Shown piece by piece: positions 1-54,234 of a stretch of 54,234 nucleotides of DNA (its first letter is position 1; each line of letters starts with the position of its first letter). The translations under genes and the position numbers were made by a program. The DNA lies in assembly GCA_937919625.1 (NCBI GenBank), contig CALFRK010000020.1, positions 1 to 54,234 on the forward strand, given 5' to 3'. This stretch comes from an uncultured Ilumatobacter sp. (GTDB lineage: Bacteria > Actinomycetota > Acidimicrobiia > Acidimicrobiales > Ilumatobacteraceae). The notes under the pieces were generated by a model, which saw only the letters and a list, made by a program, of their open reading frames with translations, searched no databases and was not told the origin of the DNA.

Positions 1-136
1 AGATTGGGGAAGCCGGAACACAACCATCATGCACACAGGGGTATGGCAGAGTTTCGCCGGAGCCCGACGATGCCCGCTCGATCAGGCGCGACGATGGCTT
101 ACGACCGAACGGTGGAAGTCCACCCCGGGAGAGCGC

Positions 137-562
137 TCAGTCGACGCGATTGGTGTGTCGAGCGGCGCTGCGAGCGTGCTTTACCTGGTACATGGCGTCG
201 TCGGCCGCCGCAAGCAGACGGGTTGGGTTCGGACCGACCGTGCGCGTGTCGGCGGTGCCGATGCTGGCGGGGCAGATCACCGAGATGGCGTCGGTGACGT
301 TGATCGGGGCCGACAGAGATGCGTCGATACGGTCGACGAGCTGGTTCGATTCAGGTTCGTCCGGTTCGTCGTCGGACAAGAACTGTTCGAGCGATTGGCC
401 GATCGCCTCGCCCGGCTCGATGCGATACTGCAAGGCCCACGTCGCGTTGCAATATGTGATCACCAGATCGTCGACGCGGTATCGGTTCGCCCGCTCGGGC
501 AAGATGTCGAGGATTGCAGCGGTCTCCGACGTGTTGTGGATCTCTTCGACGATCGAGGCCAT
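137..562 (-). CDS. PAS-domain protein with a truncated GGDEF tail
   Basis: A 141-aa protein. The ATG at 562 is chosen because AAAGGA lies about 9 bases upstream; the reading frame stays open further upstream but looks non-coding. Residues about 20-65 read as a PAS domain (YCNATWALQY followed by a glycine-rich turn). The C-terminal 60 residues resemble the last third of a GGDEF domain: LVDRIDASLS, a VICPASIGTA strand, and LLAAADDAMYQVKHA, which matches the usual ADxAMYxAK helix. The part that should carry the GG(D/E)EF active site is absent, so no diguanylate cyclase activity is expected. It could be an in-frame deletion derivative or a small PAS sensor that kept a GGDEF helix. Family resemblance is inferred from motifs only. 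Confidence 0.6.
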   Translation of the reverse strand: MASIVEEIHNTSETAAILDILPERANRYRVDDLVITYCNATWALQYRIEPGEAIGQSLEQFLSDDEPDEPESNQLVDRIDASLSAPINVTDAISVICPASIGTADTRTVGPNPTRLLAAADDAMYQVKHARSAARHTNRVD

Positions 563-771
563 CCTGTGTTCCTTTGTCGAGCGCGAGAGGTCATTCGCTA
601 TCGCCTCGTGCTCAGAGGTTGTATCGGCTCGTGCCAGCCAGATGTTGAGGTCGTCGTGGTGCCGTGACCGGCGCGATCGGCACGCGTTTGGGCGATGGTC
701 GGTCGAGAGCCTTGGTTGCCCGGTCGATGGATTCACGGTGGTTGACCGGGGCGCACGTCTAGTCTTCGCCG

Positions 772-1704
772 GTGCCCAGGCCGTCCCCATTCGCAAAGGT
801 CGCGAGAACCTTCGCGGGTGAGGTGGACCTGACCGAGCGCCAGGGTGCTGTGATGGTCGCCGGGTCAGGTGTGATCTTCAGCTCGACAGCGATCGTCTAC
901 CGTGCCGTCGACGCCGCCAGCGATTGGCAGTTCCTGGCGTACCGCGGAGGCTCGACGATGCTGGCGATGCTGGGTCTCGTGGCGCTGCGGCGACGGTCCC
1001 GACCAGTGCGGCTCAGCGCCACCACGCCGCGCACGGTCTTCGCAGCCCTTCTACTTGCGGCCGCATCGATGCTTTACATTCTCGCCCTGGCGCGTACGTC
1101 GGCGGCGACCACGCTGTTCCTACTCGCGGCAGCACCGATTTTCGCCGCGATCTTCGGCTGGGTGCTGCTGCGCGAGCGTGTTAGGCGGCCGACCCTGATC
1201 GCGATCGGCGTCACCATGATCGGGGTTGCCGTGATGGTGGGTACCGGTCTTGACGCCGGTTCGGGCGTCGGGGTACTCATCGCAGCGTTGATTCCGATCT
1301 TGGTCGGGCTCTACAACGTGGTGTTGCGAGCCGAAGGTGAGATCGACCCCGTGATGCCGGCCCTGATCGCAGGCGCCGCGCTGGCCGCCGTCTCTGGAGC
1401 GATCGCCATGGTCGATACTGGGCTGACCATCAGCTGGCACGACGCTGGGCTGGCGACGATCACCGGTGGTCTGGCGCTCGGTATCGGACTGCCGCTGTTC
1501 AATCTTGGGCATCGGTCGGTGCCCGCCGCCATGGTGTCGCTGCTGTTGATGACAGAGGTCGTACTCGCCCCGCTGTGGGTTTGGATCTGGCCCGGCGAAA
1601 CTCCGAAGCTCGGCACGTTGATCGGGGGAGCGATCGTGTTGGGTGCTGTCGTCTGGCTGGTGCTCACTTCGACCGACCACGACGACGTGCTGCTCGTTTC
1701 GTAG
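772..1704 (+). CDS. EamA/DMT-family transporter
   Basis: A 310-aa integral membrane protein with about ten hydrophobic segments in two similar halves, the layout of EamA (drug/metabolite transporter) proteins. The first half contains LFLLAAAPIFAAIFGWVLLRE, typical of the end of an EamA repeat. The second half ends in LGTLIGGAIVLGAVVWLVL. The substrate cannot be read from sequence. The GTG at 772 gives the full length, but no strong ribosome site precedes it, and a second GTG at 823 just before the first hydrophobic segment is equally plausible. It is divergent from the PAS gene. Confidence 0.8.
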   Translation: MPRPSPFAKVARTFAGEVDLTERQGAVMVAGSGVIFSSTAIVYRAVDAASDWQFLAYRGGSTMLAMLGLVALRRRSRPVRLSATTPRTVFAALLLAAASMLYILALARTSAATTLFLLAAAPIFAAIFGWVLLRERVRRPTLIAIGVTMIGVAVMVGTGLDAGSGVGVLIAALIPILVGLYNVVLRAEGEIDPVMPALIAGAALAAVSGAIAMVDTGLTISWHDAGLATITGGLALGIGLPLFNLGHRSVPAAMVSLLLMTEVVLAPLWVWIWPGETPKLGTLIGGAIVLGAVVWLVLTSTDHDDVLLVS

Positions 1705-1892
1705 CCCGCTCGGCGGCGGCCGCTTTGCCGAGGAATCTCGCCGCGAGTGCGCCGATCTGGTTCCGCGCGCGGTGTCCCTGCCGATGTGGCTGCAACCCGG
1801 CATTGATGAAGGTGCTCACTGTGCTGGTGCAGCTCAAATGTGCGCCCGACGTGGGCGTACGGCCCTGGTGCGTCGACCCCCGTCGTGAGACG

Positions 1893-2339
1893 ATGACTCC
1901 GGGTACCGACATGTTGAGCTTTGTTCGCGTTCTCTCACGGGCGCTAGTTCGCGCCCTGATCGTGGTGCTTGCAGTCGCTGCAGTCGGCATCGCCGTGCTG
2001 GTCATCGCCGATTGGCGGGCTCGTCGAACCGGCGAGGTGCGGATCGTCGAGCTGCCATTCATGAAGCCGGGGTCGGACGCCATAGCGACCGGGCGAATCA
2101 TCTTTGTACAGAGCGACAAGGCTGACGAGGCGGACCTCTTGGCGCACGAACTCGTGCACGTCTGCCAATGGGAAGAGCAGGGCATCAGCTTCTTGTGGGG
2201 CTACACCTCGGAATACACGAAGAACCTGGCCGAATATGGTGACCTCGACACCGCATACATCGAGCTTTCCTTTGAAAAGCAGGCCCGTCTCGGCGACATC
2301 GACTGTGACCTCTCGCACTACCTGGCGCGGCAGCCGTAG
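1893..2339 (+). CDS. small membrane-anchored zincin-like protein
   Basis: About 148 aa. An N-terminal membrane segment (residues about 10-35, ALIVVLAVAAVGIAVLVIA) is followed by a soluble domain. That domain contains HELVHVCQWEEQG, an HExxH zinc-binding motif as in zincin metallopeptidases and DUF4157-like folds, plus tryptophan and tyrosine-rich segments (FLWGYTSEYTKNLAEYGDLDTAYIELSFEKQA). Domains of this kind are often small and not proven proteases. The start is uncertain: ATG 1893 and ATG 1911 are both possible, and the longer open frame from 1575 overlaps the upstream gene and lacks coding character. It is convergent with the histidine kinase gene. Confidence 0.6.
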   Translation: MTPGTDMLSFVRVLSRALVRALIVVLAVAAVGIAVLVIADWRARRTGEVRIVELPFMKPGSDAIATGRIIFVQSDKADEADLLAHELVHVCQWEEQGISFLWGYTSEYTKNLAEYGDLDTAYIELSFEKQARLGDIDCDLSHYLARQP

Positions 2340-2440
2340 AACCAGCTCTGCCACCCTGGCGCGGCCCGCTGTATTGATGCGGTAATCGCGCCGAACGTGA
2401 TTCGTTTCGGCGTCGTATCCGTCGATCGCCGAGGTCGAGC

Positions 2441-3826
2441 TTAGATCGGCTCGGTTTCGACGGGGATCCGCACGGTGAACTCGCACCCAGCGCCCTGGGA
2501 GGTCTTCAGGCTGATCGAACCGCCATGGGCGGCGGCGATCGAACTGGCGATCGCCAGGCCGAGCCCGGACCCACCCGACGAACGGGCCCGCGCAGAGTCA
2601 CCTCGGTAGAACCGCTCGAACACATGCGCCGCCTGTTCGTCTGTGAGACCAGGCCCGTCGTCGACTACGACAAATGCCACCTCTGTCGCTGTGCGTCGGC
2701 AGCGCACGGTCACGGAAGCGTCTGGGGCGTGGGTCAATGCATTGCTGACCAAACACGCCAGCAGTTGCTCGATCTTGTGTCGGTCGAGTTTGGCCAAAGC
2801 GTCGGCGTGATCGACCTCGGCGTCGATCTGGCGGTCGGGATAGGCGGCGCGGCTGTCGGCAACGACGTCGGTGACCAGCGATCCGACGTCGACGATGCTT
2901 CGTTGTAGTGGCCGTTCCTCATCGAGTCGAGCCAGATGCAGCAAGTTCTCGACGAGATCGGTCATCCGGGTCGCCTCGGATTGCATTCGACGCACTATGT
3001 CTTCGAGTTGGCCCTCCTGGCGGAAACCACCTTGCGCATAGAGGTCCAGATATCCGCTGATCGACGTCAGTGGGGTACGCAGCTCGTGCGAGGCATCGGA
3101 AACGAACTGACGGAGTCGATCTTCGGCGCCGTCGCGTTGATCCAACATCTCGTTGAAGGCCGCCGCCAACTGCCCAGCTTCAGTCCGTTCGTCGAGTTGC
3201 GGGGCGCGATGTTCGCGGTCGCCGGCTGCGATCGCCGCGGTGGCCGAGGTCATATCCGAGATCGGCCGTAGACCGAGCCGCAAGATCCACCACGCCAGCA
3301 CCGCCAGAACTGCCCCGACGAAGACGGCGAGCAGCACGAACGTGATGATCAGTTGTCGGATCGAGTCGTCGACATCGGTCATGGGGAGGGCGATCACGAC
3401 TACGCCGTCCAAGGCGCCTGCCGGTTCTATCAGGACGCGAAAATCGGTCGAGCCATCGGCGGAATCGATGATGTCGAAGTGACGGCCGACGGTGTCGTCC
3501 ACGGTTTCGGGGTCGATTAGCGGACCACTCTCGAGAAGTTGTCCTTGCACGATCAAGTCGATCGTTCCGTCAGCGCCGACAGCTGCGATGTAGAGATCCG
3601 AGATCGGTGCATCGGGTTGGATGTCGTCGTCGTCGGGAGGTGGCGGAGGCTCGGCGCGTTCGGGAGGTTGCGGGCCACCCCGGTTTAGCGGAGCAACGGT
3701 TTCGAGTTGGCTGTCGAGCTGATCGACCAACTCGTTTCGCTGAGCGACCACGACGACCACACAGACAGCGACGAATGCCACGAGCACCAGAGCAAAGCCG
3801 GCGAAGATGCGGGCCCGAAGCGTCAT
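2441..3826 (-). CDS. sensor histidine kinase, PhoR-like
   Basis: A 461-aa membrane kinase. TM1 is residues about 8-28. An extracytoplasmic sensor region with a Pro/Asp-rich stretch follows (about 50-75), then TM2 (about 158-182), HAMP, a dimerisation/phosphoacceptor helix with SHELRTPL (His247) and a HATPase domain with N-box NALTHA, DDGPGL and GGSGLGLAI. The ATG at 3826 overlaps the response-regulator stop by ATGA, so the pair is translationally coupled. It forms an operon with the regulator and the CotH-like gene upstream. It likely phosphorylates Asp57 of the adjacent regulator. The ligand is unknown; the acidic/proline sensor resembles no family I can name. Confidence 0.92.
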   Translation of the reverse strand: MTLRARIFAGFALVLVAFVAVCVVVVVAQRNELVDQLDSQLETVAPLNRGGPQPPERAEPPPPPDDDDIQPDAPISDLYIAAVGADGTIDLIVQGQLLESGPLIDPETVDDTVGRHFDIIDSADGSTDFRVLIEPAGALDGVVVIALPMTDVDDSIRQLIITFVLLAVFVGAVLAVLAWWILRLGLRPISDMTSATAAIAAGDREHRAPQLDERTEAGQLAAAFNEMLDQRDGAEDRLRQFVSDASHELRTPLTSISGYLDLYAQGGFRQEGQLEDIVRRMQSEATRMTDLVENLLHLARLDEERPLQRSIVDVGSLVTDVVADSRAAYPDRQIDAEVDHADALAKLDRHKIEQLLACLVSNALTHAPDASVTVRCRRTATEVAFVVVDDGPGLTDEQAAHVFERFYRGDSARARSSGGSGLGLAIASSIAAAHGGSISLKTSQGAGCEFTVRIPVETEPI

Positions 3827-4515
3827 TCGTCGACTCGCATACAAAACCCGACTCCACGAATCGTGTGGATCAGCTTCGGCGTCGTGTGGTCGAGTTTGCG
3901 GCGCAGATAGCTGACATAGGTGTCGACGACCGACGAATCGCCGTCGAAGTCGTATTTCCAAACGTGGTCGAGCAGTTGAGCTCGGCTCAGCACTCGGCCG
4001 GTGTTGCTGATCAGCAGGTGCAGCAGCTTGTATTCGGTTGGCGACAACTCGATCGTCTCGCCGTATCGGGTCACGCGGTGCGCCTCGGTGTCGAGCTGCA
4101 GATCTGCGCAACGCAGCACCGGGTCGGTCGTCATCGCCCCACGTTGTTCGAGGCGTAACTTCACACGAGCCACCAACTCGGCGATCGCAAACGGCTTGAC
4201 GACATAATCGTCGGCGCCGCTCGTCAATCCTGCAACACGGTCGTCGGTCGAGTCGCGGGCGGTCAGGAAGATCACCGGCGTTCGGTCGCCGGCATCCCGC
4301 AACCGCCTCACCACGCCGAACCCGTCGAGCTCGGGCATCATGATGTCGAGCACGATCAGATCGGGGCGGTGTTCGGCGACGGCTGCGATCGCAGCTCGCC
4401 CGTTCTCCGCCGCGACCGTGGTGAGTCCGGCCAGTTGCAGACCGGACTCGACCAGGTAGCGGATGTTCTCTTCGTCATCGACGACGAGAACCAGGGGGGC
4501 GGGCTGCGAAGGCAT
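3823..4515 (-). CDS. OmpR/PhoP-family response regulator
   Basis: A 230-aa two-domain regulator. The receiver domain has VVDDEEN, phosphoacceptor Asp57 (LIVLDIMMPELDG), the switch Thr in FLTARD and the YVVKPF lysine. The winged-helix DNA-binding domain shows ELSPTEYKLLHLL, LSRAQLLDHVWKYDFDGDSSVVDTYVSYLRRKLD and IRGVGFCMR. The recognition-helix region closely resembles mycobacterial PhoP (DHVW-YDF-GD-VV-YVSYLRRK). The ATG at 4515 overlaps the stop of the CotH-like gene by one base (TGATG). PhoP-like direct repeats in the divergent region 5989-6070 are candidate binding sites, implying autoregulation. Confidence 0.93.
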   Translation of the reverse strand: MPSQPAPLVLVVDDEENIRYLVESGLQLAGLTTVAAENGRAAIAAVAEHRPDLIVLDIMMPELDGFGVVRRLRDAGDRTPVIFLTARDSTDDRVAGLTSGADDYVVKPFAIAELVARVKLRLEQRGAMTTDPVLRCADLQLDTEAHRVTRYGETIELSPTEYKLLHLLISNTGRVLSRAQLLDHVWKYDFDGDSSVVDTYVSYLRRKLDHTTPKLIHTIRGVGFCMRVDE

Positions 4516-5909
4516 CAGGTCGACTGGATCGATTGCAGCACGGCGTTGGCGTCCGACTCGATGGTGGCCGTGTCGACGATGTCTTGTGTGGCGAGCACAT
4601 CGACCCAGGTGTCGATGATCGCCTGGGCGGTGCCATCGGCGAACAGCGTCTCGGTCAGCTCGACGACGGCGGCGTCATACAGCTGGGAGAACTCGTCGTT
4701 GGCCATAAACCGCTCGACCAACACATTGTTGCCGAAGCTCGGGCCACCAGCGGCGCCACCGGGCGCTGCGCCGGGTCCACCGGCTGGGCCGCCCGCTGGC
4801 GGCTCACCACCAGGAAAGGCCCCGCCGGGAACGCCCGGGCCGCCCTCGCCGTCGGCGGCGTTGGCCGTGCCGAAGGCGAGGTTGAGGTCCCAGTTGACGA
4901 CCGTGAAGATGCCGGTGTCGTAGTCGTAGTGCAGGTACGAGTTGTTACCTGGACCGTCGATGTCGTCGAAGTTGTCGATCAGATCCTGAAAGGCCAGGTA
5001 CGTGGCGAACGACTCGACGTCGAGGCGGTCGGCGAGTTCGCTGACGAACGTCGCGTCGTCGGTGTTGTTGATGAAGTCGAGGAAGTCGATCAACGGCTCG
5101 AGATCGTCGTCGCCGGCCTCCTGGTCGAAGACATCGATGTACGAATCGGGGTCGTCTCCGCGATACGAGTAGTCGCCGGTGCTCTCCGCCTTGTACAGCG
5201 CTGACGTCTCCGAGTCGAAGTTCTCGTCTTCCCAGATCTGGTCGGGATGCTGCATGGCGAGCCGCAGCTCGGTTTCGCCACCGTTGAAGGTCAGCGTCGT
5301 GGCGATCGCCTCCTGGGTAGCGAGGCCTGCCTCGGCGAGCAGTTCGACGGCGACGGCCTCGTTGAGTGCCGTCTCGGTCGAGTTGGAACGAATAACGATG
5401 TCGTTGTAACCCTGGTGGTTCTGGTCGTCCTCGTACTTGTCGAGGCGGATCAGCCAATGCAGATCCTCGGGGTTCTGCGCGGTCTCCGTCGACACGGTCC
5501 GCAGTGACGAGTTGCCCTTGAGCCGCAGGCCCGCGTTTTCGTACGTGACGCCGTCGATTGTGACCGTCACGGAGATCCAGTCCTTTTCGGTGGTGGTTTC
5601 ATAGGTGACGATCATCTCATCGTAGGCGTCCTGGTCGAACTCGATCTCGATGTCGTGGATGACGCCGCTGTTCCAGAGCGCAACGTTGCCGGAGGCACTG
5701 TCGGCATCGTCGGCACTCGATGTGTCGCCATCCGTGAAGGCGACCGACTCGGCGGCGATGTTGGTGGCGGTGGTCGCGTCGGCGGCGTCGGTGTCGGCTG
5801 CGGCGTTACACGCGGTGGCGCCGACGACGAGTGCGATTGCCAGCGACGCTGTGCGGATGCGCTTGCGCCGGCGGTTTGGGGGGCGTTGCGAGGTGCGGTT
5901 GGCAAACAT
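4515..5909 (-). CDS. CotH kinase-like secreted lipoprotein
   Basis: 464 aa. An Arg-rich N-terminus and hydrophobic segment lead to ATAC, a possible lipobox with Cys34, then an Ala/Asp/Thr-rich linker. The CotH-type fold follows: AGLRLKGNSS (about 126-135), HWLIRLDKYEDDQNHQGYNDIVIRSN (151-176), and the catalytic-like NNSYLHYDYDTGIFTVVNWDLNLAFG (322-347) with the WDL/D-x-N metal motif (Asp341). A Gly/Pro/Ala-rich insert (about 355-392) interrupts the C-terminal domain. CotH proteins are atypical protein kinases. The start has AAAGGA about 8 bases upstream. It is first in an operon with a PhoP/PhoR-like pair and divergent from DUF4956 and VTC genes, a grouping I recall from other Gram-positive bacteria. 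Confidence 0.85.
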   Translation of the reverse strand: MFANRTSQRPPNRRRKRIRTASLAIALVVGATACNAAADTDAADATTATNIAAESVAFTDGDTSSADDADSASGNVALWNSGVIHDIEIEFDQDAYDEMIVTYETTTEKDWISVTVTIDGVTYENAGLRLKGNSSLRTVSTETAQNPEDLHWLIRLDKYEDDQNHQGYNDIVIRSNSTETALNEAVAVELLAEAGLATQEAIATTLTFNGGETELRLAMQHPDQIWEDENFDSETSALYKAESTGDYSYRGDDPDSYIDVFDQEAGDDDLEPLIDFLDFINNTDDATFVSELADRLDVESFATYLAFQDLIDNFDDIDGPGNNSYLHYDYDTGIFTVVNWDLNLAFGTANAADGEGGPGVPGGAFPGGEPPAGGPAGGPGAAPGGAAGGPSFGNNVLVERFMANDEFSQLYDAAVVELTETLFADGTAQAIIDTWVDVLATQDIVDTATIESDANAVLQSIQST

Positions 5910-5988
5910 CGGAAGTTCCTTTGTTGGGTGAAGTCGAGGGGTACGAACTCCATCAAAGGGCGCCCGCCGGTGGCCTGCCTGCGAGCTG

Positions 5989-6070
5989 TCTGTGAGTTCT
6001 CTGTGAGTGCAGTGACGACCTCGATCAAGCCCTCAGAAGGTCCGCAGATCGTTCACAGGAAACTCCCAAG
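5989..6070. promoter_or_regulatory. PhoP-box-like direct repeats between divergent operons
   Basis: On the minus strand, 5989-6008 reads TCACAGA-N4-TCACAGA, two 7-mers at an 11-bp period, about 80 bp before the CotH-like gene. On the plus strand, 6053-6070 reads TCACAGG-N4-TCCCAAG, a degraded copy of the same arrangement about 60 bp before the DUF4956 gene. Mycobacterial PhoP is known to bind TCACAGC-N4-TCACAGC. The adjacent regulator has a PhoP-like DNA-binding domain. Assignment as its binding sites is inference. Confidence 0.55.
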
Positions 6071-6127
6071 GTCGAACGCTTTGATGGGTATCGAACCTGC
6101 CCACCCACCCCGATCCCGGAGCACCCC

Positions 6128-6736
6128 ATGTCGCAATCACTGATCATCCTCGCCAACTTCATCGCCGTCACCGTGTTGGTGTTCGGCCTGTACTTTCCCC
6201 GCTACCACCGCAAGGACATGGTGGTTGCGATCCTCGGCCTCAACGTCGGCGTGATGGCCGTCGCCACAGCGCTCTCCTCGACGGAGGTCACCGCCGGACT
6301 CGGGCTCGGACTGTTCGGTGTGTTGTCGATCATCCGACTACGCAGCTCCGAACTCGCCCAGGAAGAGGTGGCCTACTACTTCACCGCCTTGGCACTCGGC
6401 CTGCTTGCCGGCTTCCAGCTCGATCCGGCCTGGCTGACCCCGGCGTTGATGGGCGCCATCCTGGCGACCCTGTTCGTCGGCGACCATCCCCGCCTGTTCG
6501 CTCGCAACCGCCACCAGAACGTGCAACTCGACTCCGCCTATACGAGCGAGCCGCAGCTGATCGCCCGCCTCAGCCAGCTGCTCGACGCCGAGATCGTCAT
6601 GATCAAGGTCAAGAAGGTCGATCTGGTCAATGACACGACGTCCGTCGACGTGCGCTATCGGCTTTACGACAACTCCTCTGGCGACGGCGCCCCGGCCACG
6701 ACATCAGCCGCCCCACACGCCGGAGTGGCACGATGA
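6128..6736 (+). CDS. DUF4956-family membrane protein
   Basis: 202 aa with four or so membrane segments in the first 120 residues. The conserved core GLGLGLFGVLSIIRLRSSELAQEEVAYYFTALALGLLAG (about 57-95) is typical of DUF4956. A cytoplasmic alpha/beta tail follows (IARLSQLLDAEIVMIKVKKVDLVNDTTSVDVRYRLYD), as in family members that sit beside VTC-domain proteins. GGAG lies upstream of the ATG. The stop overlaps the VTC gene by ATGA, so the two are co-translated. The function is unknown; the genomic pairing suggests a membrane partner of the VTC polymerase. Confidence 0.85.
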   Translation: MSQSLIILANFIAVTVLVFGLYFPRYHRKDMVVAILGLNVGVMAVATALSSTEVTAGLGLGLFGVLSIIRLRSSELAQEEVAYYFTALALGLLAGFQLDPAWLTPALMGAILATLFVGDHPRLFARNRHQNVQLDSAYTSEPQLIARLSQLLDAEIVMIKVKKVDLVNDTTSVDVRYRLYDNSSGDGAPATTSAAPHAGVAR

Positions 6737-7506
6737 GCGCTGATCGAACGACGGCAGTCGCCACGGGGCTCGAGCAGGTCGCTCGACTGTCGCCGATCTC
6801 GCTCTCCGATCTCAACGATGCCGCCGTGCTGCAAGAGCGGGTCGATCGCAAGTACATCCTGACCGGCCCACAAGTGGCCGACCTGATCGAACGCCTCGCT
6901 CACCGGCTGGCCGCGCTCGAGATCGACGGGCGCCGATCGTTCGGCTACGAGTCGACCTACTTCGACACCGTCGACCTTCAGTCATTCCACGCAGCAGCGT
7001 TCAAGCGTCGACATCGCTACAAGGTGCGGACTCGCACGTATCTCGATTCGGCGACAACGATGCTCGAGGTCAAGACGCGCGGTAGCCGGAAGATGACCGT
7101 CAAGCGTCGTCAACCGCACGAGTTCGAGAATCGAACGGCTCTCGACCGAGACGCTGAAGCGTTCATCGACTCGATGCTCACATCCCCAGGGCTGGCGCAG
7201 ACGTTGTCTCCGACCTTGACGACGGGCTATCAGCGCACCACGCTCGTCGACCTCGACGATGTCGCCCGCATCACGATCGACGCCGATCTGCGCTTCGTCG
7301 ACTGGGATCGACGAAGCAGCGGCCTGATCGACCGATTCGTGCTCGAGACGAAGTCGACCGGTTCGCCCAGCGTCACGGATCGAGATCTCTGGGGCAGCGG
7401 CATCCGCCCAGACAAGATCAGCAAGTACGCGACCGGACTCGCTGCTCTGCATCCCGAGCTGCCGTCGAACAAATGGCGCCGGACCCTGCAACGCCACTTC
7501 ATCTAA
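6733..7506 (+). CDS. VTC-domain (polyphosphate polymerase-type) protein
   Basis: 257 aa matching the VTC tunnel fold. The N-terminal RVDRKYIL (36-43), YESTYFDTVDLQSF, YKVRTRTYLDS (96-106), LEVKTRGSRKMTVKRR (111-126) and FVLETKS provide the basic and acidic residues that line the active tunnel in VTC polymerases. VTC proteins make polyphosphate from ATP. The bacterial homologues linked to CotH and DUF4956 are largely uncharacterised. ATGA overlap couples it to the DUF4956 gene. The last four codons and the stop are the first unit of a five-copy 15-bp tandem repeat. Confidence 0.85.
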   Translation: MSADRTTAVATGLEQVARLSPISLSDLNDAAVLQERVDRKYILTGPQVADLIERLAHRLAALEIDGRRSFGYESTYFDTVDLQSFHAAAFKRRHRYKVRTRTYLDSATTMLEVKTRGSRKMTVKRRQPHEFENRTALDRDAEAFIDSMLTSPGLAQTLSPTLTTGYQRTTLVDLDDVARITIDADLRFVDWDRRSSGLIDRFVLETKSTGSPSVTDRDLWGSGIRPDKISKYATGLAALHPELPSNKWRRTLQRHFI

Positions 7507-7565
7507 CGCCACTTCATCTAACGCCACTTCATCTAACGCCACTTCATCTAACGCCACTTCATCTG
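7491..7565 (+). repeat. five tandem 15-bp units duplicating a gene end and stop codon
   Basis: The unit acgccacttcatcta occurs five times head to tail (7491-7505, 7506-7520, 7521-7535, 7536-7550, 7551-7565). The last copy ends in g. Fifteen is divisible by three, so each copy repeats Arg-His-Phe-Ile-stop in the VTC reading frame, giving four TAA codons and a final TGA. The tract then runs into the short spacer before the convergent patatin gene. Confidence 0.97.
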
Positions 7566-7589
7566 AGGTGTTGGACGGTTCGCCAGGCG

Positions 7590-8543
7590 TCAGCTGCTCG
7601 ATGCAGCTCTGAGCAGTGCGAGCCGTTCGGCCAGCTCGGGGTCGGCGAGCCGGGTGCGGGCCGACGCCAGTGCGGCCTCGGTGGTTGCCGGTCGGCGGCG
7701 GGCGTCCATCGGATTGCGTCCCATCGCGGCGACGTCGCCCGGCATCGGCTGGAACGTGAGTACCTGTGTGCCGGCTCGCCGGATCTGTTCGACCTCGTGC
7801 GCCAGACGTCGGGCGTGCAGTGGTCGTGCGGTCGGCAGCAGCGCACCGTGGGCGAGTCGGGTCGCCGACATCGGCGAGACGATCACGACGATGTCGCAAC
7901 CGGCATCTGCGAGCAGATCGGCGTTGGTGGGTGAGTGGACTCCACCGTCGACATAGCGTCGCCCGCCATGCTCGACCGGCTGGAAGAAGCCGGGAATCGA
8001 CGACGACGCTTGGATGGCGACACCGATCGGTGCCTGCACGTCACCGCGACCGAAGACGACGCGATCGCCAGTATCGAGGTCGACCGCACAGACCCAGAGC
8101 GGCTCGTCGGGCCACGACCGGTCGCCGTACAGCGCCGTGATCCGCTCGCCGATCACGGCGTTCGAGATCGTCCCGGTCGGCAGCAACCCAACCAGTGCCT
8201 TGGTGGGATGGCGGATCGACTTCAACAGCAGTTTCGGCGACGAGGGGAGCGGGGCGCGAGAGAAAGGCTGCGGCCGGAAATCGATGATCGGCGGTCCGCC
8301 GGTGATCTCAACGATCGCCGCTGCCTCGGCAGAGATCGGCCTCCCGAGGTTGCGAGCAGCGAGGTCGATCGGCGGGAACCCGGCCCGCAGTGACGCCGCC
8401 ACGCCCGACCCAGCCGACGTTCCAACCAGCAGGTCGGCATGGCGAGCGTCGAACCCAGCCTCGGCAAGAGCGGTCAGAACCCCGCCGTGATAGGCGGCGC
8501 CGACGATGCCCCCCGCACCCAGAACGACCCCGACCGACGGCAT
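7590..8543 (-). CDS. patatin-like phospholipase/acyl hydrolase
   Basis: 317 aa. Patatin signatures are all present: the oxyanion-hole glycine motif VGVVLGAGGIVGAAYHGGVL (5-24), the nucleophile elbow GTSAG (Ser about residue 44), and the catalytic Asp in RRYVDGGVHSPTNADLL. The family hydrolyses acyl esters of lipids using a Ser-Asp dyad. No signal peptide is seen, so it is likely cytosolic or membrane-peripheral. It lies 31 bp downstream of a small membrane-protein gene on the same strand and is probably co-transcribed with it. Confidence 0.9.
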   Translation of the reverse strand: MPSVGVVLGAGGIVGAAYHGGVLTALAEAGFDARHADLLVGTSAGSGVAASLRAGFPPIDLAARNLGRPISAEAAAIVEITGGPPIIDFRPQPFSRAPLPSSPKLLLKSIRHPTKALVGLLPTGTISNAVIGERITALYGDRSWPDEPLWVCAVDLDTGDRVVFGRGDVQAPIGVAIQASSSIPGFFQPVEHGGRRYVDGGVHSPTNADLLADAGCDIVVIVSPMSATRLAHGALLPTARPLHARRLAHEVEQIRRAGTQVLTFQPMPGDVAAMGRNPMDARRRPATTEAALASARTRLADPELAERLALLRAASSS

Positions 8544-8574
8544 CGGGTCAGTCTGTCACGACGGGCGCGACCGA

Positions 8575-8796
8575 TCAGCGGCGTTGGCGTCGTGCCTTGA
8601 GGGCGTCGCTCAGTTTTGGCGCATCCGTCTCACCGCGGGCCGCCCGCCGTCGCTTGCGCCGCGTGCGCTCGATCAGCTCACTGGCGACCAAGGTGACGAC
8701 CGCCGCCAGCACTCCCCAGAGAATCCCGGCCATGATCCCGACGACCACACCAGCGGCGATCATCACCGCAAGCCAGGCGATGTTGCGTTTCGACAT
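8575..8796 (-). CDS. small membrane protein of unknown function
   Basis: 73 aa. Two closely spaced hydrophobic segments (about 5-25 and 26-43, glycine-rich turn GILWGVLAAVV) are followed by a strongly basic tail with RTRRKRRRAARGE and ending RRQRR. GGAG sits at the expected distance before the ATG. No recognisable family. The basic tail may bind lipid headgroups, nucleic acid or a partner. It leads a two-gene unit with the patatin gene. Confidence 0.65.
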   Translation of the reverse strand: MSKRNIAWLAVMIAAGVVVGIMAGILWGVLAAVVTLVASELIERTRRKRRRAARGETDAPKLSDALKARRQRR

Positions 8797-9334
8797 CAGG
8801 TCAACTCCTCAGGGGTGCAGCTCATCGGGAACCCCAAGAGTGTGCCCAACTCTGTGACCGCGAGGGTGGATCAGTCGCATCGCCGGTGTTTCGGTCGACC
8901 TCGGTGCGTTCCGACAGCGTGCATTGCGCGGGTTGCTGCTGACGTCGCCGAACTCGGTGTGGTCAACCGAGCAGATCGTCACCGGAGACCTCGACCTGCC
9001 CGACACGATCAGCTGGGGTGGTTCTGTTCCTCCGTGGCCGAGGATCGGGCGCTTGATCTCGGCCAGTTCCTCGACCACGAAACGCCGCGGGCCGACTTCG
9101 GCGACTATGCGCTCAACATCACGATCGACTTGACGGCATCAGATCTCGGGCTGCCAAACGAGGTGGCCTATGGCATCCCGATGGCCACTGATCACCTGGG
9201 TCCCGTGGTGACACTCCACGGGGCTCTGGTTCGTCGCCGGCCGTCGCCCCTGCCGGGCTGAGCCGCTGGCGACCGACAGCCGGTCGCTCATCGGGGGACG
9301 CTCGACCAGTAGGAGATATCTCGCCGATCGCCGG
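8797..9334. other. 538-bp stretch without an intact gene
   Basis: The long plus-strand frame across here shows no coherent family. One short segment (8888-8980) resembles a SARP-type regulator and is listed separately. Further right, the plus-frame reading ALNITIDLTASDLGLPNEVAYGIPMATDHLG before a stop at 9261 looks protein-like but unidentifiable. No promoter, hairpin or RNA gene was recognised. Best read as decayed coding sequence. Confidence 0.4.
8888..8980 (+). pseudogene. remnant of a SARP/BTAD-type regulator N-terminus
   Basis: Translation from 8888 gives VSVDLGAFRQRALRG followed by LLLTSPNSVWSTEQIV. This matches the start of the winged-helix domain of SARP regulators (the LG-xRQRALLALL motif and an N-VVS-DQLI helix). 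The following residues are unrelated, there is no start codon with a ribosome site, and no BTAD domain follows. A fragment left by deletion is likely. A chance match over about 30 residues cannot be excluded. Confidence 0.35.
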
Positions 9335-11854
9335 CTATCCGCAGGGGCCGGGCGGGTTCTCCGAAGCCCACTTGTCGAAGGCCTTCAGATCTCGCTGAAC
9401 ATTGGCTCGCCAGCTGCTGAGCCAACGTCTCGATGCTCGCTCGACGTCGTCGCCGAGCACGATCCCGCCGACGTAGCGAGAGGTCCGTTGCAGCGGGCCC
9501 CACTCGACCTCGACCTCGAGATGACACTGCCACGACCCACCGACGCACTCCCACACGCGCACGCGCTTCGCCTCGACCGTGCGGAAGAATTGCACCAGCT
9601 TGATCTTGTAGCTGGAGTTGTGGTGGGCCCATCGGCCGGCCGCTCGCGAGATCTTGGCGATCGTCTTGGTCGTGAACTCGGCGTACTCGGCGCCGAGCTG
9701 GGGGATCGAGGTCGGGATGCTCGGCACGTCCGGATGGGTACCGGCGACCTGCGCGCCGGCACTTCCGTAGCTGCCCGTGAACGCCGATTTCGACGCACCG
9801 GCGCCAGACAGAATGCTGCCAGCGATGTCAGCGACGGTGGAGAGGTCGTCGAAGCCTTGCGCGATCCTCTCGGCCTCGTACGGGTCGCCATGGCCGATGT
9901 CGAGCTCGACGATCACGGAGATGTCGACGAGCATCCGAGCCCTCGAGAAACCGGGCGGTACGTCCTCAGGTGGACGCGAGTCGCTGGCGGGGTCGCACGG
10001 TGCGCCCTGCGTCGGGTCGGTGGTGATCGACGGCCCACCGGTCGGCCCGGGGCCTACCACCACTGGTGTTTCGTTGGCCTGGAGGCACTCTTGCATTGCC
10101 CGACGCGCCGCTTCGGCCGCGTCGCATGCAGTCTTGGCGGCCTTGTCCGCCGCCTCGCGGGCGTGTTCTGCCGCTTCCATCTTGTCTCGTAGCTGCTGCG
10201 CCCCGGCCTGGTTGGAGTCGTATTCCTCACGCAGCCGACTCCGTTGCGCGGCCCAATCCTGCTGGGCCCGATTCGCCGTGCCGGTCGCGTCCTCGGCCGT
10301 GCCTGGACCGATGGCGGGATCGATGGCGGGGTGGTTGCGGCGGTGCCACCGTTCGAGCTGTGAGTCGATGCTGTCGATCGTTTCGCCATCGACCGTGACA
10401 CTCGAGCCGGAGTCTTCGAACCCGAGCGGCTCGTAGTTCGCCGTGATGGTGTCGATCTGGTCCTGCAGCCCGTCGACGTCTTTCTGTGCGTCCGCGGCCG
10501 CAGTCGATTTGTCGGCACAGTCTTGTTGGGCACGCGCCCAGGCGTCGATCAACTCGTCACACGGACCACCCTTCTTCGACCAGAGGTAGATGGCGTATCC
10601 GATGCCGGCCAGCCCTAACAGTGCGATCGCAGCGAACAGAATCATCGCTGCGGTATTGCTGCTGTCGTCTCCCGGCGGCTGGGTGCCACCACCGGTCTCG
10701 GGCGGATCTGCAATGGCGGCCCCTCCCGGATCCTCGACCACGGGAGCAAGGGTGGTCGTGGTGGTGGTCGTGGTGGTGGTCGTGGTTGAAGTTGTTGTCG
10801 TCGAGGTGGTCGTCGGCGGGGCCGGAACGGCGAAGGAGTACGTGGGCAGTCCGTCCTGGACGCTCACCAGCCCCGGGTCGAGCTCGATCACGTCGACAGC
10901 GCCACCGTCGTTGTTTCTGCAGAACACCCCGAATCGGGACACCGGGCCGGCGCTCGGGAAGTCGTCGGCGTTCATCACGCCGATGACGTGGTTTCCGCTG
11001 ACGGCGTTGAGCATCGGTACCCCTGACTCGGGGAACCCACCGTTCGCATATTCGAGACTGGACGAGAAGATCTCGTCGTCGAACTGCTGGACGACGGCTT
11101 GGTTCGAGGTTTGGTCGAAGAAGTCGCCGGGAACCGATGCGTCGAAGAGTTGTGCGTCGGGCCGATTCGGTGGAGTTCCGAAGAACCCTGCTTCACAGAA
11201 GTCTTCGCGGTTCGGTGGACCACCCCGCTCGATGTCGAAGAAGATCAGGTCGTCGCCAAACCCATCTCGGGTCGTTCCGGGCGCTACGACGAACCCTCGG
11301 CCTTCATTGAGAGGCACCGGGGCTTCGTCTCCGAACAACGCGTCGATCGTGTCGACCCCGCCGACGCCGGGAATGTCGATCATCCGGGGCAGACGTCCGA
11401 CCCGCACCGAGTGCAGATCGTTGGCGCCGACCTCGAGCACCGGCTGACTGCCACCGGGATAGAACTGCCCGCCGGGACCGTCTTCGACGTGAAGCCAGAC
11501 ACCATTCGGGTCGGCGCTGACCGTCTGGCCCGGGCCGGCGTCGCGGAAGGTGAAGATCTCGCCCGGCGGTGGAGTTGCCGTGCTGCCGTTCGTTCCCGGA
11601 AAGGGGTTGTCCGTCTCGAGAACGAGCTCGATGGGAGTGGCCGACGCGTCCGCCGGGGTGAACTTGTACTGCCCGTCCGTCAGCGTGAGATCTCCGGGCT
11701 TGACGAGTCCCGAGGTCTTCAAACCCTCGAAGATGGTGCCGACGATGTCGTTCGGCGGTGCGGGCGGGACATCTCCTGCGCCGGCCATCGATCTCGGTAC
11801 GACCGCCAGCAATCCAGTCATCGTGATCACCACAAGGATGGCGCTTCTGTTCAT
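9335..11854 (-). CDS. large type-I membrane protein with Thr-rich linker and coiled coil
   Basis: 839 aa of unknown family. A signal peptide (1-24) ends near SMAGA. An extracytoplasmic domain of about 320 residues follows, then a linker of nearly pure Thr/Ser, a short Gly/Pro region, and a membrane helix (AAMILFAAIALLGLAGIGYAIYLW, about 405-428) followed by KKGG. The C-terminal region has an Ala/Glu/Asp/Lys-rich predicted coiled coil, a Gly/Pro/Thr spacer and a final basic beta-rich domain (WECVGGSWQCHLEVEVEWG). Cysteines are scattered through the region after the helix. GAGGAG precedes the ATG. It lies 11 bp after another Thr-linker membrane gene. Possible envelope sensor or structural protein; function not assignable. 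Confidence 0.8.
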   Translation of the reverse strand: MNRSAILVVITMTGLLAVVPRSMAGAGDVPPAPPNDIVGTIFEGLKTSGLVKPGDLTLTDGQYKFTPADASATPIELVLETDNPFPGTNGSTATPPPGEIFTFRDAGPGQTVSADPNGVWLHVEDGPGGQFYPGGSQPVLEVGANDLHSVRVGRLPRMIDIPGVGGVDTIDALFGDEAPVPLNEGRGFVVAPGTTRDGFGDDLIFFDIERGGPPNREDFCEAGFFGTPPNRPDAQLFDASVPGDFFDQTSNQAVVQQFDDEIFSSSLEYANGGFPESGVPMLNAVSGNHVIGVMNADDFPSAGPVSRFGVFCRNNDGGAVDVIELDPGLVSVQDGLPTYSFAVPAPPTTTSTTTTSTTTTTTTTTTTTLAPVVEDPGGAAIADPPETGGGTQPPGDDSSNTAAMILFAAIALLGLAGIGYAIYLWSKKGGPCDELIDAWARAQQDCADKSTAAADAQKDVDGLQDQIDTITANYEPLGFEDSGSSVTVDGETIDSIDSQLERWHRRNHPAIDPAIGPGTAEDATGTANRAQQDWAAQRSRLREEYDSNQAGAQQLRDKMEAAEHAREAADKAAKTACDAAEAARRAMQECLQANETPVVVGPGPTGGPSITTDPTQGAPCDPASDSRPPEDVPPGFSRARMLVDISVIVELDIGHGDPYEAERIAQGFDDLSTVADIAGSILSGAGASKSAFTGSYGSAGAQVAGTHPDVPSIPTSIPQLGAEYAEFTTKTIAKISRAAGRWAHHNSSYKIKLVQFFRTVEAKRVRVWECVGGSWQCHLEVEVEWGPLQRTSRYVGGIVLGDDVERASRRWLSSWRANVQRDLKAFDKWASENPPGPCG
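10745..10820 (-). repeat. low-complexity Thr-codon tract
   Basis: Imperfect repeats of ggtcgt/ggtggt on the plus strand encode a run of about two dozen Thr with occasional Ser in the 839-aa membrane protein. Such a tract is prone to slippage and to assembly error. A similar tract lies in the neighbouring gene at about 12220-12300. Confidence 0.8.
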
Positions 11855-11865
11855 GGGTCGTCTCC

Positions 11866-12540
11866 TCAGACGGGGTCGCCGCAGTCGGTGAACCAGCGAA
11901 GTTGGGGGCCTGCATAGACGATGTGGAGTTCTTGGATGATCGTCTCGCCATCAACTATTCGTTGGATCTCGACGCCGATCGCCTCGGGGAATGTCGTGAC
12001 GACATCATCGGTGGCGTAGTCCCACGGCGCGGGGTCGACGGTCTCGCGCAACGTGATTGCCGGGAAGGATGTCGATCCGAGGTAGGTCTGGCACGGTTCG
12101 GCCCCGCCGTAGCGAGCGAGCACCTCCGGGTGGAGCCGAGCCAGGAGGAAGTCGACGTCGCCGGCCGCCTGAGCGGCGATCAAGGCATTCACGAAATCCT
12201 CGGGAGTCTCCGGGGTAATCGTCGTCGTTGTGGTCGCGGCGATCGTCGTCGTTGTGGTCGTTGTCGTGGTCGTCGATGTTGCGACAGTGTTCGGCGCGAA
12301 GGTGGTGCTCGGCGACGAGGTGGTGCCCGTTGCTGCCGCTTCGGTCGTCGTGGCGCCGGCTCGCGTCGTTGCGGCGCCCACGGATGTGGATGTCGAGCTG
12401 GCTGGATCCGAACGGGTTTGTCCAGTCGCTGTATCACCGCCATCGTCGCTTGACAGCGCGGAAATCAGGCCGACCGAACCGACGATCAGCAGCACTACCC
12501 CTGCAATCCCGAAGATGATTGCCAGTTTGCGTTCCGACAT
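11866..12540 (-). CDS. membrane-anchored protein with Thr-rich linker and NTF2-like C-terminal domain
   Basis: 224 aa from the ATG at 12540, which has GGAACGG upstream; the frame opens two codons earlier at a GTG. One N-terminal membrane helix (IIFGIAGVVLLIVGSVGLISAL) anchors the protein. A Ser/Thr/Ala linker of about 85 residues, including a run of Thr, leads to a folded domain. That domain, FVNALIAAQAAGDVDFLLARLHPEVLARYG ... CQTYLGS ... IQELHIVYAGPQLRWFTDCGDP, has the helix and sheet pattern of an NTF2-like/SnoaL fold. It overlaps no gene and is followed after 11 bp by the 839-aa protein, with which it probably forms an envelope unit. Confidence 0.75.
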   Translation of the reverse strand: MSERKLAIIFGIAGVVLLIVGSVGLISALSSDDGGDTATGQTRSDPASSTSTSVGAATTRAGATTTEAAATGTTSSPSTTFAPNTVATSTTTTTTTTTTIAATTTTTITPETPEDFVNALIAAQAAGDVDFLLARLHPEVLARYGGAEPCQTYLGSTSFPAITLRETVDPAPWDYATDDVVTTFPEAIGVEIQRIVDGETIIQELHIVYAGPQLRWFTDCGDPV

Positions 12541-12649
12541 TGGCACCGTTCCGTCGTCAGCCCCTCTTGGCAGGGTACAACAGTGTGACGATCACGATCG
12601 ACCGATCACCTGGGGTCAATCCGTGGCGTTCCACAGTGCAATCATCCGT

Positions 12650-12694
12650 CACCTGGGCTGAACCTCGGAAACCAGCTCAGCCGTTACCCAGGTG
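12650..12694. repeat. interrupted inverted repeat
   Basis: CACCTGGG at 12650-12657 pairs with CCCAGGTG at 12687-12694. Inside it GCTGA (12657-12661) pairs with TCAGC (12677-12681). It lies in the 268-bp gap between two minus-strand genes, about 115 bp past the TPR gene. It may act as a terminator or an operator; no T-run follows. Confidence 0.4.
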
Positions 12695-12808
12695 TCAGTG
12701 GAATCCAGCGGTAGGTCGTTTCGCTCCTTCTTTCCGCATGCTTCCCCGTAGCGACTGGCCACTCGTCTATCGCCGCACGCTCCTGGCATCTGGAGTAACG
12801 CTATGTGG

Positions 12809-14875
12809 TCAGACGTCCCACAGAATTGGTGCCAACGGATCAGGGTTGTAGACGCAATACGTTCCGGTGTTCACGCTTTGCCAGAGATGGGCGGCGACGG
12901 CGGGATGATGTTCCGCCAGACGTTCCAGGGAGTAGCGGATCGACCGGGTGACACTCGTGCGAGCTCGCTCGGCAGTGCCGCCCGTGGTGCGCTGTCGCCC
13001 TCCCAGGCCAGCGGCCTGGGTCAGCTCGGCGATCAAGTACTCGCGATCGCGCTGCGCCAGCGCGACGCGACCGAGATCGTTCATGCGGGTCGCTTCGTCG
13101 ATGTCTTCGTCGACCTCGGCCAGGCGTCGTCGATAGGCGTCGCGGGCTTGATCGTCGAGCACCGGCAGTCCGGCTCCGGCGTTGCTGTCCACCGCCGCCT
13201 CGCCATGGTCGATCGTGCGGCCGGTCGGGAGCGAGCCCTGTTCGACGGCGATCAGATCGAGCACGTGGAACTCGCGTCCCGGGTCGGCGAGCAGCCGCTC
13301 GACGTAGCGGAGACCCTTGAGATCGTGCATCAACACGGTCGTCTCTCCGAAACAGATCGTGCGCGTGTCTCTCTCACATCGAAAGATCGCCGTCGTGGCG
13401 CTGCCGCTGCGGGGCGGCTTCGGAGAGGACGGCGCTGGGGTCACGAGGCCCGCAGCCAGCTCGGCCCACCGCGCCGCTCCGAACGACTGGAACCCGGATC
13501 GTGCCGCCTGCCGTTCCATCCGTGCGCCGTCGGCGTTGCCTGATCGATCGTGCGCCTCGGCGAGTACCAAGCGCGCCTTGGCCGCCTCGAATGGTGCACC
13601 GATGTCTGCCCACGCGACGGTGGCGGCAGTCGCTGTGTGGATCGCCTGAGTCAGGTCGCCGTCGAGCAGCGCTACCCGGGCGCTGGCGAGCGCCGCCGAC
13701 GCCGCCAGCGACCGGCTCGGATACGAGCCGGCGATCTTGGCGAGGGCGTTCGCTGCTTGACGAGCTGTGTCGGCGTCGCCGACCGCGGCGGCGATCTCTG
13801 CTTGTGCGTCGAACAGGGGTGCCAGACGCAGGTCCCCGAACGGTGGCCGCTGCTTCGACGGGATGTCGAAGGGATGCAGAATCGCGTCGGAGATCATCGT
13901 CGACGCCGATTCGGCGTCTCCCTGTGCCAGTCGCAACAGGGCCAGCCCGGGATGGGGAGACCAGGCGTGCTGATGTGCTGCGAGAAAGGCCTCTTCGGCA
14001 CCGCCCAGGTCACCCTTGCGGAGCCGGATGTTTCCCAGCTCGACGAGCGGCCAGCCGAACTCGCGCCGCATCCAGGGCCGTAGTTCCTCGCACGCCCCGA
14101 GTGCTTCGTCCTCGGCGACATCACAAGGTCCGGTGATCCGCAGGATCTCAGCGCGATGCACGCGGCACCGACCGCCAATGCCGCCGATCGCTCCCTTGTG
14201 TCGCCATCGGTCCATGATCTCCGTCCACTCGGTGGCGCGGTCGTGCAGGGCCATGCCTTGGGCGGCGCAGATCAGCTCGCAATACATCATCCCTGTCGTC
14301 AGTGGGTCGACCGCGCCCGACATCAGGTCGATTGCGATCTCGTCGAGCAGTTCGAGCCCCTCGTCGACCTGGCCGTGGAATATCGTGACGCGAGCGGCGC
14401 ACACGCGTCCGATCACGACGGCGGGGTCAACCCCGAGTCGCGAACCGATATCGATCGCCAGGGCGGCGTTCGCTCCGGCGGCGGCCATGTCGCCACACAT
14501 GAAGCGTTCGTAGCCGCGAACGACGGCGATGATGGCGTTGGCGGGCACCTCGGCATGGCCGTCGAGCATCCGCTCGGCACGTCGCAGCCATCCCCGCACC
14601 GGCGCCATCAGCCCGGTGTCCATCATGAGGTACATGGCAACCATCGATGCGGCCATCGCCGCCCCGGCGACGTCGCCTTCGGCGACGAGTAGGGCGTGTA
14701 GGGCCTCCCACGCCGACACCGACGCTTCGAACTCTCCGTTGCCGTAGTGCGCACGGGCTCGCAGTTCGAGCCCTTCTGGGCCCTCCGACTCGGCCCCGGA
14801 GGTATCGAGGGCGTCGAGGGCGAGCTGCCATTCACCGCGGTCGACCGCCTCGTGTACCGCTGAGAGTCCGCTCAC
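12809..14875 (-). CDS. TPR-rich protein related to LuxR/adenylate-cyclase-type regulators
   Basis: 688 aa, almost entirely helical and Ala/Leu-rich, with TPR-like repeats from the N-terminus to about residue 480. The C-terminal third (DLKGLRYVERLLADPGREFHVLDL, PVLDDQARDAYRRRLAEVDEDIDEA, RDREYLIAELTQAAGLGGRQR) and the tail GTYCVYNPDPLAPILWDV match a conserved actinobacterial C-terminal module that usually follows an AAA ATPase and TPR region. Here no P-loop ATPase, cyclase or HTH is present, so it is a stand-alone TPR/C-terminal protein. The GTG start lacks a clear ribosome site. It is divergent from the DinB-like gene, with a palindrome between them. Confidence 0.75.
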   Translation of the reverse strand: MSGLSAVHEAVDRGEWQLALDALDTSGAESEGPEGLELRARAHYGNGEFEASVSAWEALHALLVAEGDVAGAAMAASMVAMYLMMDTGLMAPVRGWLRRAERMLDGHAEVPANAIIAVVRGYERFMCGDMAAAGANAALAIDIGSRLGVDPAVVIGRVCAARVTIFHGQVDEGLELLDEIAIDLMSGAVDPLTTGMMYCELICAAQGMALHDRATEWTEIMDRWRHKGAIGGIGGRCRVHRAEILRITGPCDVAEDEALGACEELRPWMRREFGWPLVELGNIRLRKGDLGGAEEAFLAAHQHAWSPHPGLALLRLAQGDAESASTMISDAILHPFDIPSKQRPPFGDLRLAPLFDAQAEIAAAVGDADTARQAANALAKIAGSYPSRSLAASAALASARVALLDGDLTQAIHTATAATVAWADIGAPFEAAKARLVLAEAHDRSGNADGARMERQAARSGFQSFGAARWAELAAGLVTPAPSSPKPPRSGSATTAIFRCERDTRTICFGETTVLMHDLKGLRYVERLLADPGREFHVLDLIAVEQGSLPTGRTIDHGEAAVDSNAGAGLPVLDDQARDAYRRRLAEVDEDIDEATRMNDLGRVALAQRDREYLIAELTQAAGLGGRQRTTGGTAERARTSVTRSIRYSLERLAEHHPAVAAHLWQSVNTGTYCVYNPDPLAPILWDV

Positions 14876-14884
14876 TGTCGCATT

Positions 14885-14901
14885 GTGACATCAATTGTCA
14901 C
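14885..14901. promoter_or_regulatory. 17-bp palindrome between divergent genes
   Basis: GTGACA-TCAAT-TGTCAC is a perfect 6-bp inverted repeat with a 5-bp spacer. It lies 10 bp upstream of the TPR-protein start and 69 bp before the DinB-like gene. The geometry fits an operator for a dimeric repressor. The cognate protein is not known. Confidence 0.45.
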
Positions 14902-14969
14902 GCCTTCTCGGTAGCGCACCGATCCTCCGGAACGTCCACCCCGACAGGGGCCAGTCGAAAGGCAAGTCC

Positions 14970-15527
14970 ATGCAACCCATCGATCAGCTCTCGTACATCG
15001 TGCCGACCCTCACCGCGTTGGTCGACCGGATCGAGCCCGCCCAGCTCAACGACCCGACGCCGTGCGCCAAGTTCACCGTGCACGATGTGCTCGACCACAT
15101 GTTCGTGGGTGGCAGCACGTTCGCCTACTCGTTCAGGGGCGAGGAGCCGCCGGAGATCAAGGCACCGTCCGTGCACGGGCGTGTTCCGGCCGCCGAGCTC
15201 CGCGCCGCGATGGACGGTCTGCTCGAGGCCGTTAGGTCGCCCGGTGCGACCGAGCGCACGATCTCGGCGCCGATCGGTGACGTTCCCGGCGACTTGTTCG
15301 CCCGCTTTGTCGCGTTCGACGGGCTGATGCACTGCTGGGACCTGGCAACGGCGACCGGACTCAGCTTCGACCTTCCACCGAGCGTGATCGATGCCGTCGA
15401 CGAGTTTGCTCGTGCGGCATTGAGCCCTGAGATGCGCGATGGCGACACGTTCAAGGACGCCACCGTCGCCCCGGACGGCGCCACCCGGCTGGAAGGCCTC
15501 GTGGCCTTCAGTGGCCGATCGGTCTGA
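14970..15527 (+). CDS. DinB/MDMPI-fold protein (TIGR03086-like)
   Basis: 185 aa. The ATG at 14970 has AAAGG upstream, and the longer frame is discarded. The four-helix DinB/mycothiol-dependent maleylpyruvate isomerase fold is suggested by LSYIVPTLTALVDRIEPAQLNDPTPCAKFTVHDVLDHMFVGG, where the HDVLDH helix supplies metal-ligand histidines, and by LMHCWDLATATG, the usual third ligand region of actinobacterial TIGR03086 proteins. Members bind zinc, and some use mycothiol as cosubstrate. The substrate is unknown. It is followed by a cupin gene 65 bp downstream. Confidence 0.8.
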   Translation: MQPIDQLSYIVPTLTALVDRIEPAQLNDPTPCAKFTVHDVLDHMFVGGSTFAYSFRGEEPPEIKAPSVHGRVPAAELRAAMDGLLEAVRSPGATERTISAPIGDVPGDLFARFVAFDGLMHCWDLATATGLSFDLPPSVIDAVDEFARAALSPEMRDGDTFKDATVAPDGATRLEGLVAFSGRSV

Positions 15528-15592
15528 GCGACCTGCACCACCATCGCGGCCAGCCAATTTGATCAACCCAAACAACACAAAGGACCACCATC

Positions 15593-15976
15593 ATGCGGAT
15601 TCCCAAGAACGACCTGCCTGTCAAGATCGATGCCCCCGGCGCTCACGCCAGGCAGTTACCCGATTTCGGCGATGCCGCCGGATCGCTGGCGGCCGAATAC
15701 TTCACGTTGGGCGCCGGCGCCGACCTTGCTCCGCTGCTGCAAGGGCTCGAGCACGACGCTTGCCAGTCGGCCCACTGGGGTTTTGTGGTCAAGGGTGGCG
15801 TCGTCGTCAGCTACAGCGACGGTACGGAGGAGACCTGCTCGACCGGCGACGTCTTCTACTGGCCCCCTGGCCACAGCGTTCGCGTCGAGAGCGACGCCGA
15901 GCTTGTGATGTTCAGCCCGCAGGCCGACCACGTTCCGGTGCTCGATCACATCCTCGCCAAGATGGCCGGCGGCTGA
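15593..15976 (+). CDS. cupin-domain protein
   Basis: 127 aa with AAAGGA 8 bases before the ATG. A single small beta-barrel cupin: CQSAHWGFVVKGGVVVSYSDG is motif 1 in a reduced form with one His, and TGDVFYWPPGHSVRVESDAELVMFSP is motif 2. The metal-ligand set is incomplete relative to classical cupins, so it may bind a ligand rather than catalyse a reaction. Probably co-transcribed with the DinB-like gene. Confidence 0.75.
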   Translation: MRIPKNDLPVKIDAPGAHARQLPDFGDAAGSLAAEYFTLGAGADLAPLLQGLEHDACQSAHWGFVVKGGVVVSYSDGTEETCSTGDVFYWPPGHSVRVESDAELVMFSPQADHVPVLDHILAKMAGG

Positions 15977-16000
15977 AGCGCCGACGCTCCAACGGCGCCA

Positions 16001-16018
16001 CCACGCAGGGGCGCGTGG
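16001..16018. terminator. possible bidirectional hairpin at a convergent junction
   Basis: CCACGC and GCGTGG form a 6-bp stem around a 6-nt loop, between the end of the cupin gene (15976) and the end of the convergent reductase gene (16029). No T-run is present, so termination is only suggested by position. Confidence 0.3.
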
Positions 16019-16028
16019 CCGCTGGGAA

Positions 16029-16391
16029 CTATTTTGCGACAGCTTCGCCGGTATCGATGACCGCCACGTTGAGCGGTCCGCGGGTGACCGAGGTGATCGC
16101 TTCGCGGAACCTGCCATGAAGTCGGACCCGGGCTGCGGGTTCGGCCTCGAGGTTGGCGAACCACTGTGAGTCCGAGCGCACGGTGCTGACGAACAGCCGA
16201 TCGCCGAACCGCATCGACATCAGCGGCACCTGGCGCGGCTTGCCGCTTTTGCGACCGGTGGTCTCGACGAGGACGGCCCCCACGCCGATCGGCAACGGGT
16301 TGCCGATACCGAATTCGAGGACGGGCTTGACGACGCTGTTCAGCGCTCGAAATGCCTGGCGGGTCACGTTCTCAGGAAGCGATTGGTTCAC
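16029..16391 (-). CDS. F420-dependent (DDN-like) nitroreductase-fold protein
   Basis: About 120 aa from the GTG at 16391. The frame extends upstream to 16553 but that part overlaps the lipoprotein gene, so a start between 16391 and 16460 is likely. The sequence LVETTGRKSGKPRQVPLMSMRFGDRLFVSTVRSD...WFANLEAEPAARVRLHGR carries the hallmark of the deazaflavin-dependent split-barrel family: the TxGRKSG-xR phosphate-binding turn and NL-A-P-V-V. Members use reduced F420 to reduce quinones or nitro compounds. The substrate cannot be inferred. Confidence 0.75.
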   Translation of the reverse strand: MNQSLPENVTRQAFRALNSVVKPVLEFGIGNPLPIGVGAVLVETTGRKSGKPRQVPLMSMRFGDRLFVSTVRSDSQWFANLEAEPAARVRLHGRFREAITSVTRGPLNVAVIDTGEAVAK

Positions 16392-16473
16392 GCCAGAACC
16401 AACCGTTCGACGCACCCGGCGATTCCTCGATGTCGATATCGCCCAGGCGACATTGGTCACATTCGAGCCGCGG

Positions 16474-17058
16474 TCAGAGTTGTGCCGTCGCCGCCGATGC
16501 CAGGGCGAGCAGAGCCGCTCGGGGCTCGGCAAGCTCCTCCGGGTAGCCACCATTCAGCCCGACGGCCAAGAATCTCCCTTGACCGGCATCGACTGCCAGC
16601 CCCCGGTAACTGGAGGAGTAGACCGCCGCAACGCCTATGTCCGGGATCAGTTCGGCGGTTCCACCGTCGACCAGATCCATGTAGCTGGTGAACATGAGTT
16701 CGGCGTGGCCGCCGGTCGCCAAGAACACGTCGGCTGACAGGCCGAAGCCGAACACGCAACCGTTGGTTGGAAACATAGGGTCTTCGTCGACGCTGACGAT
16801 CGCCAACCCGGTGGACGCCTCGACGTCGCCGACGGTCACCAACTCGCACGACCCCGCGGTGTCTGCTGCAACTACGACCTCGTCGTCGGCGGCGGCGATC
16901 GTGATGTCGTCAGCCTCCATGTCGGAGGTGGAGGCATTCGAATCTGCGATGGCCGCAGTGTCCGGCGAAGTAACTGGGGCGGAGGCGGTGTCGGCGCCCC
17001 CGCAGCCCGTCAGCACCACCAGCAACCCGAGCACGACCCGCAAGTTTCGCATCATCAT
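16474..17058 (-). CDS. putative lipoprotein with DUF3558-like domain
   Basis: 194 aa. Three successive ATGs occur at 17058, 17055 and 17052; the first is chosen because AGGA lies about 10 bases upstream. The signal sequence MMMRNLRVVLGLLVVLTGCGG carries a clear lipobox (LTGC). An Ala/Asp/Thr spacer leads to a domain starting CELVTVGDVEASTGL and containing NGCVFGF, a two-cysteine pattern like actinobacterial DUF3558 lipoproteins. Function unknown. The gene downstream on the same strand is the F420-type reductase. Confidence 0.7.
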   Translation of the reverse strand: MMMRNLRVVLGLLVVLTGCGGADTASAPVTSPDTAAIADSNASTSDMEADDITIAAADDEVVVAADTAGSCELVTVGDVEASTGLAIVSVDEDPMFPTNGCVFGFGLSADVFLATGGHAELMFTSYMDLVDGGTAELIPDIGVAAVYSSSYRGLAVDAGQGRFLAVGLNGGYPEELAEPRAALLALASAATAQL

Positions 17059-17214
17059 CCGTCCGTCCTGGCGGGGAACCGCCTCGCGCACATTCTCCAA
17101 TCAAGGTGGCTCGCGGTTCCAGGGCCGAATGGCTCTGCTCGGTCGCTTCAGGCCACTGCCGATGGCAGGCACATGCTGGATCCGTAGGGGATCGACGCCC
17201 TCGTGTAGCGGCGT

Positions 17215-18090
17215 CTAGCGGCGCGGCGGGCGCGGAACCAGCACCGGAGTGTTGCGGGTGTAGGCCTGGAAGGCCTCGTCGTCGCCCCACCGCTTCTCGG
17301 CGCGGCGCTCGAGCATCGGGATGCCGCTCACGCTGGTCAACAACACGACGACGAAGACCGGCGAGGTCAGGGTCGCCCATCGCCAACCAGACAGCACCGG
17401 CAGGGCGATGATCGCGATGCCGGTCCACAGCGTGATTTCGCCGAAATAGTTGGGGTGACGCGACCAGGCCCAAACACCCGAGGTGATGAACCGGCCTTCG
17501 TTGGTCGGATCCTGTTTGAACGCCGACTTCTGCTGGTCTGCCACAACTTCGATCGCGAACCCGGCGATCCAGACGACGATGCCGACGATCGCCACCCAGC
17601 CGATCGACTGTCGTTCACCGCCGGTGATGATCGCGAGGGCACACGCCACGGTGAGCAGCACCCACAGACCCTGCAGCGTCCAAGTCATGAAGAACCGCAG
17701 CGGATCGACCTTGATCTGGTCGAAGCGCCCGTCCCGTCCGTCTTTTCGTACCCGGCGGAACAAGAACGAGCCGAGCCGTGCGGCCCACACCACGACCATC
17801 GCAGCCACGATCAGGGCACGCGCATCGAGATCGCCGCTGAGCACCAGCGCGAGCACGATCAGTGTGAGATAGGTGATGCTGCCGGTGAGATCGAAGAAAT
17901 GTTCGGTCTTGGCGGCGTTGGACGGCACGAACACGACCCAGTTGATGACGTAGGCCGAAATTCCGCAGACCGCGAACACGGAGATCGAGCCGACCTTGGT
18001 GCTGCCGTCGCTGCCCGCAAGGATGATAAGGGCGCCGATCGCCAGAATGGCGGCGATCCCGATCCAGGAATTGCGATTCTGCTTGGTCAC
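17215..18090 (-). CDS. DUF1295/steroid-5-alpha-reductase-like membrane protein
   Basis: About 291 aa with seven or so membrane segments. The C-terminal signature FITSGVWAWSRHPNYFGEITLWTGIAII (RHPNYxGE) and the final EKRWGDDEAFQAYTRNTPVLVPRPPR are diagnostic of the DUF1295 branch of the steroid 5-alpha-reductase/isoprenylcysteine methyltransferase superfamily. Members reduce or methylate lipid-like substrates, but the true reaction is unknown. The frame opens at TTG 18135; GTG 18090, directly before the first membrane segment, is preferred. Divergent from the acyltransferase-cNMP gene. Confidence 0.85.
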   Translation of the reverse strand: MTKQNRNSWIGIAAILAIGALIILAGSDGSTKVGSISVFAVCGISAYVINWVVFVPSNAAKTEHFFDLTGSITYLTLIVLALVLSGDLDARALIVAAMVVVWAARLGSFLFRRVRKDGRDGRFDQIKVDPLRFFMTWTLQGLWVLLTVACALAIITGGERQSIGWVAIVGIVVWIAGFAIEVVADQQKSAFKQDPTNEGRFITSGVWAWSRHPNYFGEITLWTGIAIIALPVLSGWRWATLTSPVFVVVLLTSVSGIPMLERRAEKRWGDDEAFQAYTRNTPVLVPRPPRR

Positions 18091-18187
18091 CCGAGCGAGG
18101 CTAGGCCGAACTAGGTCGTCCGGCGAGGGGATCAACGATTTGGGGTACGGTCGGCAGCAGTCGAGTCGAACCGAGGGGCAGGTGCAG

Positions 18188-19297
18188 GTGATTGACGGTG
18201 TTCATCTTGCGATCGGCGATGACGAGCGGGCGGCCATCTACCGGCAGCGGTACGAGATCTATGTCGAGGAGATGGATCGGTACCGTTCGATCGCCGATCA
18301 CGAGAACCGCTGGCTGGTCGAGGAAATTGACCAGGTCTCACGGCTGTTCTATGCGGTACGCGACGGCGAGTTGGTGGGCAGTATCCGCTTGACGCTCGGT
18401 GCTGACGGAGGACTGACGGCTGGGTTGATCGACAAGTACAGCCTTGCTCCGTTCCTCGAAGAGGTCCCTGTCGAGCAGCTCATCGTCGGCGAACGGTTCA
18501 TGGTGAACAAGGCACTCCGGGGCACCGACGTGTTGTTCCAGATGTTCTCGACCTACATGCGGCTGGTCAACGAACTGCGGATCCAGTTGATGATCGGCGA
18601 TTGCGAACCGCACCTGTTGAACGTGTACCAGGCATTGGGCTTCCGGCCCTACGCCCAGCGCAACATCAACAGCCCCGATGCCGGTTATCTGATTCCGCTT
18701 GTCGTCGTCGCCGAGGACATCGATTACGTGCGCCGGCTCGGGTCGCCGCTGGTCGACGTCATGGCCGACTTCGGTGACGACCATCGGATCCCGGCGTGCG
18801 TCGAGTGGTTGGTGGAGGCTCCGAGAGGTGTCACCAGCGAACGGCTGGTCGATATCGCCAACTACTGGCAGCAGGTGTACGGCTCGCTCGAAGAGCTCGA
18901 GTCGCATCGGATCTCGCTGTTCGACGGCCTCGACGACGAGCAGGCACAGCGATGCCTGCACAAGAGCACGATCCTCGAGTGCCAGGTGGGCGATCGCCTC
19001 CTGAAGCGGGGCAACACGGCGCAGAACCTGTACGTGGTGCTCGGCGGGGCTGTCGAGGTTCGTGACGGGGACGACGTGCTTGCCCTGATCGGCCCCGGCG
19101 AGGTGTTCGGCGAGATGGCGTTCCTGCTCGGCCGACCACGCTCGGCGGACGTGTATGTGGTTGCCGAGGGAACGAGGGTGCTTAGCCTCAGCGAATCATC
19201 GCTGCACCGGCTGATCGCCGATGAACCGGAGGTGGCCGCCAAGCTGCTGCTCAACATGTCCCGAATGCTCTGCTGGAGATTGGCCAAAGAGGATTGA
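18188..19297 (+). CDS. GNAT-like N-acyltransferase fused to a cyclic-nucleotide-binding domain
   Basis: 369 aa from GTG 18188 (GAGGGG 9 bases upstream; GTG 18182 is the alternative). Residues about 8-175 have the acyl-CoA acyltransferase fold of FeeM/LuxI-like N-acyl synthases: IYRQRYEIYVEEM, FYAVRDGELVGSIRL, GERFMVNKALRGTDVLF and EPHLLNVYQALGFRPY. A linker of about 80 residues precedes a cNMP domain (about 262-350). Its phosphate-binding cassette FGEMAFLLGRPRSADV keeps the Glu (309) and Arg (318) that hold cAMP. The known mycobacterial cAMP-regulated acetyltransferase has the opposite domain order. The next two genes encode a hybrid kinase and a cyclase, so the cAMP source is probably local. 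The acyl substrate is unknown. Confidence 0.8.
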   Translation: MIDGVHLAIGDDERAAIYRQRYEIYVEEMDRYRSIADHENRWLVEEIDQVSRLFYAVRDGELVGSIRLTLGADGGLTAGLIDKYSLAPFLEEVPVEQLIVGERFMVNKALRGTDVLFQMFSTYMRLVNELRIQLMIGDCEPHLLNVYQALGFRPYAQRNINSPDAGYLIPLVVVAEDIDYVRRLGSPLVDVMADFGDDHRIPACVEWLVEAPRGVTSERLVDIANYWQQVYGSLEELESHRISLFDGLDDEQAQRCLHKSTILECQVGDRLLKRGNTAQNLYVVLGGAVEVRDGDDVLALIGPGEVFGEMAFLLGRPRSADVYVVAEGTRVLSLSESSLHRLIADEPEVAAKLLLNMSRMLCWRLAKED

Positions 19298-19385
19298 TCG
19301 CCGACGGCGGTCAGCGTCGCTGTCGTGGGTCTCGATGCGTGTGGGATACGGTCGCCAATCACTGCACATGTGAGAGGGGGTGGCG

Positions 19386-22166
19386 ATGACGGGTCGAATG
19401 GAATTCGATGCGGGGGGCGACGAGCCGGGCGACGAGGCGGGCGACGAGGCGGCCTCGCGGAAAGCAGAACGGGCTGCGATCGTGATCGAAGCGGCTTCTG
19501 AGGGGGTGTACGACTGGAACATCGACACGAACGATGTATGGGTGTCGGGTCGGTTGAACGAGCTGTTCGGGTTCGAAGACGGCGATCTCCGGTCGCAGTC
19601 GTGGTTCGACAAGGTCGACCCCGCATCTCGCGAGCTGTACTCGGAAGCGACACGTGCACTTCTCCGAGGTACCACTGCGCGGCTGGAGTGCGAGTACCAG
19701 GTCCGCGACAAGGCGGGGGAACTGCGTTGGGTGTCGGACCGCGGGCAGGTGATCCGGGATGAATCGGGCCGAGCGCTCCGGCTCGTCGGCGCCATCGAGG
19801 ACATCACGCAGCGCAAGAAGACCGAGGACGAACTGCGGATCAGCGAAGAGCGTTATGCGCTGTCGGCGGCGGCGGCCAACGAAGGTATCTACGACCTCGA
19901 CCTCGAGACCGGCACGATCTACTACTCGCCGCGCCTGCTGTCGTTGATGGACCTCGGCGATGTCGAGATGACGACGCCACAGCAGTGGCTGGCACGGGTC
20001 CATCCGGACGATCGTGATGCCTACTCAGACGCGATCCTAGAACACGTTCGTGGCGACACGAGCTTCATGGAGTTGGAGTATCGATACCTCGGTGGGGCCG
20101 GCGATTGGAAGTGGGCGCGTCAGCGCGGGATGGTCGCACGCGATAAAGACGGTCGGGCGTATCGACTCGCTGGGGCGACGGGCGACATCACCGAAACGAA
20201 GCGGCTGCAGCAGGAGTTGGAACTAACCCGCCAGCAACTTCAGGACGCGATGGAGTCGATGTCCGAAGGCCTGGTGTTGTTCGACGCCGAGGATCGAATT
20301 CTGCTGTGCAACTCGAAGTATCGCGAGTACTTCGTCGCTGGGGCGGGCGACGACGTGGCCGATCTCGTCCGTCCGGGCACGTCGTTCGAGTCGCTCCTGC
20401 GTCAGGCCTACCGGCGCGGGATGTTCCCCGATCTGGAGGAAGACGAGGACACCTGGATCGAGTCGCGTCTCAGCCGCAGGCGGTCGATGGTGGAACAGCG
20501 ACTCGAGCTGCGCCAGAACACGGGCATGTGGCTGCAAATCAACGAGCGCCGCACGAGCGAGGGTGGCGTGGTCTCGATCTACACCGACGTCACCGAGCTC
20601 AAGCGGCGTGAGCTGGAGCTGAGCGAGGCGCGCGACGAGGCCGAGGCGGCCACAGCCGCCAAGTCCGAATTCTTGGCAAACATGAGCCATGAGCTGCGGA
20701 CGCCGCTCAACGCCATCATTGGGTTGACCGAGATGCTGATCGAGGACGCCGAAGACGACGGTGTCGACGATCATCTCGAGCCGCTCGGTCGCGTCAAGCG
20801 AGCTGGTACCCACCTGCTGCATCTGATCAACGAGATCCTCGATCTGTCCAAGATCGAGGCAGGCAAGATGGAGATCGTCGATGAGCACGTCGAGTTGGAT
20901 CCGCTGCTGAGCGACGTCGTGCAGACAGCCGAGACTCTGGCTGTCCAGAACTCGAACGCCTTGCAGGTCGATATCGGTGGCGACCTCGGACAGATCCGTG
21001 GCGACACGGTGCGGATCCGCCAGATCGCCTTGAACCTGATCAGCAACGCCTGCAAGTTCACCGAGCGCGGCGTGGTCGGGATCAGCGCCAAAAGGGTGCC
21101 AGGCGCCGACGGCGACGAGTTGCACGTGGCGGTTCAGGATTCGGGGATCGGTATCTCCGACGACCAGATCGACAGGTTGTTCCGCGACTTCAGCCAGGCC
21201 GATAGTTCGATGTCTCGACGGTTTGGCGGGACCGGCCTCGGGCTGGCGATCAGTCGTCGCCTGGCGCGAATGATGGGTGGCGACATTCGCGTCGAGAGCA
21301 CGATCGGGGTCGGGTCGACCTTCACCATGGTGTTGCCGTACCGCACCGCTTCGTCGGCTTCGGCGACGGTCGGCCAGGTGCGGTCGTCAGAGGCGGCCGG
21401 ATTGGTCGGGGAGGGCGCCACCGTGCTCGTCATCGACGACGACGCCACGAGTCGCGACCTGGTTCGAAGGGTGCTGGTCGCCGAAGGGTTCGACGTGATC
21501 TCCGCCAGCGGGGCGACCGACGGACTCGAACGTGCGCGGGCAGTCCGCCCCGACCTGATCACGTTGGATGTCGTGATGCCCGGCACGGACGGTTGGGACC
21601 TGCTGCGCCAGCTGAAGGCCGATCCGGACCTGAGTGGTGTGCCGGTCGTGATGCTCACCGTCGTCGACGAACCCGCAAAGGGGTTCGCACTGGGAGCCTC
21701 CGACTATCTCAGCAAACCATTTCGTCGCGAAGACTTGAGGGCCGTGCTTGCCCGACATGCGACAGCCGATCGACCCGCCCGGATTTTGGTGGTCGAGGAC
21801 GACCCGCCGACACGGGATGTGCTGCGCCGGTCGATCACCGATCTTGGATGGTCGGTGGCGGAGGCCGGAAACGGACGTGAGGGACTCGAACGATTTGCCG
21901 AGCAACAACCAGACCTGATCCTGCTCGACCTGATGATGCCAGAGATGGACGGATTCGAGTTCTTGTCCGAGCTGCGGTTCCGTCCGGGCGGCGAAACGGT
22001 GCCCGTCGTCGTCATGACGGCGGCCGATCTGACCGACGCAGACCGAGCGGCCCTGAGCGGCGGCGCTGCCACGGTGCTGGCGAAGCCGGCGCATGCGATC
22101 GAAGAACTGCCCGTCGAGCTGCGCAGCTTGCTGCAGCGGATCGGTAGGGAGCAGCACCGTGCCTAG
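19386..22166 (+). CDS. hybrid sensor histidine kinase, PAS-PAS-PAS-HK-REC-REC
   Basis: 926 aa, soluble with no membrane segment. The ATG at 19386 is preferred over GTG 19380 because of the GAGGGGG spacing. After an acidic repeat ([12 protein letters not shown]) come PAS1 (about 30-145), PAS2 (about 150-270) with typical PAC ends ([12 protein letters not shown] and [12 protein letters not shown]), and PAS3 (about 285-405). The kinase core has [11 protein letters not shown] (His about 434), NACKFTERG and [10 protein letters not shown]. Receiver 1 has phosphoacceptor Asp about 727 ([10 protein letters not shown]) and receiver 2 Asp about 849 ([13 protein letters not shown]). Receiver 2 has TVLAKP at the conserved Lys. 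It overlaps the start of the cyclase gene by 8 bp, so the two are translationally coupled. Phosphotransfer to the cyclase receivers is likely but inferred. Confidence 0.93.
19416..19451 (+). repeat. three tandem 12-bp units in kinase N-terminus
   Basis: ggcgacgagccg followed by two copies of ggcgacgaggcg. Twelve bases keep the frame and encode a Gly-Asp-Glu-Pro/Ala run. Possible slippage-prone length polymorphism. Confidence 0.85.
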
Positions 22167-23664
22167 GGTCCTCTATGTCGAAGACAATGACGACAACGTG
22201 TTCATGCTCAGCAGGCGTCTGCAGAAACGCGGCTATGAAATTTTCGTCGCCTCCGATGGCGAGTCGGGAATCGAAATGGCGGGCAGCGAACAACCCGATC
22301 TGATCCTGATGGATCTTGGCCTTCCGGGAATCGACGGGTGGGAGACGACCCGACGCCTGAAGGCCGACGTTGCCACTCGATCGATACCCGTCATTGCGCT
22401 CAGCGCCCACGCGATGCAGACCGACCGCGAGTCGGCATTGGTGGCAGGATGCGACGATTTCGACACCAAGCCGGTCGACCTCGAACGGCTGCTGGGCAAG
22501 ATGCGGGCGTGCCTCGAGGCGGCCACGACCACGACCGTCGTGCCATCCGACGCTGCGGCCGACGATGCTTCCGACGCTGCGGCTCCGAATGTCGGGGCCG
22601 CGCAGGATGGTCCGACCTTGCTCGTTGTCGACGACAGTGAGGACAACCGGTACACGCTGATCCGGCGATTACGTCGTCAAGGTCACGAACGAATTTTGGA
22701 GGCCGAAAACGGTCGCCAGGCGCTTGACATGCTGCGTAGCCAGCCCGTTGACCTGGTGCTGCTCGACATGATGATGCCGGAGATGAATGGCTACGAGGTG
22801 CTCGGTGCGATGCGGGAGGACATGGAGCTACGCGAGCTGCCCGTGATCATGATCTCAGCGCTAGACGACCTCGACAACATCGTTCGTTGTCTAGAACTCG
22901 GTGCCGAGGACTACCTTCCCAAGCCGTTCGATGCGACCATCCTCAACGCCCGCGTCACGGCGTCGTTGGAAAAGCGGAGACTTCGCAAGGAACAGGCGGC
23001 CTACGTCGAGGCGGTAGAACGAGAACGCAAGCGGGCCGATCGCCTCTTGTCGGCCATGGTGCCGGTCGGCGCCGTTGCCGAACTGAAGGCACACGGCACG
23101 GTTGTGCCTCGCAGGTACGACAACGTCGCTGTGCTGTTCTGCGACATCGTCGGATTCACTTCGTTCTGCGATCGCACTTCACCGGAAGAGGTCGTCAGTG
23201 GGCTCGATGCGCAGGTGGTCGAGTTCGAGCGGATCACCGCGCTCCACGGGATGGAGAAGATCAAGACGATCGGTGACGCATTCATGGCGACCGCCGGGAT
23301 GCTGGTCGGCTGCGAGAACCCGACGGAGGCGGCCGTGGCGTGCGGGCTCGACATGGTCGCCGTGGCTCGCACCATCGAGCCGCACTGGGAGGTGCGGGTT
23401 GGTATCCATCTCGGTCCCGTGGTCGCCGGGATCACCGGCAAGCTGCGATTCCAATTCGATTTGTGGGGCGACACCGTCAATGTCGCGGCGAGAATCTGTG
23501 ATCGGGCGGCGCCCGGGTCGGTTGTCGTTTCGGCTCCTTGTTGGCCCGCGATTCGGTCCCGTTACCGAGGACGTTCGATGGGCCCAGTCGACCTGAAAGG
23601 AAAGGGCGTCTTGGAACTGATCGAGTGCCTTCCCCTCATCACCGACCAACCAGTTGGTAGTTGA
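22159..23664 (+). CDS. REC-REC-class III adenylate cyclase
   Basis: 501 aa from GTG 22159 (GGGAG upstream). Receiver 1 (about 3-115) has phosphoacceptor Asp52 and Lys104; receiver 2 (about 153-270) has Asp203 (LVLLDMMMPEMNG) and Lys255. A charged helix (271-300) leads to the cyclase domain: FCDIVGFT (metal Asp329), MEKIKTIGDAFM (Lys369, metal Asp373), FQFDLWGDTVNVAARI (Asp434, Asn441, Arg445). Lys at 369 and Asp at 434 are the adenine-specifying pair; guanylate cyclases have Glu and Cys. cAMP is therefore the predicted product, apparently controlled by phosphorylation from the upstream hybrid kinase. The neighbouring cNMP-acyltransferase is a candidate effector. Confidence 0.92.
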   Translation: MPRVLYVEDNDDNVFMLSRRLQKRGYEIFVASDGESGIEMAGSEQPDLILMDLGLPGIDGWETTRRLKADVATRSIPVIALSAHAMQTDRESALVAGCDDFDTKPVDLERLLGKMRACLEAATTTTVVPSDAAADDASDAAAPNVGAAQDGPTLLVVDDSEDNRYTLIRRLRRQGHERILEAENGRQALDMLRSQPVDLVLLDMMMPEMNGYEVLGAMREDMELRELPVIMISALDDLDNIVRCLELGAEDYLPKPFDATILNARVTASLEKRRLRKEQAAYVEAVERERKRADRLLSAMVPVGAVAELKAHGTVVPRRYDNVAVLFCDIVGFTSFCDRTSPEEVVSGLDAQVVEFERITALHGMEKIKTIGDAFMATAGMLVGCENPTEAAVACGLDMVAVARTIEPHWEVRVGIHLGPVVAGITGKLRFQFDLWGDTVNVAARICDRAAPGSVVVSAPCWPAIRSRYRGRSMGPVDLKGKGVLELIECLPLITDQPVGS

Positions 23665-23708
23665 GTTGGTAGTTGAGTTGGTACTTGTGCCTGGCACAAG
23701 TACCAACT
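23652..23708. repeat. 12-bp tandem repeat merging into a 33-bp perfect palindrome
   Basis: agttggtagttg occurs at 23652-23663 and 23664-23675, and a variant (agttggtacttg) at 23676-23687. The first two copies repeat Val-Gly-Ser-stop in the cyclase frame. The third copy is part of a 16-bp perfect inverted repeat with a single-base centre (23676-23691 and 23693-23708), whose end overlaps the hutH stop codon. It lies between convergent genes and may act as a bidirectional terminator, although no T-run is present. Confidence 0.93.
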
Positions 23709-25266
23709 ATGAGAGGTGGACGTCGAGGGCCTCGAGGGCGGCGGCCGGGGAGTCGGATCGCAAGAACACTTCCGCTGCTGCAAGTTCGGGAGAGAGCACC
23801 CGGTCGGGGCCGGGCCCTTGAACGACCTTTCGGAGGGCGGTGATCACGGCGCCGGTAGCTGACGCCGGTACCAGCGGAGCGCGCAGGTCGACGGCTCTCG
23901 CCCCGATCACCAACTCGATCGCAAGGATCCGACGCAGGTTGTCGACAACTCGGCGCAGCTTGCGCACGGCGCCCCATGCCATCGAGACGTGGTCTTCCTG
24001 CATGCCGGAGGTGGGCAGCGAGTCAACGCTGGCCGGCGCCGCGAGGCGGCGGTTCTCGGCGCACATTGCCGCCGCCGTGTACTGAGCGATCATCATGCCG
24101 CTGTCGACACCGACCTCGTTGGCTAGGAAAGGCGGAAGACCGTGTGAGCGGGTGCGGTCGAGCAGGCGGTCCATTCGGCGTTCGGCGATCGCGCCGACCT
24201 CGCTGAGCGCGATCGCCAGGAAGTCTGCGGCGAACCCGAGTGGGGCACCGTGGAAATTGCCGCCGGACTCGACCCGGCCGTCGGGCAGCACCATCGGATT
24301 ATCGATCGCCGCCGCGAGTTCCCAATCGGCAACGCGTCGCACATGATCGAGGGTGTCGCGGGCGGCGCCGTGAACCTGTGGAGTGCAGCGGATCGAGTAG
24401 GCGTCCTGTACACGCGAGTCGTCGGTGAGGTGGCTGGCGATGATCGGCGAATTGGCCAGCATCGTGCGCAGGTTGGCGGCGCTGGTTGCCTGTCCGGGGT
24501 GAGGTCGCAACGCCAGCAAATCCTCGGCGAAGGCGCGGTCGGTTGCGAGCGAGCCCTCGACTGTGATGGCTGCGGCGATGTCGGCCTGGGTGAGCAGGGC
24601 GGCGGCGTCGTGAATCGCCATGCACAACATGCCGAGAATCCCGTCGGTGCCGTTGGTGACCGCCAGGCCCTCCTTCTCCGAGAGGGCGATCGGTTCCAAG
24701 CCGGCGGCGGCAAGCGCGTTGGCGGCGAAACCTCGCTGACCATCGATGAACGCCTCGCCCTCCCCGAGCAGCGTGAGGGCGGCGTGGGCGAGTGGGGCAA
24801 GGTCGCCGCTGGCTCCGAGCGACCCGTACTCGGGCACGACGGGCACGATGCCGGCGTTGACGACGTCGAGCATCGCTTGAGCAACGAGCGCACGAGCGCC
24901 GCTGAAGCCGAGCGCCAGGGTGCGCGCCCGCAGGAACATCATCGCCCGCACGACCTCCGGCTCGACCGGATCGCCCATCCCGGCGGCATGCGATCGCACA
25001 AGGGCGTGCTGCAGATCTTGGCGACGTTCGGGTGGGATCGACACGTTGGCCAGGGCGCCAAAGCCGGTCGACAGCCCGTAGACGGCATCGCTGCCGGCGG
25101 CGAGCTGATCGACCACCGCCCGCGAGGCGCTCATGCGCTCGATCGCGGCGTCGGTCAGCTCGACGAGAGCACCGCCGCGGGCGACGGCGATGACATCTGC
25201 GACGGTGACGCCGGGGCCGTCGAGTTGGATCGTTATCGGTACGGTGGTCATCGGTGCAGTGGTCAT
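23707..25266 (-). CDS. hutH: histidine ammonia-lyase
   Basis: 519 aa, standard length. It deaminates histidine to urocanate, the first step of histidine use. The MIO-forming Ala-Ser-Gly lies in GSLGASGDLAPLAH (152-154). Other conserved blocks are YGLSTGFGALANV, NGTDGILGML, QDAYSIRCTPQVHGAARDTL and NNP-like DNPMVLPDGRVESGGNFHG. AGGAGG is positioned 7 bases before the ATG at 25266; a second ATG five codons on is less likely. It follows the IclR-type regulator gene by 34 bp on the same strand. The stop codon overlaps a palindrome. Confidence 0.97.
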   Translation of the reverse strand: MTTAPMTTVPITIQLDGPGVTVADVIAVARGGALVELTDAAIERMSASRAVVDQLAAGSDAVYGLSTGFGALANVSIPPERRQDLQHALVRSHAAGMGDPVEPEVVRAMMFLRARTLALGFSGARALVAQAMLDVVNAGIVPVVPEYGSLGASGDLAPLAHAALTLLGEGEAFIDGQRGFAANALAAAGLEPIALSEKEGLAVTNGTDGILGMLCMAIHDAAALLTQADIAAAITVEGSLATDRAFAEDLLALRPHPGQATSAANLRTMLANSPIIASHLTDDSRVQDAYSIRCTPQVHGAARDTLDHVRRVADWELAAAIDNPMVLPDGRVESGGNFHGAPLGFAADFLAIALSEVGAIAERRMDRLLDRTRSHGLPPFLANEVGVDSGMMIAQYTAAAMCAENRRLAAPASVDSLPTSGMQEDHVSMAWGAVRKLRRVVDNLRRILAIELVIGARAVDLRAPLVPASATGAVITALRKVVQGPGPDRVLSPELAAAEVFLRSDSPAAALEALDVHLS

Positions 25267-25300
25267 CGGGCAAGCCTCCTGGGTGATTGGTTGGGTGGCG

Positions 25301-25981
25301 TCACGAGGCGACCCTCGTCAGCCCGAGTTGAGCGACCAAACGTTCGACACCGTATTGCAGGGCGGCCGTAGCGGCTTCGACTGCGGCGTGATCCATACGA
25401 TGCGTCGGGCCGATGATCGACAGGGCGGCGACGACGCGGTCGCCGTCGAGAACACAGCGTGCGACTGCGGCGATGTCGGCCTCGACCGAACCGGACTTGG
25501 TGCGTGCCCCGGCCAGCCCGGCGAGAGCTTCGCCGACGGCGGTACCGGCGAGCGGTACGGCCTTGCCGACCCAACCCACGTGGCGGATCGAGCGCGTGCT
25601 TTCGCATGTCGCCAGGTACACGGCACGATCGCCGTCGCTGACCGCCAGATACGACGACTCACCGGTGCGCTCGGTCAGTTCGTCGAGCACTGGCTGAGCT
25701 GCGCTGACGAGCCTTGCAAACGGGCCGTCGCCGCCGGCCGCGGCGGCGAGACGTAGCACGGTCGGACCGGCCGAGTAGCTGCCCTCGAGGTCACGCCGCA
25801 CATAGCCGCGCGACTCGAGTGCGCGCAGGTGGCGCAGGGCCGTGGTGGGGGTCAGCCCGGCGAGCGACGCCGCTGTTGTGAGGTTCGTCTTTCCCTGGCC
25901 GGCCACGATTTCGAGCAGGTCGAAGGCCCTTCCGACGGAACGGGGGACCAGATTGGCGTTCGTTTCGGAGATGGGTGGCAT
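25301..25981 (-). CDS. IclR-family regulator of the hut cluster
   Basis: 226 aa. The ATG at 25981 has GGAG upstream. The N-terminal winged HTH reads SVGRAFDLLEIVAGQGKTNLTTAASLAGLTPTTALRHLRALESRGYVRRD. The C-terminal IclR effector domain includes SSYLAVSDGDRAVYLATCESTRSIRHVGWVGKAVPLAGTAVGEALAG, typical of the ligand-binding fold. It sits directly before hutH and is divergent from hutU, so control of both arms is likely, with a pathway metabolite such as urocanate as the effector (inference). Confidence 0.9.
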   Translation of the reverse strand: MPPISETNANLVPRSVGRAFDLLEIVAGQGKTNLTTAASLAGLTPTTALRHLRALESRGYVRRDLEGSYSAGPTVLRLAAAAGGDGPFARLVSAAQPVLDELTERTGESSYLAVSDGDRAVYLATCESTRSIRHVGWVGKAVPLAGTAVGEALAGLAGARTKSGSVEADIAAVARCVLDGDRVVAALSIIGPTHRMDHAAVEAATAALQYGVERLVAQLGLTRVAS

Positions 25982-26016
25982 TGTCACTCCATGACATGAG
26001 GTGTCGTCTGTTGACA
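25982..26016. promoter_or_regulatory. paired operator-like palindromes in the hut divergent region
   Basis: TGTCACTCCATGACA (25982-25996) and TGTCGTCTGTTGACA (26002-26016) are related 15-bp elements. The first has 5-bp arms (TGTCA-N5-TGACA); the second keeps TGTC-N7-GACA. Their starts are 20 bp apart, about two helical turns. The first overlaps the ribosome site of the regulator gene, which fits autorepression. The second contains TTGACA, a possible -35 box for the hutU direction. Confidence 0.5.
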
Positions 26017-26066
26017 ACGTACGCCAAGAAGGGAGAAACTGCAAGCTGGCACATCCCCACGACCGC

Positions 26067-26111
26067 CGAACACAATCTGGTCGAACACAATCTGGCCGAA
26101 CACAATCAGGA
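26067..26111 (+). repeat. three tandem 15-bp units in the hutU leader
   Basis: cgaacacaatctggt, cgaacacaatctggc and cgaacacaatcagga follow one another directly. The third copy runs into the AGGAGG ribosome site of hutU (26108-26113), so copy number would not change ribosome-site spacing but would change the leader length. Confidence 0.9.
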
Positions 26112-26117
26112 GGACCG

Positions 26118-27794
26118 ATGACGATCGCCAAGGTGTCAGCACCGCGAGGCACAACCCTGAACTGTCTCGGATGGCAGCAGGAAGCCCCCTATCGGATGCT
26201 GCAGAACAATCTCGACCCCGAGGTCGCCGAGAATCCTGACGAGCTGGTCGTGTACGGCGGGACCGGCCGGGCGGCGCGATCGTGGGAGGCGTTCCATGCA
26301 ATCAAGCGCACGCTCACCACGCTCCGTGCCGACGAGACGATGCTCGTACAGTCGGGCAAGCCCGTCGGCGTAATGCGCACTCACGAGTGGGCGCCGCGCG
26401 TGCTGATCGCCAACTCGAACCTCGTGCCCGACTGGGCCAACTGGGATGAGTTCCGTCGGCTCGAGCATCTCGGTCTCACGATGTACGGCCAGATGACGGC
26501 CGGCTCATGGATCTATATCGGTACCCAGGGCATCCTGCAGGGCACCTACGAGTGTTTCGCCGAGATCGCCCGCCGAAAGTTCGGTGGCACGCTGGCTGGC
26601 ACGTTGACCGTCACCGCCGGGGCCGGGGGCATGGGCGGCGCGCAGCCGCTCGCCGTCACCATGAACGATGGCGTCGTACTGATCATCGATGTCGATCAGC
26701 ACATGCTGCAGCGTCGCGTCGACCACCGCTATCTCGACGAGATCGCCGCCGACTACGACTCCGCCATCCGGCGCGTGATGGAGGCCAAAGCGGCCCGCAG
26801 GCCGTTGTCGGTGGGGTTGCTGGGCAATGCCGCCGACATCTTGCCGCGGATGCTCGCCGACAACGTGGCAGCCGACATCGTCACCGATCAGACCAGCGCC
26901 CACGACCCGCTCAGCTACGTGCCGAACGATCTCAGTCCCGAGGCCGCCGACGAGCTGCGCCGTAACGATCCTGGCGAGTTCACCCGTCGCTCGCGGGCCG
27001 CCATGGCCACCCATTGTGAGGCGATGGTCGGGTTTCTGGACGCCGGCTCGGAAGTGTTCGACTATGGCAACAGCCTGCGCGCCGAGGCCCAGCTCGGTGG
27101 TTACGACCGGGCATTCGACTATCCAGGGTTTCTCCCCGCCTACATCCGGCCTTTGTTCTGTGAGGGCAAGGGTCCGTTTCGATGGGTCGCGCTGTCTGGC
27201 GACCCGGCCGATATTGCGGCAACCGACCGCGCAGTGCTCGACGAGTTCCCCGACGACGAGGGCCTGGCGCGCTGGATCCGGTTGGCGGGCGAGCGGGTTG
27301 CCTTCCAGGGCCTGCCGGCGCGGATCTGCTGGCTCGGTTACGGCGAGCGGCACCGGCTGGGGCTGCGATTCAACGAAATGGTGCGCTCGGGAGAGTTGAA
27401 GGCGCCGATCGTAATCGGCCGCGACCACCTCGATTCGGGATCGGTGGCATCGCCGTACCGTGAGACCGAAGACATGCTCGACGGCTCGGATGCGATCGCC
27501 GATTGGCCGCTCTTGAACGGACTTGTAAACGCCTGTTCGGGCGCCACCTGGGTCAGCATCCACCACGGTGGTGGTGTCGGTATCGGCCGCTCGATCCACG
27601 CCGGTCAGGTGTGTGTCGCGGACGGCACTGATCTTGCCGACCAGAAGCTCGAGCGTGTACTCACGAACGATCCAGGCATGGGCGTGATACGCCACGTCGA
27701 TGCCGGTTACGACCGGGCGATCGAGGTCGCCGATCAACGTGGAGTTCGTGTGCCGATGCAAGAGGGCGGACCTGCTGGCGAAGGCGCGACGTGA
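26118..27794 (+). CDS. hutU: urocanate hydratase (urocanase)
   Basis: 558 aa. It converts urocanate to imidazolonepropionate using tightly bound NAD+. Conserved blocks: [39 protein letters not shown] (Gly-rich NAD site), [36 protein letters not shown], the active-site cysteine segment [14 protein letters not shown], and [15 protein letters not shown]. The ATG at 26118 with AGGAGG just upstream sets the start; the frame open from 26001 encodes only the leader repeats. Its stop overlaps the next gene by GTGA. Confidence 0.97.
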
Positions 27795-28363
27795 CCGTCC
27801 GAACAATCCGGCGGATCGGCGACCCGGTCCTGCGGCGACGTGCCAGCGAGATCGATGTGTCCGAGATCGGCGCGCCTGACACTCAGCAACTGATCGACGA
27901 TCTGATCGACACGATGCGCGACGCCAACGGGGCAGGGCTGGCGGCCAACCAGATCGGAACGCTGAAACGAGTAGTGGTTATGGAGGTTGGGGACAATCCT
28001 CGCTACCCGTACAAACCGAACATCCCATTGACGATCGCCATCAATCCCGTGGTCGAGCCGCTCGACGAGGAGATGGTCGACATCAACGAGGGCTGCCTGT
28101 CGGTGCCGGTCCGCGGCGTCGTGCCCCGCCACGTCAATGTGCGGGTGCGCTATCTCGATCGTGATGGTGTTGAACACGACGAGGTCACACGTGGTCTCAC
28201 GGCCGGCACGTGGCAGCACGAATGCGACCATCTCGACGGTGTGCTGATCGTCGATCGGGTCGTCGATACCCACACATTCTCAGAGTGGGCCGAGTTCGAG
28301 GTGTTCCACCGCGAAGCGTTCGTCGAACGGATCAGTACGTTTGTGGAGCGCACCGGCTCGTAA
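27791..28363 (+). CDS. peptide-deformylase-family enzyme inside the hut operon
   Basis: 190 aa starting at GTG 27791, which overlaps the hutU stop (GTGA). All three deformylase motifs are intact: [10 protein letters not shown] (47-56), EGCLSVP (metal ligand Cys102) and QHECDHLDG (His143, Glu144, His147). Peptide deformylases remove the formyl group from N-formylmethionyl peptides with a Cys/His/His-bound metal. The gene is locked between hutU and hutF by overlaps or near-overlaps, and no HutG gene is present here. It may therefore hydrolyse N-formylglutamate, the HutF product. Alternatively it is an ordinary second deformylase that happens to share the operon. Confidence 0.9.
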
Positions 28364-28376
28364 GGTCTACGTGGTG

Positions 28377-29732
28377 ATGGCCGCTACGACACGCCTGTGG
28401 TGCGAGCATGCGCTGCTTCCCGGTGGGCCGGCCGAACGCGTGTCGATCGATGTTGCCGACGGGCGCGTCGTCTCGGTCGCGGCGGGCGTCGATCCGGCAG
28501 TCGGTGCCCAGCGCCGTAACGGTGTCACGATGCCCGGTGCCGCCAACGCACACAGCCATGCCTTTCATCGCGCCCTGCGACACCGAAGCCAGACCGGCCA
28601 CGGCTCGTTCTGGACCTGGCGTGAGCAGATGTACGACGTTGCCGCCGCTCTTGACCCCGAGCGTTATCACCGGCTGGCACGCGCAGTATTCGGCGAGATG
28701 GTGCTCAGCGGGTACACGGTTGTCGGCGAGTTCAACTATGTGCATCATCGACCCGGCGGAGCTCCCTATGCCGACCCGAACGCGATGACCGAAGCGTTGA
28801 CCCAAGCGGCCAGTGACGCGGGCATCAGGATCACCTTGCTCGACACTGTGTACCTGCATGGCGGTCTTGCCGATGACGGTTATCTCGCCTTGTTCGGGCG
28901 TCAGCGGCGCTTCGGCGACGCATCGATCGAGGCGTGGGCCGAGCGGGTCGCCGCCCTGGCTCCCGACCCACGACGTCTGGTTGGCGCGGCGATCCACTCG
29001 GTACGCGCAGTTGACCCTGCAGCAATCACTGCCGTTGCCCGTTGGACCGCTGCAGCTGGCGCTCCGCTGCACGCCCACGTCAGCGAACAGCCGGCCGAGA
29101 ACGATCAGTGTCTCGCCGCCCACGGATGTACACCCGTCGAGTTGCTGGCTAGAAGCGGCGCCCTTGCAGCCAACTTCACAGCGGTCCACGCCACCCATCT
29201 CAACGATTCCGACATCACATTGCTAGGCGCAGCCGGTGCCTCGGTCTGCTTGTGTCCGACGACCGAACGCGATCTCGGGGACGGGGTCGGTCCGGCCCGC
29301 CGACTGACCGACGCCGGAGCGGTGTTAACGATCGGGAGCGACTCGCACGCCGTGATCGACCCGTTCGAGGAGGCGCGGGCGATCGAACTCGACGAGCGCC
29401 TGGTCGGCGGTCAGCGGGGAACATTCGACACCGTTGAACTCACTGCAACGATGACGGCGGGGCACCGCTCGCTCGGTTGGCACGACGTCGGCTCGATCGC
29501 AGTCGGCCAACGCGCCGATTTGGTAACGGTCGCACTCGACTCGACACGCACGGCCGGCAGCCAGCCGGGAGCGGTCAGCGAGGCGGTGGTGTTCTCCGCC
29601 GCCGCCGCCGATGTCACCCACGTGATGATCGATGGGGTGAGCGTGGTCGAAAATGGCCGGCATGACCGCGTCGACGTGGCAGCTGAGCTGGCGGCGGCAA
29701 TCCGCGAGATCGTCGGCCACGTCTCGGCATGA
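28377..29732 (+). CDS. hutF: formimidoylglutamate deiminase
   Basis: 451 aa. An amidohydrolase that converts N-formimidoyl-glutamate to N-formylglutamate and ammonia. The diagnostic HutF block [34 protein letters not shown] carries the first metal histidines. Other ligands lie in [19 protein letters not shown] and GSDSH. The start is ATG 28377; GTGs at 28371 and 28374 are alternatives, and AAGG follows the stop of the deformylase gene. The stop overlaps hutI by ATGA. Its presence means the pathway ends in formylglutamate rather than formamide plus glutamate. Confidence 0.94.
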
Positions 29733-30883
29733 GCACCCTGGTGATCGACCGAATCGGCTCGCTGATCACCAACGATCCGTCGCTCGGCGAGGGCCCGCTC
29801 GGGCTGATCTCTGACGCATCGATCGTGATCGAGCACGGTTTTGTTGTCGCGGTTGGCCGAGCTGGGGCGATTGCCGACGAGCGAATCGACGCGGAAGGCG
29901 CCTGCGTGCTGCCGGGGTTTGTCGACTCCCACACCCATCTGGTGTTTGCCGGTGATCGGGCAGCCGAGTTCAGCGCCCGCATGGCAGGCCAGCCCTACGA
30001 CGGCGGCGGGATCGTGGTGACCACCGAGGCAACGCGGTCCGCCAGCACCGACAAGCTCGACCGCCTCACGATGCAACGCGTCGCAGAGGCGCGACGGCAC
30101 GGCACGACGACGCTCGAGATCAAGTCGGGCTACGGACTCGATGTTGCCAACGAGGTGCGAGCGCTCGACATCGCTGGGCATTACACGACGGAGACGACCT
30201 TCCTCGGTGCTCATCTGGTGCCCACCGAGTACGCCGGCCGGTCAGATGACTACATCGATCTCGTCTGCGGCGCGATGCTGGCGGCAACCGCCGGTAGCGC
30301 CCGCTGGATCGACGCCTTCTGCGAGACCGGCGCATTCGATGCCGATCAATGCCGTGCCGTTCTCGATGCCGGTCGTGCTGCGGGACTCGGGTTGCGGCTG
30401 CACGGCAACCAGCTCGGATACGGGCCTGGTGTTCAACTGGCAGTTGAGTGCGGTTGTGCATCGGTCGATCACTGCACCTATCTGTCCGACGCCGACATTG
30501 CCGCCCTCGCTGCCAGCGACACGGTTGCGACGTTCCTGCCCGCCGCCGACTTCTCGACCCGTCAGCCGTATCCCGACGCTCGGCGGGCGATCGATGCTGG
30601 CGTCACTGTGGCGATCGCGTCGAACTGCAATCCTGGATCTAGCTACACGACGTCGATCCCGTTCTGCATCGCGCTCGCCGTGCGCGACATGAACATGACG
30701 ATCGACGAAGCCGTGCAGGCGGCCACGGTCGGAGGTGCCAGGGCCCTGCGTCGCGACGACGTCGGGCGGCTGTCGCCTGGAAGTGTTGGGCATGCGATCG
30801 TGCTTGACGCGCCCTCGCATCATCACCTTGCGTATCGCCCGGGCGTACAGCTCGTGCGAACTGTCGTCGGTCCGGCGTCGTAA
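29729..30883 (+). CDS. hutI: imidazolonepropionase
   Basis: 384 aa, usual length. It hydrolyses imidazolone-5-propionate to N-formimidoyl-glutamate, the third step. Metal and substrate motifs: [61 protein letters not shown] and [15 protein letters not shown]. It overlaps the hutF stop by ATGA, so it is the fourth coupled gene of the hutU operon. Confidence 0.96.
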
Positions 30884-30935
30884 TCGATCTGCCCGAATCT
30901 GAACGGGCGATCGCCTATTGGTCCATGATGGACAC

Positions 30936-32315
30936 ATGACATTCAAGACCATCATCGAGCCGTTCCGAGTTCATTCGGTCGAACCGCTTGTGATGACCAC
31001 GCCCGAACAACGCCGCGAAGCGATCGGTCGTGCCGGAAACAACCTGTTCTCGCTTCGCGCCGAGGACGTGCTGATCGACTTCCTGACAGATTCGGGTACT
31101 GGCGCGATGTCGCGCGATCAGTGGGCGGCGATCCAACGCGGCGACGAGAGCTATGCAGGTTCGCCGTCGTGGTTTCGGTTCCTCGAGAGTGTTCAGGACC
31201 TATTCCCGTTCGAACATGTGATTCCCACCCACCAGGGCCGGGCTGCGGAGAAGATCCTGTTCACGGCGATCGGGGGTGAGGGCAAGATCGTGCCCAACAA
31301 CACCCACTTCGACACCACCCGCGCCAATGTCGAGTACACGGGAGCGCGAGCGGTCGATCTGGTGATTGCAGAGGGTCGCGACCCGGCGTCGAGGCACCCG
31401 TTCAAGGGCAATATGGACCTCGATGCTCTCGAAAGCCTGCTTATCGAGCACGGTCGCGAGGCGGTTCCGGTCGTGTTCATGACGATCACCAACAACTCGG
31501 GGGGCGGCCAACCGGTCTCGCTCGAGAATCTGCGCGGCGTTCGCGAGGTGTGCGACCGGTACGGCATCCCGTTCTTTCTAGATGCTTGCCGCTTCGCCGA
31601 GAACGCATGGTTCATACGCGAGCGGGAGGCCGGTCAGGGTGATCGCGACGTGCGCGACATCGTGCGCGAGGTGGCCTCGCTGGCCGATGGCATGACGATG
31701 AGCGCCAAGAAGGATCCGCTCGGCAACATCGGTGGATGGCTGGCGATGAACGACGACGGCTTGGCCGACGAATGTCGCACGCTGCTGATCCTGACTGAGG
31801 GGTTTCCAACGTACGGTGGGCTGGCGGGGCGCGACCTGGAAGCTCTCGCCCAAGGTCTGCGCGAGTCGGTGCAGCATGACTACCTCCGCTACCGGATCCG
31901 ATCGACGGCGTACCTCGGCGACGCACTCACCGCGGCTGGGGTGCCTGTTGTGCAACCGATCGGAGGGCACGCGGTCTACCTCGACGCCGGAGCACTGCTG
32001 CCGCACATCGATCCGCTCGACTATCCGGGCCAGGCACTTGCGATTGCCCTCTATGAGGCTGGCGGCATCCGCGGTTGTGAGATCGGCTCGGTGATGTTCG
32101 GCCTGCAACCCGATGGCAGCGAGCGGCCTGCGGCGATGGAACTGGTACGCCTGGCGATTCCGCGCCGCACGTACACACAGAGCCACATCGACTACGTGAT
32201 CGAGGTGGCGATCTCGGTCGCCGAACGAGCCGATCAGCTACGTGGCTATCGGATCACGAGCGAACCGCGACCGCTGCGCCACTTTACGGCCACCTTCGAA
32301 CAACAGACCGGCTAG
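30936..32315 (+). CDS. tryptophanase-like beta-eliminating lyase
   Basis: 459 aa PLP enzyme of the tryptophan indole-lyase/tyrosine phenol-lyase family. The PLP lysine lies in MTMSAKKDPLGNIGG (Lys259). Two residues that differ between the subfamilies are of the tryptophanase type: Asp126 in FDTTRAN (Thr in tyrosine phenol-lyase) and His449 in LRHFTA (Phe in tyrosine phenol-lyase). Elsewhere the NIGG motif after the lysine is phenol-lyase-like. It probably yields indole or a related leaving group plus pyruvate and ammonia. It lies 52 bp after hutI on the same strand and could be read through from the hut promoter. Confidence 0.85.
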   Translation: MTFKTIIEPFRVHSVEPLVMTTPEQRREAIGRAGNNLFSLRAEDVLIDFLTDSGTGAMSRDQWAAIQRGDESYAGSPSWFRFLESVQDLFPFEHVIPTHQGRAAEKILFTAIGGEGKIVPNNTHFDTTRANVEYTGARAVDLVIAEGRDPASRHPFKGNMDLDALESLLIEHGREAVPVVFMTITNNSGGGQPVSLENLRGVREVCDRYGIPFFLDACRFAENAWFIREREAGQGDRDVRDIVREVASLADGMTMSAKKDPLGNIGGWLAMNDDGLADECRTLLILTEGFPTYGGLAGRDLEALAQGLRESVQHDYLRYRIRSTAYLGDALTAAGVPVVQPIGGHAVYLDAGALLPHIDPLDYPGQALAIALYEAGGIRGCEIGSVMFGLQPDGSERPAAMELVRLAIPRRTYTQSHIDYVIEVAISVAERADQLRGYRITSEPRPLRHFTATFEQQTG

Positions 32316-32416
32316 CACCCGGTGCTCACTGGATCGGGTTGTTGATCCTGGAGTTTTCATGGCGATCACGATCCCTGATTCGTTGCGCCCGACGTCGCTG
32401 GTGACTACCGCTGCGG

Positions 32417-32501
32417 CCCCCCGTTTCACCTGTTTTCGAATCCATCGCGACAACGGCGTGGCCGGCGCAGAGAATTCGAAAACAGGTGAAACAACGGGGG
32501 G
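32417..32501. repeat. long palindrome between convergent genes
   Basis: The left arm (32417-32441) and right arm (32474-32501) pair over a perfect 19 bp (GTTTCACCTGTTTTCGAAT and its complement), extended by a C6/G6 run across a 3-nt bulge. The loop is 32 nt. It lies between the tryptophanase-like gene and the end of the metallo-beta-lactamase gene. It may be a bidirectional terminator or a mobile palindromic element. No T-run follows. Confidence 0.9.
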
Positions 32502-32526
32502 TGTCCGGCTGGCTTCACGATCGTCT

Positions 32527-33864
32527 TCAGTTGTCGGTGACCGCTTCGCCGATGTTGAGCACCATCTTGACGGGCGGCGCCTCGCCGGTCAGAGCCACCT
32601 GCGAGTCGGCCTTTGCCGCCAGATAGATGCCCTTGGCCATCAGCGAGGTCTCGGTCGCACGGCGAGCTGAGTAGATGTTCGAGCGTGCCTCGTGCACGGC
32701 GTGCGACTCGGGTTCGGCGGCGACGGCGTATTCGATGATCTGGCACGCCAACCGGTGGTCGCCGGCGCCTGACAGCTCGACGCCGCGGTCGATCAGCTTG
32801 TGGACGCCACCCGCCAACGCTGCCACCTCGGTACCGACGGCGCTGTCGGAGGGCGGCTTCAGGCGGGCTGGGTTGCCGTCGTACCAGCCGCCGAACAGGC
32901 GCCAGATGTTGCGGATCACGAACTCAGGCTCGTCGTACAACGGCCGCAGGTACGGCAACGCCAGCGTCTCGGCGGGTACCGACACGCTGTGCACGATTTC
33001 GTCGAGCGTTGCGCCCGAGTTCATGGCGTCGAGCACCTGGGCGACCAGCGTGTCGAGCGTGTTGGCGACGATGCCAAGGCACTGTTTGATGCGGTCGCGC
33101 CCTGCGATCGGCAACCCGTGGGCGGGCACGAACAGCTCGGCATCCTTGGCGGCCATCGCCCGCAGCGACTCGGCCCACTCGATTGGATAGCGCTGCACCT
33201 TTTGTGGGTTGCCGCAGTTCGGGAAGTTCCAGATGAACTGGTCGCCGGCACTGATCATCTTGTGTTGCGGGATCCAGGTCCAGGTGTGATCGTCGGTTTC
33301 GCCCTTGCAGTAATTGTATTCGAAGTCGATCTCGCCGATCCGCTCGGTCAGTTGCTGCTCATAGGTGAGATCGGGGCGCAACGTGCCACGTGGCAGGAAC
33401 GGGAAGTCGCCGAGCTGCCCGACGATCTTGGCGGCGCCTCCAAACTGGCGCAGATTGATGGCGAGGTTGTAGCCCCTGGTCCGCTCGTAGCGATCGAAGC
33501 GCGGAATGACACGCGCATGACCGACGACGCGTGGTGCCGGGCGATCACGGTCGACGGCATCGGCGGCAAATGCTCGCGACCCGCCGACGTGGTCGACGTG
33601 GCCGTGCGTGTAGACGAGGGTGTGGACCGGATCGCCCGACCAGGCCCGCAGTGACTCGACGACCTCACGGCCGGACTGGGCACCGCTCGAGTCGAAGCAG
33701 ACCAGACCATCGCCGGTGTCGACGACGACGACATGGCTGAACGACTCGATGATCGCCACGCCGTCGCCGAGTTCGGACAGCTGTTGCGTGATTCGGTTCG
33801 GGTGGGTATCGACGACGCCCGTATCGATCAGTCGTGCCGACAACTCCAACGGGTGCTCGCTCAT
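32527..33864 (-). CDS. alkylsulfatase-like metallo-beta-lactamase hydrolase
   Basis: 445 aa. The ATG at 33864 is chosen; the frame open to 34053 looks non-coding. The metallo-beta-lactamase domain has VYTHGHVDHVGG (HxHxDH), ETDDHTW and FVPAHGLPI. The C-terminal part, ALPYLRPLYDEPEFVIRNIWRLFGGWYDGNPARLKPP, is the alkylsulfatase dimerisation domain seen in SdsA1-type enzymes, followed by a helical region (LACQIIEYAVAAEPESHAVHEARSNIYSARR). Members cleave alkyl sulfate esters, but several relatives have other substrates. No signal peptide is seen. Divergent from the P-type ATPase gene. Confidence 0.88.
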   Translation of the reverse strand: MSEHPLELSARLIDTGVVDTHPNRITQQLSELGDGVAIIESFSHVVVVDTGDGLVCFDSSGAQSGREVVESLRAWSGDPVHTLVYTHGHVDHVGGSRAFAADAVDRDRPAPRVVGHARVIPRFDRYERTRGYNLAINLRQFGGAAKIVGQLGDFPFLPRGTLRPDLTYEQQLTERIGEIDFEYNYCKGETDDHTWTWIPQHKMISAGDQFIWNFPNCGNPQKVQRYPIEWAESLRAMAAKDAELFVPAHGLPIAGRDRIKQCLGIVANTLDTLVAQVLDAMNSGATLDEIVHSVSVPAETLALPYLRPLYDEPEFVIRNIWRLFGGWYDGNPARLKPPSDSAVGTEVAALAGGVHKLIDRGVELSGAGDHRLACQIIEYAVAAEPESHAVHEARSNIYSARRATETSLMAKGIYLAAKADSQVALTGEAPPVKMVLNIGEAVTDN

Positions 33865-33982
33865 GTGCCCAGTGTGACCCAGCGCTGAGGCGCCGCCAGC
33901 GTCAGAGCGACGTTGACACGCGTCAGCTGCTCGGTGGCCGTGATACCCGCTGGCGAGGGGTCGACGAACTAGACCGATAGTC

Positions 33983-36415
33983 GTGTCGTCAGATGCTCCG
34001 AAGCTACGTGGTCTCTCGACCGACGAGGTGAACGAACGTGTTCGCGACGGCAAGGTGAATCAGCAGCCGGCGCAGACATCGCGAACCTATGGCGGGATCA
34101 TCCGCAGCAACGTTTTGACCCGGTTCAACCTGATCATTTCGGTGTTGGCCGGCGTCGTACTGGCGGTCGGTTCTCCGGCGGACGCCTTGTTCGCCGGCGT
34201 GATGGTGCTCAACGCGCTGGTTGGGATCGTTCAGGAGATCCGGGCCAAACACACGCTTGATCGACTTCGTATTCTCGTTGCACCAATGGTGAGCGTTCGC
34301 CGAGACGGGGTGATGTCGCAGATCCCGCCCGAACAGGTTGTGCTCGGCGATCTGTTGCAGCTGAAGCAGGGCGACCAGGTGCCGGTCGACGGCACGATCG
34401 TTCGTGGCGAGTCGCTCGAGGTCGACGAGTCGGCGTTGACGGGTGAGTCTGATGCGGTGCTCAAGCTCGAGGGCGACGAGGTGATGTCAGGCAGCGCCGT
34501 CATGTCGGGGTCCGCGATGGTGGTCGCCGAGCGGGTTGGAGCGGATGCCGGGATCCAACGCCTGATCGCACAGGCCAAGCAGTATGTACTCGCCACGTCA
34601 GAGCTCCGTTCCGGAGTGGACCAGATCCTCCGAGCCGTTGGCTGGATGTTGGTTCCACTTGCGTCGCTGCTCTTGTGGAGCCAGTTGCGAGCAAGCAGTT
34701 CCACCAGCGACGGGCTTATCTCGGCGGTGGCGGGGGTCGTTGGCCTCGTGCCGCAGGGCCTGGTGCTGCTCGTCAGCATGGCACTCGCCGTCGCCGTGAT
34801 CCGGTTGGCGGGCGAACACGTGGTCGTTCAAGAGCTGCATGCGGTCGAAGGGCTGGCCAGGGTCGATGTGTTCTGCGTCGACAAGACGGGCACCCTGACG
34901 ACCGGCACCATGCAGGTCGAGCGGTTCGACCCGATCGATGCCGATGCCGATGCCGATGTCGTCAGACAGGCGTTGTCGTCGTTGATGCAGACCGACCCGA
35001 ACCCGACCACCACCTTGCGGGTGATCGGCGACTACGTGGGGGAGACCGAGCACTGGCCCTTCAGCCACCATGTGCCGTTCTCGTCGGCGCGCAAGTGGAG
35101 TGGTGCCACATTCGAGTTGCCGAAGGGGTCGGCCGAGGCAGATCGGCCTGACCAAACCTGGGTGCTCGGGGCACCAGAGATCCTGCTCGAGCTCGTCGAC
35201 GAAGTTGCCGCGGCCGCTATCACAAACGACATTGAACAGTCGATCAACGATGCCAATCGCGTCGTGCTGATCGCCTCGACAGCGGAAGCGCTGACCGAAT
35301 CAGAGTTGCCACGACGGCTGATCCCACGAGCCGTGATTGCCCTGTCCGAGCAAATTCGACCCGACGCTGCCGCCACGATGGCGTACTTCCGCCGCCAGAA
35401 CGTGACGATCAAGGTGATCTCCGGCGACAACCCGTCGACGGTGTCGGCGGTGGCGGCGCGGATTGGGCTCGAACACGCCGATCGTTCGGTCGATATGCGC
35501 CAGATCGACACCGAGCATCAGGCGGCGCTGGCCGAATTGATAGATCACAACACCGTATTCGGCAGGGTGTTGCCCGAACAGAAGCGGGCGATCGTCGGGG
35601 CCCTGCAACGGGCCGGCCACACGGTGGCGATGACGGGTGACGGCGTCAACGACATACCCGCCCTCAAGTTGGCAGACATCGGCATCGCCATGAATACGGC
35701 CACGCCGGCGACCAAGGCGATCTCGCAGCTCGTGCTGCTCGACGGGCGGTTCGACCGGATGCCGAACGTGGTTGCCGAGGGTCGTCGTGTGATCGCCAAC
35801 ATGGAACGGGTCTCGGCCCTGTTCGTCACCAAGACGGTCTATGCCGCCCTGTTTGCGTTGACGATCGGTCTGTCCGGGTCGATCTTTCCGTTCCTGCCTC
35901 GGCAGATGAGCCTCGTCTCCGAACTCACGATCGGGTTGCCCGCCTTCTTCTTGAGCTTTCGGGCTGCGGATGCCCCGTGCCGCCCCGGCTATCTGCAGCG
36001 GGTGTTGCGGTTTGCGCTCCCGGCCGGCCTTGCTGCTGCCGTGGTGACGTTGGCGGCGTACTGGGTGGCACGGTCTTCTGTGGTCGGCGCCACCTTGGAC
36101 GAGTCGCGTTCGGCGTCCACGATCGCGCTCGTGTTGTTCGCGTTGTGGGTGTTGCACGCACTCGTGACGCCTGTCGATCGGCTCGACGTGATCCTCTTGG
36201 CGTCGCTGGTTGCCATGTTCGTGGTGACCTTGGCGATCGACCCGATTCGTGGCTTTTACAAACTTGATTGGTTACCGCTCTCTGGCCTGATTTCGACGGG
36301 TGCGATCGTGTTCGCCGGAATCGTGTTGGCGCAGCTGATCGTGCGAGAGCGGACTCGTCGCACGGACCGGCGTGGTTTCGACTCCGAAAAGCGGCACCCG
36401 ACCACGGCCGATTGA
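33983..36415 (+). CDS. P-type cation ATPase, CtpE-like
   Basis: 810 aa with about ten membrane segments. The actuator domain has ESALTGESD, the phosphorylation motif is VFCVDKTGTLTTG (Asp about 300), and the hinge motif is MTGDGVNDIPALK. The M4 motif is PQGL (GLVPQGLVLL) rather than the PEGL of most Ca/heavy-metal pumps. This resembles the mycobacterial CtpE branch, for which calcium uptake has been proposed. There is no N-terminal CxxC metal-binding domain, which argues against copper. The GTG start lacks a strong ribosome site. The hypC gene follows 72 bp downstream. Confidence 0.9.
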   Translation: MSSDAPKLRGLSTDEVNERVRDGKVNQQPAQTSRTYGGIIRSNVLTRFNLIISVLAGVVLAVGSPADALFAGVMVLNALVGIVQEIRAKHTLDRLRILVAPMVSVRRDGVMSQIPPEQVVLGDLLQLKQGDQVPVDGTIVRGESLEVDESALTGESDAVLKLEGDEVMSGSAVMSGSAMVVAERVGADAGIQRLIAQAKQYVLATSELRSGVDQILRAVGWMLVPLASLLLWSQLRASSSTSDGLISAVAGVVGLVPQGLVLLVSMALAVAVIRLAGEHVVVQELHAVEGLARVDVFCVDKTGTLTTGTMQVERFDPIDADADADVVRQALSSLMQTDPNPTTTLRVIGDYVGETEHWPFSHHVPFSSARKWSGATFELPKGSAEADRPDQTWVLGAPEILLELVDEVAAAAITNDIEQSINDANRVVLIASTAEALTESELPRRLIPRAVIALSEQIRPDAAATMAYFRRQNVTIKVISGDNPSTVSAVAARIGLEHADRSVDMRQIDTEHQAALAELIDHNTVFGRVLPEQKRAIVGALQRAGHTVAMTGDGVNDIPALKLADIGIAMNTATPATKAISQLVLLDGRFDRMPNVVAEGRRVIANMERVSALFVTKTVYAALFALTIGLSGSIFPFLPRQMSLVSELTIGLPAFFLSFRAADAPCRPGYLQRVLRFALPAGLAAAVVTLAAYWVARSSVVGATLDESRSASTIALVLFALWVLHALVTPVDRLDVILLASLVAMFVVTLAIDPIRGFYKLDWLPLSGLISTGAIVFAGIVLAQLIVRERTRRTDRRGFDSEKRHPTTAD

Positions 36416-36456
36416 TCGGGACGTTTGGGACGTTCGACACTGGTGGTGCGGCGTGG

Positions 36457-36480
36457 CTCCTGCCTGACTGGAGGCAGGAG
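36457..36480 (+). promoter_or_regulatory. hairpin overlapping the hypC ribosome site
   Basis: CTCCTGCCT (36457-36465) and AGGCAGGAG (36472-36480) are perfect 9-bp complements around a 6-nt loop. The right arm contains most of the AGGAGG ribosome site of the next gene (36476-36481). In RNA the stem would hide that site. It could be a translational switch or an upstream terminator; neither is shown. Confidence 0.6.
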
Positions 36481-36487
36481 GTTCGCC

Positions 36488-36688
36488 GTGTGTCTCGGTG
36501 AATATGGAACCATCGTCGAGGTCATCGATATCGGTCGAGCGATCGTCCGATACGACGACCATCACACCGGCGAGGTGTCGCTGGCTGTGCTCGTCGCTGG
36601 CAGCGTCGCCGTAGCGCCGGGCGACCGCGTGATGGTGTCGATCGGTATGGCGCTCGAGCTCGAATCGGGCAAGGAGATCATCAGATGA
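36488..36688 (+). CDS. hypC: HypC/HupF-family hydrogenase maturation chaperone
   Basis: 66 aa from GTG 36488, with AGGAGG six bases upstream. The mature N-terminus MCLGEYG places the essential Cys2 as in all HypC proteins. The beta-barrel pattern (GTIVEVIDIGRAIVRYDD, VSLAVLVAGSVAVAPGDRVMVSIGMALE) matches. HypC carries the Fe(CN)2CO precursor to the hydrogenase large subunit. It overlaps the EamA gene by ATGA. No other hyp genes are in this window. Confidence 0.87.
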   Translation: MCLGEYGTIVEVIDIGRAIVRYDDHHTGEVSLAVLVAGSVAVAPGDRVMVSIGMALELESGKEIIR

Positions 36689-37608
36689 ATTCGGATGGGC
36701 AACGTCGCAAGGGCATCAGGATCGCCGTCGGCGCCGCCTTGATGAGCGGATTCGCCGTGTTTTTCAACGGCCTCGCCGTCCGGCGGTTCGACGACCCGAC
36801 CGTGTACACCACGGCCAAGAACCTGGTCGCCGGAGCGGTGCTCCTGATCGCCCTCGCCGCCATGGTCAACGTGTCGTCGGGTCCTCGATTGGCGACCGTG
36901 CCGCGGTCGGCATGGCCGACGTTGGCCATCATCGCCCTGCTCGGTGGCGCCGTGCCGTTCGTGCTGTTCTTCGAAGGGCTCGCCCGTGCCAACTCGACGA
37001 GCTCTGCGTTCATCCACAAGACGCTGGTCGTGTGGGTCGCGATCGGAGCCACCGTGTTCCTCCGTGAACGGATCAGCGGCCTCCAAGTCGGAGCGATCGG
37101 ATTGCTGGTGTTCGGCCATCTGATGCTGACTGGCGGTCTCGGGGCGGCGACGTTCGGCAGTGCCGAGTTGCTGGTGGTCGGGGCGACCCTGTGCTGGGCG
37201 AGCGAGGTGCTGATCGTCAAGCGGATGCTGGTGGCGGTGCCCTATCAGATCGCGGCGGTGAGCCGCATGGTCGGCGGCAGTGTGCTGCTGGTCGGGTGGC
37301 TGGTGATCAAAGGCGATCTCGGCGAACTCGGCGGCTTTGCGCCCAACCAGTGGGCGTGGCTGCTGTTCACCGGTGCGGCCTTGGCAGCGTTCGTCGCCAC
37401 CTGGTACGCGGCGCTCTCGATGGCGCCCGCCGTCGACGTCACCGCCGTGCTGGTGCTCGGTGCTGTCATCACGGGGCTGCTGAACACGGGTTTCCGGGGT
37501 GTTCCACTGACCATCGATTCGTATGGGTATGTGTTGATCGCACTGGGCGCCGTGGTGGTGGCAGCCAACGCCCTGCGCAACCCCGGCCGGCAACGAGCTC
37601 GGGCGTGA
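36685..37608 (+). CDS. EamA-family transporter in hydrogenase cluster
   Basis: 307 aa with about ten membrane helices in two repeats (ANSTSSAFIHKTLVVWVAIGATVFLRE ends repeat 1; GVPLTIDSYGYVLIALGAVVVAANAL ends repeat 2). Typical DMT fold. It starts inside the hypC stop (ATGA) and ends inside the start of the DUF6390-like gene (GTGA), so it is tightly embedded in a hydrogenase accessory operon. The substrate is unknown; a cofactor precursor or metabolite is possible. Confidence 0.88.
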   Translation: MNSDGQRRKGIRIAVGAALMSGFAVFFNGLAVRRFDDPTVYTTAKNLVAGAVLLIALAAMVNVSSGPRLATVPRSAWPTLAIIALLGGAVPFVLFFEGLARANSTSSAFIHKTLVVWVAIGATVFLRERISGLQVGAIGLLVFGHLMLTGGLGAATFGSAELLVVGATLCWASEVLIVKRMLVAVPYQIAAVSRMVGGSVLLVGWLVIKGDLGELGGFAPNQWAWLLFTGAALAAFVATWYAALSMAPAVDVTAVLVLGAVITGLLNTGFRGVPLTIDSYGYVLIALGAVVVAANALRNPGRQRARA

Positions 37609-38348
37609 GCGACACGCTGGTCGCGACCTCCGGCCCGGTTCGCTTTGCCCGATTCGCTTTCCCCCCGAATCGACTCGGATATTGCGGACCGGGCGACGGT
37701 GGCGAACTGGCGCACTACACCAGGGGTCATGAGGATCCGGGTCTGCGTGACATCGCTGCAGGGTTCGAAGGGGCCTACCCCTATCTTCAGCTGTTGGCCG
37801 GTGCCAACCGTCGTCACGACCCGCTCGACGCCGATGTTGTCGAGGCGTACTGGATCGGCAACGAGCTCCTCGATCACGTGCCGCTGCACGACTTCGGCAA
37901 CTCGATCGACGACAGGTTCCGGCGTCGTGCCGGCGCCTCGTGGCAACAAATCGAGAACCGCATCCCCGATGGTGTCGCCAACCACTCGTATCACGTGATG
38001 AATGCGATGCCATGGGCCGGGCTGCTGCGAGACGGTGTGGTCGACGAGCCGCTGCGGATCATCGACCGTTGCCGGATCAGCTGGGCGACCGTGATCGGCC
38101 ATGTCGACGACTCGGCTGACGCCAGCGAGGGGCGCGTGCTGGTGCGACGTTTACCGCTGGTGTGGTCGGGCAGCCGGCTGCTGTTCGGCGAATCGGTCGT
38201 CGACGCTGTCGATTCGCCCTTCCCCGTCGAACTCGGCGACGTCGTTGCGATCCATTGGGACTGGATCTGCGAGCGCCTCGATCAACGTCAGCTCGGCTGG
38301 CTGCAGCGAGTCACGAACAGACAGCTTGCCGATCTGCACGCCGGCTGA
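37605..38348 (+). CDS. hydrogenase-cluster protein, DUF6390-like
   Basis: 247 aa from GTG 37605, overlapping the previous stop. Soluble, no signal peptide. Recognisable segments: RFARFAFPPNRLGYCGPGDGGELAHYTRG, GFEGAYPYLQLLAGANRRHDPLDADVVEAYWIGNELLDHV, NHSYHVMNAMPWAGLLRDG, CRISWATVIG and LGDVVAIHWDWICERLDQRQLGWL. I associate this with DUF6390, which I recall near actinobacterial hydrogenases. Conserved Cys, His and Trp suggest a metal- or cofactor-related role in maturation. Convergent with the maturation protease, only 20 bp apart. Confidence 0.7.
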   Translation: MSDTLVATSGPVRFARFAFPPNRLGYCGPGDGGELAHYTRGHEDPGLRDIAAGFEGAYPYLQLLAGANRRHDPLDADVVEAYWIGNELLDHVPLHDFGNSIDDRFRRRAGASWQQIENRIPDGVANHSYHVMNAMPWAGLLRDGVVDEPLRIIDRCRISWATVIGHVDDSADASEGRVLVRRLPLVWSGSRLLFGESVVDAVDSPFPVELGDVVAIHWDWICERLDQRQLGWLQRVTNRQLADLHAG

Positions 38349-38368
38349 TCTCGGGCGACCGGCCGCCG

Positions 38369-38851
38369 TCACAGCTCGATGATTCGTTCGGCATCTCTCG
38401 ATCGACGCTGACCGACGATTGTGGTGACTTGGTTGGCGGCCCCCTGGACGGCCGGTGTGAGCGCTGCTCCGAACTCGAACTCGGCACCCTCGATGCCGAT
38501 GATCGAGAGCTCGGTCGGGAGGCGATCGAGCGCCCGCGCCAGTTCGACCGCTGCGCTTACGTCGATCGTGTGCGTCGAGAGCGGGCCGGGCGCCACGAGC
38601 CGCGTCGACAGGGCGTCGACCGTGCTGATTCGGCCGGGTTCGCCTGCCGGCTCGGCAGCGTCGACAATGACGACGCGGTCGGACGCCGACCAGTGGATCG
38701 GGAGATCCAGCACCGATCCCTCGAACACGATCGTCTCGACGCCAGGCAGATTCAGCTCGCTGAGCCGGTCGCACACGATCGGGCCGACAGCGTCGTCGCC
38801 GCGATCTCGGTTGCCGACGCCGATCACGACGAGGCGGGACGCTGTGACCAT
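38369..38851 (-). CDS. [NiFe] hydrogenase maturation protease
   Basis: 160 aa, HyaD/HybD/HycI fold. GVGNRDRGDDAVGPIV (11-26) carries the Glu/Asp region that senses nickel, and VVIVDAAE the second Asp. The His ligand is probably in STHTIDVSAAVELA. It would clip the C-terminal peptide after His430 of the adjacent large subunit once nickel is inserted. It starts 10 bp after that gene on the same strand. Confidence 0.88.
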   Translation of the reverse strand: MVTASRLVVIGVGNRDRGDDAVGPIVCDRLSELNLPGVETIVFEGSVLDLPIHWSASDRVVIVDAAEPAGEPGRISTVDALSTRLVAPGPLSTHTIDVSAAVELARALDRLPTELSIIGIEGAEFEFGAALTPAVQGAANQVTTIVGQRRSRDAERIIEL

Positions 38852-38861
38852 CCGATGCCGG

Positions 38862-40184
38862 TCAATCTCTGCGGTCGATCGAGAACCGGAGGAAGTGCGT
38901 GGCGCACGAGATACAGGGGTCGTAGTTGCGGATTACCTGCTCGCAACGGTGGCCGAGCGTGTGGTCGTCGAGGTCGAGATGGGAGGCGACAAAATCGCGC
39001 AGGTCAGTCTCGATCGCGTCCTGGTTCTGCGACGTCGGGGGGATGATCACGGCGTCGGTAATCGTGCCGGAGGCGTCGATCTCGTAGCGGTGGTAGAGGG
39101 TTCCGCGCGGCGCTTCGGTACAGCCGTGGCCGATGCCGGCTACGGCCGGCACCTCGAGTGCCGGTCTGGCGGGCGGGCGATAGGTGGCGATGATCCGCTG
39201 CGCCTCTTCGATCGCCCACAGCACTTCGAGCCCACGAATCAGGATGCTGCGGAACGGGTTGGTTTCGACCTCTGCCACGCCGAGTTCGTCGGCGACCGCC
39301 CGCACGGAGGAAGGCACCAGGTCGGCGCTGTTCATCCAGCGCGCCAACGGGCCGGTTTGATAGCGGCGGCCAGTCCCGTTGTCGCCGCCGAGCGTGGCAT
39401 GCAGCGCTGTCGAGTGGGCGACGTGGTACTCACGGATCTGCTCACCGAATGTGGCGACATCCAGGTCGAGGCCGAGGTTCGATACCATTCGGCCCTCGTT
39501 GAACGGGTACTCGCTCTCGTGGCGTAGCGACACGTACTCCGTGTTGTCGGCGAGCCGGTTGGGGATCGACGGGTAGTCGAACGTGGCGACCCACTTCAAC
39601 AGCGCCAAGGCACCGGCGTGGGCCCGTTCGAGATCGGGGCTGAGCGTTTCCAGTTCGGCCCGCGTGGGGGCTCGGTAGAAGCCGCCGAGCCGAACGTTGA
39701 CCGGGTGGATCGGGCGGCCGCCGACCACTTCCATGATCCGGTTGCCGGTCTTCTTGAGGTGCAACACCTCGGTCATCAGCTCGGGGTGGAGTTGGGCGAT
39801 CTCGATCCCCGAGTCGACGCCAACGAAGTCGGGTGCGTGCAGGAACGCCATGTGGAGGACATGGCTCTCGATCCACTCCCCGCAGTACAGCAGGCGTCGC
39901 AGTTCACGAATCGCCCCGCCGGGGTGGACGCCGGCGATCGACTCGATCGCGTGGGCGGCGCTCATCTGATAGGCGACGGGACAGATCCCACAGATCCGGG
40001 CGGTGATGTCGACCGGCTCCGCGTAGCCGCGGCCTCGCAGAAACGCCTCGAACATGCGCGGCGGCTCATAGATCTCGAGCTTGACGTCGGTCACCTCACC
40101 GTCTTCGACGGTGACATGCATCGCCCCCTCTCCCTCGACCCGGGTCAGGGTCGGGACGTGGAGGTTGAGGGTCTTGTGGGTCAT
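38862..40184 (-). CDS. hyhL: [NiFe] hydrogenase large subunit, group 3b type
   Basis: 440 aa; the ATG at 40184 overlaps the small-subunit stop. NiFe ligands: RICGIC (Cys65, Cys68) and DPCISC (Cys424, Cys427), followed by ATH, the cleavage site (His430), with a 10-residue tail to be removed. TLTRVEGEG at the N-terminus (L0) and the overall length match bidirectional cytosolic NAD(P)-linked group 3b enzymes. No twin-arginine signal is found on the partner, so the complex is cytoplasmic. Confidence 0.95.
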
Positions 40185-41011
40185 GACGGTGCCCTCTCGT
40201 CGATCTGGGTTTGCTCGAGCTCGGCAAAAGCGGTGGTGTTGAACGTGTTCAGCAGCCGATCGATGTCGACCCCGGCGAGTCCGAGCAACCCGAGCTGGGT
40301 TCGCAATGCCGGGACGTTGGGACTCTCCATCGGTCCGAAGCAGCCGTAACAGCCACGATGGAACGACGGGCACAGCGCACCGCAACCGGCCTGCGTGACC
40401 GGACCGAGGCACGGCGTGCCGTGCGCCACCATCACGCAACTCGTCTGACGAGCCTTGCACTCGATGCACACGCTGGTGGTCGGCAACCGAAGAGCATGCC
40501 GGTTCAACAAGGCGGCGAGTGTTTGAAGCAGTTGGCCCCGGTCGATCGGGCAACCGCGCAGTTCGAGGTCGACGCGTACGTGATCGGCAATCGGCGTTGA
40601 GGTGGCGAGCGTTGTGATGTATTCGGGGTGGGCGTAGACGATCGACGTGAACCCGTCGACGTCGCGTCCGTTGCGCAGGGCTTGGATGCCGCCCGCCGTT
40701 GCGCATGCGCCGATCGTGACGAGCAGCCGGGATTGACGGCGGATATCCAGGATCCGCGCGGCGTCGTGCTCGGTGGTGATCGAACCTTCCACGAGCGACA
40801 CGTCGTACGGTCCGTCGACCATCGCCGTGGTGGCTTCGGGGAAGTACGAGATGGCGACCCTGCCGGCGACAGCCATCAGCTCGTCCTCGCAGTCGAGCAG
40901 GCTCAACTGGCAGCCGTCACACGAGGCGAACTTCCAGACCGCCAGCGAAGGCGACTGACCGTGCTCGATGCTTTCCGGCCACGCGATGGGGGTTGCGCTG
41001 GTGTGTTGCAT
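40181..41011 (-). CDS. hyhS: [NiFe] hydrogenase small subunit
   Basis: 276 aa. It holds three iron-sulfur clusters. The proximal cluster begins with [14 protein letters not shown] (Cys31, Cys34), [10 protein letters not shown] and RGCPI. Additional ligands occur in [34 protein letters not shown]. It lacks a Tat leader and a C-terminal anchor, as expected for a soluble group 3 enzyme. It starts about 10 bp after the diaphorase gene and overlaps the large-subunit start by ATGA. Confidence 0.93.
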
Positions 41012-41020
41012 GAGGTCTGC

Positions 41021-41872
41021 TCACAGCTCCTTGACCCGCAGCGATGCAGCGACGGCGGGGTAGCGAACTACGGGGCCGTCGCGGCACACGATCAGCGGGC
41101 CGAGCTGGCAGTGGCCGCACAGCCCGTTGCCACACTGCATGTTGCGCTCGAGCGTGACCTGGACCTGTTCGGGGGGCACACCGCCGGCGACCAGTACGTC
41201 GGCCGTCAGGAACGTCATGATGTCGGGCCCGCACACGAGGGCGCTCGTCGAGGGCCCGGAGACGCCGAGTTCTCGGACGACCTCCGAAACGAACCCCACC
41301 CGACCCGACCAACCCGGCTCGGGGTGGTCGATCGTGTCGAACACCGCGAGCCCGTGCTCGCGCCAGGTCTCGTACTCGTTGGCGTACAACAAGTGCTCCG
41401 AGCTGCGGGCGCCGATGACCAGCGTTGTGCTGGCGTACCGCTCTCGATACTTGAGCAGGGCGTACACCGCTGAACGCAACGGGGCCAGGCCGATCCCGCC
41501 GGCGGCGATCAGGATGTCACGTCCATCGAGATCGAGATCCCATGGTGTCCCGAAGGGGCCGCGGACCCAGAACTGGTCGCCGGGCTGCAAACGGGTGAGG
41601 GCGCTCGTGATTGCACCGGCGCGCCGGATCGTGTATTCGTGGAAGCTCGACTCGGTGGCCGGTGAGCTGATCGAAATCGCCGCTTCGCCGATTCCGAATG
41701 CCCCGACCATGCCGATCTGCGCGGGCTGGAAGTCGAACAGTGCTCCCTCGACCGGAATGCACCGAATGGTCACGACATCGGGGATCTCCTGGATCACCGC
41801 GGTCACCTCGTGCACTCTTGGGACGAGCAGTGGGTCGGCGGTCGGAGTGGCGCTGGGCGCGACGGCGCTCAT
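41021..41872 (-). CDS. hyhG: hydrogenase FAD/NAD(P)-binding diaphorase subunit
   Basis: 283 aa; ATG 41872 overlaps the stop of the preceding subunit. A ferredoxin-NADP reductase-like module: FAD site with HEYTIRRAG and GPFGTPW; nucleotide site [28 protein letters not shown]-terminal [2Fe-2S] cysteines in [17 protein letters not shown]...C. In group 3b enzymes this subunit passes electrons between NAD(P)H and the Fe-S chain. Confidence 0.92.
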
Positions 41873-43056
41873 GCGTTTGCCTCCACTGGGCGCCCAAGCG
41901 ACTCGACCTCGGCCGTCAGGTCGATCCCGACCGGGCACCAGGTGATGCAGCGGCCGCAGCCGACACAGCCCGACTCGCCGAACTGGTCGTGCCAGGTGCC
42001 CAGCTTGTGCGATAGCCACTGGCGGTAACGGGCCGCCGGTGATGTGCGATGCGGTCCTGGGCCGAGATGCGAGTACTCCATGCTGAAACAGGTGTCCCAC
42101 ACCCGGGTTCGGGTCGCCGTCTCGCCGTCGAGCCCGACGATGTCGTCCATGTCGGTGCAGAAACAAGTTGGGCATACGGCCGTGCAGTTGCCGCACGTTA
42201 GGCAACGTTCGGCGACATCGTTCCAGTGTGGGTGATCGGCCAAACGAACCACCTTTGCAGCGTCTTTGGGAAGCTCCCTGATGAACTCGCGAGAGATCGA
42301 GCGGTGCTGATGATCGCGATGTTCGAGGAACGTCCGCGGTGCGGGTGCCAGATGTAGTGACTCGATCAGTGAGCGTCCATGATCCGTGCCCACCCGCACC
42401 AGGTAGACGATTCCGTTGGGATGATCGAGCTCGGTGATGGCGATGTCGTACCCGTGGTCGGCGACGGGGCCATCGCCGCCCGTGTCGCAGAAGCAGGTCG
42501 GCGCCGGATGGCTGCAATCGATCGCAACCAGGAACAGTCCCTGGCGGTGAACGGCGAATGCCGGGTCTGTGTGTTGCCCGCCGGTTTGGGTTCGCTCCAA
42601 GATATCGAGCGCCCGCAGGTCACACGCCCGCGCCCCGATCACCGCTCGGGTGGTGGTGCCGTGCAGCGCCTGATCGACGATCAAGGTGCCATCGTGGCGG
42701 CGCATCGTCCAGACTGGGCTGCGCGGTGGGTGCACGATCGACTTCAACGAGTCGGGCCCCAGCCCGTATGAGAAGCGCAGTGACGTACCGGTCTCGAGCA
42801 GCCGGTACGACCCGGTCTCCTGCTGCTCGGTGAAGCCGGTCGGGAGGTCGTCAGCAGACTCGATCGGCCTGAGCCGGATCACTCCGTCGACGGCGACCGG
42901 GCCGATCACCTCGTCGAATTCCGATTTGAGCAGCGATATAAACCGGTGCAGGTCGCCCGCCCGCATCACCCACCAGTCGATGGGCTGACCACCTGGCTGG
43001 CCGATCGATGGTTCGCCGCTCACAACTCCAGACTCGACCTCCAACCAACGACGCAC
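41869..43056 (-). CDS. hyhB: hydrogenase Fe-S (beta) subunit
   Basis: 395 aa from GTG 43056, preceded by AAGGA; ATG 42966 is an alternative. The long N-terminal domain includes [16 protein letters not shown] and [14 protein letters not shown]. Two 4Fe-4S clusters follow: [21 protein letters not shown] and [16 protein letters not shown]. This matches the HyhB/sulfhydrogenase beta family that wires the hydrogenase to the diaphorase. It is first of the five-gene hydrogenase operon. Upstream, ApbE ends 125 bp away. Confidence 0.92.
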
Positions 43057-43181
43057 CAGGGTCCTTCGTTGGTTCCTCGGCGCCTCCCAGCAGGCCCAAT
43101 GGCCCTGTTTACTGGTGGCTACATGGTGGTCGGCATGACGGATGGCTTAGAACCCGCGAGCTGTTTCAGATACAACTCGCG

Positions 43182-43958
43182 CTACCGCGGCGCCCGATAG
43201 CGCTCCAGATTGGCGGTCGACCGGACCCGGTTGTTGTGGTCGACGACGACGAGCGCGTACGGGCCGTTGGGCTCCCACCAGCTCGGCATCGTCTCTCCCG
43301 ATGCGAACACGGCGGTTGCGAGCGCGTCGGCCTGGCCGAGGTCGGGTCCGATGACGGTGACACTGGTGAGCGGATTCGGGCCTTCGACCGAACGTATGTG
43401 ATCGCCCCGCTCGTATGTTCCCGACGTCGCCACCGCGACATCGTGAACGGTGAGCACATCGATCACGGCGTCTTGGTTGTCGGGGTGTTGTATACCGACC
43501 CGCCAACCCGGTCGGCCCGGCGGCGGCGCACCCGTGACGACATCGCCGCCCGCATTTGCGAAGAACGACCTGACGCCAGCCATCTTGAGGCGCAGGCATG
43601 CCTGCTCTATGATCCACCCTTTGGCGAACGCATTGGCATCTAGCAGTGGATCCCGTTCGGCTCCTGATCGCAACCGTGGCTGATGGTTGAAGCAACCCCG
43701 GGTCGCAACACGGAGCCGCTCGCATTCGGTGATCACTTCGCGAACGACTGGAGACGCGTCATCGAAACTAAGCTGACCCGCCGCAAGTTGTGAGATCTCC
43801 GAGTCAGGTCGGAATCGACTGAGCACGGTTTCGAGATGGGCAACGGTGGTGAAAAAGTCATCAACCGCGTCGTCCGGTGCGTCGTGAACCTGGAGAGTGA
43901 TCACCGTGCCGAGGTGGTGTTCGACTCGTCGTACCGCGCCGGCACGGATTGCGATCAC
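43182..43958 (-). CDS. apbE: FAD:protein FMN transferase (ApbE family)
   Basis: 258 aa from GTG 43958, which overlaps the ferric-reductase-like stop (GTGA), with GGAG upstream. ApbE attaches FMN from FAD to Thr in partner proteins. Motifs: NAFAKGWIIEQA, FFANAGGDVVTG, VAVATSGTYERGDHIRS and the metal-binding ADALATAVFASGE. It is short, beginning right at the first beta strand, and has no lipobox, so it may act in the cytosol or be mis-started. Its likely substrate is the FMN-binding protein encoded two genes upstream. Confidence 0.9.
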   Translation of the reverse strand: MIAIRAGAVRRVEHHLGTVITLQVHDAPDDAVDDFFTTVAHLETVLSRFRPDSEISQLAAGQLSFDDASPVVREVITECERLRVATRGCFNHQPRLRSGAERDPLLDANAFAKGWIIEQACLRLKMAGVRSFFANAGGDVVTGAPPPGRPGWRVGIQHPDNQDAVIDVLTVHDVAVATSGTYERGDHIRSVEGPNPLTSVTVIGPDLGQADALATAVFASGETMPSWWEPNGPYALVVVDHNNRVRSTANLERYRAPR

Positions 43959-44560
43959 GATCGTTCTCCGGTGGTGACGAGTTGGCGATCGTTGGCGAGC
44001 GCCGTCTTGGCCAATCGAGCTCGGTGTTCCTTTCGGTGCACAGCGACCGAGAACAGCCTTACCACTCCTGGGTAGACGCTGAGGCCCAGCATTGCTGCCA
44101 GCAAAAACTGGAACCACAGGTCGCCGCGACTTGATCCGACCATCCAGGCATGGACACCGGCGAAGATCGTCCCGGGAATCGACACGAGATGGATTGCCAC
44201 CCACGTTCTTCTCGATCCCAACCTTTTGGGCCACGAGGTGAACACGACGAGCGCTATGAGATAGGTGGCGATCACGCCCCAGGTCATGCCCCAGCGCCAG
44301 CCGGGCGCCGTGTGCGGAACGAGGATCTGCACGAGACCAATGCCCGACAGTTCGTCCAGATACACGGTGATGAGGTGGATCAGCGTGAAGATGAACGACA
44401 GGCCACCCAGATAGTTGTGAAGGTCGAGCCACCAATTCGGCTTGCGCCGGTCGCCTGTGTCTCTTGCCGAAAAGTAGAAGCCCCAGATCAAGGCGGCGAC
44501 GATCAACACCGTCGCCACGACCCCGGACGAACGGCTGAGGTACCACCAGGTCTCGCTCAT
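43955..44560 (-). CDS. ferric-reductase-like heme membrane protein
   Basis: 201 aa with six membrane helices. Paired histidines in HNYLGGLSFIFTLIHLITVYLD and in AIHLVSIPGTIFAGVHAW could hold two b hemes, as in the ferric-reductase-like/MsrQ domain. It overlaps the FMN-protein stop (ATGA) and the ApbE start. It probably moves electrons across the membrane to or from the FMN domain. Confidence 0.83.
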   Translation of the reverse strand: MSETWWYLSRSSGVVATVLIVAALIWGFYFSARDTGDRRKPNWWLDLHNYLGGLSFIFTLIHLITVYLDELSGIGLVQILVPHTAPGWRWGMTWGVIATYLIALVVFTSWPKRLGSRRTWVAIHLVSIPGTIFAGVHAWMVGSSRGDLWFQFLLAAMLGLSVYPGVVRLFSVAVHRKEHRARLAKTALANDRQLVTTGERS

Positions 44561-45333
44561 GCTGACGCGGGGTTCGATGTCGAATCCGCGAGCGCGGCTT
44601 CGTCGAGGGCTGCCTGCAGCGAGCGCGCATAGCTGCGACTCGTGTAGGTCGCTCCGGAGACGATGTCGAGGTCGCTGGACTGGTTTGCGATCGCCTGCGC
44701 TTCCAGAATTGGCAAGGCTTGATCGTTGATTTCCTTGCTCCTGCGGTCTCTGGGCTTGCGCACGGCCTCAGTGTCGACGATCTGGCCATCGCTGATCGTG
44801 ACCTCGACCTGAACAAAGCCCCACTGGATCCACAGGGCCGGCCCGAGGAAGACACCGTCGACAGAGCTGCCGGCACTCGCTTCGATCGGGGAGCTGTTGT
44901 CGGTTATCGCTTCAGCACCAGCCGGTTGGTCGGTCGCGACGTCAGTCGATTGGGGTCCCTCATCGGCTGCCGGCGGCCGGTCCGAAACGATCTCGGTTGT
45001 GTTCGCGGTGGTGCTGTGTTCAGGCACTCGGGCTGGGTCGACTATGTCGGCGGCGGCCGTTGCCGTTGAGGCCGACGGCGCTACCGCTGCCTCTTCGAAG
45101 GGCTCGCTGTCGTTGCTGAAGGCCCCCTCGCCGTAGGCCATTCCAACGGCGACGCCGCCGGTAGCGACCACGCTGGCGGCGAGGGCGACGGCCCGTGCCC
45201 CGCGCGCCGGGTGCCGCTTGTGTGTCGGATGGCCGATGCCCTTCGCTGGCGTTGGCCGGTGCGCGTCAGACCGACCATGCGAGCTGTTCGACCCCTGTGG
45301 GGGCGGCAGCGACGAGCGGGGTGACATACTCAT
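44557..45333 (-). CDS. membrane-anchored FMN-binding protein
   Basis: 258 aa from ATG 45333 (ATG 45327 also possible). An N-terminal basic region and one membrane helix (AVALAASVVATGGVAVGMAYG) precede a disordered Ala/Thr/Asp/Pro linker, then an RnfG/NqrC-type FMN-binding domain: FVQVEVTISDGQIVDTEAV ... LDIVSGATYTSRSYARSLQAALDEA. The DxxSGAT motif marks Thr229 as the likely flavinylation site for ApbE. The domain is on the outer face if the helix is an anchor. First gene of the three-gene flavin unit. Confidence 0.87.
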   Translation of the reverse strand: MSMSPRSSLPPPQGSNSSHGRSDAHRPTPAKGIGHPTHKRHPARGARAVALAASVVATGGVAVGMAYGEGAFSNDSEPFEEAAVAPSASTATAAADIVDPARVPEHSTTANTTEIVSDRPPAADEGPQSTDVATDQPAGAEAITDNSSPIEASAGSSVDGVFLGPALWIQWGFVQVEVTISDGQIVDTEAVRKPRDRRSKEINDQALPILEAQAIANQSSDLDIVSGATYTSRSYARSLQAALDEAALADSTSNPASA

Positions 45334-45679
45334 GAACCTGATCCAAGGCCGAGACCGAACACCTGCTCTGGCGGGGAGGCAGGCAGGAAACAGTCGAATC
45401 ATACGACCATGAGTCGGGGCCGGGCGCATCCGCGCTACCCGAACTTCAGAGCATTTCGACCCTGGCGGCCGACGCGTCGATGGGACGTAGATCGAGTCGG
45501 CAGAAGTTCTCGAACGCCTGCTCTTCATAACCGGTATAGCGTTGAAATGACGGGCCGGCTGTTTGGTCGGTTCGCCCGAGTTGCGGCTTTACCAACGTGA
45601 CGCGGCGCACAGTCCGTTCGCTGCGGTGGGCGCCAACCGCGGCTGGATGTCCAAGCACTGGCGGGATTCGGAGCTGATC
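45334..45679. promoter_or_regulatory. 346-bp divergent intergenic region
   Basis: It separates the FMN-protein gene (minus) from the ODP-GGDEF gene (plus) and must hold promoters for both. A TATAGC at about 45535 could be a -10 box for the plus strand. No convincing operator repeat or hairpin was found. Short open frames here have no coding character. Confidence 0.35.
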
Positions 45680-47347
45680 ATGAGCAAGGAGACGAGCAAT
45701 CTGGCGGTCGATGGCGGATTGGAGCCGATCGAGGTTGCCGACCGGGTTTGGTGGGTCGGCTCGGTACGACCTGACGAAACGTTCCAGTGCCATTCGTACC
45801 TGATCGAGGCGGGCGATAACTCGGTGCTGATCGATCCGGGATCCGTACTGACGATCGAGGAAACCTTGCGTCGGGCCGCTCGCGTCGTGCCACTGTCGTC
45901 GATCAGGTGGCTCGTGTGCCATCACCCCGATCCCGACATCGCCAGCGGGCTTCCCATGGTGCGCCGGGCACTGCCGGGCGACGACGTCCGCGTGGTAACC
46001 GAATGGAGGGCCGAGACGTTTCTGCGCTACTACGACGCCGGAATTCCGTTCTACCGGGTCGAAGAACACGAGTGGGAGTTGCCGCTCAGCGACGACCAGC
46101 GGCTGCGTTTTGTGCTGACCCCGTACCTGCACTTTCCCGGCGCATTGTGCTCGTTCGAGGTGGCTTCTGGCGTGCTCTTCAGCTCTGACCTGTTCGGCGG
46201 ATTTACCGATGGTTCGCAACTCGTCGCCACCGACGAATCTTATTTCGAAGCGATGCGGCCATTTCACGAGCACTACATGCCGAGCCATGAGATTCTTGCG
46301 TCCGGTCTGGCGAGCGTCAGACGCGCCTTCGACCCGATTGCGCTCATCGCTCCGCAGCACGGTTGCATCATTCCCGAACCACTCGTGGCAACAATGTTCG
46401 ATCGGTTGGCCGAACTCGAGTGCGGAATCTTTCTGATCGCTCGCGACGATCTCGACATCGCCCGGTTGCTACAGGTGTCGACCGCGCTTCGCCATATCAA
46501 CGACGCGCTCGTGCTGGCACACGACTTTCCCGATCTGGCGGCGATCGCCGAACGGGTGCTTCCTGACGTGTTGCCGATCGAATCGCTCGAGATCTTCGCC
46601 CAAACCGCGGAAGAAGGGATATTGCGCTTCTCGGCCGAAGACCACTTCCACGGCACGGCGTGGAGCGCAACAGAACCAAAGTCTGCCGGACCAGCTCTGG
46701 AGTTCGAGCTCCCAGGGGATGGAGCCCCCGCCCAGGTCGTCATCGGACTGCACAGACAAACCACGCTGACCACTGAAGTGAACGAGATGTTCGGTCGATT
46801 GGCTCTTCCGGTTCGGGCCGCGCTCAATCGGCACCTCGAACAACGCCACGTTCGCAACCAAAGTGACGAACTGCGCGACCACGCCCAGCACGATGCGCTC
46901 ACCGGGCTCTATAACCGCCACGCGCTGGGCGAGTTGGCCAAGATCGATCAGCAGTACGGCGTGTTGATGATCGACATCGACCACTTCGAACTGGTAAACG
47001 ACAAGTTCGGGCATGGCGCTGGTGACGAGGTGTTGCGGGCTGTCGCCACTGCCATCTCGAAGAGTGTCCGCTCAGAAGACGTCACGATCCGCTACGGCGG
47101 CGAGGAAATGCTGGTTTTGGTCATGTCGGCCGATCGGGAGCTGACCTTGAAAGTGGCTCAAAGGATCCTCGCCTGCGTCGAGGCGCTCGAGTTCAGTGAC
47201 CTACCGTCGCTCGGGCACGTCACGGTCTCGATCGGCGCCGCCATCCATCACGCCGATCAGTCGATCGAAGTCGCCGTCGCCGCCGCCGACAGCCGCCTGT
47301 ACGACGCCAAGAACGAAGGGCGCAACCGAATTCGTGCCACCTGGTAA
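45680..47347 (+). CDS. ODP (diiron oxygen-binding)-GGDEF diguanylate cyclase
   Basis: 555 aa from ATG 45680, with GGAG at good spacing. Residues about 10-250 are a flavodiiron-type metallo-beta-lactamase domain: VCHHPDPDIASG (81-90), PYLHFPGALCSFEVASGVLFSSDLFGGF and APQHGCII supply the His/Asp ligands. Stand-alone ODP domains bind O2 at two irons. A middle helical region follows. The C-terminal GGDEF domain has HDALTGLYNRHAL, MIDIDHFELVND and an intact RYGGEEM active site; the RxxD inhibitory site is not evident. Likely output is c-di-GMP, set by oxygen or redox state. Next to flavin and hydrogenase genes. Confidence 0.85.
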   Translation: MSKETSNLAVDGGLEPIEVADRVWWVGSVRPDETFQCHSYLIEAGDNSVLIDPGSVLTIEETLRRAARVVPLSSIRWLVCHHPDPDIASGLPMVRRALPGDDVRVVTEWRAETFLRYYDAGIPFYRVEEHEWELPLSDDQRLRFVLTPYLHFPGALCSFEVASGVLFSSDLFGGFTDGSQLVATDESYFEAMRPFHEHYMPSHEILASGLASVRRAFDPIALIAPQHGCIIPEPLVATMFDRLAELECGIFLIARDDLDIARLLQVSTALRHINDALVLAHDFPDLAAIAERVLPDVLPIESLEIFAQTAEEGILRFSAEDHFHGTAWSATEPKSAGPALEFELPGDGAPAQVVIGLHRQTTLTTEVNEMFGRLALPVRAALNRHLEQRHVRNQSDELRDHAQHDALTGLYNRHALGELAKIDQQYGVLMIDIDHFELVNDKFGHGAGDEVLRAVATAISKSVRSEDVTIRYGGEEMLVLVMSADRELTLKVAQRILACVEALEFSDLPSLGHVTVSIGAAIHHADQSIEVAVAAADSRLYDAKNEGRNRIRATW

Positions 47348-47579
47348 CCAGCGTTCGCGGCGCAACGCGACGGCAAGGTGGCTGTGAGCGCCACAACGCC
47401 TGCTGCGGGTGCGTGGCGGGCTTGGACAGTCAACGGACGGCTTTCCCGATCGGCACGATCTTGGCGCGGTGACCGAGATCTTTGACTGCCGGGCATCTGT
47501 GCCGCTTGCGCGTGAGGCCTGTCGGCGAGTGACCAAGGGCTCTACCACTAGAGGGCAGAAAGTTCGATGATTGGGGCTG

Positions 47580-49580
47580 ATGTGTAGACGCTGGGTGCAG
47601 CGATTGGGGTGCGGGGTGCTGGTGTTCTCTGTGTTGGCCACCGCTTGCGGCTCAGACGACCCGACCAGCACGGGTGGCTCGATTGCTGGAGATGACCTGT
47701 CGGCTTTCTGTACGTCGTGGCCGGAACTGGCAGAGCTGGTGGCCGCAGACCGCGATCCCGACGCGGAGACCTTCTCCGAACTGTTCGAGCTGGTCGACGA
47801 TGTCGACCCGGTGGTGCCTACCGACTTGGTGACCGAGTGGGAAGCATTTGTGGGCTTCAATCGCACGTTCCGCGACGTGTTGATGACCGTCAAGTACAAG
47901 ATCGAAAGGGTTGACGACGAGCTCATCGCCAGGGCGTTCGGCGACATACGTTCCGCAGAAACCCAGGGTGACGCTTCGGATGCGGCGTTCGCATCGATGG
48001 AGAGCTGGGCGGCGACGGGGTGCGGCGACTTCTGTACTCGTTGGCCGGAGTTGCGGCAGGCTCTCGATGAGCTAGGTGGCCGGTTGGACTGGGCTCAATA
48101 CCCCGAGGAGGCGGACCGGCTGACCAGGTTCGAGCGGGCTCTCGCCGTGGGGTCCGAGCTGGCACCCGAAGGGCTGCGCTCGGATTGGAATCTCGCCGTA
48201 GCTATCCGCACCGATTGGATGCGGTGGTGGGAGTCGTTCGACTTCGACCCTCAGATACTCAATCTCAACCAGTCTGACGAGCGCGAGTTCGCCGGCACGC
48301 AGGCTGGCGAACTTGCGCTCGAGATCATCCGAACCGCCGATTACATAGCACTCGACAATCTGTCTGATTTCATTGTCGGCGACGACGATCGGTCGCCCGA
48401 CGAGGTCCGGCAGTCGGCCGACCTCCGGCAGGAGGCGTGGATGGTGGCGCTATCGGGGTCAGAGCTACCCGAGGGATGGGACCGTGCCGAGGTCGAGCAA
48501 GAGCTCTTGTGGATCTTCCGGACCCCTCCCATGGATCGCCACCAGCCAGTGGACGAGCGTCTACAGGAATGGGTGACACAGAACTGCGACGCCGCTGGTA
48601 CGCCCGGAAGGCTGACCGTCGGCTTCACAGAGGCGATCGACGACGTCCCAGGCTCCAGCCTCGTCGTCGCTCTGCTAGGCGAGGGCGGGGCGGTCACTGA
48701 CCTGGTCGAGCCGGCAAGATTGAGTGGCTCGCTTTGCGTCGGGATCGGCCGAGACCCATGGGAGACGTTCTGGCGCAACCCGAACGGTGACGTCGAGTAT
48801 GAGAGGTGGGTTCTCTACGCCGAGCCTGGAGAGAATCAGGAGTCGGCGGGAATTTGCTGGTTCAGCGACCGGCAGGTCCTGGCCGGCGGCGACTACGTTC
48901 TCGTTGCTGCCGTGTTCCCAGGCGCCCTCGGAGGCGAAATCGGAGGCGACGATGGTCTGCCGCCACCGACGCTCTGCCTGGAAAAGGATGTCAGCATTGC
49001 CGGCGACACGGAGGTGATGCTCAGCAGCCCAGAACCTTGTGATGTCAGCGACTGGCCCGGCGAGTTGGCCGAAGACCCCTGGCGGAACCCACCGCCGGTC
49101 GATCCCGATACCGCCGATGCTGGGACCCTCGAGGTCGTGGTGCCATCGCTGGTGCAAGTCGGGGACCTCGACGGCGCCTACGGCGGTCGGCTGGCGATTG
49201 CCACGCTCCCCGCCGACACCACACTCAATCAGCTCGGACGGGAACAGGTTTGGCCACTCGGTGTGATGTGCGTCGGCCTGCCCCCCTCGAACCACCTCGA
49301 CGACCAAGGTCGGCGCCAGCTCGACCGACCTGTCTCACTCCCCCTCGGGCCTGTTCCTCTCCTCGGTGCGCCGGCTTGCCTGGAACCAGAGTGGTTGGCG
49401 GAGGACCCGCCAGACGACCACCTCCCACTCGCGCTGTTGCCGCCCGGCAAGGTCACAGTGCTGGCAACTGTCACCTACTACGCCGACGATAACGAAACGT
49501 TCTTGTGCGCTTCCTTCGATGTCGTGATCAAAGGCGACACAGTCGTCGACATCGCCGAGTGGGGCGAGTGTCCACCGTGA
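47580..49580 (+). CDS. large putative lipoprotein with internal duplication
   Basis: 666 aa; ATG 47580 preceded by GGGGC. The lipobox is LATAC. Two related segments follow: DLSAFCTSWPELAELV ... and GDFCTRWPELRQAL ..., each about 120 residues with the same FC-T-WPEL start and a later Trp-centred helix. The rest is Asp/Pro/Trp-rich with many Cys, giving beta-type domains (GICWFSDRQVLAGGDYVLVAAVF; GVMCVGLPPSNHL). No known family. The GTG of the ABC ATPase overlaps its stop, so it may be the extracytoplasmic partner of the exporter. Confidence 0.7.
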   Translation: MCRRWVQRLGCGVLVFSVLATACGSDDPTSTGGSIAGDDLSAFCTSWPELAELVAADRDPDAETFSELFELVDDVDPVVPTDLVTEWEAFVGFNRTFRDVLMTVKYKIERVDDELIARAFGDIRSAETQGDASDAAFASMESWAATGCGDFCTRWPELRQALDELGGRLDWAQYPEEADRLTRFERALAVGSELAPEGLRSDWNLAVAIRTDWMRWWESFDFDPQILNLNQSDEREFAGTQAGELALEIIRTADYIALDNLSDFIVGDDDRSPDEVRQSADLRQEAWMVALSGSELPEGWDRAEVEQELLWIFRTPPMDRHQPVDERLQEWVTQNCDAAGTPGRLTVGFTEAIDDVPGSSLVVALLGEGGAVTDLVEPARLSGSLCVGIGRDPWETFWRNPNGDVEYERWVLYAEPGENQESAGICWFSDRQVLAGGDYVLVAAVFPGALGGEIGGDDGLPPPTLCLEKDVSIAGDTEVMLSSPEPCDVSDWPGELAEDPWRNPPPVDPDTADAGTLEVVVPSLVQVGDLDGAYGGRLAIATLPADTTLNQLGREQVWPLGVMCVGLPPSNHLDDQGRRQLDRPVSLPLGPVPLLGAPACLEPEWLAEDPPDDHLPLALLPPGKVTVLATVTYYADDNETFLCASFDVVIKGDTVVDIAEWGECPP

Positions 49581-50584
49581 CCGCACACATCGAGGCTCAC
49601 GGGCAACCAGCGATCGCGGTCCACGGCCTGCGGAAGCGGTTCGGCCGCACAGATGTCCTCCACGGCATCGATCTGGAGGTTCCCCGCAACTCTGTGTTCG
49701 GTTTCCTCGGCCCGAACGGCGCCGGGAAATCGACAACGATGAAGATATTGGTCGGTCTGCTACGGCCCACCGATGGTTCCGCCGCTGTGTGTGGCCTCGA
49801 CACGGTCCGCGACAGCGTCGCTGTACGGGCGAGCATCGGTTACCTGCCCCAGGACTCCTCTTACTGGCGTCACCTCACCGTTCGTGGTGTCTTGGCCTTC
49901 ACGGCCCGTCGCTACCTCGACGGAAGCAGAAGCGACCTCAGACGTCACGTCGACGACACCATCGAGCAGGCCGGGCTGAGCTCCCTGGCGAATCGCCGGG
50001 TCGCTAAGCTGTCCGGCGGTGAGCGGCAGCGCCTCGGCGTCGCCCAGGCGTGGGTGGGGCGCCCTGAGGTACTGATCCTCGATGAGCCTTCGGCCGGCCT
50101 CGATCCCGAGGGCCGCCACGAGATCCTCGAGTTGCTCGACCGCCTCAGAGAGCAGGCAACGATCTTCTTCTCGACCCACATTCTCGAAGATGTCGAGAGG
50201 CTGAGCGACACGATCGCAGTGCTCGACAGGGGCCGGATCGTCGCCTCGGGGCCGATCGACACCTTCCTCATGGGCGAGACGGGCCAGTACTCCTTGACCC
50301 TAAACGGATCAAGCGATGGGTTCCTCGCCGCGCTCGCCGAGGCTCCCTGGGTCGACAGCGTGGAGCCGACGGCGGAGACCACGTGGAACATAACCGTGAC
50401 CGATCGAACAGCAGCCGAGCACCTGTTGTTGCGAAGCGTCGTCGGGCACCGCGACGTACAGGTGGTCGACTTTCGGCCGGCACGACGCAGCCTCGAGGAG
50501 ATCTACCTCGAGTTGACCGAAGCCACCGCTCAGGCAGCCGATGATCAGGCAGCCGATGAACAGGGGCCGGCCGTTGTCGAGTGA
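49577..50584 (+). CDS. ABC transporter ATPase, first
   Basis: 335 aa from GTG 49577, overlapping the lipoprotein stop; GTG 49568 is possible. ATPase of the ABC-2 (drug/Nod-type exporter) class: Walker A GPNGAGKST, Q-loop YLPQDS, signature LSGGERQRLGVA, Walker B LILDEPSAGLDPEG, H-loop FSTHILEDV. A C-terminal extension ends with an Ala/Asp/Gln-rich tail built on a 15-bp repeat at 50531-50560. It pairs with the next permease gene. Confidence 0.93.
   Translation: MTAHIEAHGQPAIAVHGLRKRFGRTDVLHGIDLEVPRNSVFGFLGPNGAGKSTTMKILVGLLRPTDGSAAVCGLDTVRDSVAVRASIGYLPQDSSYWRHLTVRGVLAFTARRYLDGSRSDLRRHVDDTIEQAGLSSLANRRVAKLSGGERQRLGVAQAWVGRPEVLILDEPSAGLDPEGRHEILELLDRLREQATIFFSTHILEDVERLSDTIAVLDRGRIVASGPIDTFLMGETGQYSLTLNGSSDGFLAALAEAPWVDSVEPTAETTWNITVTDRTAAEHLLLRSVVGHRDVQVVDFRPARRSLEEIYLELTEATAQAADDQAADEQGPAVVE
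50531..50560 (+). repeat. two tandem 15-bp units at an ABC gene end
   Basis: caggcagccgatgat followed by caggcagccgatgaa, frame-preserving, encoding a repeated Gln-Ala-Ala-Asp-Asp/Glu tail. Confidence 0.75.
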
Positions 50585-50606
50585 CGCGCTTTCCCACCGA
50601 GACTCG

Positions 50607-51440
50607 ATGCCGGCATCGCTGAGCCGCGTCCAGAGCCAATCGCGCCTTCGCGGCATCGGTGGCCTGACGCTGGCCGAGTTCCTCCGCTGGTTCCCTTGGC
50701 GAGTGCTCGTTTTCGCCGCCAGCGGAGTCGCCGTGCTCGTCTTTGCTCGCGTGGTTTGGGCTGCGGAGGAAAACGCCAAGCTTGCCCCGCTGCTCTACAT
50801 CTTCTTCTCATTGTGGGTCGCAGTGCTCGTTCTCTCCACCGTCGCCACGACCCAGGGGGCCGTCTCATCGGAGATCGAGGAAGGCACCGCAGCCTGGCTG
50901 ATCGCCAAACCGATCGGGCGGCCAGCCTTCGTGCTCTCCAAGTTCGCCGGTGCGATCCCGGCCGTACTGATCGGGATGGTCGGCATCCCTGGGGCGATCG
51001 CCAGGGTCGTCCTCAAGCGGGCGGCCGACAACGGTGACACCGACTTCACGGCAGCCCAGGTAATGGATGTGATCGCCAACTCGTCGAGCCGCGACGAGTA
51101 CATGAACCTGCCCAGCATGTCGCGCTATCTGGGCCTGCTCGCCCTGATCGGCACGCTGATGCTGCTCGTCGTGGCGGTGATGATCCTGCTCGGCTGTGTT
51201 GTCCGCGCCCAGACGGCTGTACTCGGTCTCGGTATCGCGGCGCCGGTCGGGCTGCTGCTGGTCGGCCAGCTGGCGCCCACTGCGGTAGCTGAGCTGACGC
51301 CGGGATGGGTGCTGACGTCGATCGTCGACATCATCAGCGACAACCCGGCACCGGTTCTCGCCCCGATCCTGGTCACCGTCGTCTGGATCTGGGTCACTCT
51401 CGCCGGCGCCGTGTTGTTGTTCTCCAGAAGGGAGTTGTGA
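50607..51440 (+). CDS. ABC-2-type permease, first
   Basis: About 277 aa from ATG 50607 (GAGA upstream); ATG 50556 inside the preceding gene is an alternative. Six membrane segments, with the SSEIEEGTAAWLIAKPIGRPAFVLSKFAGA segment typical of ABC-2 permeases (EI-GT-LL-P-SR-LK). One extracytoplasmic loop lies between helices 3 and 4. It is coupled to the next ATPase, whose ATG overlaps the stop by TGATG. Confidence 0.88.
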   Translation: MPASLSRVQSQSRLRGIGGLTLAEFLRWFPWRVLVFAASGVAVLVFARVVWAAEENAKLAPLLYIFFSLWVAVLVLSTVATTQGAVSSEIEEGTAAWLIAKPIGRPAFVLSKFAGAIPAVLIGMVGIPGAIARVVLKRAADNGDTDFTAAQVMDVIANSSSRDEYMNLPSMSRYLGLLALIGTLMLLVVAVMILLGCVVRAQTAVLGLGIAAPVGLLLVGQLAPTAVAELTPGWVLTSIVDIISDNPAPVLAPILVTVVWIWVTLAGAVLLFSRREL

Positions 51441-52393
51441 TGGCGGCACCGGCCCTGGAGATACACGACCTGAACAAGTCGTTCGGACGCAACGAGGTTC
51501 TCCACAGCATCGACCTCACCGTGCCCCAAGGATCGATCTGCGGGTTCCTCGGCCCGAACGGGGCCGGTAAGTCGACGACCATGAAGATAGTCATGGGACT
51601 ACTGCGGCCATCGGGTGGCCGTGCGCTCGTGTTCGGCCGCGACGTACACCGCGACGGTGTCGGCGCCCGCGCTCAGGTCGGCTACCTGCCCCAGCACACA
51701 CGATTTCATCCATACCGAAACTGTCGCGAGGTCCTGTCCTACGTCGCTCATCTCTACCCCGGCCGACGCCCCGCCTCGGAGTTGCGTGAGCTGATCGACG
51801 AGAAACTCGACGCAGTCGGGCTGGCGGACAAGGCGAACCGGCGAGCGGGAGCCCTCTCTGGAGGCGAGGCTCAGCGCCTAGGTCTGGCGCAGGCTCTCAT
51901 CGCCGAGCCCGCTTTACTGATCCTCGATGAGCCTGCTGCGTCGCTCGACCCCCACGGTCGCCAGCAGGTCCTCGGTCTGCTCGACGGGCTCCGCGGGCAC
52001 ACCACGGTGTTCTACTCCACTCACATCCTCGAAGACGTTCAGCGGGTGAGCGACATCGTAGCGATTCTTGCGAACGGGCGCGTTGCGGCCCTGGGCCCGA
52101 TCGAGGACCTGCTCGAAGCCCCGACCGGAGGCTGGACGGTGCGGATCGCGGGTCAGGTGGCGGCGGCACGCGAGCACCTCGAGGCTCAGCCATGGGTGAG
52201 CTCGCTCACAACCCGGGTGCGCGGCGACCAGGAGCTTTGGACCGTCGACGTGACCGACGACGGCACCGCGGCCGAGCTGATGCTGCCGCTATTGCTGAGC
52301 GACGAAAGCTGTGACGTGATGGAGTTTCACCGCGCCGAACGAACGCTCGAGGACGCCTATCTCGAAGTCGTGGAGGCGAGCCATGGCGGCTGA
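51440..52393 (+). CDS. ABC transporter ATPase, second
   Basis: 317 aa with GGGAG upstream of the ATG. Walker A GPNGAGKST, YLPQHTRF Q-loop, LSGGEAQRLGLA, Walker B LILDEPAASLDPHG and YSTHILEDV. It is clearly paralogous to the ATPase two genes upstream, including the C-terminal extension, so the four-gene block arose by duplication of an ATPase/permease pair. It overlaps the following permease start by 11 bp. Confidence 0.93.
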   Translation: MAAPALEIHDLNKSFGRNEVLHSIDLTVPQGSICGFLGPNGAGKSTTMKIVMGLLRPSGGRALVFGRDVHRDGVGARAQVGYLPQHTRFHPYRNCREVLSYVAHLYPGRRPASELRELIDEKLDAVGLADKANRRAGALSGGEAQRLGLAQALIAEPALLILDEPAASLDPHGRQQVLGLLDGLRGHTTVFYSTHILEDVQRVSDIVAILANGRVAALGPIEDLLEAPTGGWTVRIAGQVAAAREHLEAQPWVSSLTTRVRGDQELWTVDVTDDGTAAELMLPLLLSDESCDVMEFHRAERTLEDAYLEVVEASHGG

Positions 52394-53198
52394 GAATCGC
52401 GATCGCGCCGGGGCGAGACCGTCGCGGCTGCTGCCCGGCCTAACCGGTCTGCTACGTGGTGAGCTGTCACGATGGCTCGGGCGGCGCGGGCTGGTTCACT
52501 TCGTGCTCTGGTCGGCGTTCGTCCAGGGCCTGCTTGTATGGAACACGCTGGGCGACGACACCAATCCGATGCGCGACTGGCGCGGCTTCGACACGCTGAT
52601 CCATCTGTGGTGGATCTTTCTGCCCCTGGCTGCGATCGCTCTCTCCCAGAACGCGATCATCGAAGAGCGGCACAACGACACGGCTCCGTGGGTGCTCTCG
52701 AAGCCCGTCTCACGCAGCGCCTTCGTGATGGCCAAGATCCTCGGCGACTTGATCGGACTTTTCGTGTTTGCGATATTGCTCCAGGGCGTGGCGGCGTACG
52801 TGTGGCTGCCCAAGGTGGACCCGGCACAGGGTCTACCATTTGTGCGCCCCGAGTTCGTCCGTTTCGTTGCCGTGATCGGCATCGAGACCCTGATCCTCGC
52901 GTTCTTCATCGTGCTGTCCGTGATGTTGAGTACAGTCTTCCGCCGGCGAGGCCCGGTCGCCGCGATCGGGCTCGTGTTGTGGCTCGTTACCTGGCAGGCG
53001 CCGGGAAGGGTCATCAAGGACTTCACTTTCGGCGGGCTGATAACGGGAGAATTGGAAGGTCCGGGGTTCAAGGCCCTGACCGAGTATCTCGTATTCGAGC
53101 AGCCTCTCGATCCGGTCAGCTCCGTATTCGGCACCGCTGTCTTGGTGGTCGCGCTCACAGCGGCTGCCACGCTGATCTTCCGCCGCGAGCAGTTCTGA
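52383..53198 (+). CDS. ABC-2-type permease, second
   Basis: 271 aa, six membrane segments. The conserved loop IIEERHNDTAPWVLSKPVSRSAFVMAKILGDLIG parallels the first permease (IE-GT-W-L-KP--R-AFV--K--G). ATG 52383 lies within the end of the ATPase gene. Last gene of the putative exporter operon; the substrate is unknown. Confidence 0.88.
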   Translation: MAAENRDRAGARPSRLLPGLTGLLRGELSRWLGRRGLVHFVLWSAFVQGLLVWNTLGDDTNPMRDWRGFDTLIHLWWIFLPLAAIALSQNAIIEERHNDTAPWVLSKPVSRSAFVMAKILGDLIGLFVFAILLQGVAAYVWLPKVDPAQGLPFVRPEFVRFVAVIGIETLILAFFIVLSVMLSTVFRRRGPVAAIGLVLWLVTWQAPGRVIKDFTFGGLITGELEGPGFKALTEYLVFEQPLDPVSSVFGTAVLVVALTAAATLIFRREQF

Positions 53199-53364
53199 GT
53201 AAGCGATCCCCCGCCAGCACGGGTGGCGGGTGATCTGGCGGGGCAGCACGGCCAGTTGGTGGCGCAGCACGATGATCAGGTGCGCGATGGAAAGGCTGAT
53301 GTAACTAGCTCTACCTGTCGAGCTCTGTCAGGAAATAGCTCCTGATCTGCACGTTTACACGAGA

Positions 53365-53434
53365 GCGGATGAGGGGAATCGAACCCCCGTATTCAGCTTG
53401 GGAAGCTGATGTTCTACCATTGAACTACATCCGC
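53365..53434 (-). tRNA. tRNA-Gly(CCC)
   Basis: Read on the minus strand. The acceptor stem pairs GCGGATG with CATCCGC. The D stem is GTTC/GAAC. The anticodon arm TCAGC-TTCCCAA-GCTGA gives anticodon CCC. The T arm GGGGG-TTCGATT-CCCCT closes with one G-U pair. Length is 70 nt, and CCA is not encoded. The cloverleaf is complete. Confidence 0.95.
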
Positions 53435-53488
53435 AGGTGGGGGCGATCTTATCCCCGGGACGCCGTGACGGTCAGTGCGGCGGGCCGG

Positions 53489-54234
53489 TTATCGGCGGCG
53501 CCCGGCGAGTTCGTCCCGCAGGTTCGTGATGAAGGCAGGGATGTCAGGCGGCTGCACGGTGGCCGCCCGGATGTGATCGTCGAAGTGGATGGTGAGCTCG
53601 CGGACGTGCTCGGCCGAACTGAGCACGAGGTACATCTGGCCGAGGTACAGCACGGCTCGGATCGGACCGAACACCGTGACCGGAGCCGCATAGCGCTGAA
53701 GCCCATCGAACAGGAACCAACGTAGCGACGGGTACAGCTCGCCGGTGAGCTCGATCATCTGGTCGAGTTGGGCCAGACGGTCGGCCACCGGGAGCTGCGC
53801 CCACACGCCCTCGCCACGGGCAAACCCTTCCAACGACTGGGCCGGGGCGCACACCTCCATGCTGGTGCTGGGGTCTCGCGTCCACGCCAAGCGTGCTGCG
53901 GCGACCTCGATCTTCTGCTCGGGGGTTGAGGTGGCATGAGTTCGCTGCTCATAGTCGATCACGGCGCTGGTCTTGAGTAGGTCGGGCAATGTGCTCGGTA
54001 CGTAGCGCACCTTGTACCCGATCGCGTCGTTGAACCAGGCGAGCAGTCGCTCCTCGTTCTCGGCGAGCGTGGTGTGGGCGATCGTCGTGACCTCCGACAT
54101 CACTTCGGCCTGCATCGGCCCCGCATTCGAGAGCCCCATCAGCCAGTCGAGCGACACCTGATGAACCTCGGCGATCTGAGTGATCGTCTCGAGTCGCGGC
54201 AGTCGGCGATTGGAGGGTGACAGAAGCTGAGTCA
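53489..54234 (-). CDS. XRE-family regulator, 5' end beyond the window
   Basis: At least 248 aa, open to the window edge. The first visible residues, TQLLSPSNRRLPRLETITQI, run into AEVHQVSLDWLMGLSN, the C-terminal half of an XRE HTH (recognition helix, LP-LETL--IA, VSLDWLLG). The body, about 180 residues (RLLAWFNDAIGYKVRYVPSTLPDLLKTSAVIDYE..., VCAPAQSLEGFARGEGVWAQLPVADRLAQLDQMIELTGELYPSLRWFLFDGLQRYAAPVTVFGP), is a typical C-terminal domain of actinobacterial XRE regulators of unknown ligand. Confidence 0.82.
   Translation of the reverse strand, partial: TQLLSPSNRRLPRLETITQIAEVHQVSLDWLMGLSNAGPMQAEVMSEVTTIAHTTLAENEERLLAWFNDAIGYKVRYVPSTLPDLLKTSAVIDYEQRTHATSTPEQKIEVAAARLAWTRDPSTSMEVCAPAQSLEGFARGEGVWAQLPVADRLAQLDQMIELTGELYPSLRWFLFDGLQRYAAPVTVFGPIRAVLYLGQMYLVLSSAEHVRELTIHFDDHIRAATVQPPDIPAFITNLRDELAGRRR

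Follow-up and report, generated by a model that had tools for sequence, protein, structure and literature searches.

Histidine degradation through HutF yields N-formylglutamate, from which the formyl group must still be removed. Which enzyme completes the pathway when a hut operon encodes HutF and contains no HutG? This question is raised by a 54,234-nucleotide stretch of DNA, hereafter the window, from an uncultured Ilumatobacter sp. whose source genome (G000) comprises 4.1 Mb in 185 contigs and is 98.7% complete. The hut operon in the window contains a gene of the peptide deformylase family, here termed pdfL. Peptide deformylase, a target of antibiotics, normally acts in translation, where it trims nascent proteins. 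On the basis of sequence and genomic context, we propose that the product of pdfL very probably removes the formyl group from N-formylglutamate at the last step of the hut pathway, in place of the non-homologous HutG.

Organization of the hut operon

The gene order is hutH and an IclR-type regulator on one strand, followed by hutU, pdfL, hutF, and hutI on the other, and every hut gene scored above a curated cut-off (Table 1). pdfL is an intact open reading frame whose GTG start overlaps the TGA stop codon of hutU (27792-27794). Its own stop codon (28361-28363) is followed after 13 nt by the ATG at 28377, which is most likely the start of hutF. The reading frame is not a chance frame because relatives with 49-74% identity to its product have hut neighbors. 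The preliminary description had placed an intact deformylase-family gene between hutU and hutF, overlapping hutU, and the reading frame, the PF01327 match, and the coordinates bear this out.

The real start of the IclR-family regulator is probably further inside the listed frame, and a homologue of this regulator was found at 19 of the 80 PDFL loci represented by the best 80 relatives listed from named genomes (PDFL denotes the relatives of pdfL, as defined below). The tryptophanase/tyrosine phenol-lyase-family gene directly after hutI could share an amino-acid catabolic unit with the hut genes. Two large genes with predicted signaling domains and a P-type ATPase gene lie on the two sides of this region.

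Table 1. Features of the hut region in the window
Feature	Position	Strand	Evidence
Two large genes: predicted PAS-sensor histidine kinase with receiver domains; predicted receiver protein with nucleotide-cyclase-like end	19380-23664	+	
hutH, histidine ammonia-lyase	23707-25266	-	TIGR01225 654.7 bits (cut-off 539.15)
IclR-family regulator between hutH and hutU	25301-26152	-	IclR-type families, all below equivalog cut-offs
hutU, urocanate hydratase	26118-27794	+	TIGR01228 901.6 bits (cut-off 375)
pdfL, peptide-deformylase-family, putative N-formylglutamate deformylase (190 aa)	27791-28363	+	PF01327 148.7 bits
pdfL codons for residues 69-76, N-P-R-Y-P-Y-K-P	27995-28018	+	Alignment
hutF, formimidoylglutamate deiminase (product N-formylglutamate)	28377-29732	+	NF006681 586.5; TIGR02022 447.7 (cut-off 413.05); HutF_N 25.7 (cut-off 25)
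hutI, imidazolonepropionase	29729-30883	+	TIGR01224 356 (cut-off 298.15)
Tryptophanase/tyrosine phenol-lyase-family gene	30918-32315	+	NF009709 676.5 bits (cut-off 285)
P-type ATPase	33983-36415	+	TIGR01494 234.7 bits (cut-off 62.3); no specific equivalog cut-off passed among models listed

Family assignment and predicted fold of the pdfL product

The pdfL protein scored far above the PF01327 (Pep_deformylase) cut-off of 22.8 bits. This was the only family matched in the Pfam scan, which revealed no homology to PF05013 or to PF00491 (HutG formimidoylglutamase, arginase family), and the NCBIfam scan revealed no match to TIGR02017 (HutG). All three catalytic motifs of deformylases, as defined in the available text of PMC5591237, were present (I, GxGxAAxQ; II, EGCxS; III, HExDHxxG). 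An AlphaFold2 model built with 72 sequences (pLDDT 95.7) exhibited the standard deformylase fold, and its best structural match was the Leptospira enzyme 1sv2 (Z 28.3; rmsd 1.1 over 170 residues). The fold and the motifs alone do not discriminate between a peptide and an amino-acid substrate.

These data bear on a reading in which pdfL encodes a second peptide deformylase of the ordinary kind, acting as an isozyme on nascent or degraded formyl-peptides, and is a chance passenger in the hut operon. The closest solved relatives are indeed peptide deformylases, and the protein passed the cut-off of the NF001159 peptide deformylase subfamily (149.6 vs. 125). The pdfL protein fell just under the cut-off of the TIGR00079 peptide deformylase equivalog (103.3 vs. 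103.95), which may count against an ordinary isozyme, although two hut-linked PDFL relatives passed it (108.2 and 110.6).

Other deformylases and HutG candidates in the source genome

A profile search of G000 revealed two PF01327 matches, pdfL and a second gene, L001. The latter adjoins an fmt-like gene that scored 170.5 bits with TIGR00460, below the cut-off of 201.5, and a priA-like frame lies nearby. A deformylase gene beside fmt and near priA is the usual housekeeping setting. The possibility that pdfL is the sole deformylase of G000, which the preliminary description had singled out for checking, is ruled out by this second match. Its further statement that the operon has hutF and no HutG holds for the whole genome, in which no PF05013 (HutG family) match was found at E <= 0.001.

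The only arginase-family match in G000 was L003, which exceeded the agmatinase cut-off (213 vs. 174.3) and remained below the cut-off of the hutG formimidoylglutamase (184.3 vs. 229.15). A HutG elsewhere in G000 is unlikely, given the lack of a PF05013 match at this threshold, with L003 reading as an agmatinase. The presence of an arginase-family protein nevertheless lends something to the view that pdfL is accessory and that the step is carried out by another protein of G000, be it the agmatinase-like L003, a glutamate formimidoyl/formyltransferase, or a putative M20 protein, as do nine hutF-containing genomes of the class in which both PDFL and M20 are absent from the vicinity of hutF. We regard this view as very unlikely, given the position of L003 relative to the two cut-offs and its retrieved flank, in which no hut gene was found.

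Distribution of PDFL and hutF in Acidimicrobiia

We searched 296 Acidimicrobiia genomes by using the pdfL protein as the query. PDFL was defined as matches of at least 123 bits, the next score down being 92 bits, and hutF was called by TIGR02022 at E <= 1e-60. The results revealed PDFL in 37 genomes (38 loci) and hutF in 54, and all 37 PDFL genomes were among the 54 (Fisher test, 2.5e-34, which ignores kinship). In genera g1, g20, g36, and g128, PDFL and hutF were present or absent together in the contrasts visible among the matches listed. All but one of the 38 loci were hut-linked; the exception was L075 of G105, the hut operon of which lies on another contig. At one locus (L078), PDFL is apparently frameshifted. 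A comparison among relatives had been proposed in the preliminary description, and the gene tracked hutF in every one of the 37 PDFL-positive genomes of the class. That description had not anticipated that some relatives in Myxococcota and Gammaproteobacteria would be unlinked or that nine hutF genomes would lack both PDFL and M20 near hutF, as described below.

No PF05013 match was found in 33 of the 37 PDFL-positive genomes. Across the class, PF05013 occurred in 17 of 296 genomes (18 matches), including four with PDFL (G019, G050, G160, and G197) and two with an M20 gene before hutF (G172 and G180). The flanks retrieved for the 18 loci, mostly about 1.5 kb, and the longer stretches for the two best (L069 and L070) contained no hut gene. 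Four of the 18 proteins, the two best included, were scored against TIGR02017 (cut-off 278.75), and the highest score was 45.4 bits. A strict complementarity of PDFL and PF05013 was considered and is not clean, PF05013 also occurring in the four PDFL-positive genomes.

FGase-family proteins elsewhere in some PDFL genomes, together with the tryptophanase/tyrosine phenol-lyase-family gene after hutI, lend something to a reading in which pdfL deformylates another N-formyl compound of histidine or related amino-acid catabolism and N-formylglutamate is handled by an unlinked enzyme. PDFL accompanies hutF across genomes of many genera, and hut enzymes are not known to make any N-formyl compound other than N-formylglutamate. 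Both points count against such a substrate, which we consider most improbable.

An M20 amidohydrolase in the position before hutF

DNA around hutF was retrieved from all 17 genomes of the class that carry hutF and no PDFL. An M20 amidohydrolase gene was located directly upstream of hutF in eight of them (G014, G172, G180, G196, G226, G233, G269, and G289; loci L052, L055, L057, L058, L059, L065, L066, and L067). Three of the eight proteins were scored; all exceeded the NF006770 allantoate amidohydrolase cut-off and matched NF058540 (ErtE, N-carbamyl-L-glutamate amidohydrolase) below its cut-off. The remaining five genes were identified from tblastn matches to these three at 49-53% identity. 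Neither the 19 longer stretches retrieved from 16 PDFL-positive genomes of the class nor the loci of the best 80 PDFL relatives listed from named genomes showed an M20 gene. The slot before hutF can thus be occupied by either PDFL or M20, two hydrolases of unrelated families. Both are plausibly suited to cutting an N-acyl group from glutamate, and the M20 allantoate/carbamoyl-amino-acid amidohydrolase is a plausible second candidate for an N-formylglutamate hydrolase replacing HutG.

The remaining nine of the 54 hutF-positive genomes had neither PDFL nor M20 near hutF. At L056 (G223), hutU, hutF, and hutI follow in order with at most about 10 nt between hutU and hutF, and neither pdfL nor M20 was found in this stretch. 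At L061 and L062 (G042 and G086), hutH, hutI, a gene resembling a methyltransferase by sequence, and hutF lie in a row, and no hutU was detected in these stretches.

Relatives of pdfL beyond the class

Outside the class sample, we examined the best 80 listed relatives from named genomes. The best named match among those listed was from an Ilumatobacteraceae MAG (72% identity). Hut linkage was observed at 43 of the 80 loci, namely 37 from Actinomycetota, one from an acidobacterial MAG, one from a gammaproteobacterial MAG, and four with no assigned phylum; the acidobacterial and gammaproteobacterial linkages, seen in one MAG each, could be binning errors. The 37 unlinked loci were from Myxococcota (27), Pseudomonadota (9), and a genome with no assigned phylum (1). 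When the class loci and the best 80 listed named loci were combined, 80 of 118 were hut-linked, with six proteins identical in both sets. The nearest hut gene was on the same strand in all 80 linked loci and within 100 nt in 77, as judged from tblastn boundaries.

Two or more PF01327 matches were found in 51 of the 53 PDFL genomes searched. Among the 37 named genomes with an unlinked locus (best 80 listed), hutF was present elsewhere in 28, a count that excludes the linked G310 and the controls G334-G337, and PF05013 was present in 30. The gammaproteobacterial G310 carried a PF05013 protein in addition to its hut-linked PDFL, and PF05013 was found in none of the four hut-linked control genomes (G334-G337). 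Ten PF05013 proteins (six from these named genomes and four from the class) were all below the HutG equivalog cut-off; the best reached 143.8 vs. 278.75 bits, and one yielded no match to the equivalog at E <= 0.001.

The unlinked Myxococcota relatives are up to 63% identical to the pdfL protein among the matches listed. At four of their loci (L134, L140, L154, and L158), a gene near PDFL resembles M24 aminopeptidase P, as read from its first residues. In a sample of 188 Myxococcota genomes, hutF was present in 22 of 25 genomes with a strong PDFL match (at least 220 bits, a cut set after the scores were known) vs. 50 of 163 others (Fisher test, 5.5e-8, which ignores kinship); among the latter, hutF was present in 22 of the 47 genomes that had a weaker match and in 28 of the 116 that had no match. 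HutG above its cut-off was found in four of the 188 genomes, all with hutF; none of the four had a PDFL match of at least 220 bits, and two had a weaker relative. These two, G388 and G451, carry a genuine HutG beside hutF. With only four HutG genomes, the numbers are too few to show exclusion between PDFL and HutG. In the Myxococcota loci examined, no other hut gene was found within about 1.5 kb of hutF. Since hutF itself stands apart from other hut genes over this distance, a PDFL without hut linkage could well act in the hut pathway too.

Phylogeny, conserved residues, and C-terminal tail of PDFL

The tree comprised 159 rows, namely 108 PDFL (72 linked and 36 unlinked) and 51 ordinary deformylases, including two PDB chains. 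The apparently frameshifted L078, the short L181 and L185, and the identical rows L079, L121, L123, L124, L129, L141, L171, L266, and L268 were left out. Set A2 took in 71 of the best 80 listed named loci. The PDFL clade was split from the ordinary deformylases with a support of 99/91, the bootstrap being short of full convergence. The unlinked Myxococcota rows were nested among the linked ones (SH-aLRT 87 at the fork in a quick tree).

The metal ligands Cys102, His143, and His147 were present in all 108 PDFL, as were N69, R71-Y72-P73-Y74-K75-P76, and T140. In the same alignment, Y74, K75, and T140 occurred in none of the 51 ordinary deformylases; the Leptospira and Burkholderia enzymes have R-Y-P in common with PDFL and lack Y-K. 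Residue 48 was Ala, Ser, or Gly in 108 of 108 PDFL vs. Val or Ile in 44 of 51 ordinary deformylases. Position 99 was Asn in 63 of 72 linked PDFL and Tyr in 25 of 36 unlinked PDFL. No sequence mark specific to hut linkage was found, the Y-K loop and Thr140 also occurring in unlinked relatives; because the unlinked Myxococcota PDFL lie among the hut-linked ones in the tree, the marks are not hut-specific.

PDFL positions 48 and 140 presumably correspond to Ile44 and Cys129 in the methionine (S1') pocket of the Escherichia coli deformylase. In the available text of PMC3101196, this pocket is described as hydrophobic, and the CD loop of the Leptospira deformylase is described as enlarged and mobile. 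As judged from the alignment, the Y-K pair of PDFL appears to lie in the loop that matches this CD loop.

The median net charge of the C-terminal extension was -1 in 72 linked PDFL, 0 in 35 unlinked PDFL, and +4 in 49 ordinary deformylases; these counts omit the two PDB rows and L153, in which the pattern was not found. A basic tail, which is a tendency of ordinary deformylases and no strict criterion, is thus absent from PDFL. The C-terminal extension of deformylase is important in ribosome binding, according to the available text of PMC5591237.

An ordinary isozyme that merely travels with the hut genes would fit the unlinked Myxococcota relatives, four of which lie near the gene read as an M24 aminopeptidase. 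It would not readily account for the strict nesting of PDFL within hutF genomes in the class sample, the tight same-strand hut linkage in three phyla (two of them represented by a single MAG each), the substitution by an M20 hydrolase, the retention of a second deformylase, or the loss of the basic tail. We therefore consider the isozyme reading unlikely.

Proposed function of PDFL

For an N-formylglutamate deformylase, the following mechanism may be envisaged. HutF yields N-formyl-L-glutamate, which would be the substrate for PDFL. The PDFL metal center (Cys102, His143, and His147, with Glu144 as the general base by analogy) would direct the attack of water on the formyl carbon, and the products would be formate and L-glutamate. 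The invariant Tyr74-Lys75 loop may help to hold the substrate carboxylate; it is a candidate for this role because ordinary deformylases hold the peptide portion of their substrate, which is missing from a free formyl-amino acid. Thr140 and the small residue 48 may render the methionine (side-chain) pocket more polar, and the loss of the basic C-terminal tail may uncouple PDFL from the ribosome.

The proposed role is supported by the intact motifs, the predicted fold, the second deformylase copy, the operon position, the co-occurrence with hutF, and the absence of PF05013 from G000. Counted against it are the unlinked relatives (37 of the 80 listed named ones) and the presence of PF05013 in 30 of those genomes and in 4 of the 37 PDFL-positive class genomes. 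Also counted against it are the 9 of 54 hutF-positive class genomes with neither candidate near hutF, G310 with both PDFL and PF05013, G388 and G451 with HutG beside hutF and a weaker PDFL relative, and the two relatives that passed the TIGR00079 cut-off.

We also lean, with reservation, toward a broader proposal, in which the whole PDFL subfamily, recognizable by its invariant N-x-R-Y-P-Y-K-P loop and by Thr140, has moved from translation to metabolism and hydrolyzes N-formyl-L-glutamate in Actinomycetota, Myxococcota, Gammaproteobacteria, and the acidobacterial MAG, also where it is unlinked, with the M20 carbamoylase-like enzyme as a third independent solution.

If the proposed function is correct, this catabolic clade would represent a new role for the peptide deformylase fold, unexpected for this enzyme family, and a gap in histidine degradation would be filled in many Acidimicrobiia. 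Annotations would be corrected, the best NCBIfam models still naming PDFL proteins peptide deformylase. PDFL and ordinary deformylases would form a natural pair for studying a specificity shift from formyl-peptides to a free acidic amino acid. More speculatively, if PDFL binds actinonin-type inhibitors, the response of such bacteria to these compounds might be affected.

Comparison with known systems

The reaction, the fold, and the operon are known; the recruitment of a deformylase into the hut pathway is, as far as searched, undescribed. A literature search covering few subscription journals revealed no paper joining "formylglutamate" and "peptide deformylase", and earlier notice is possible.

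The M20 allantoate amidohydrolase, which exhibits weaker similarity to ErtE, resembles PDFL in occupying the same position before hutF in eight genomes of the class. However, it belongs to an unrelated family, and none was found beside PDFL in the loci examined. Peptide deformylase, of which the closest solved example is Leptospira interrogans 1sv2, shares with pdfL the fold, the three motifs, and the extended loop with R-Y-P, whereas pdfL differs as an extra copy within a hut operon with an invariant Tyr-Lys loop, Thr140, and a tail that is not basic. HutG (PF05013/TIGR02017) resembles pdfL in the reaction proposed for the latter, in its place in the pathway after HutF, and in its position in a hutF-containing hut operon, but the two have no sequence match, and the pdfL protein matches only PF01327 in Pfam.
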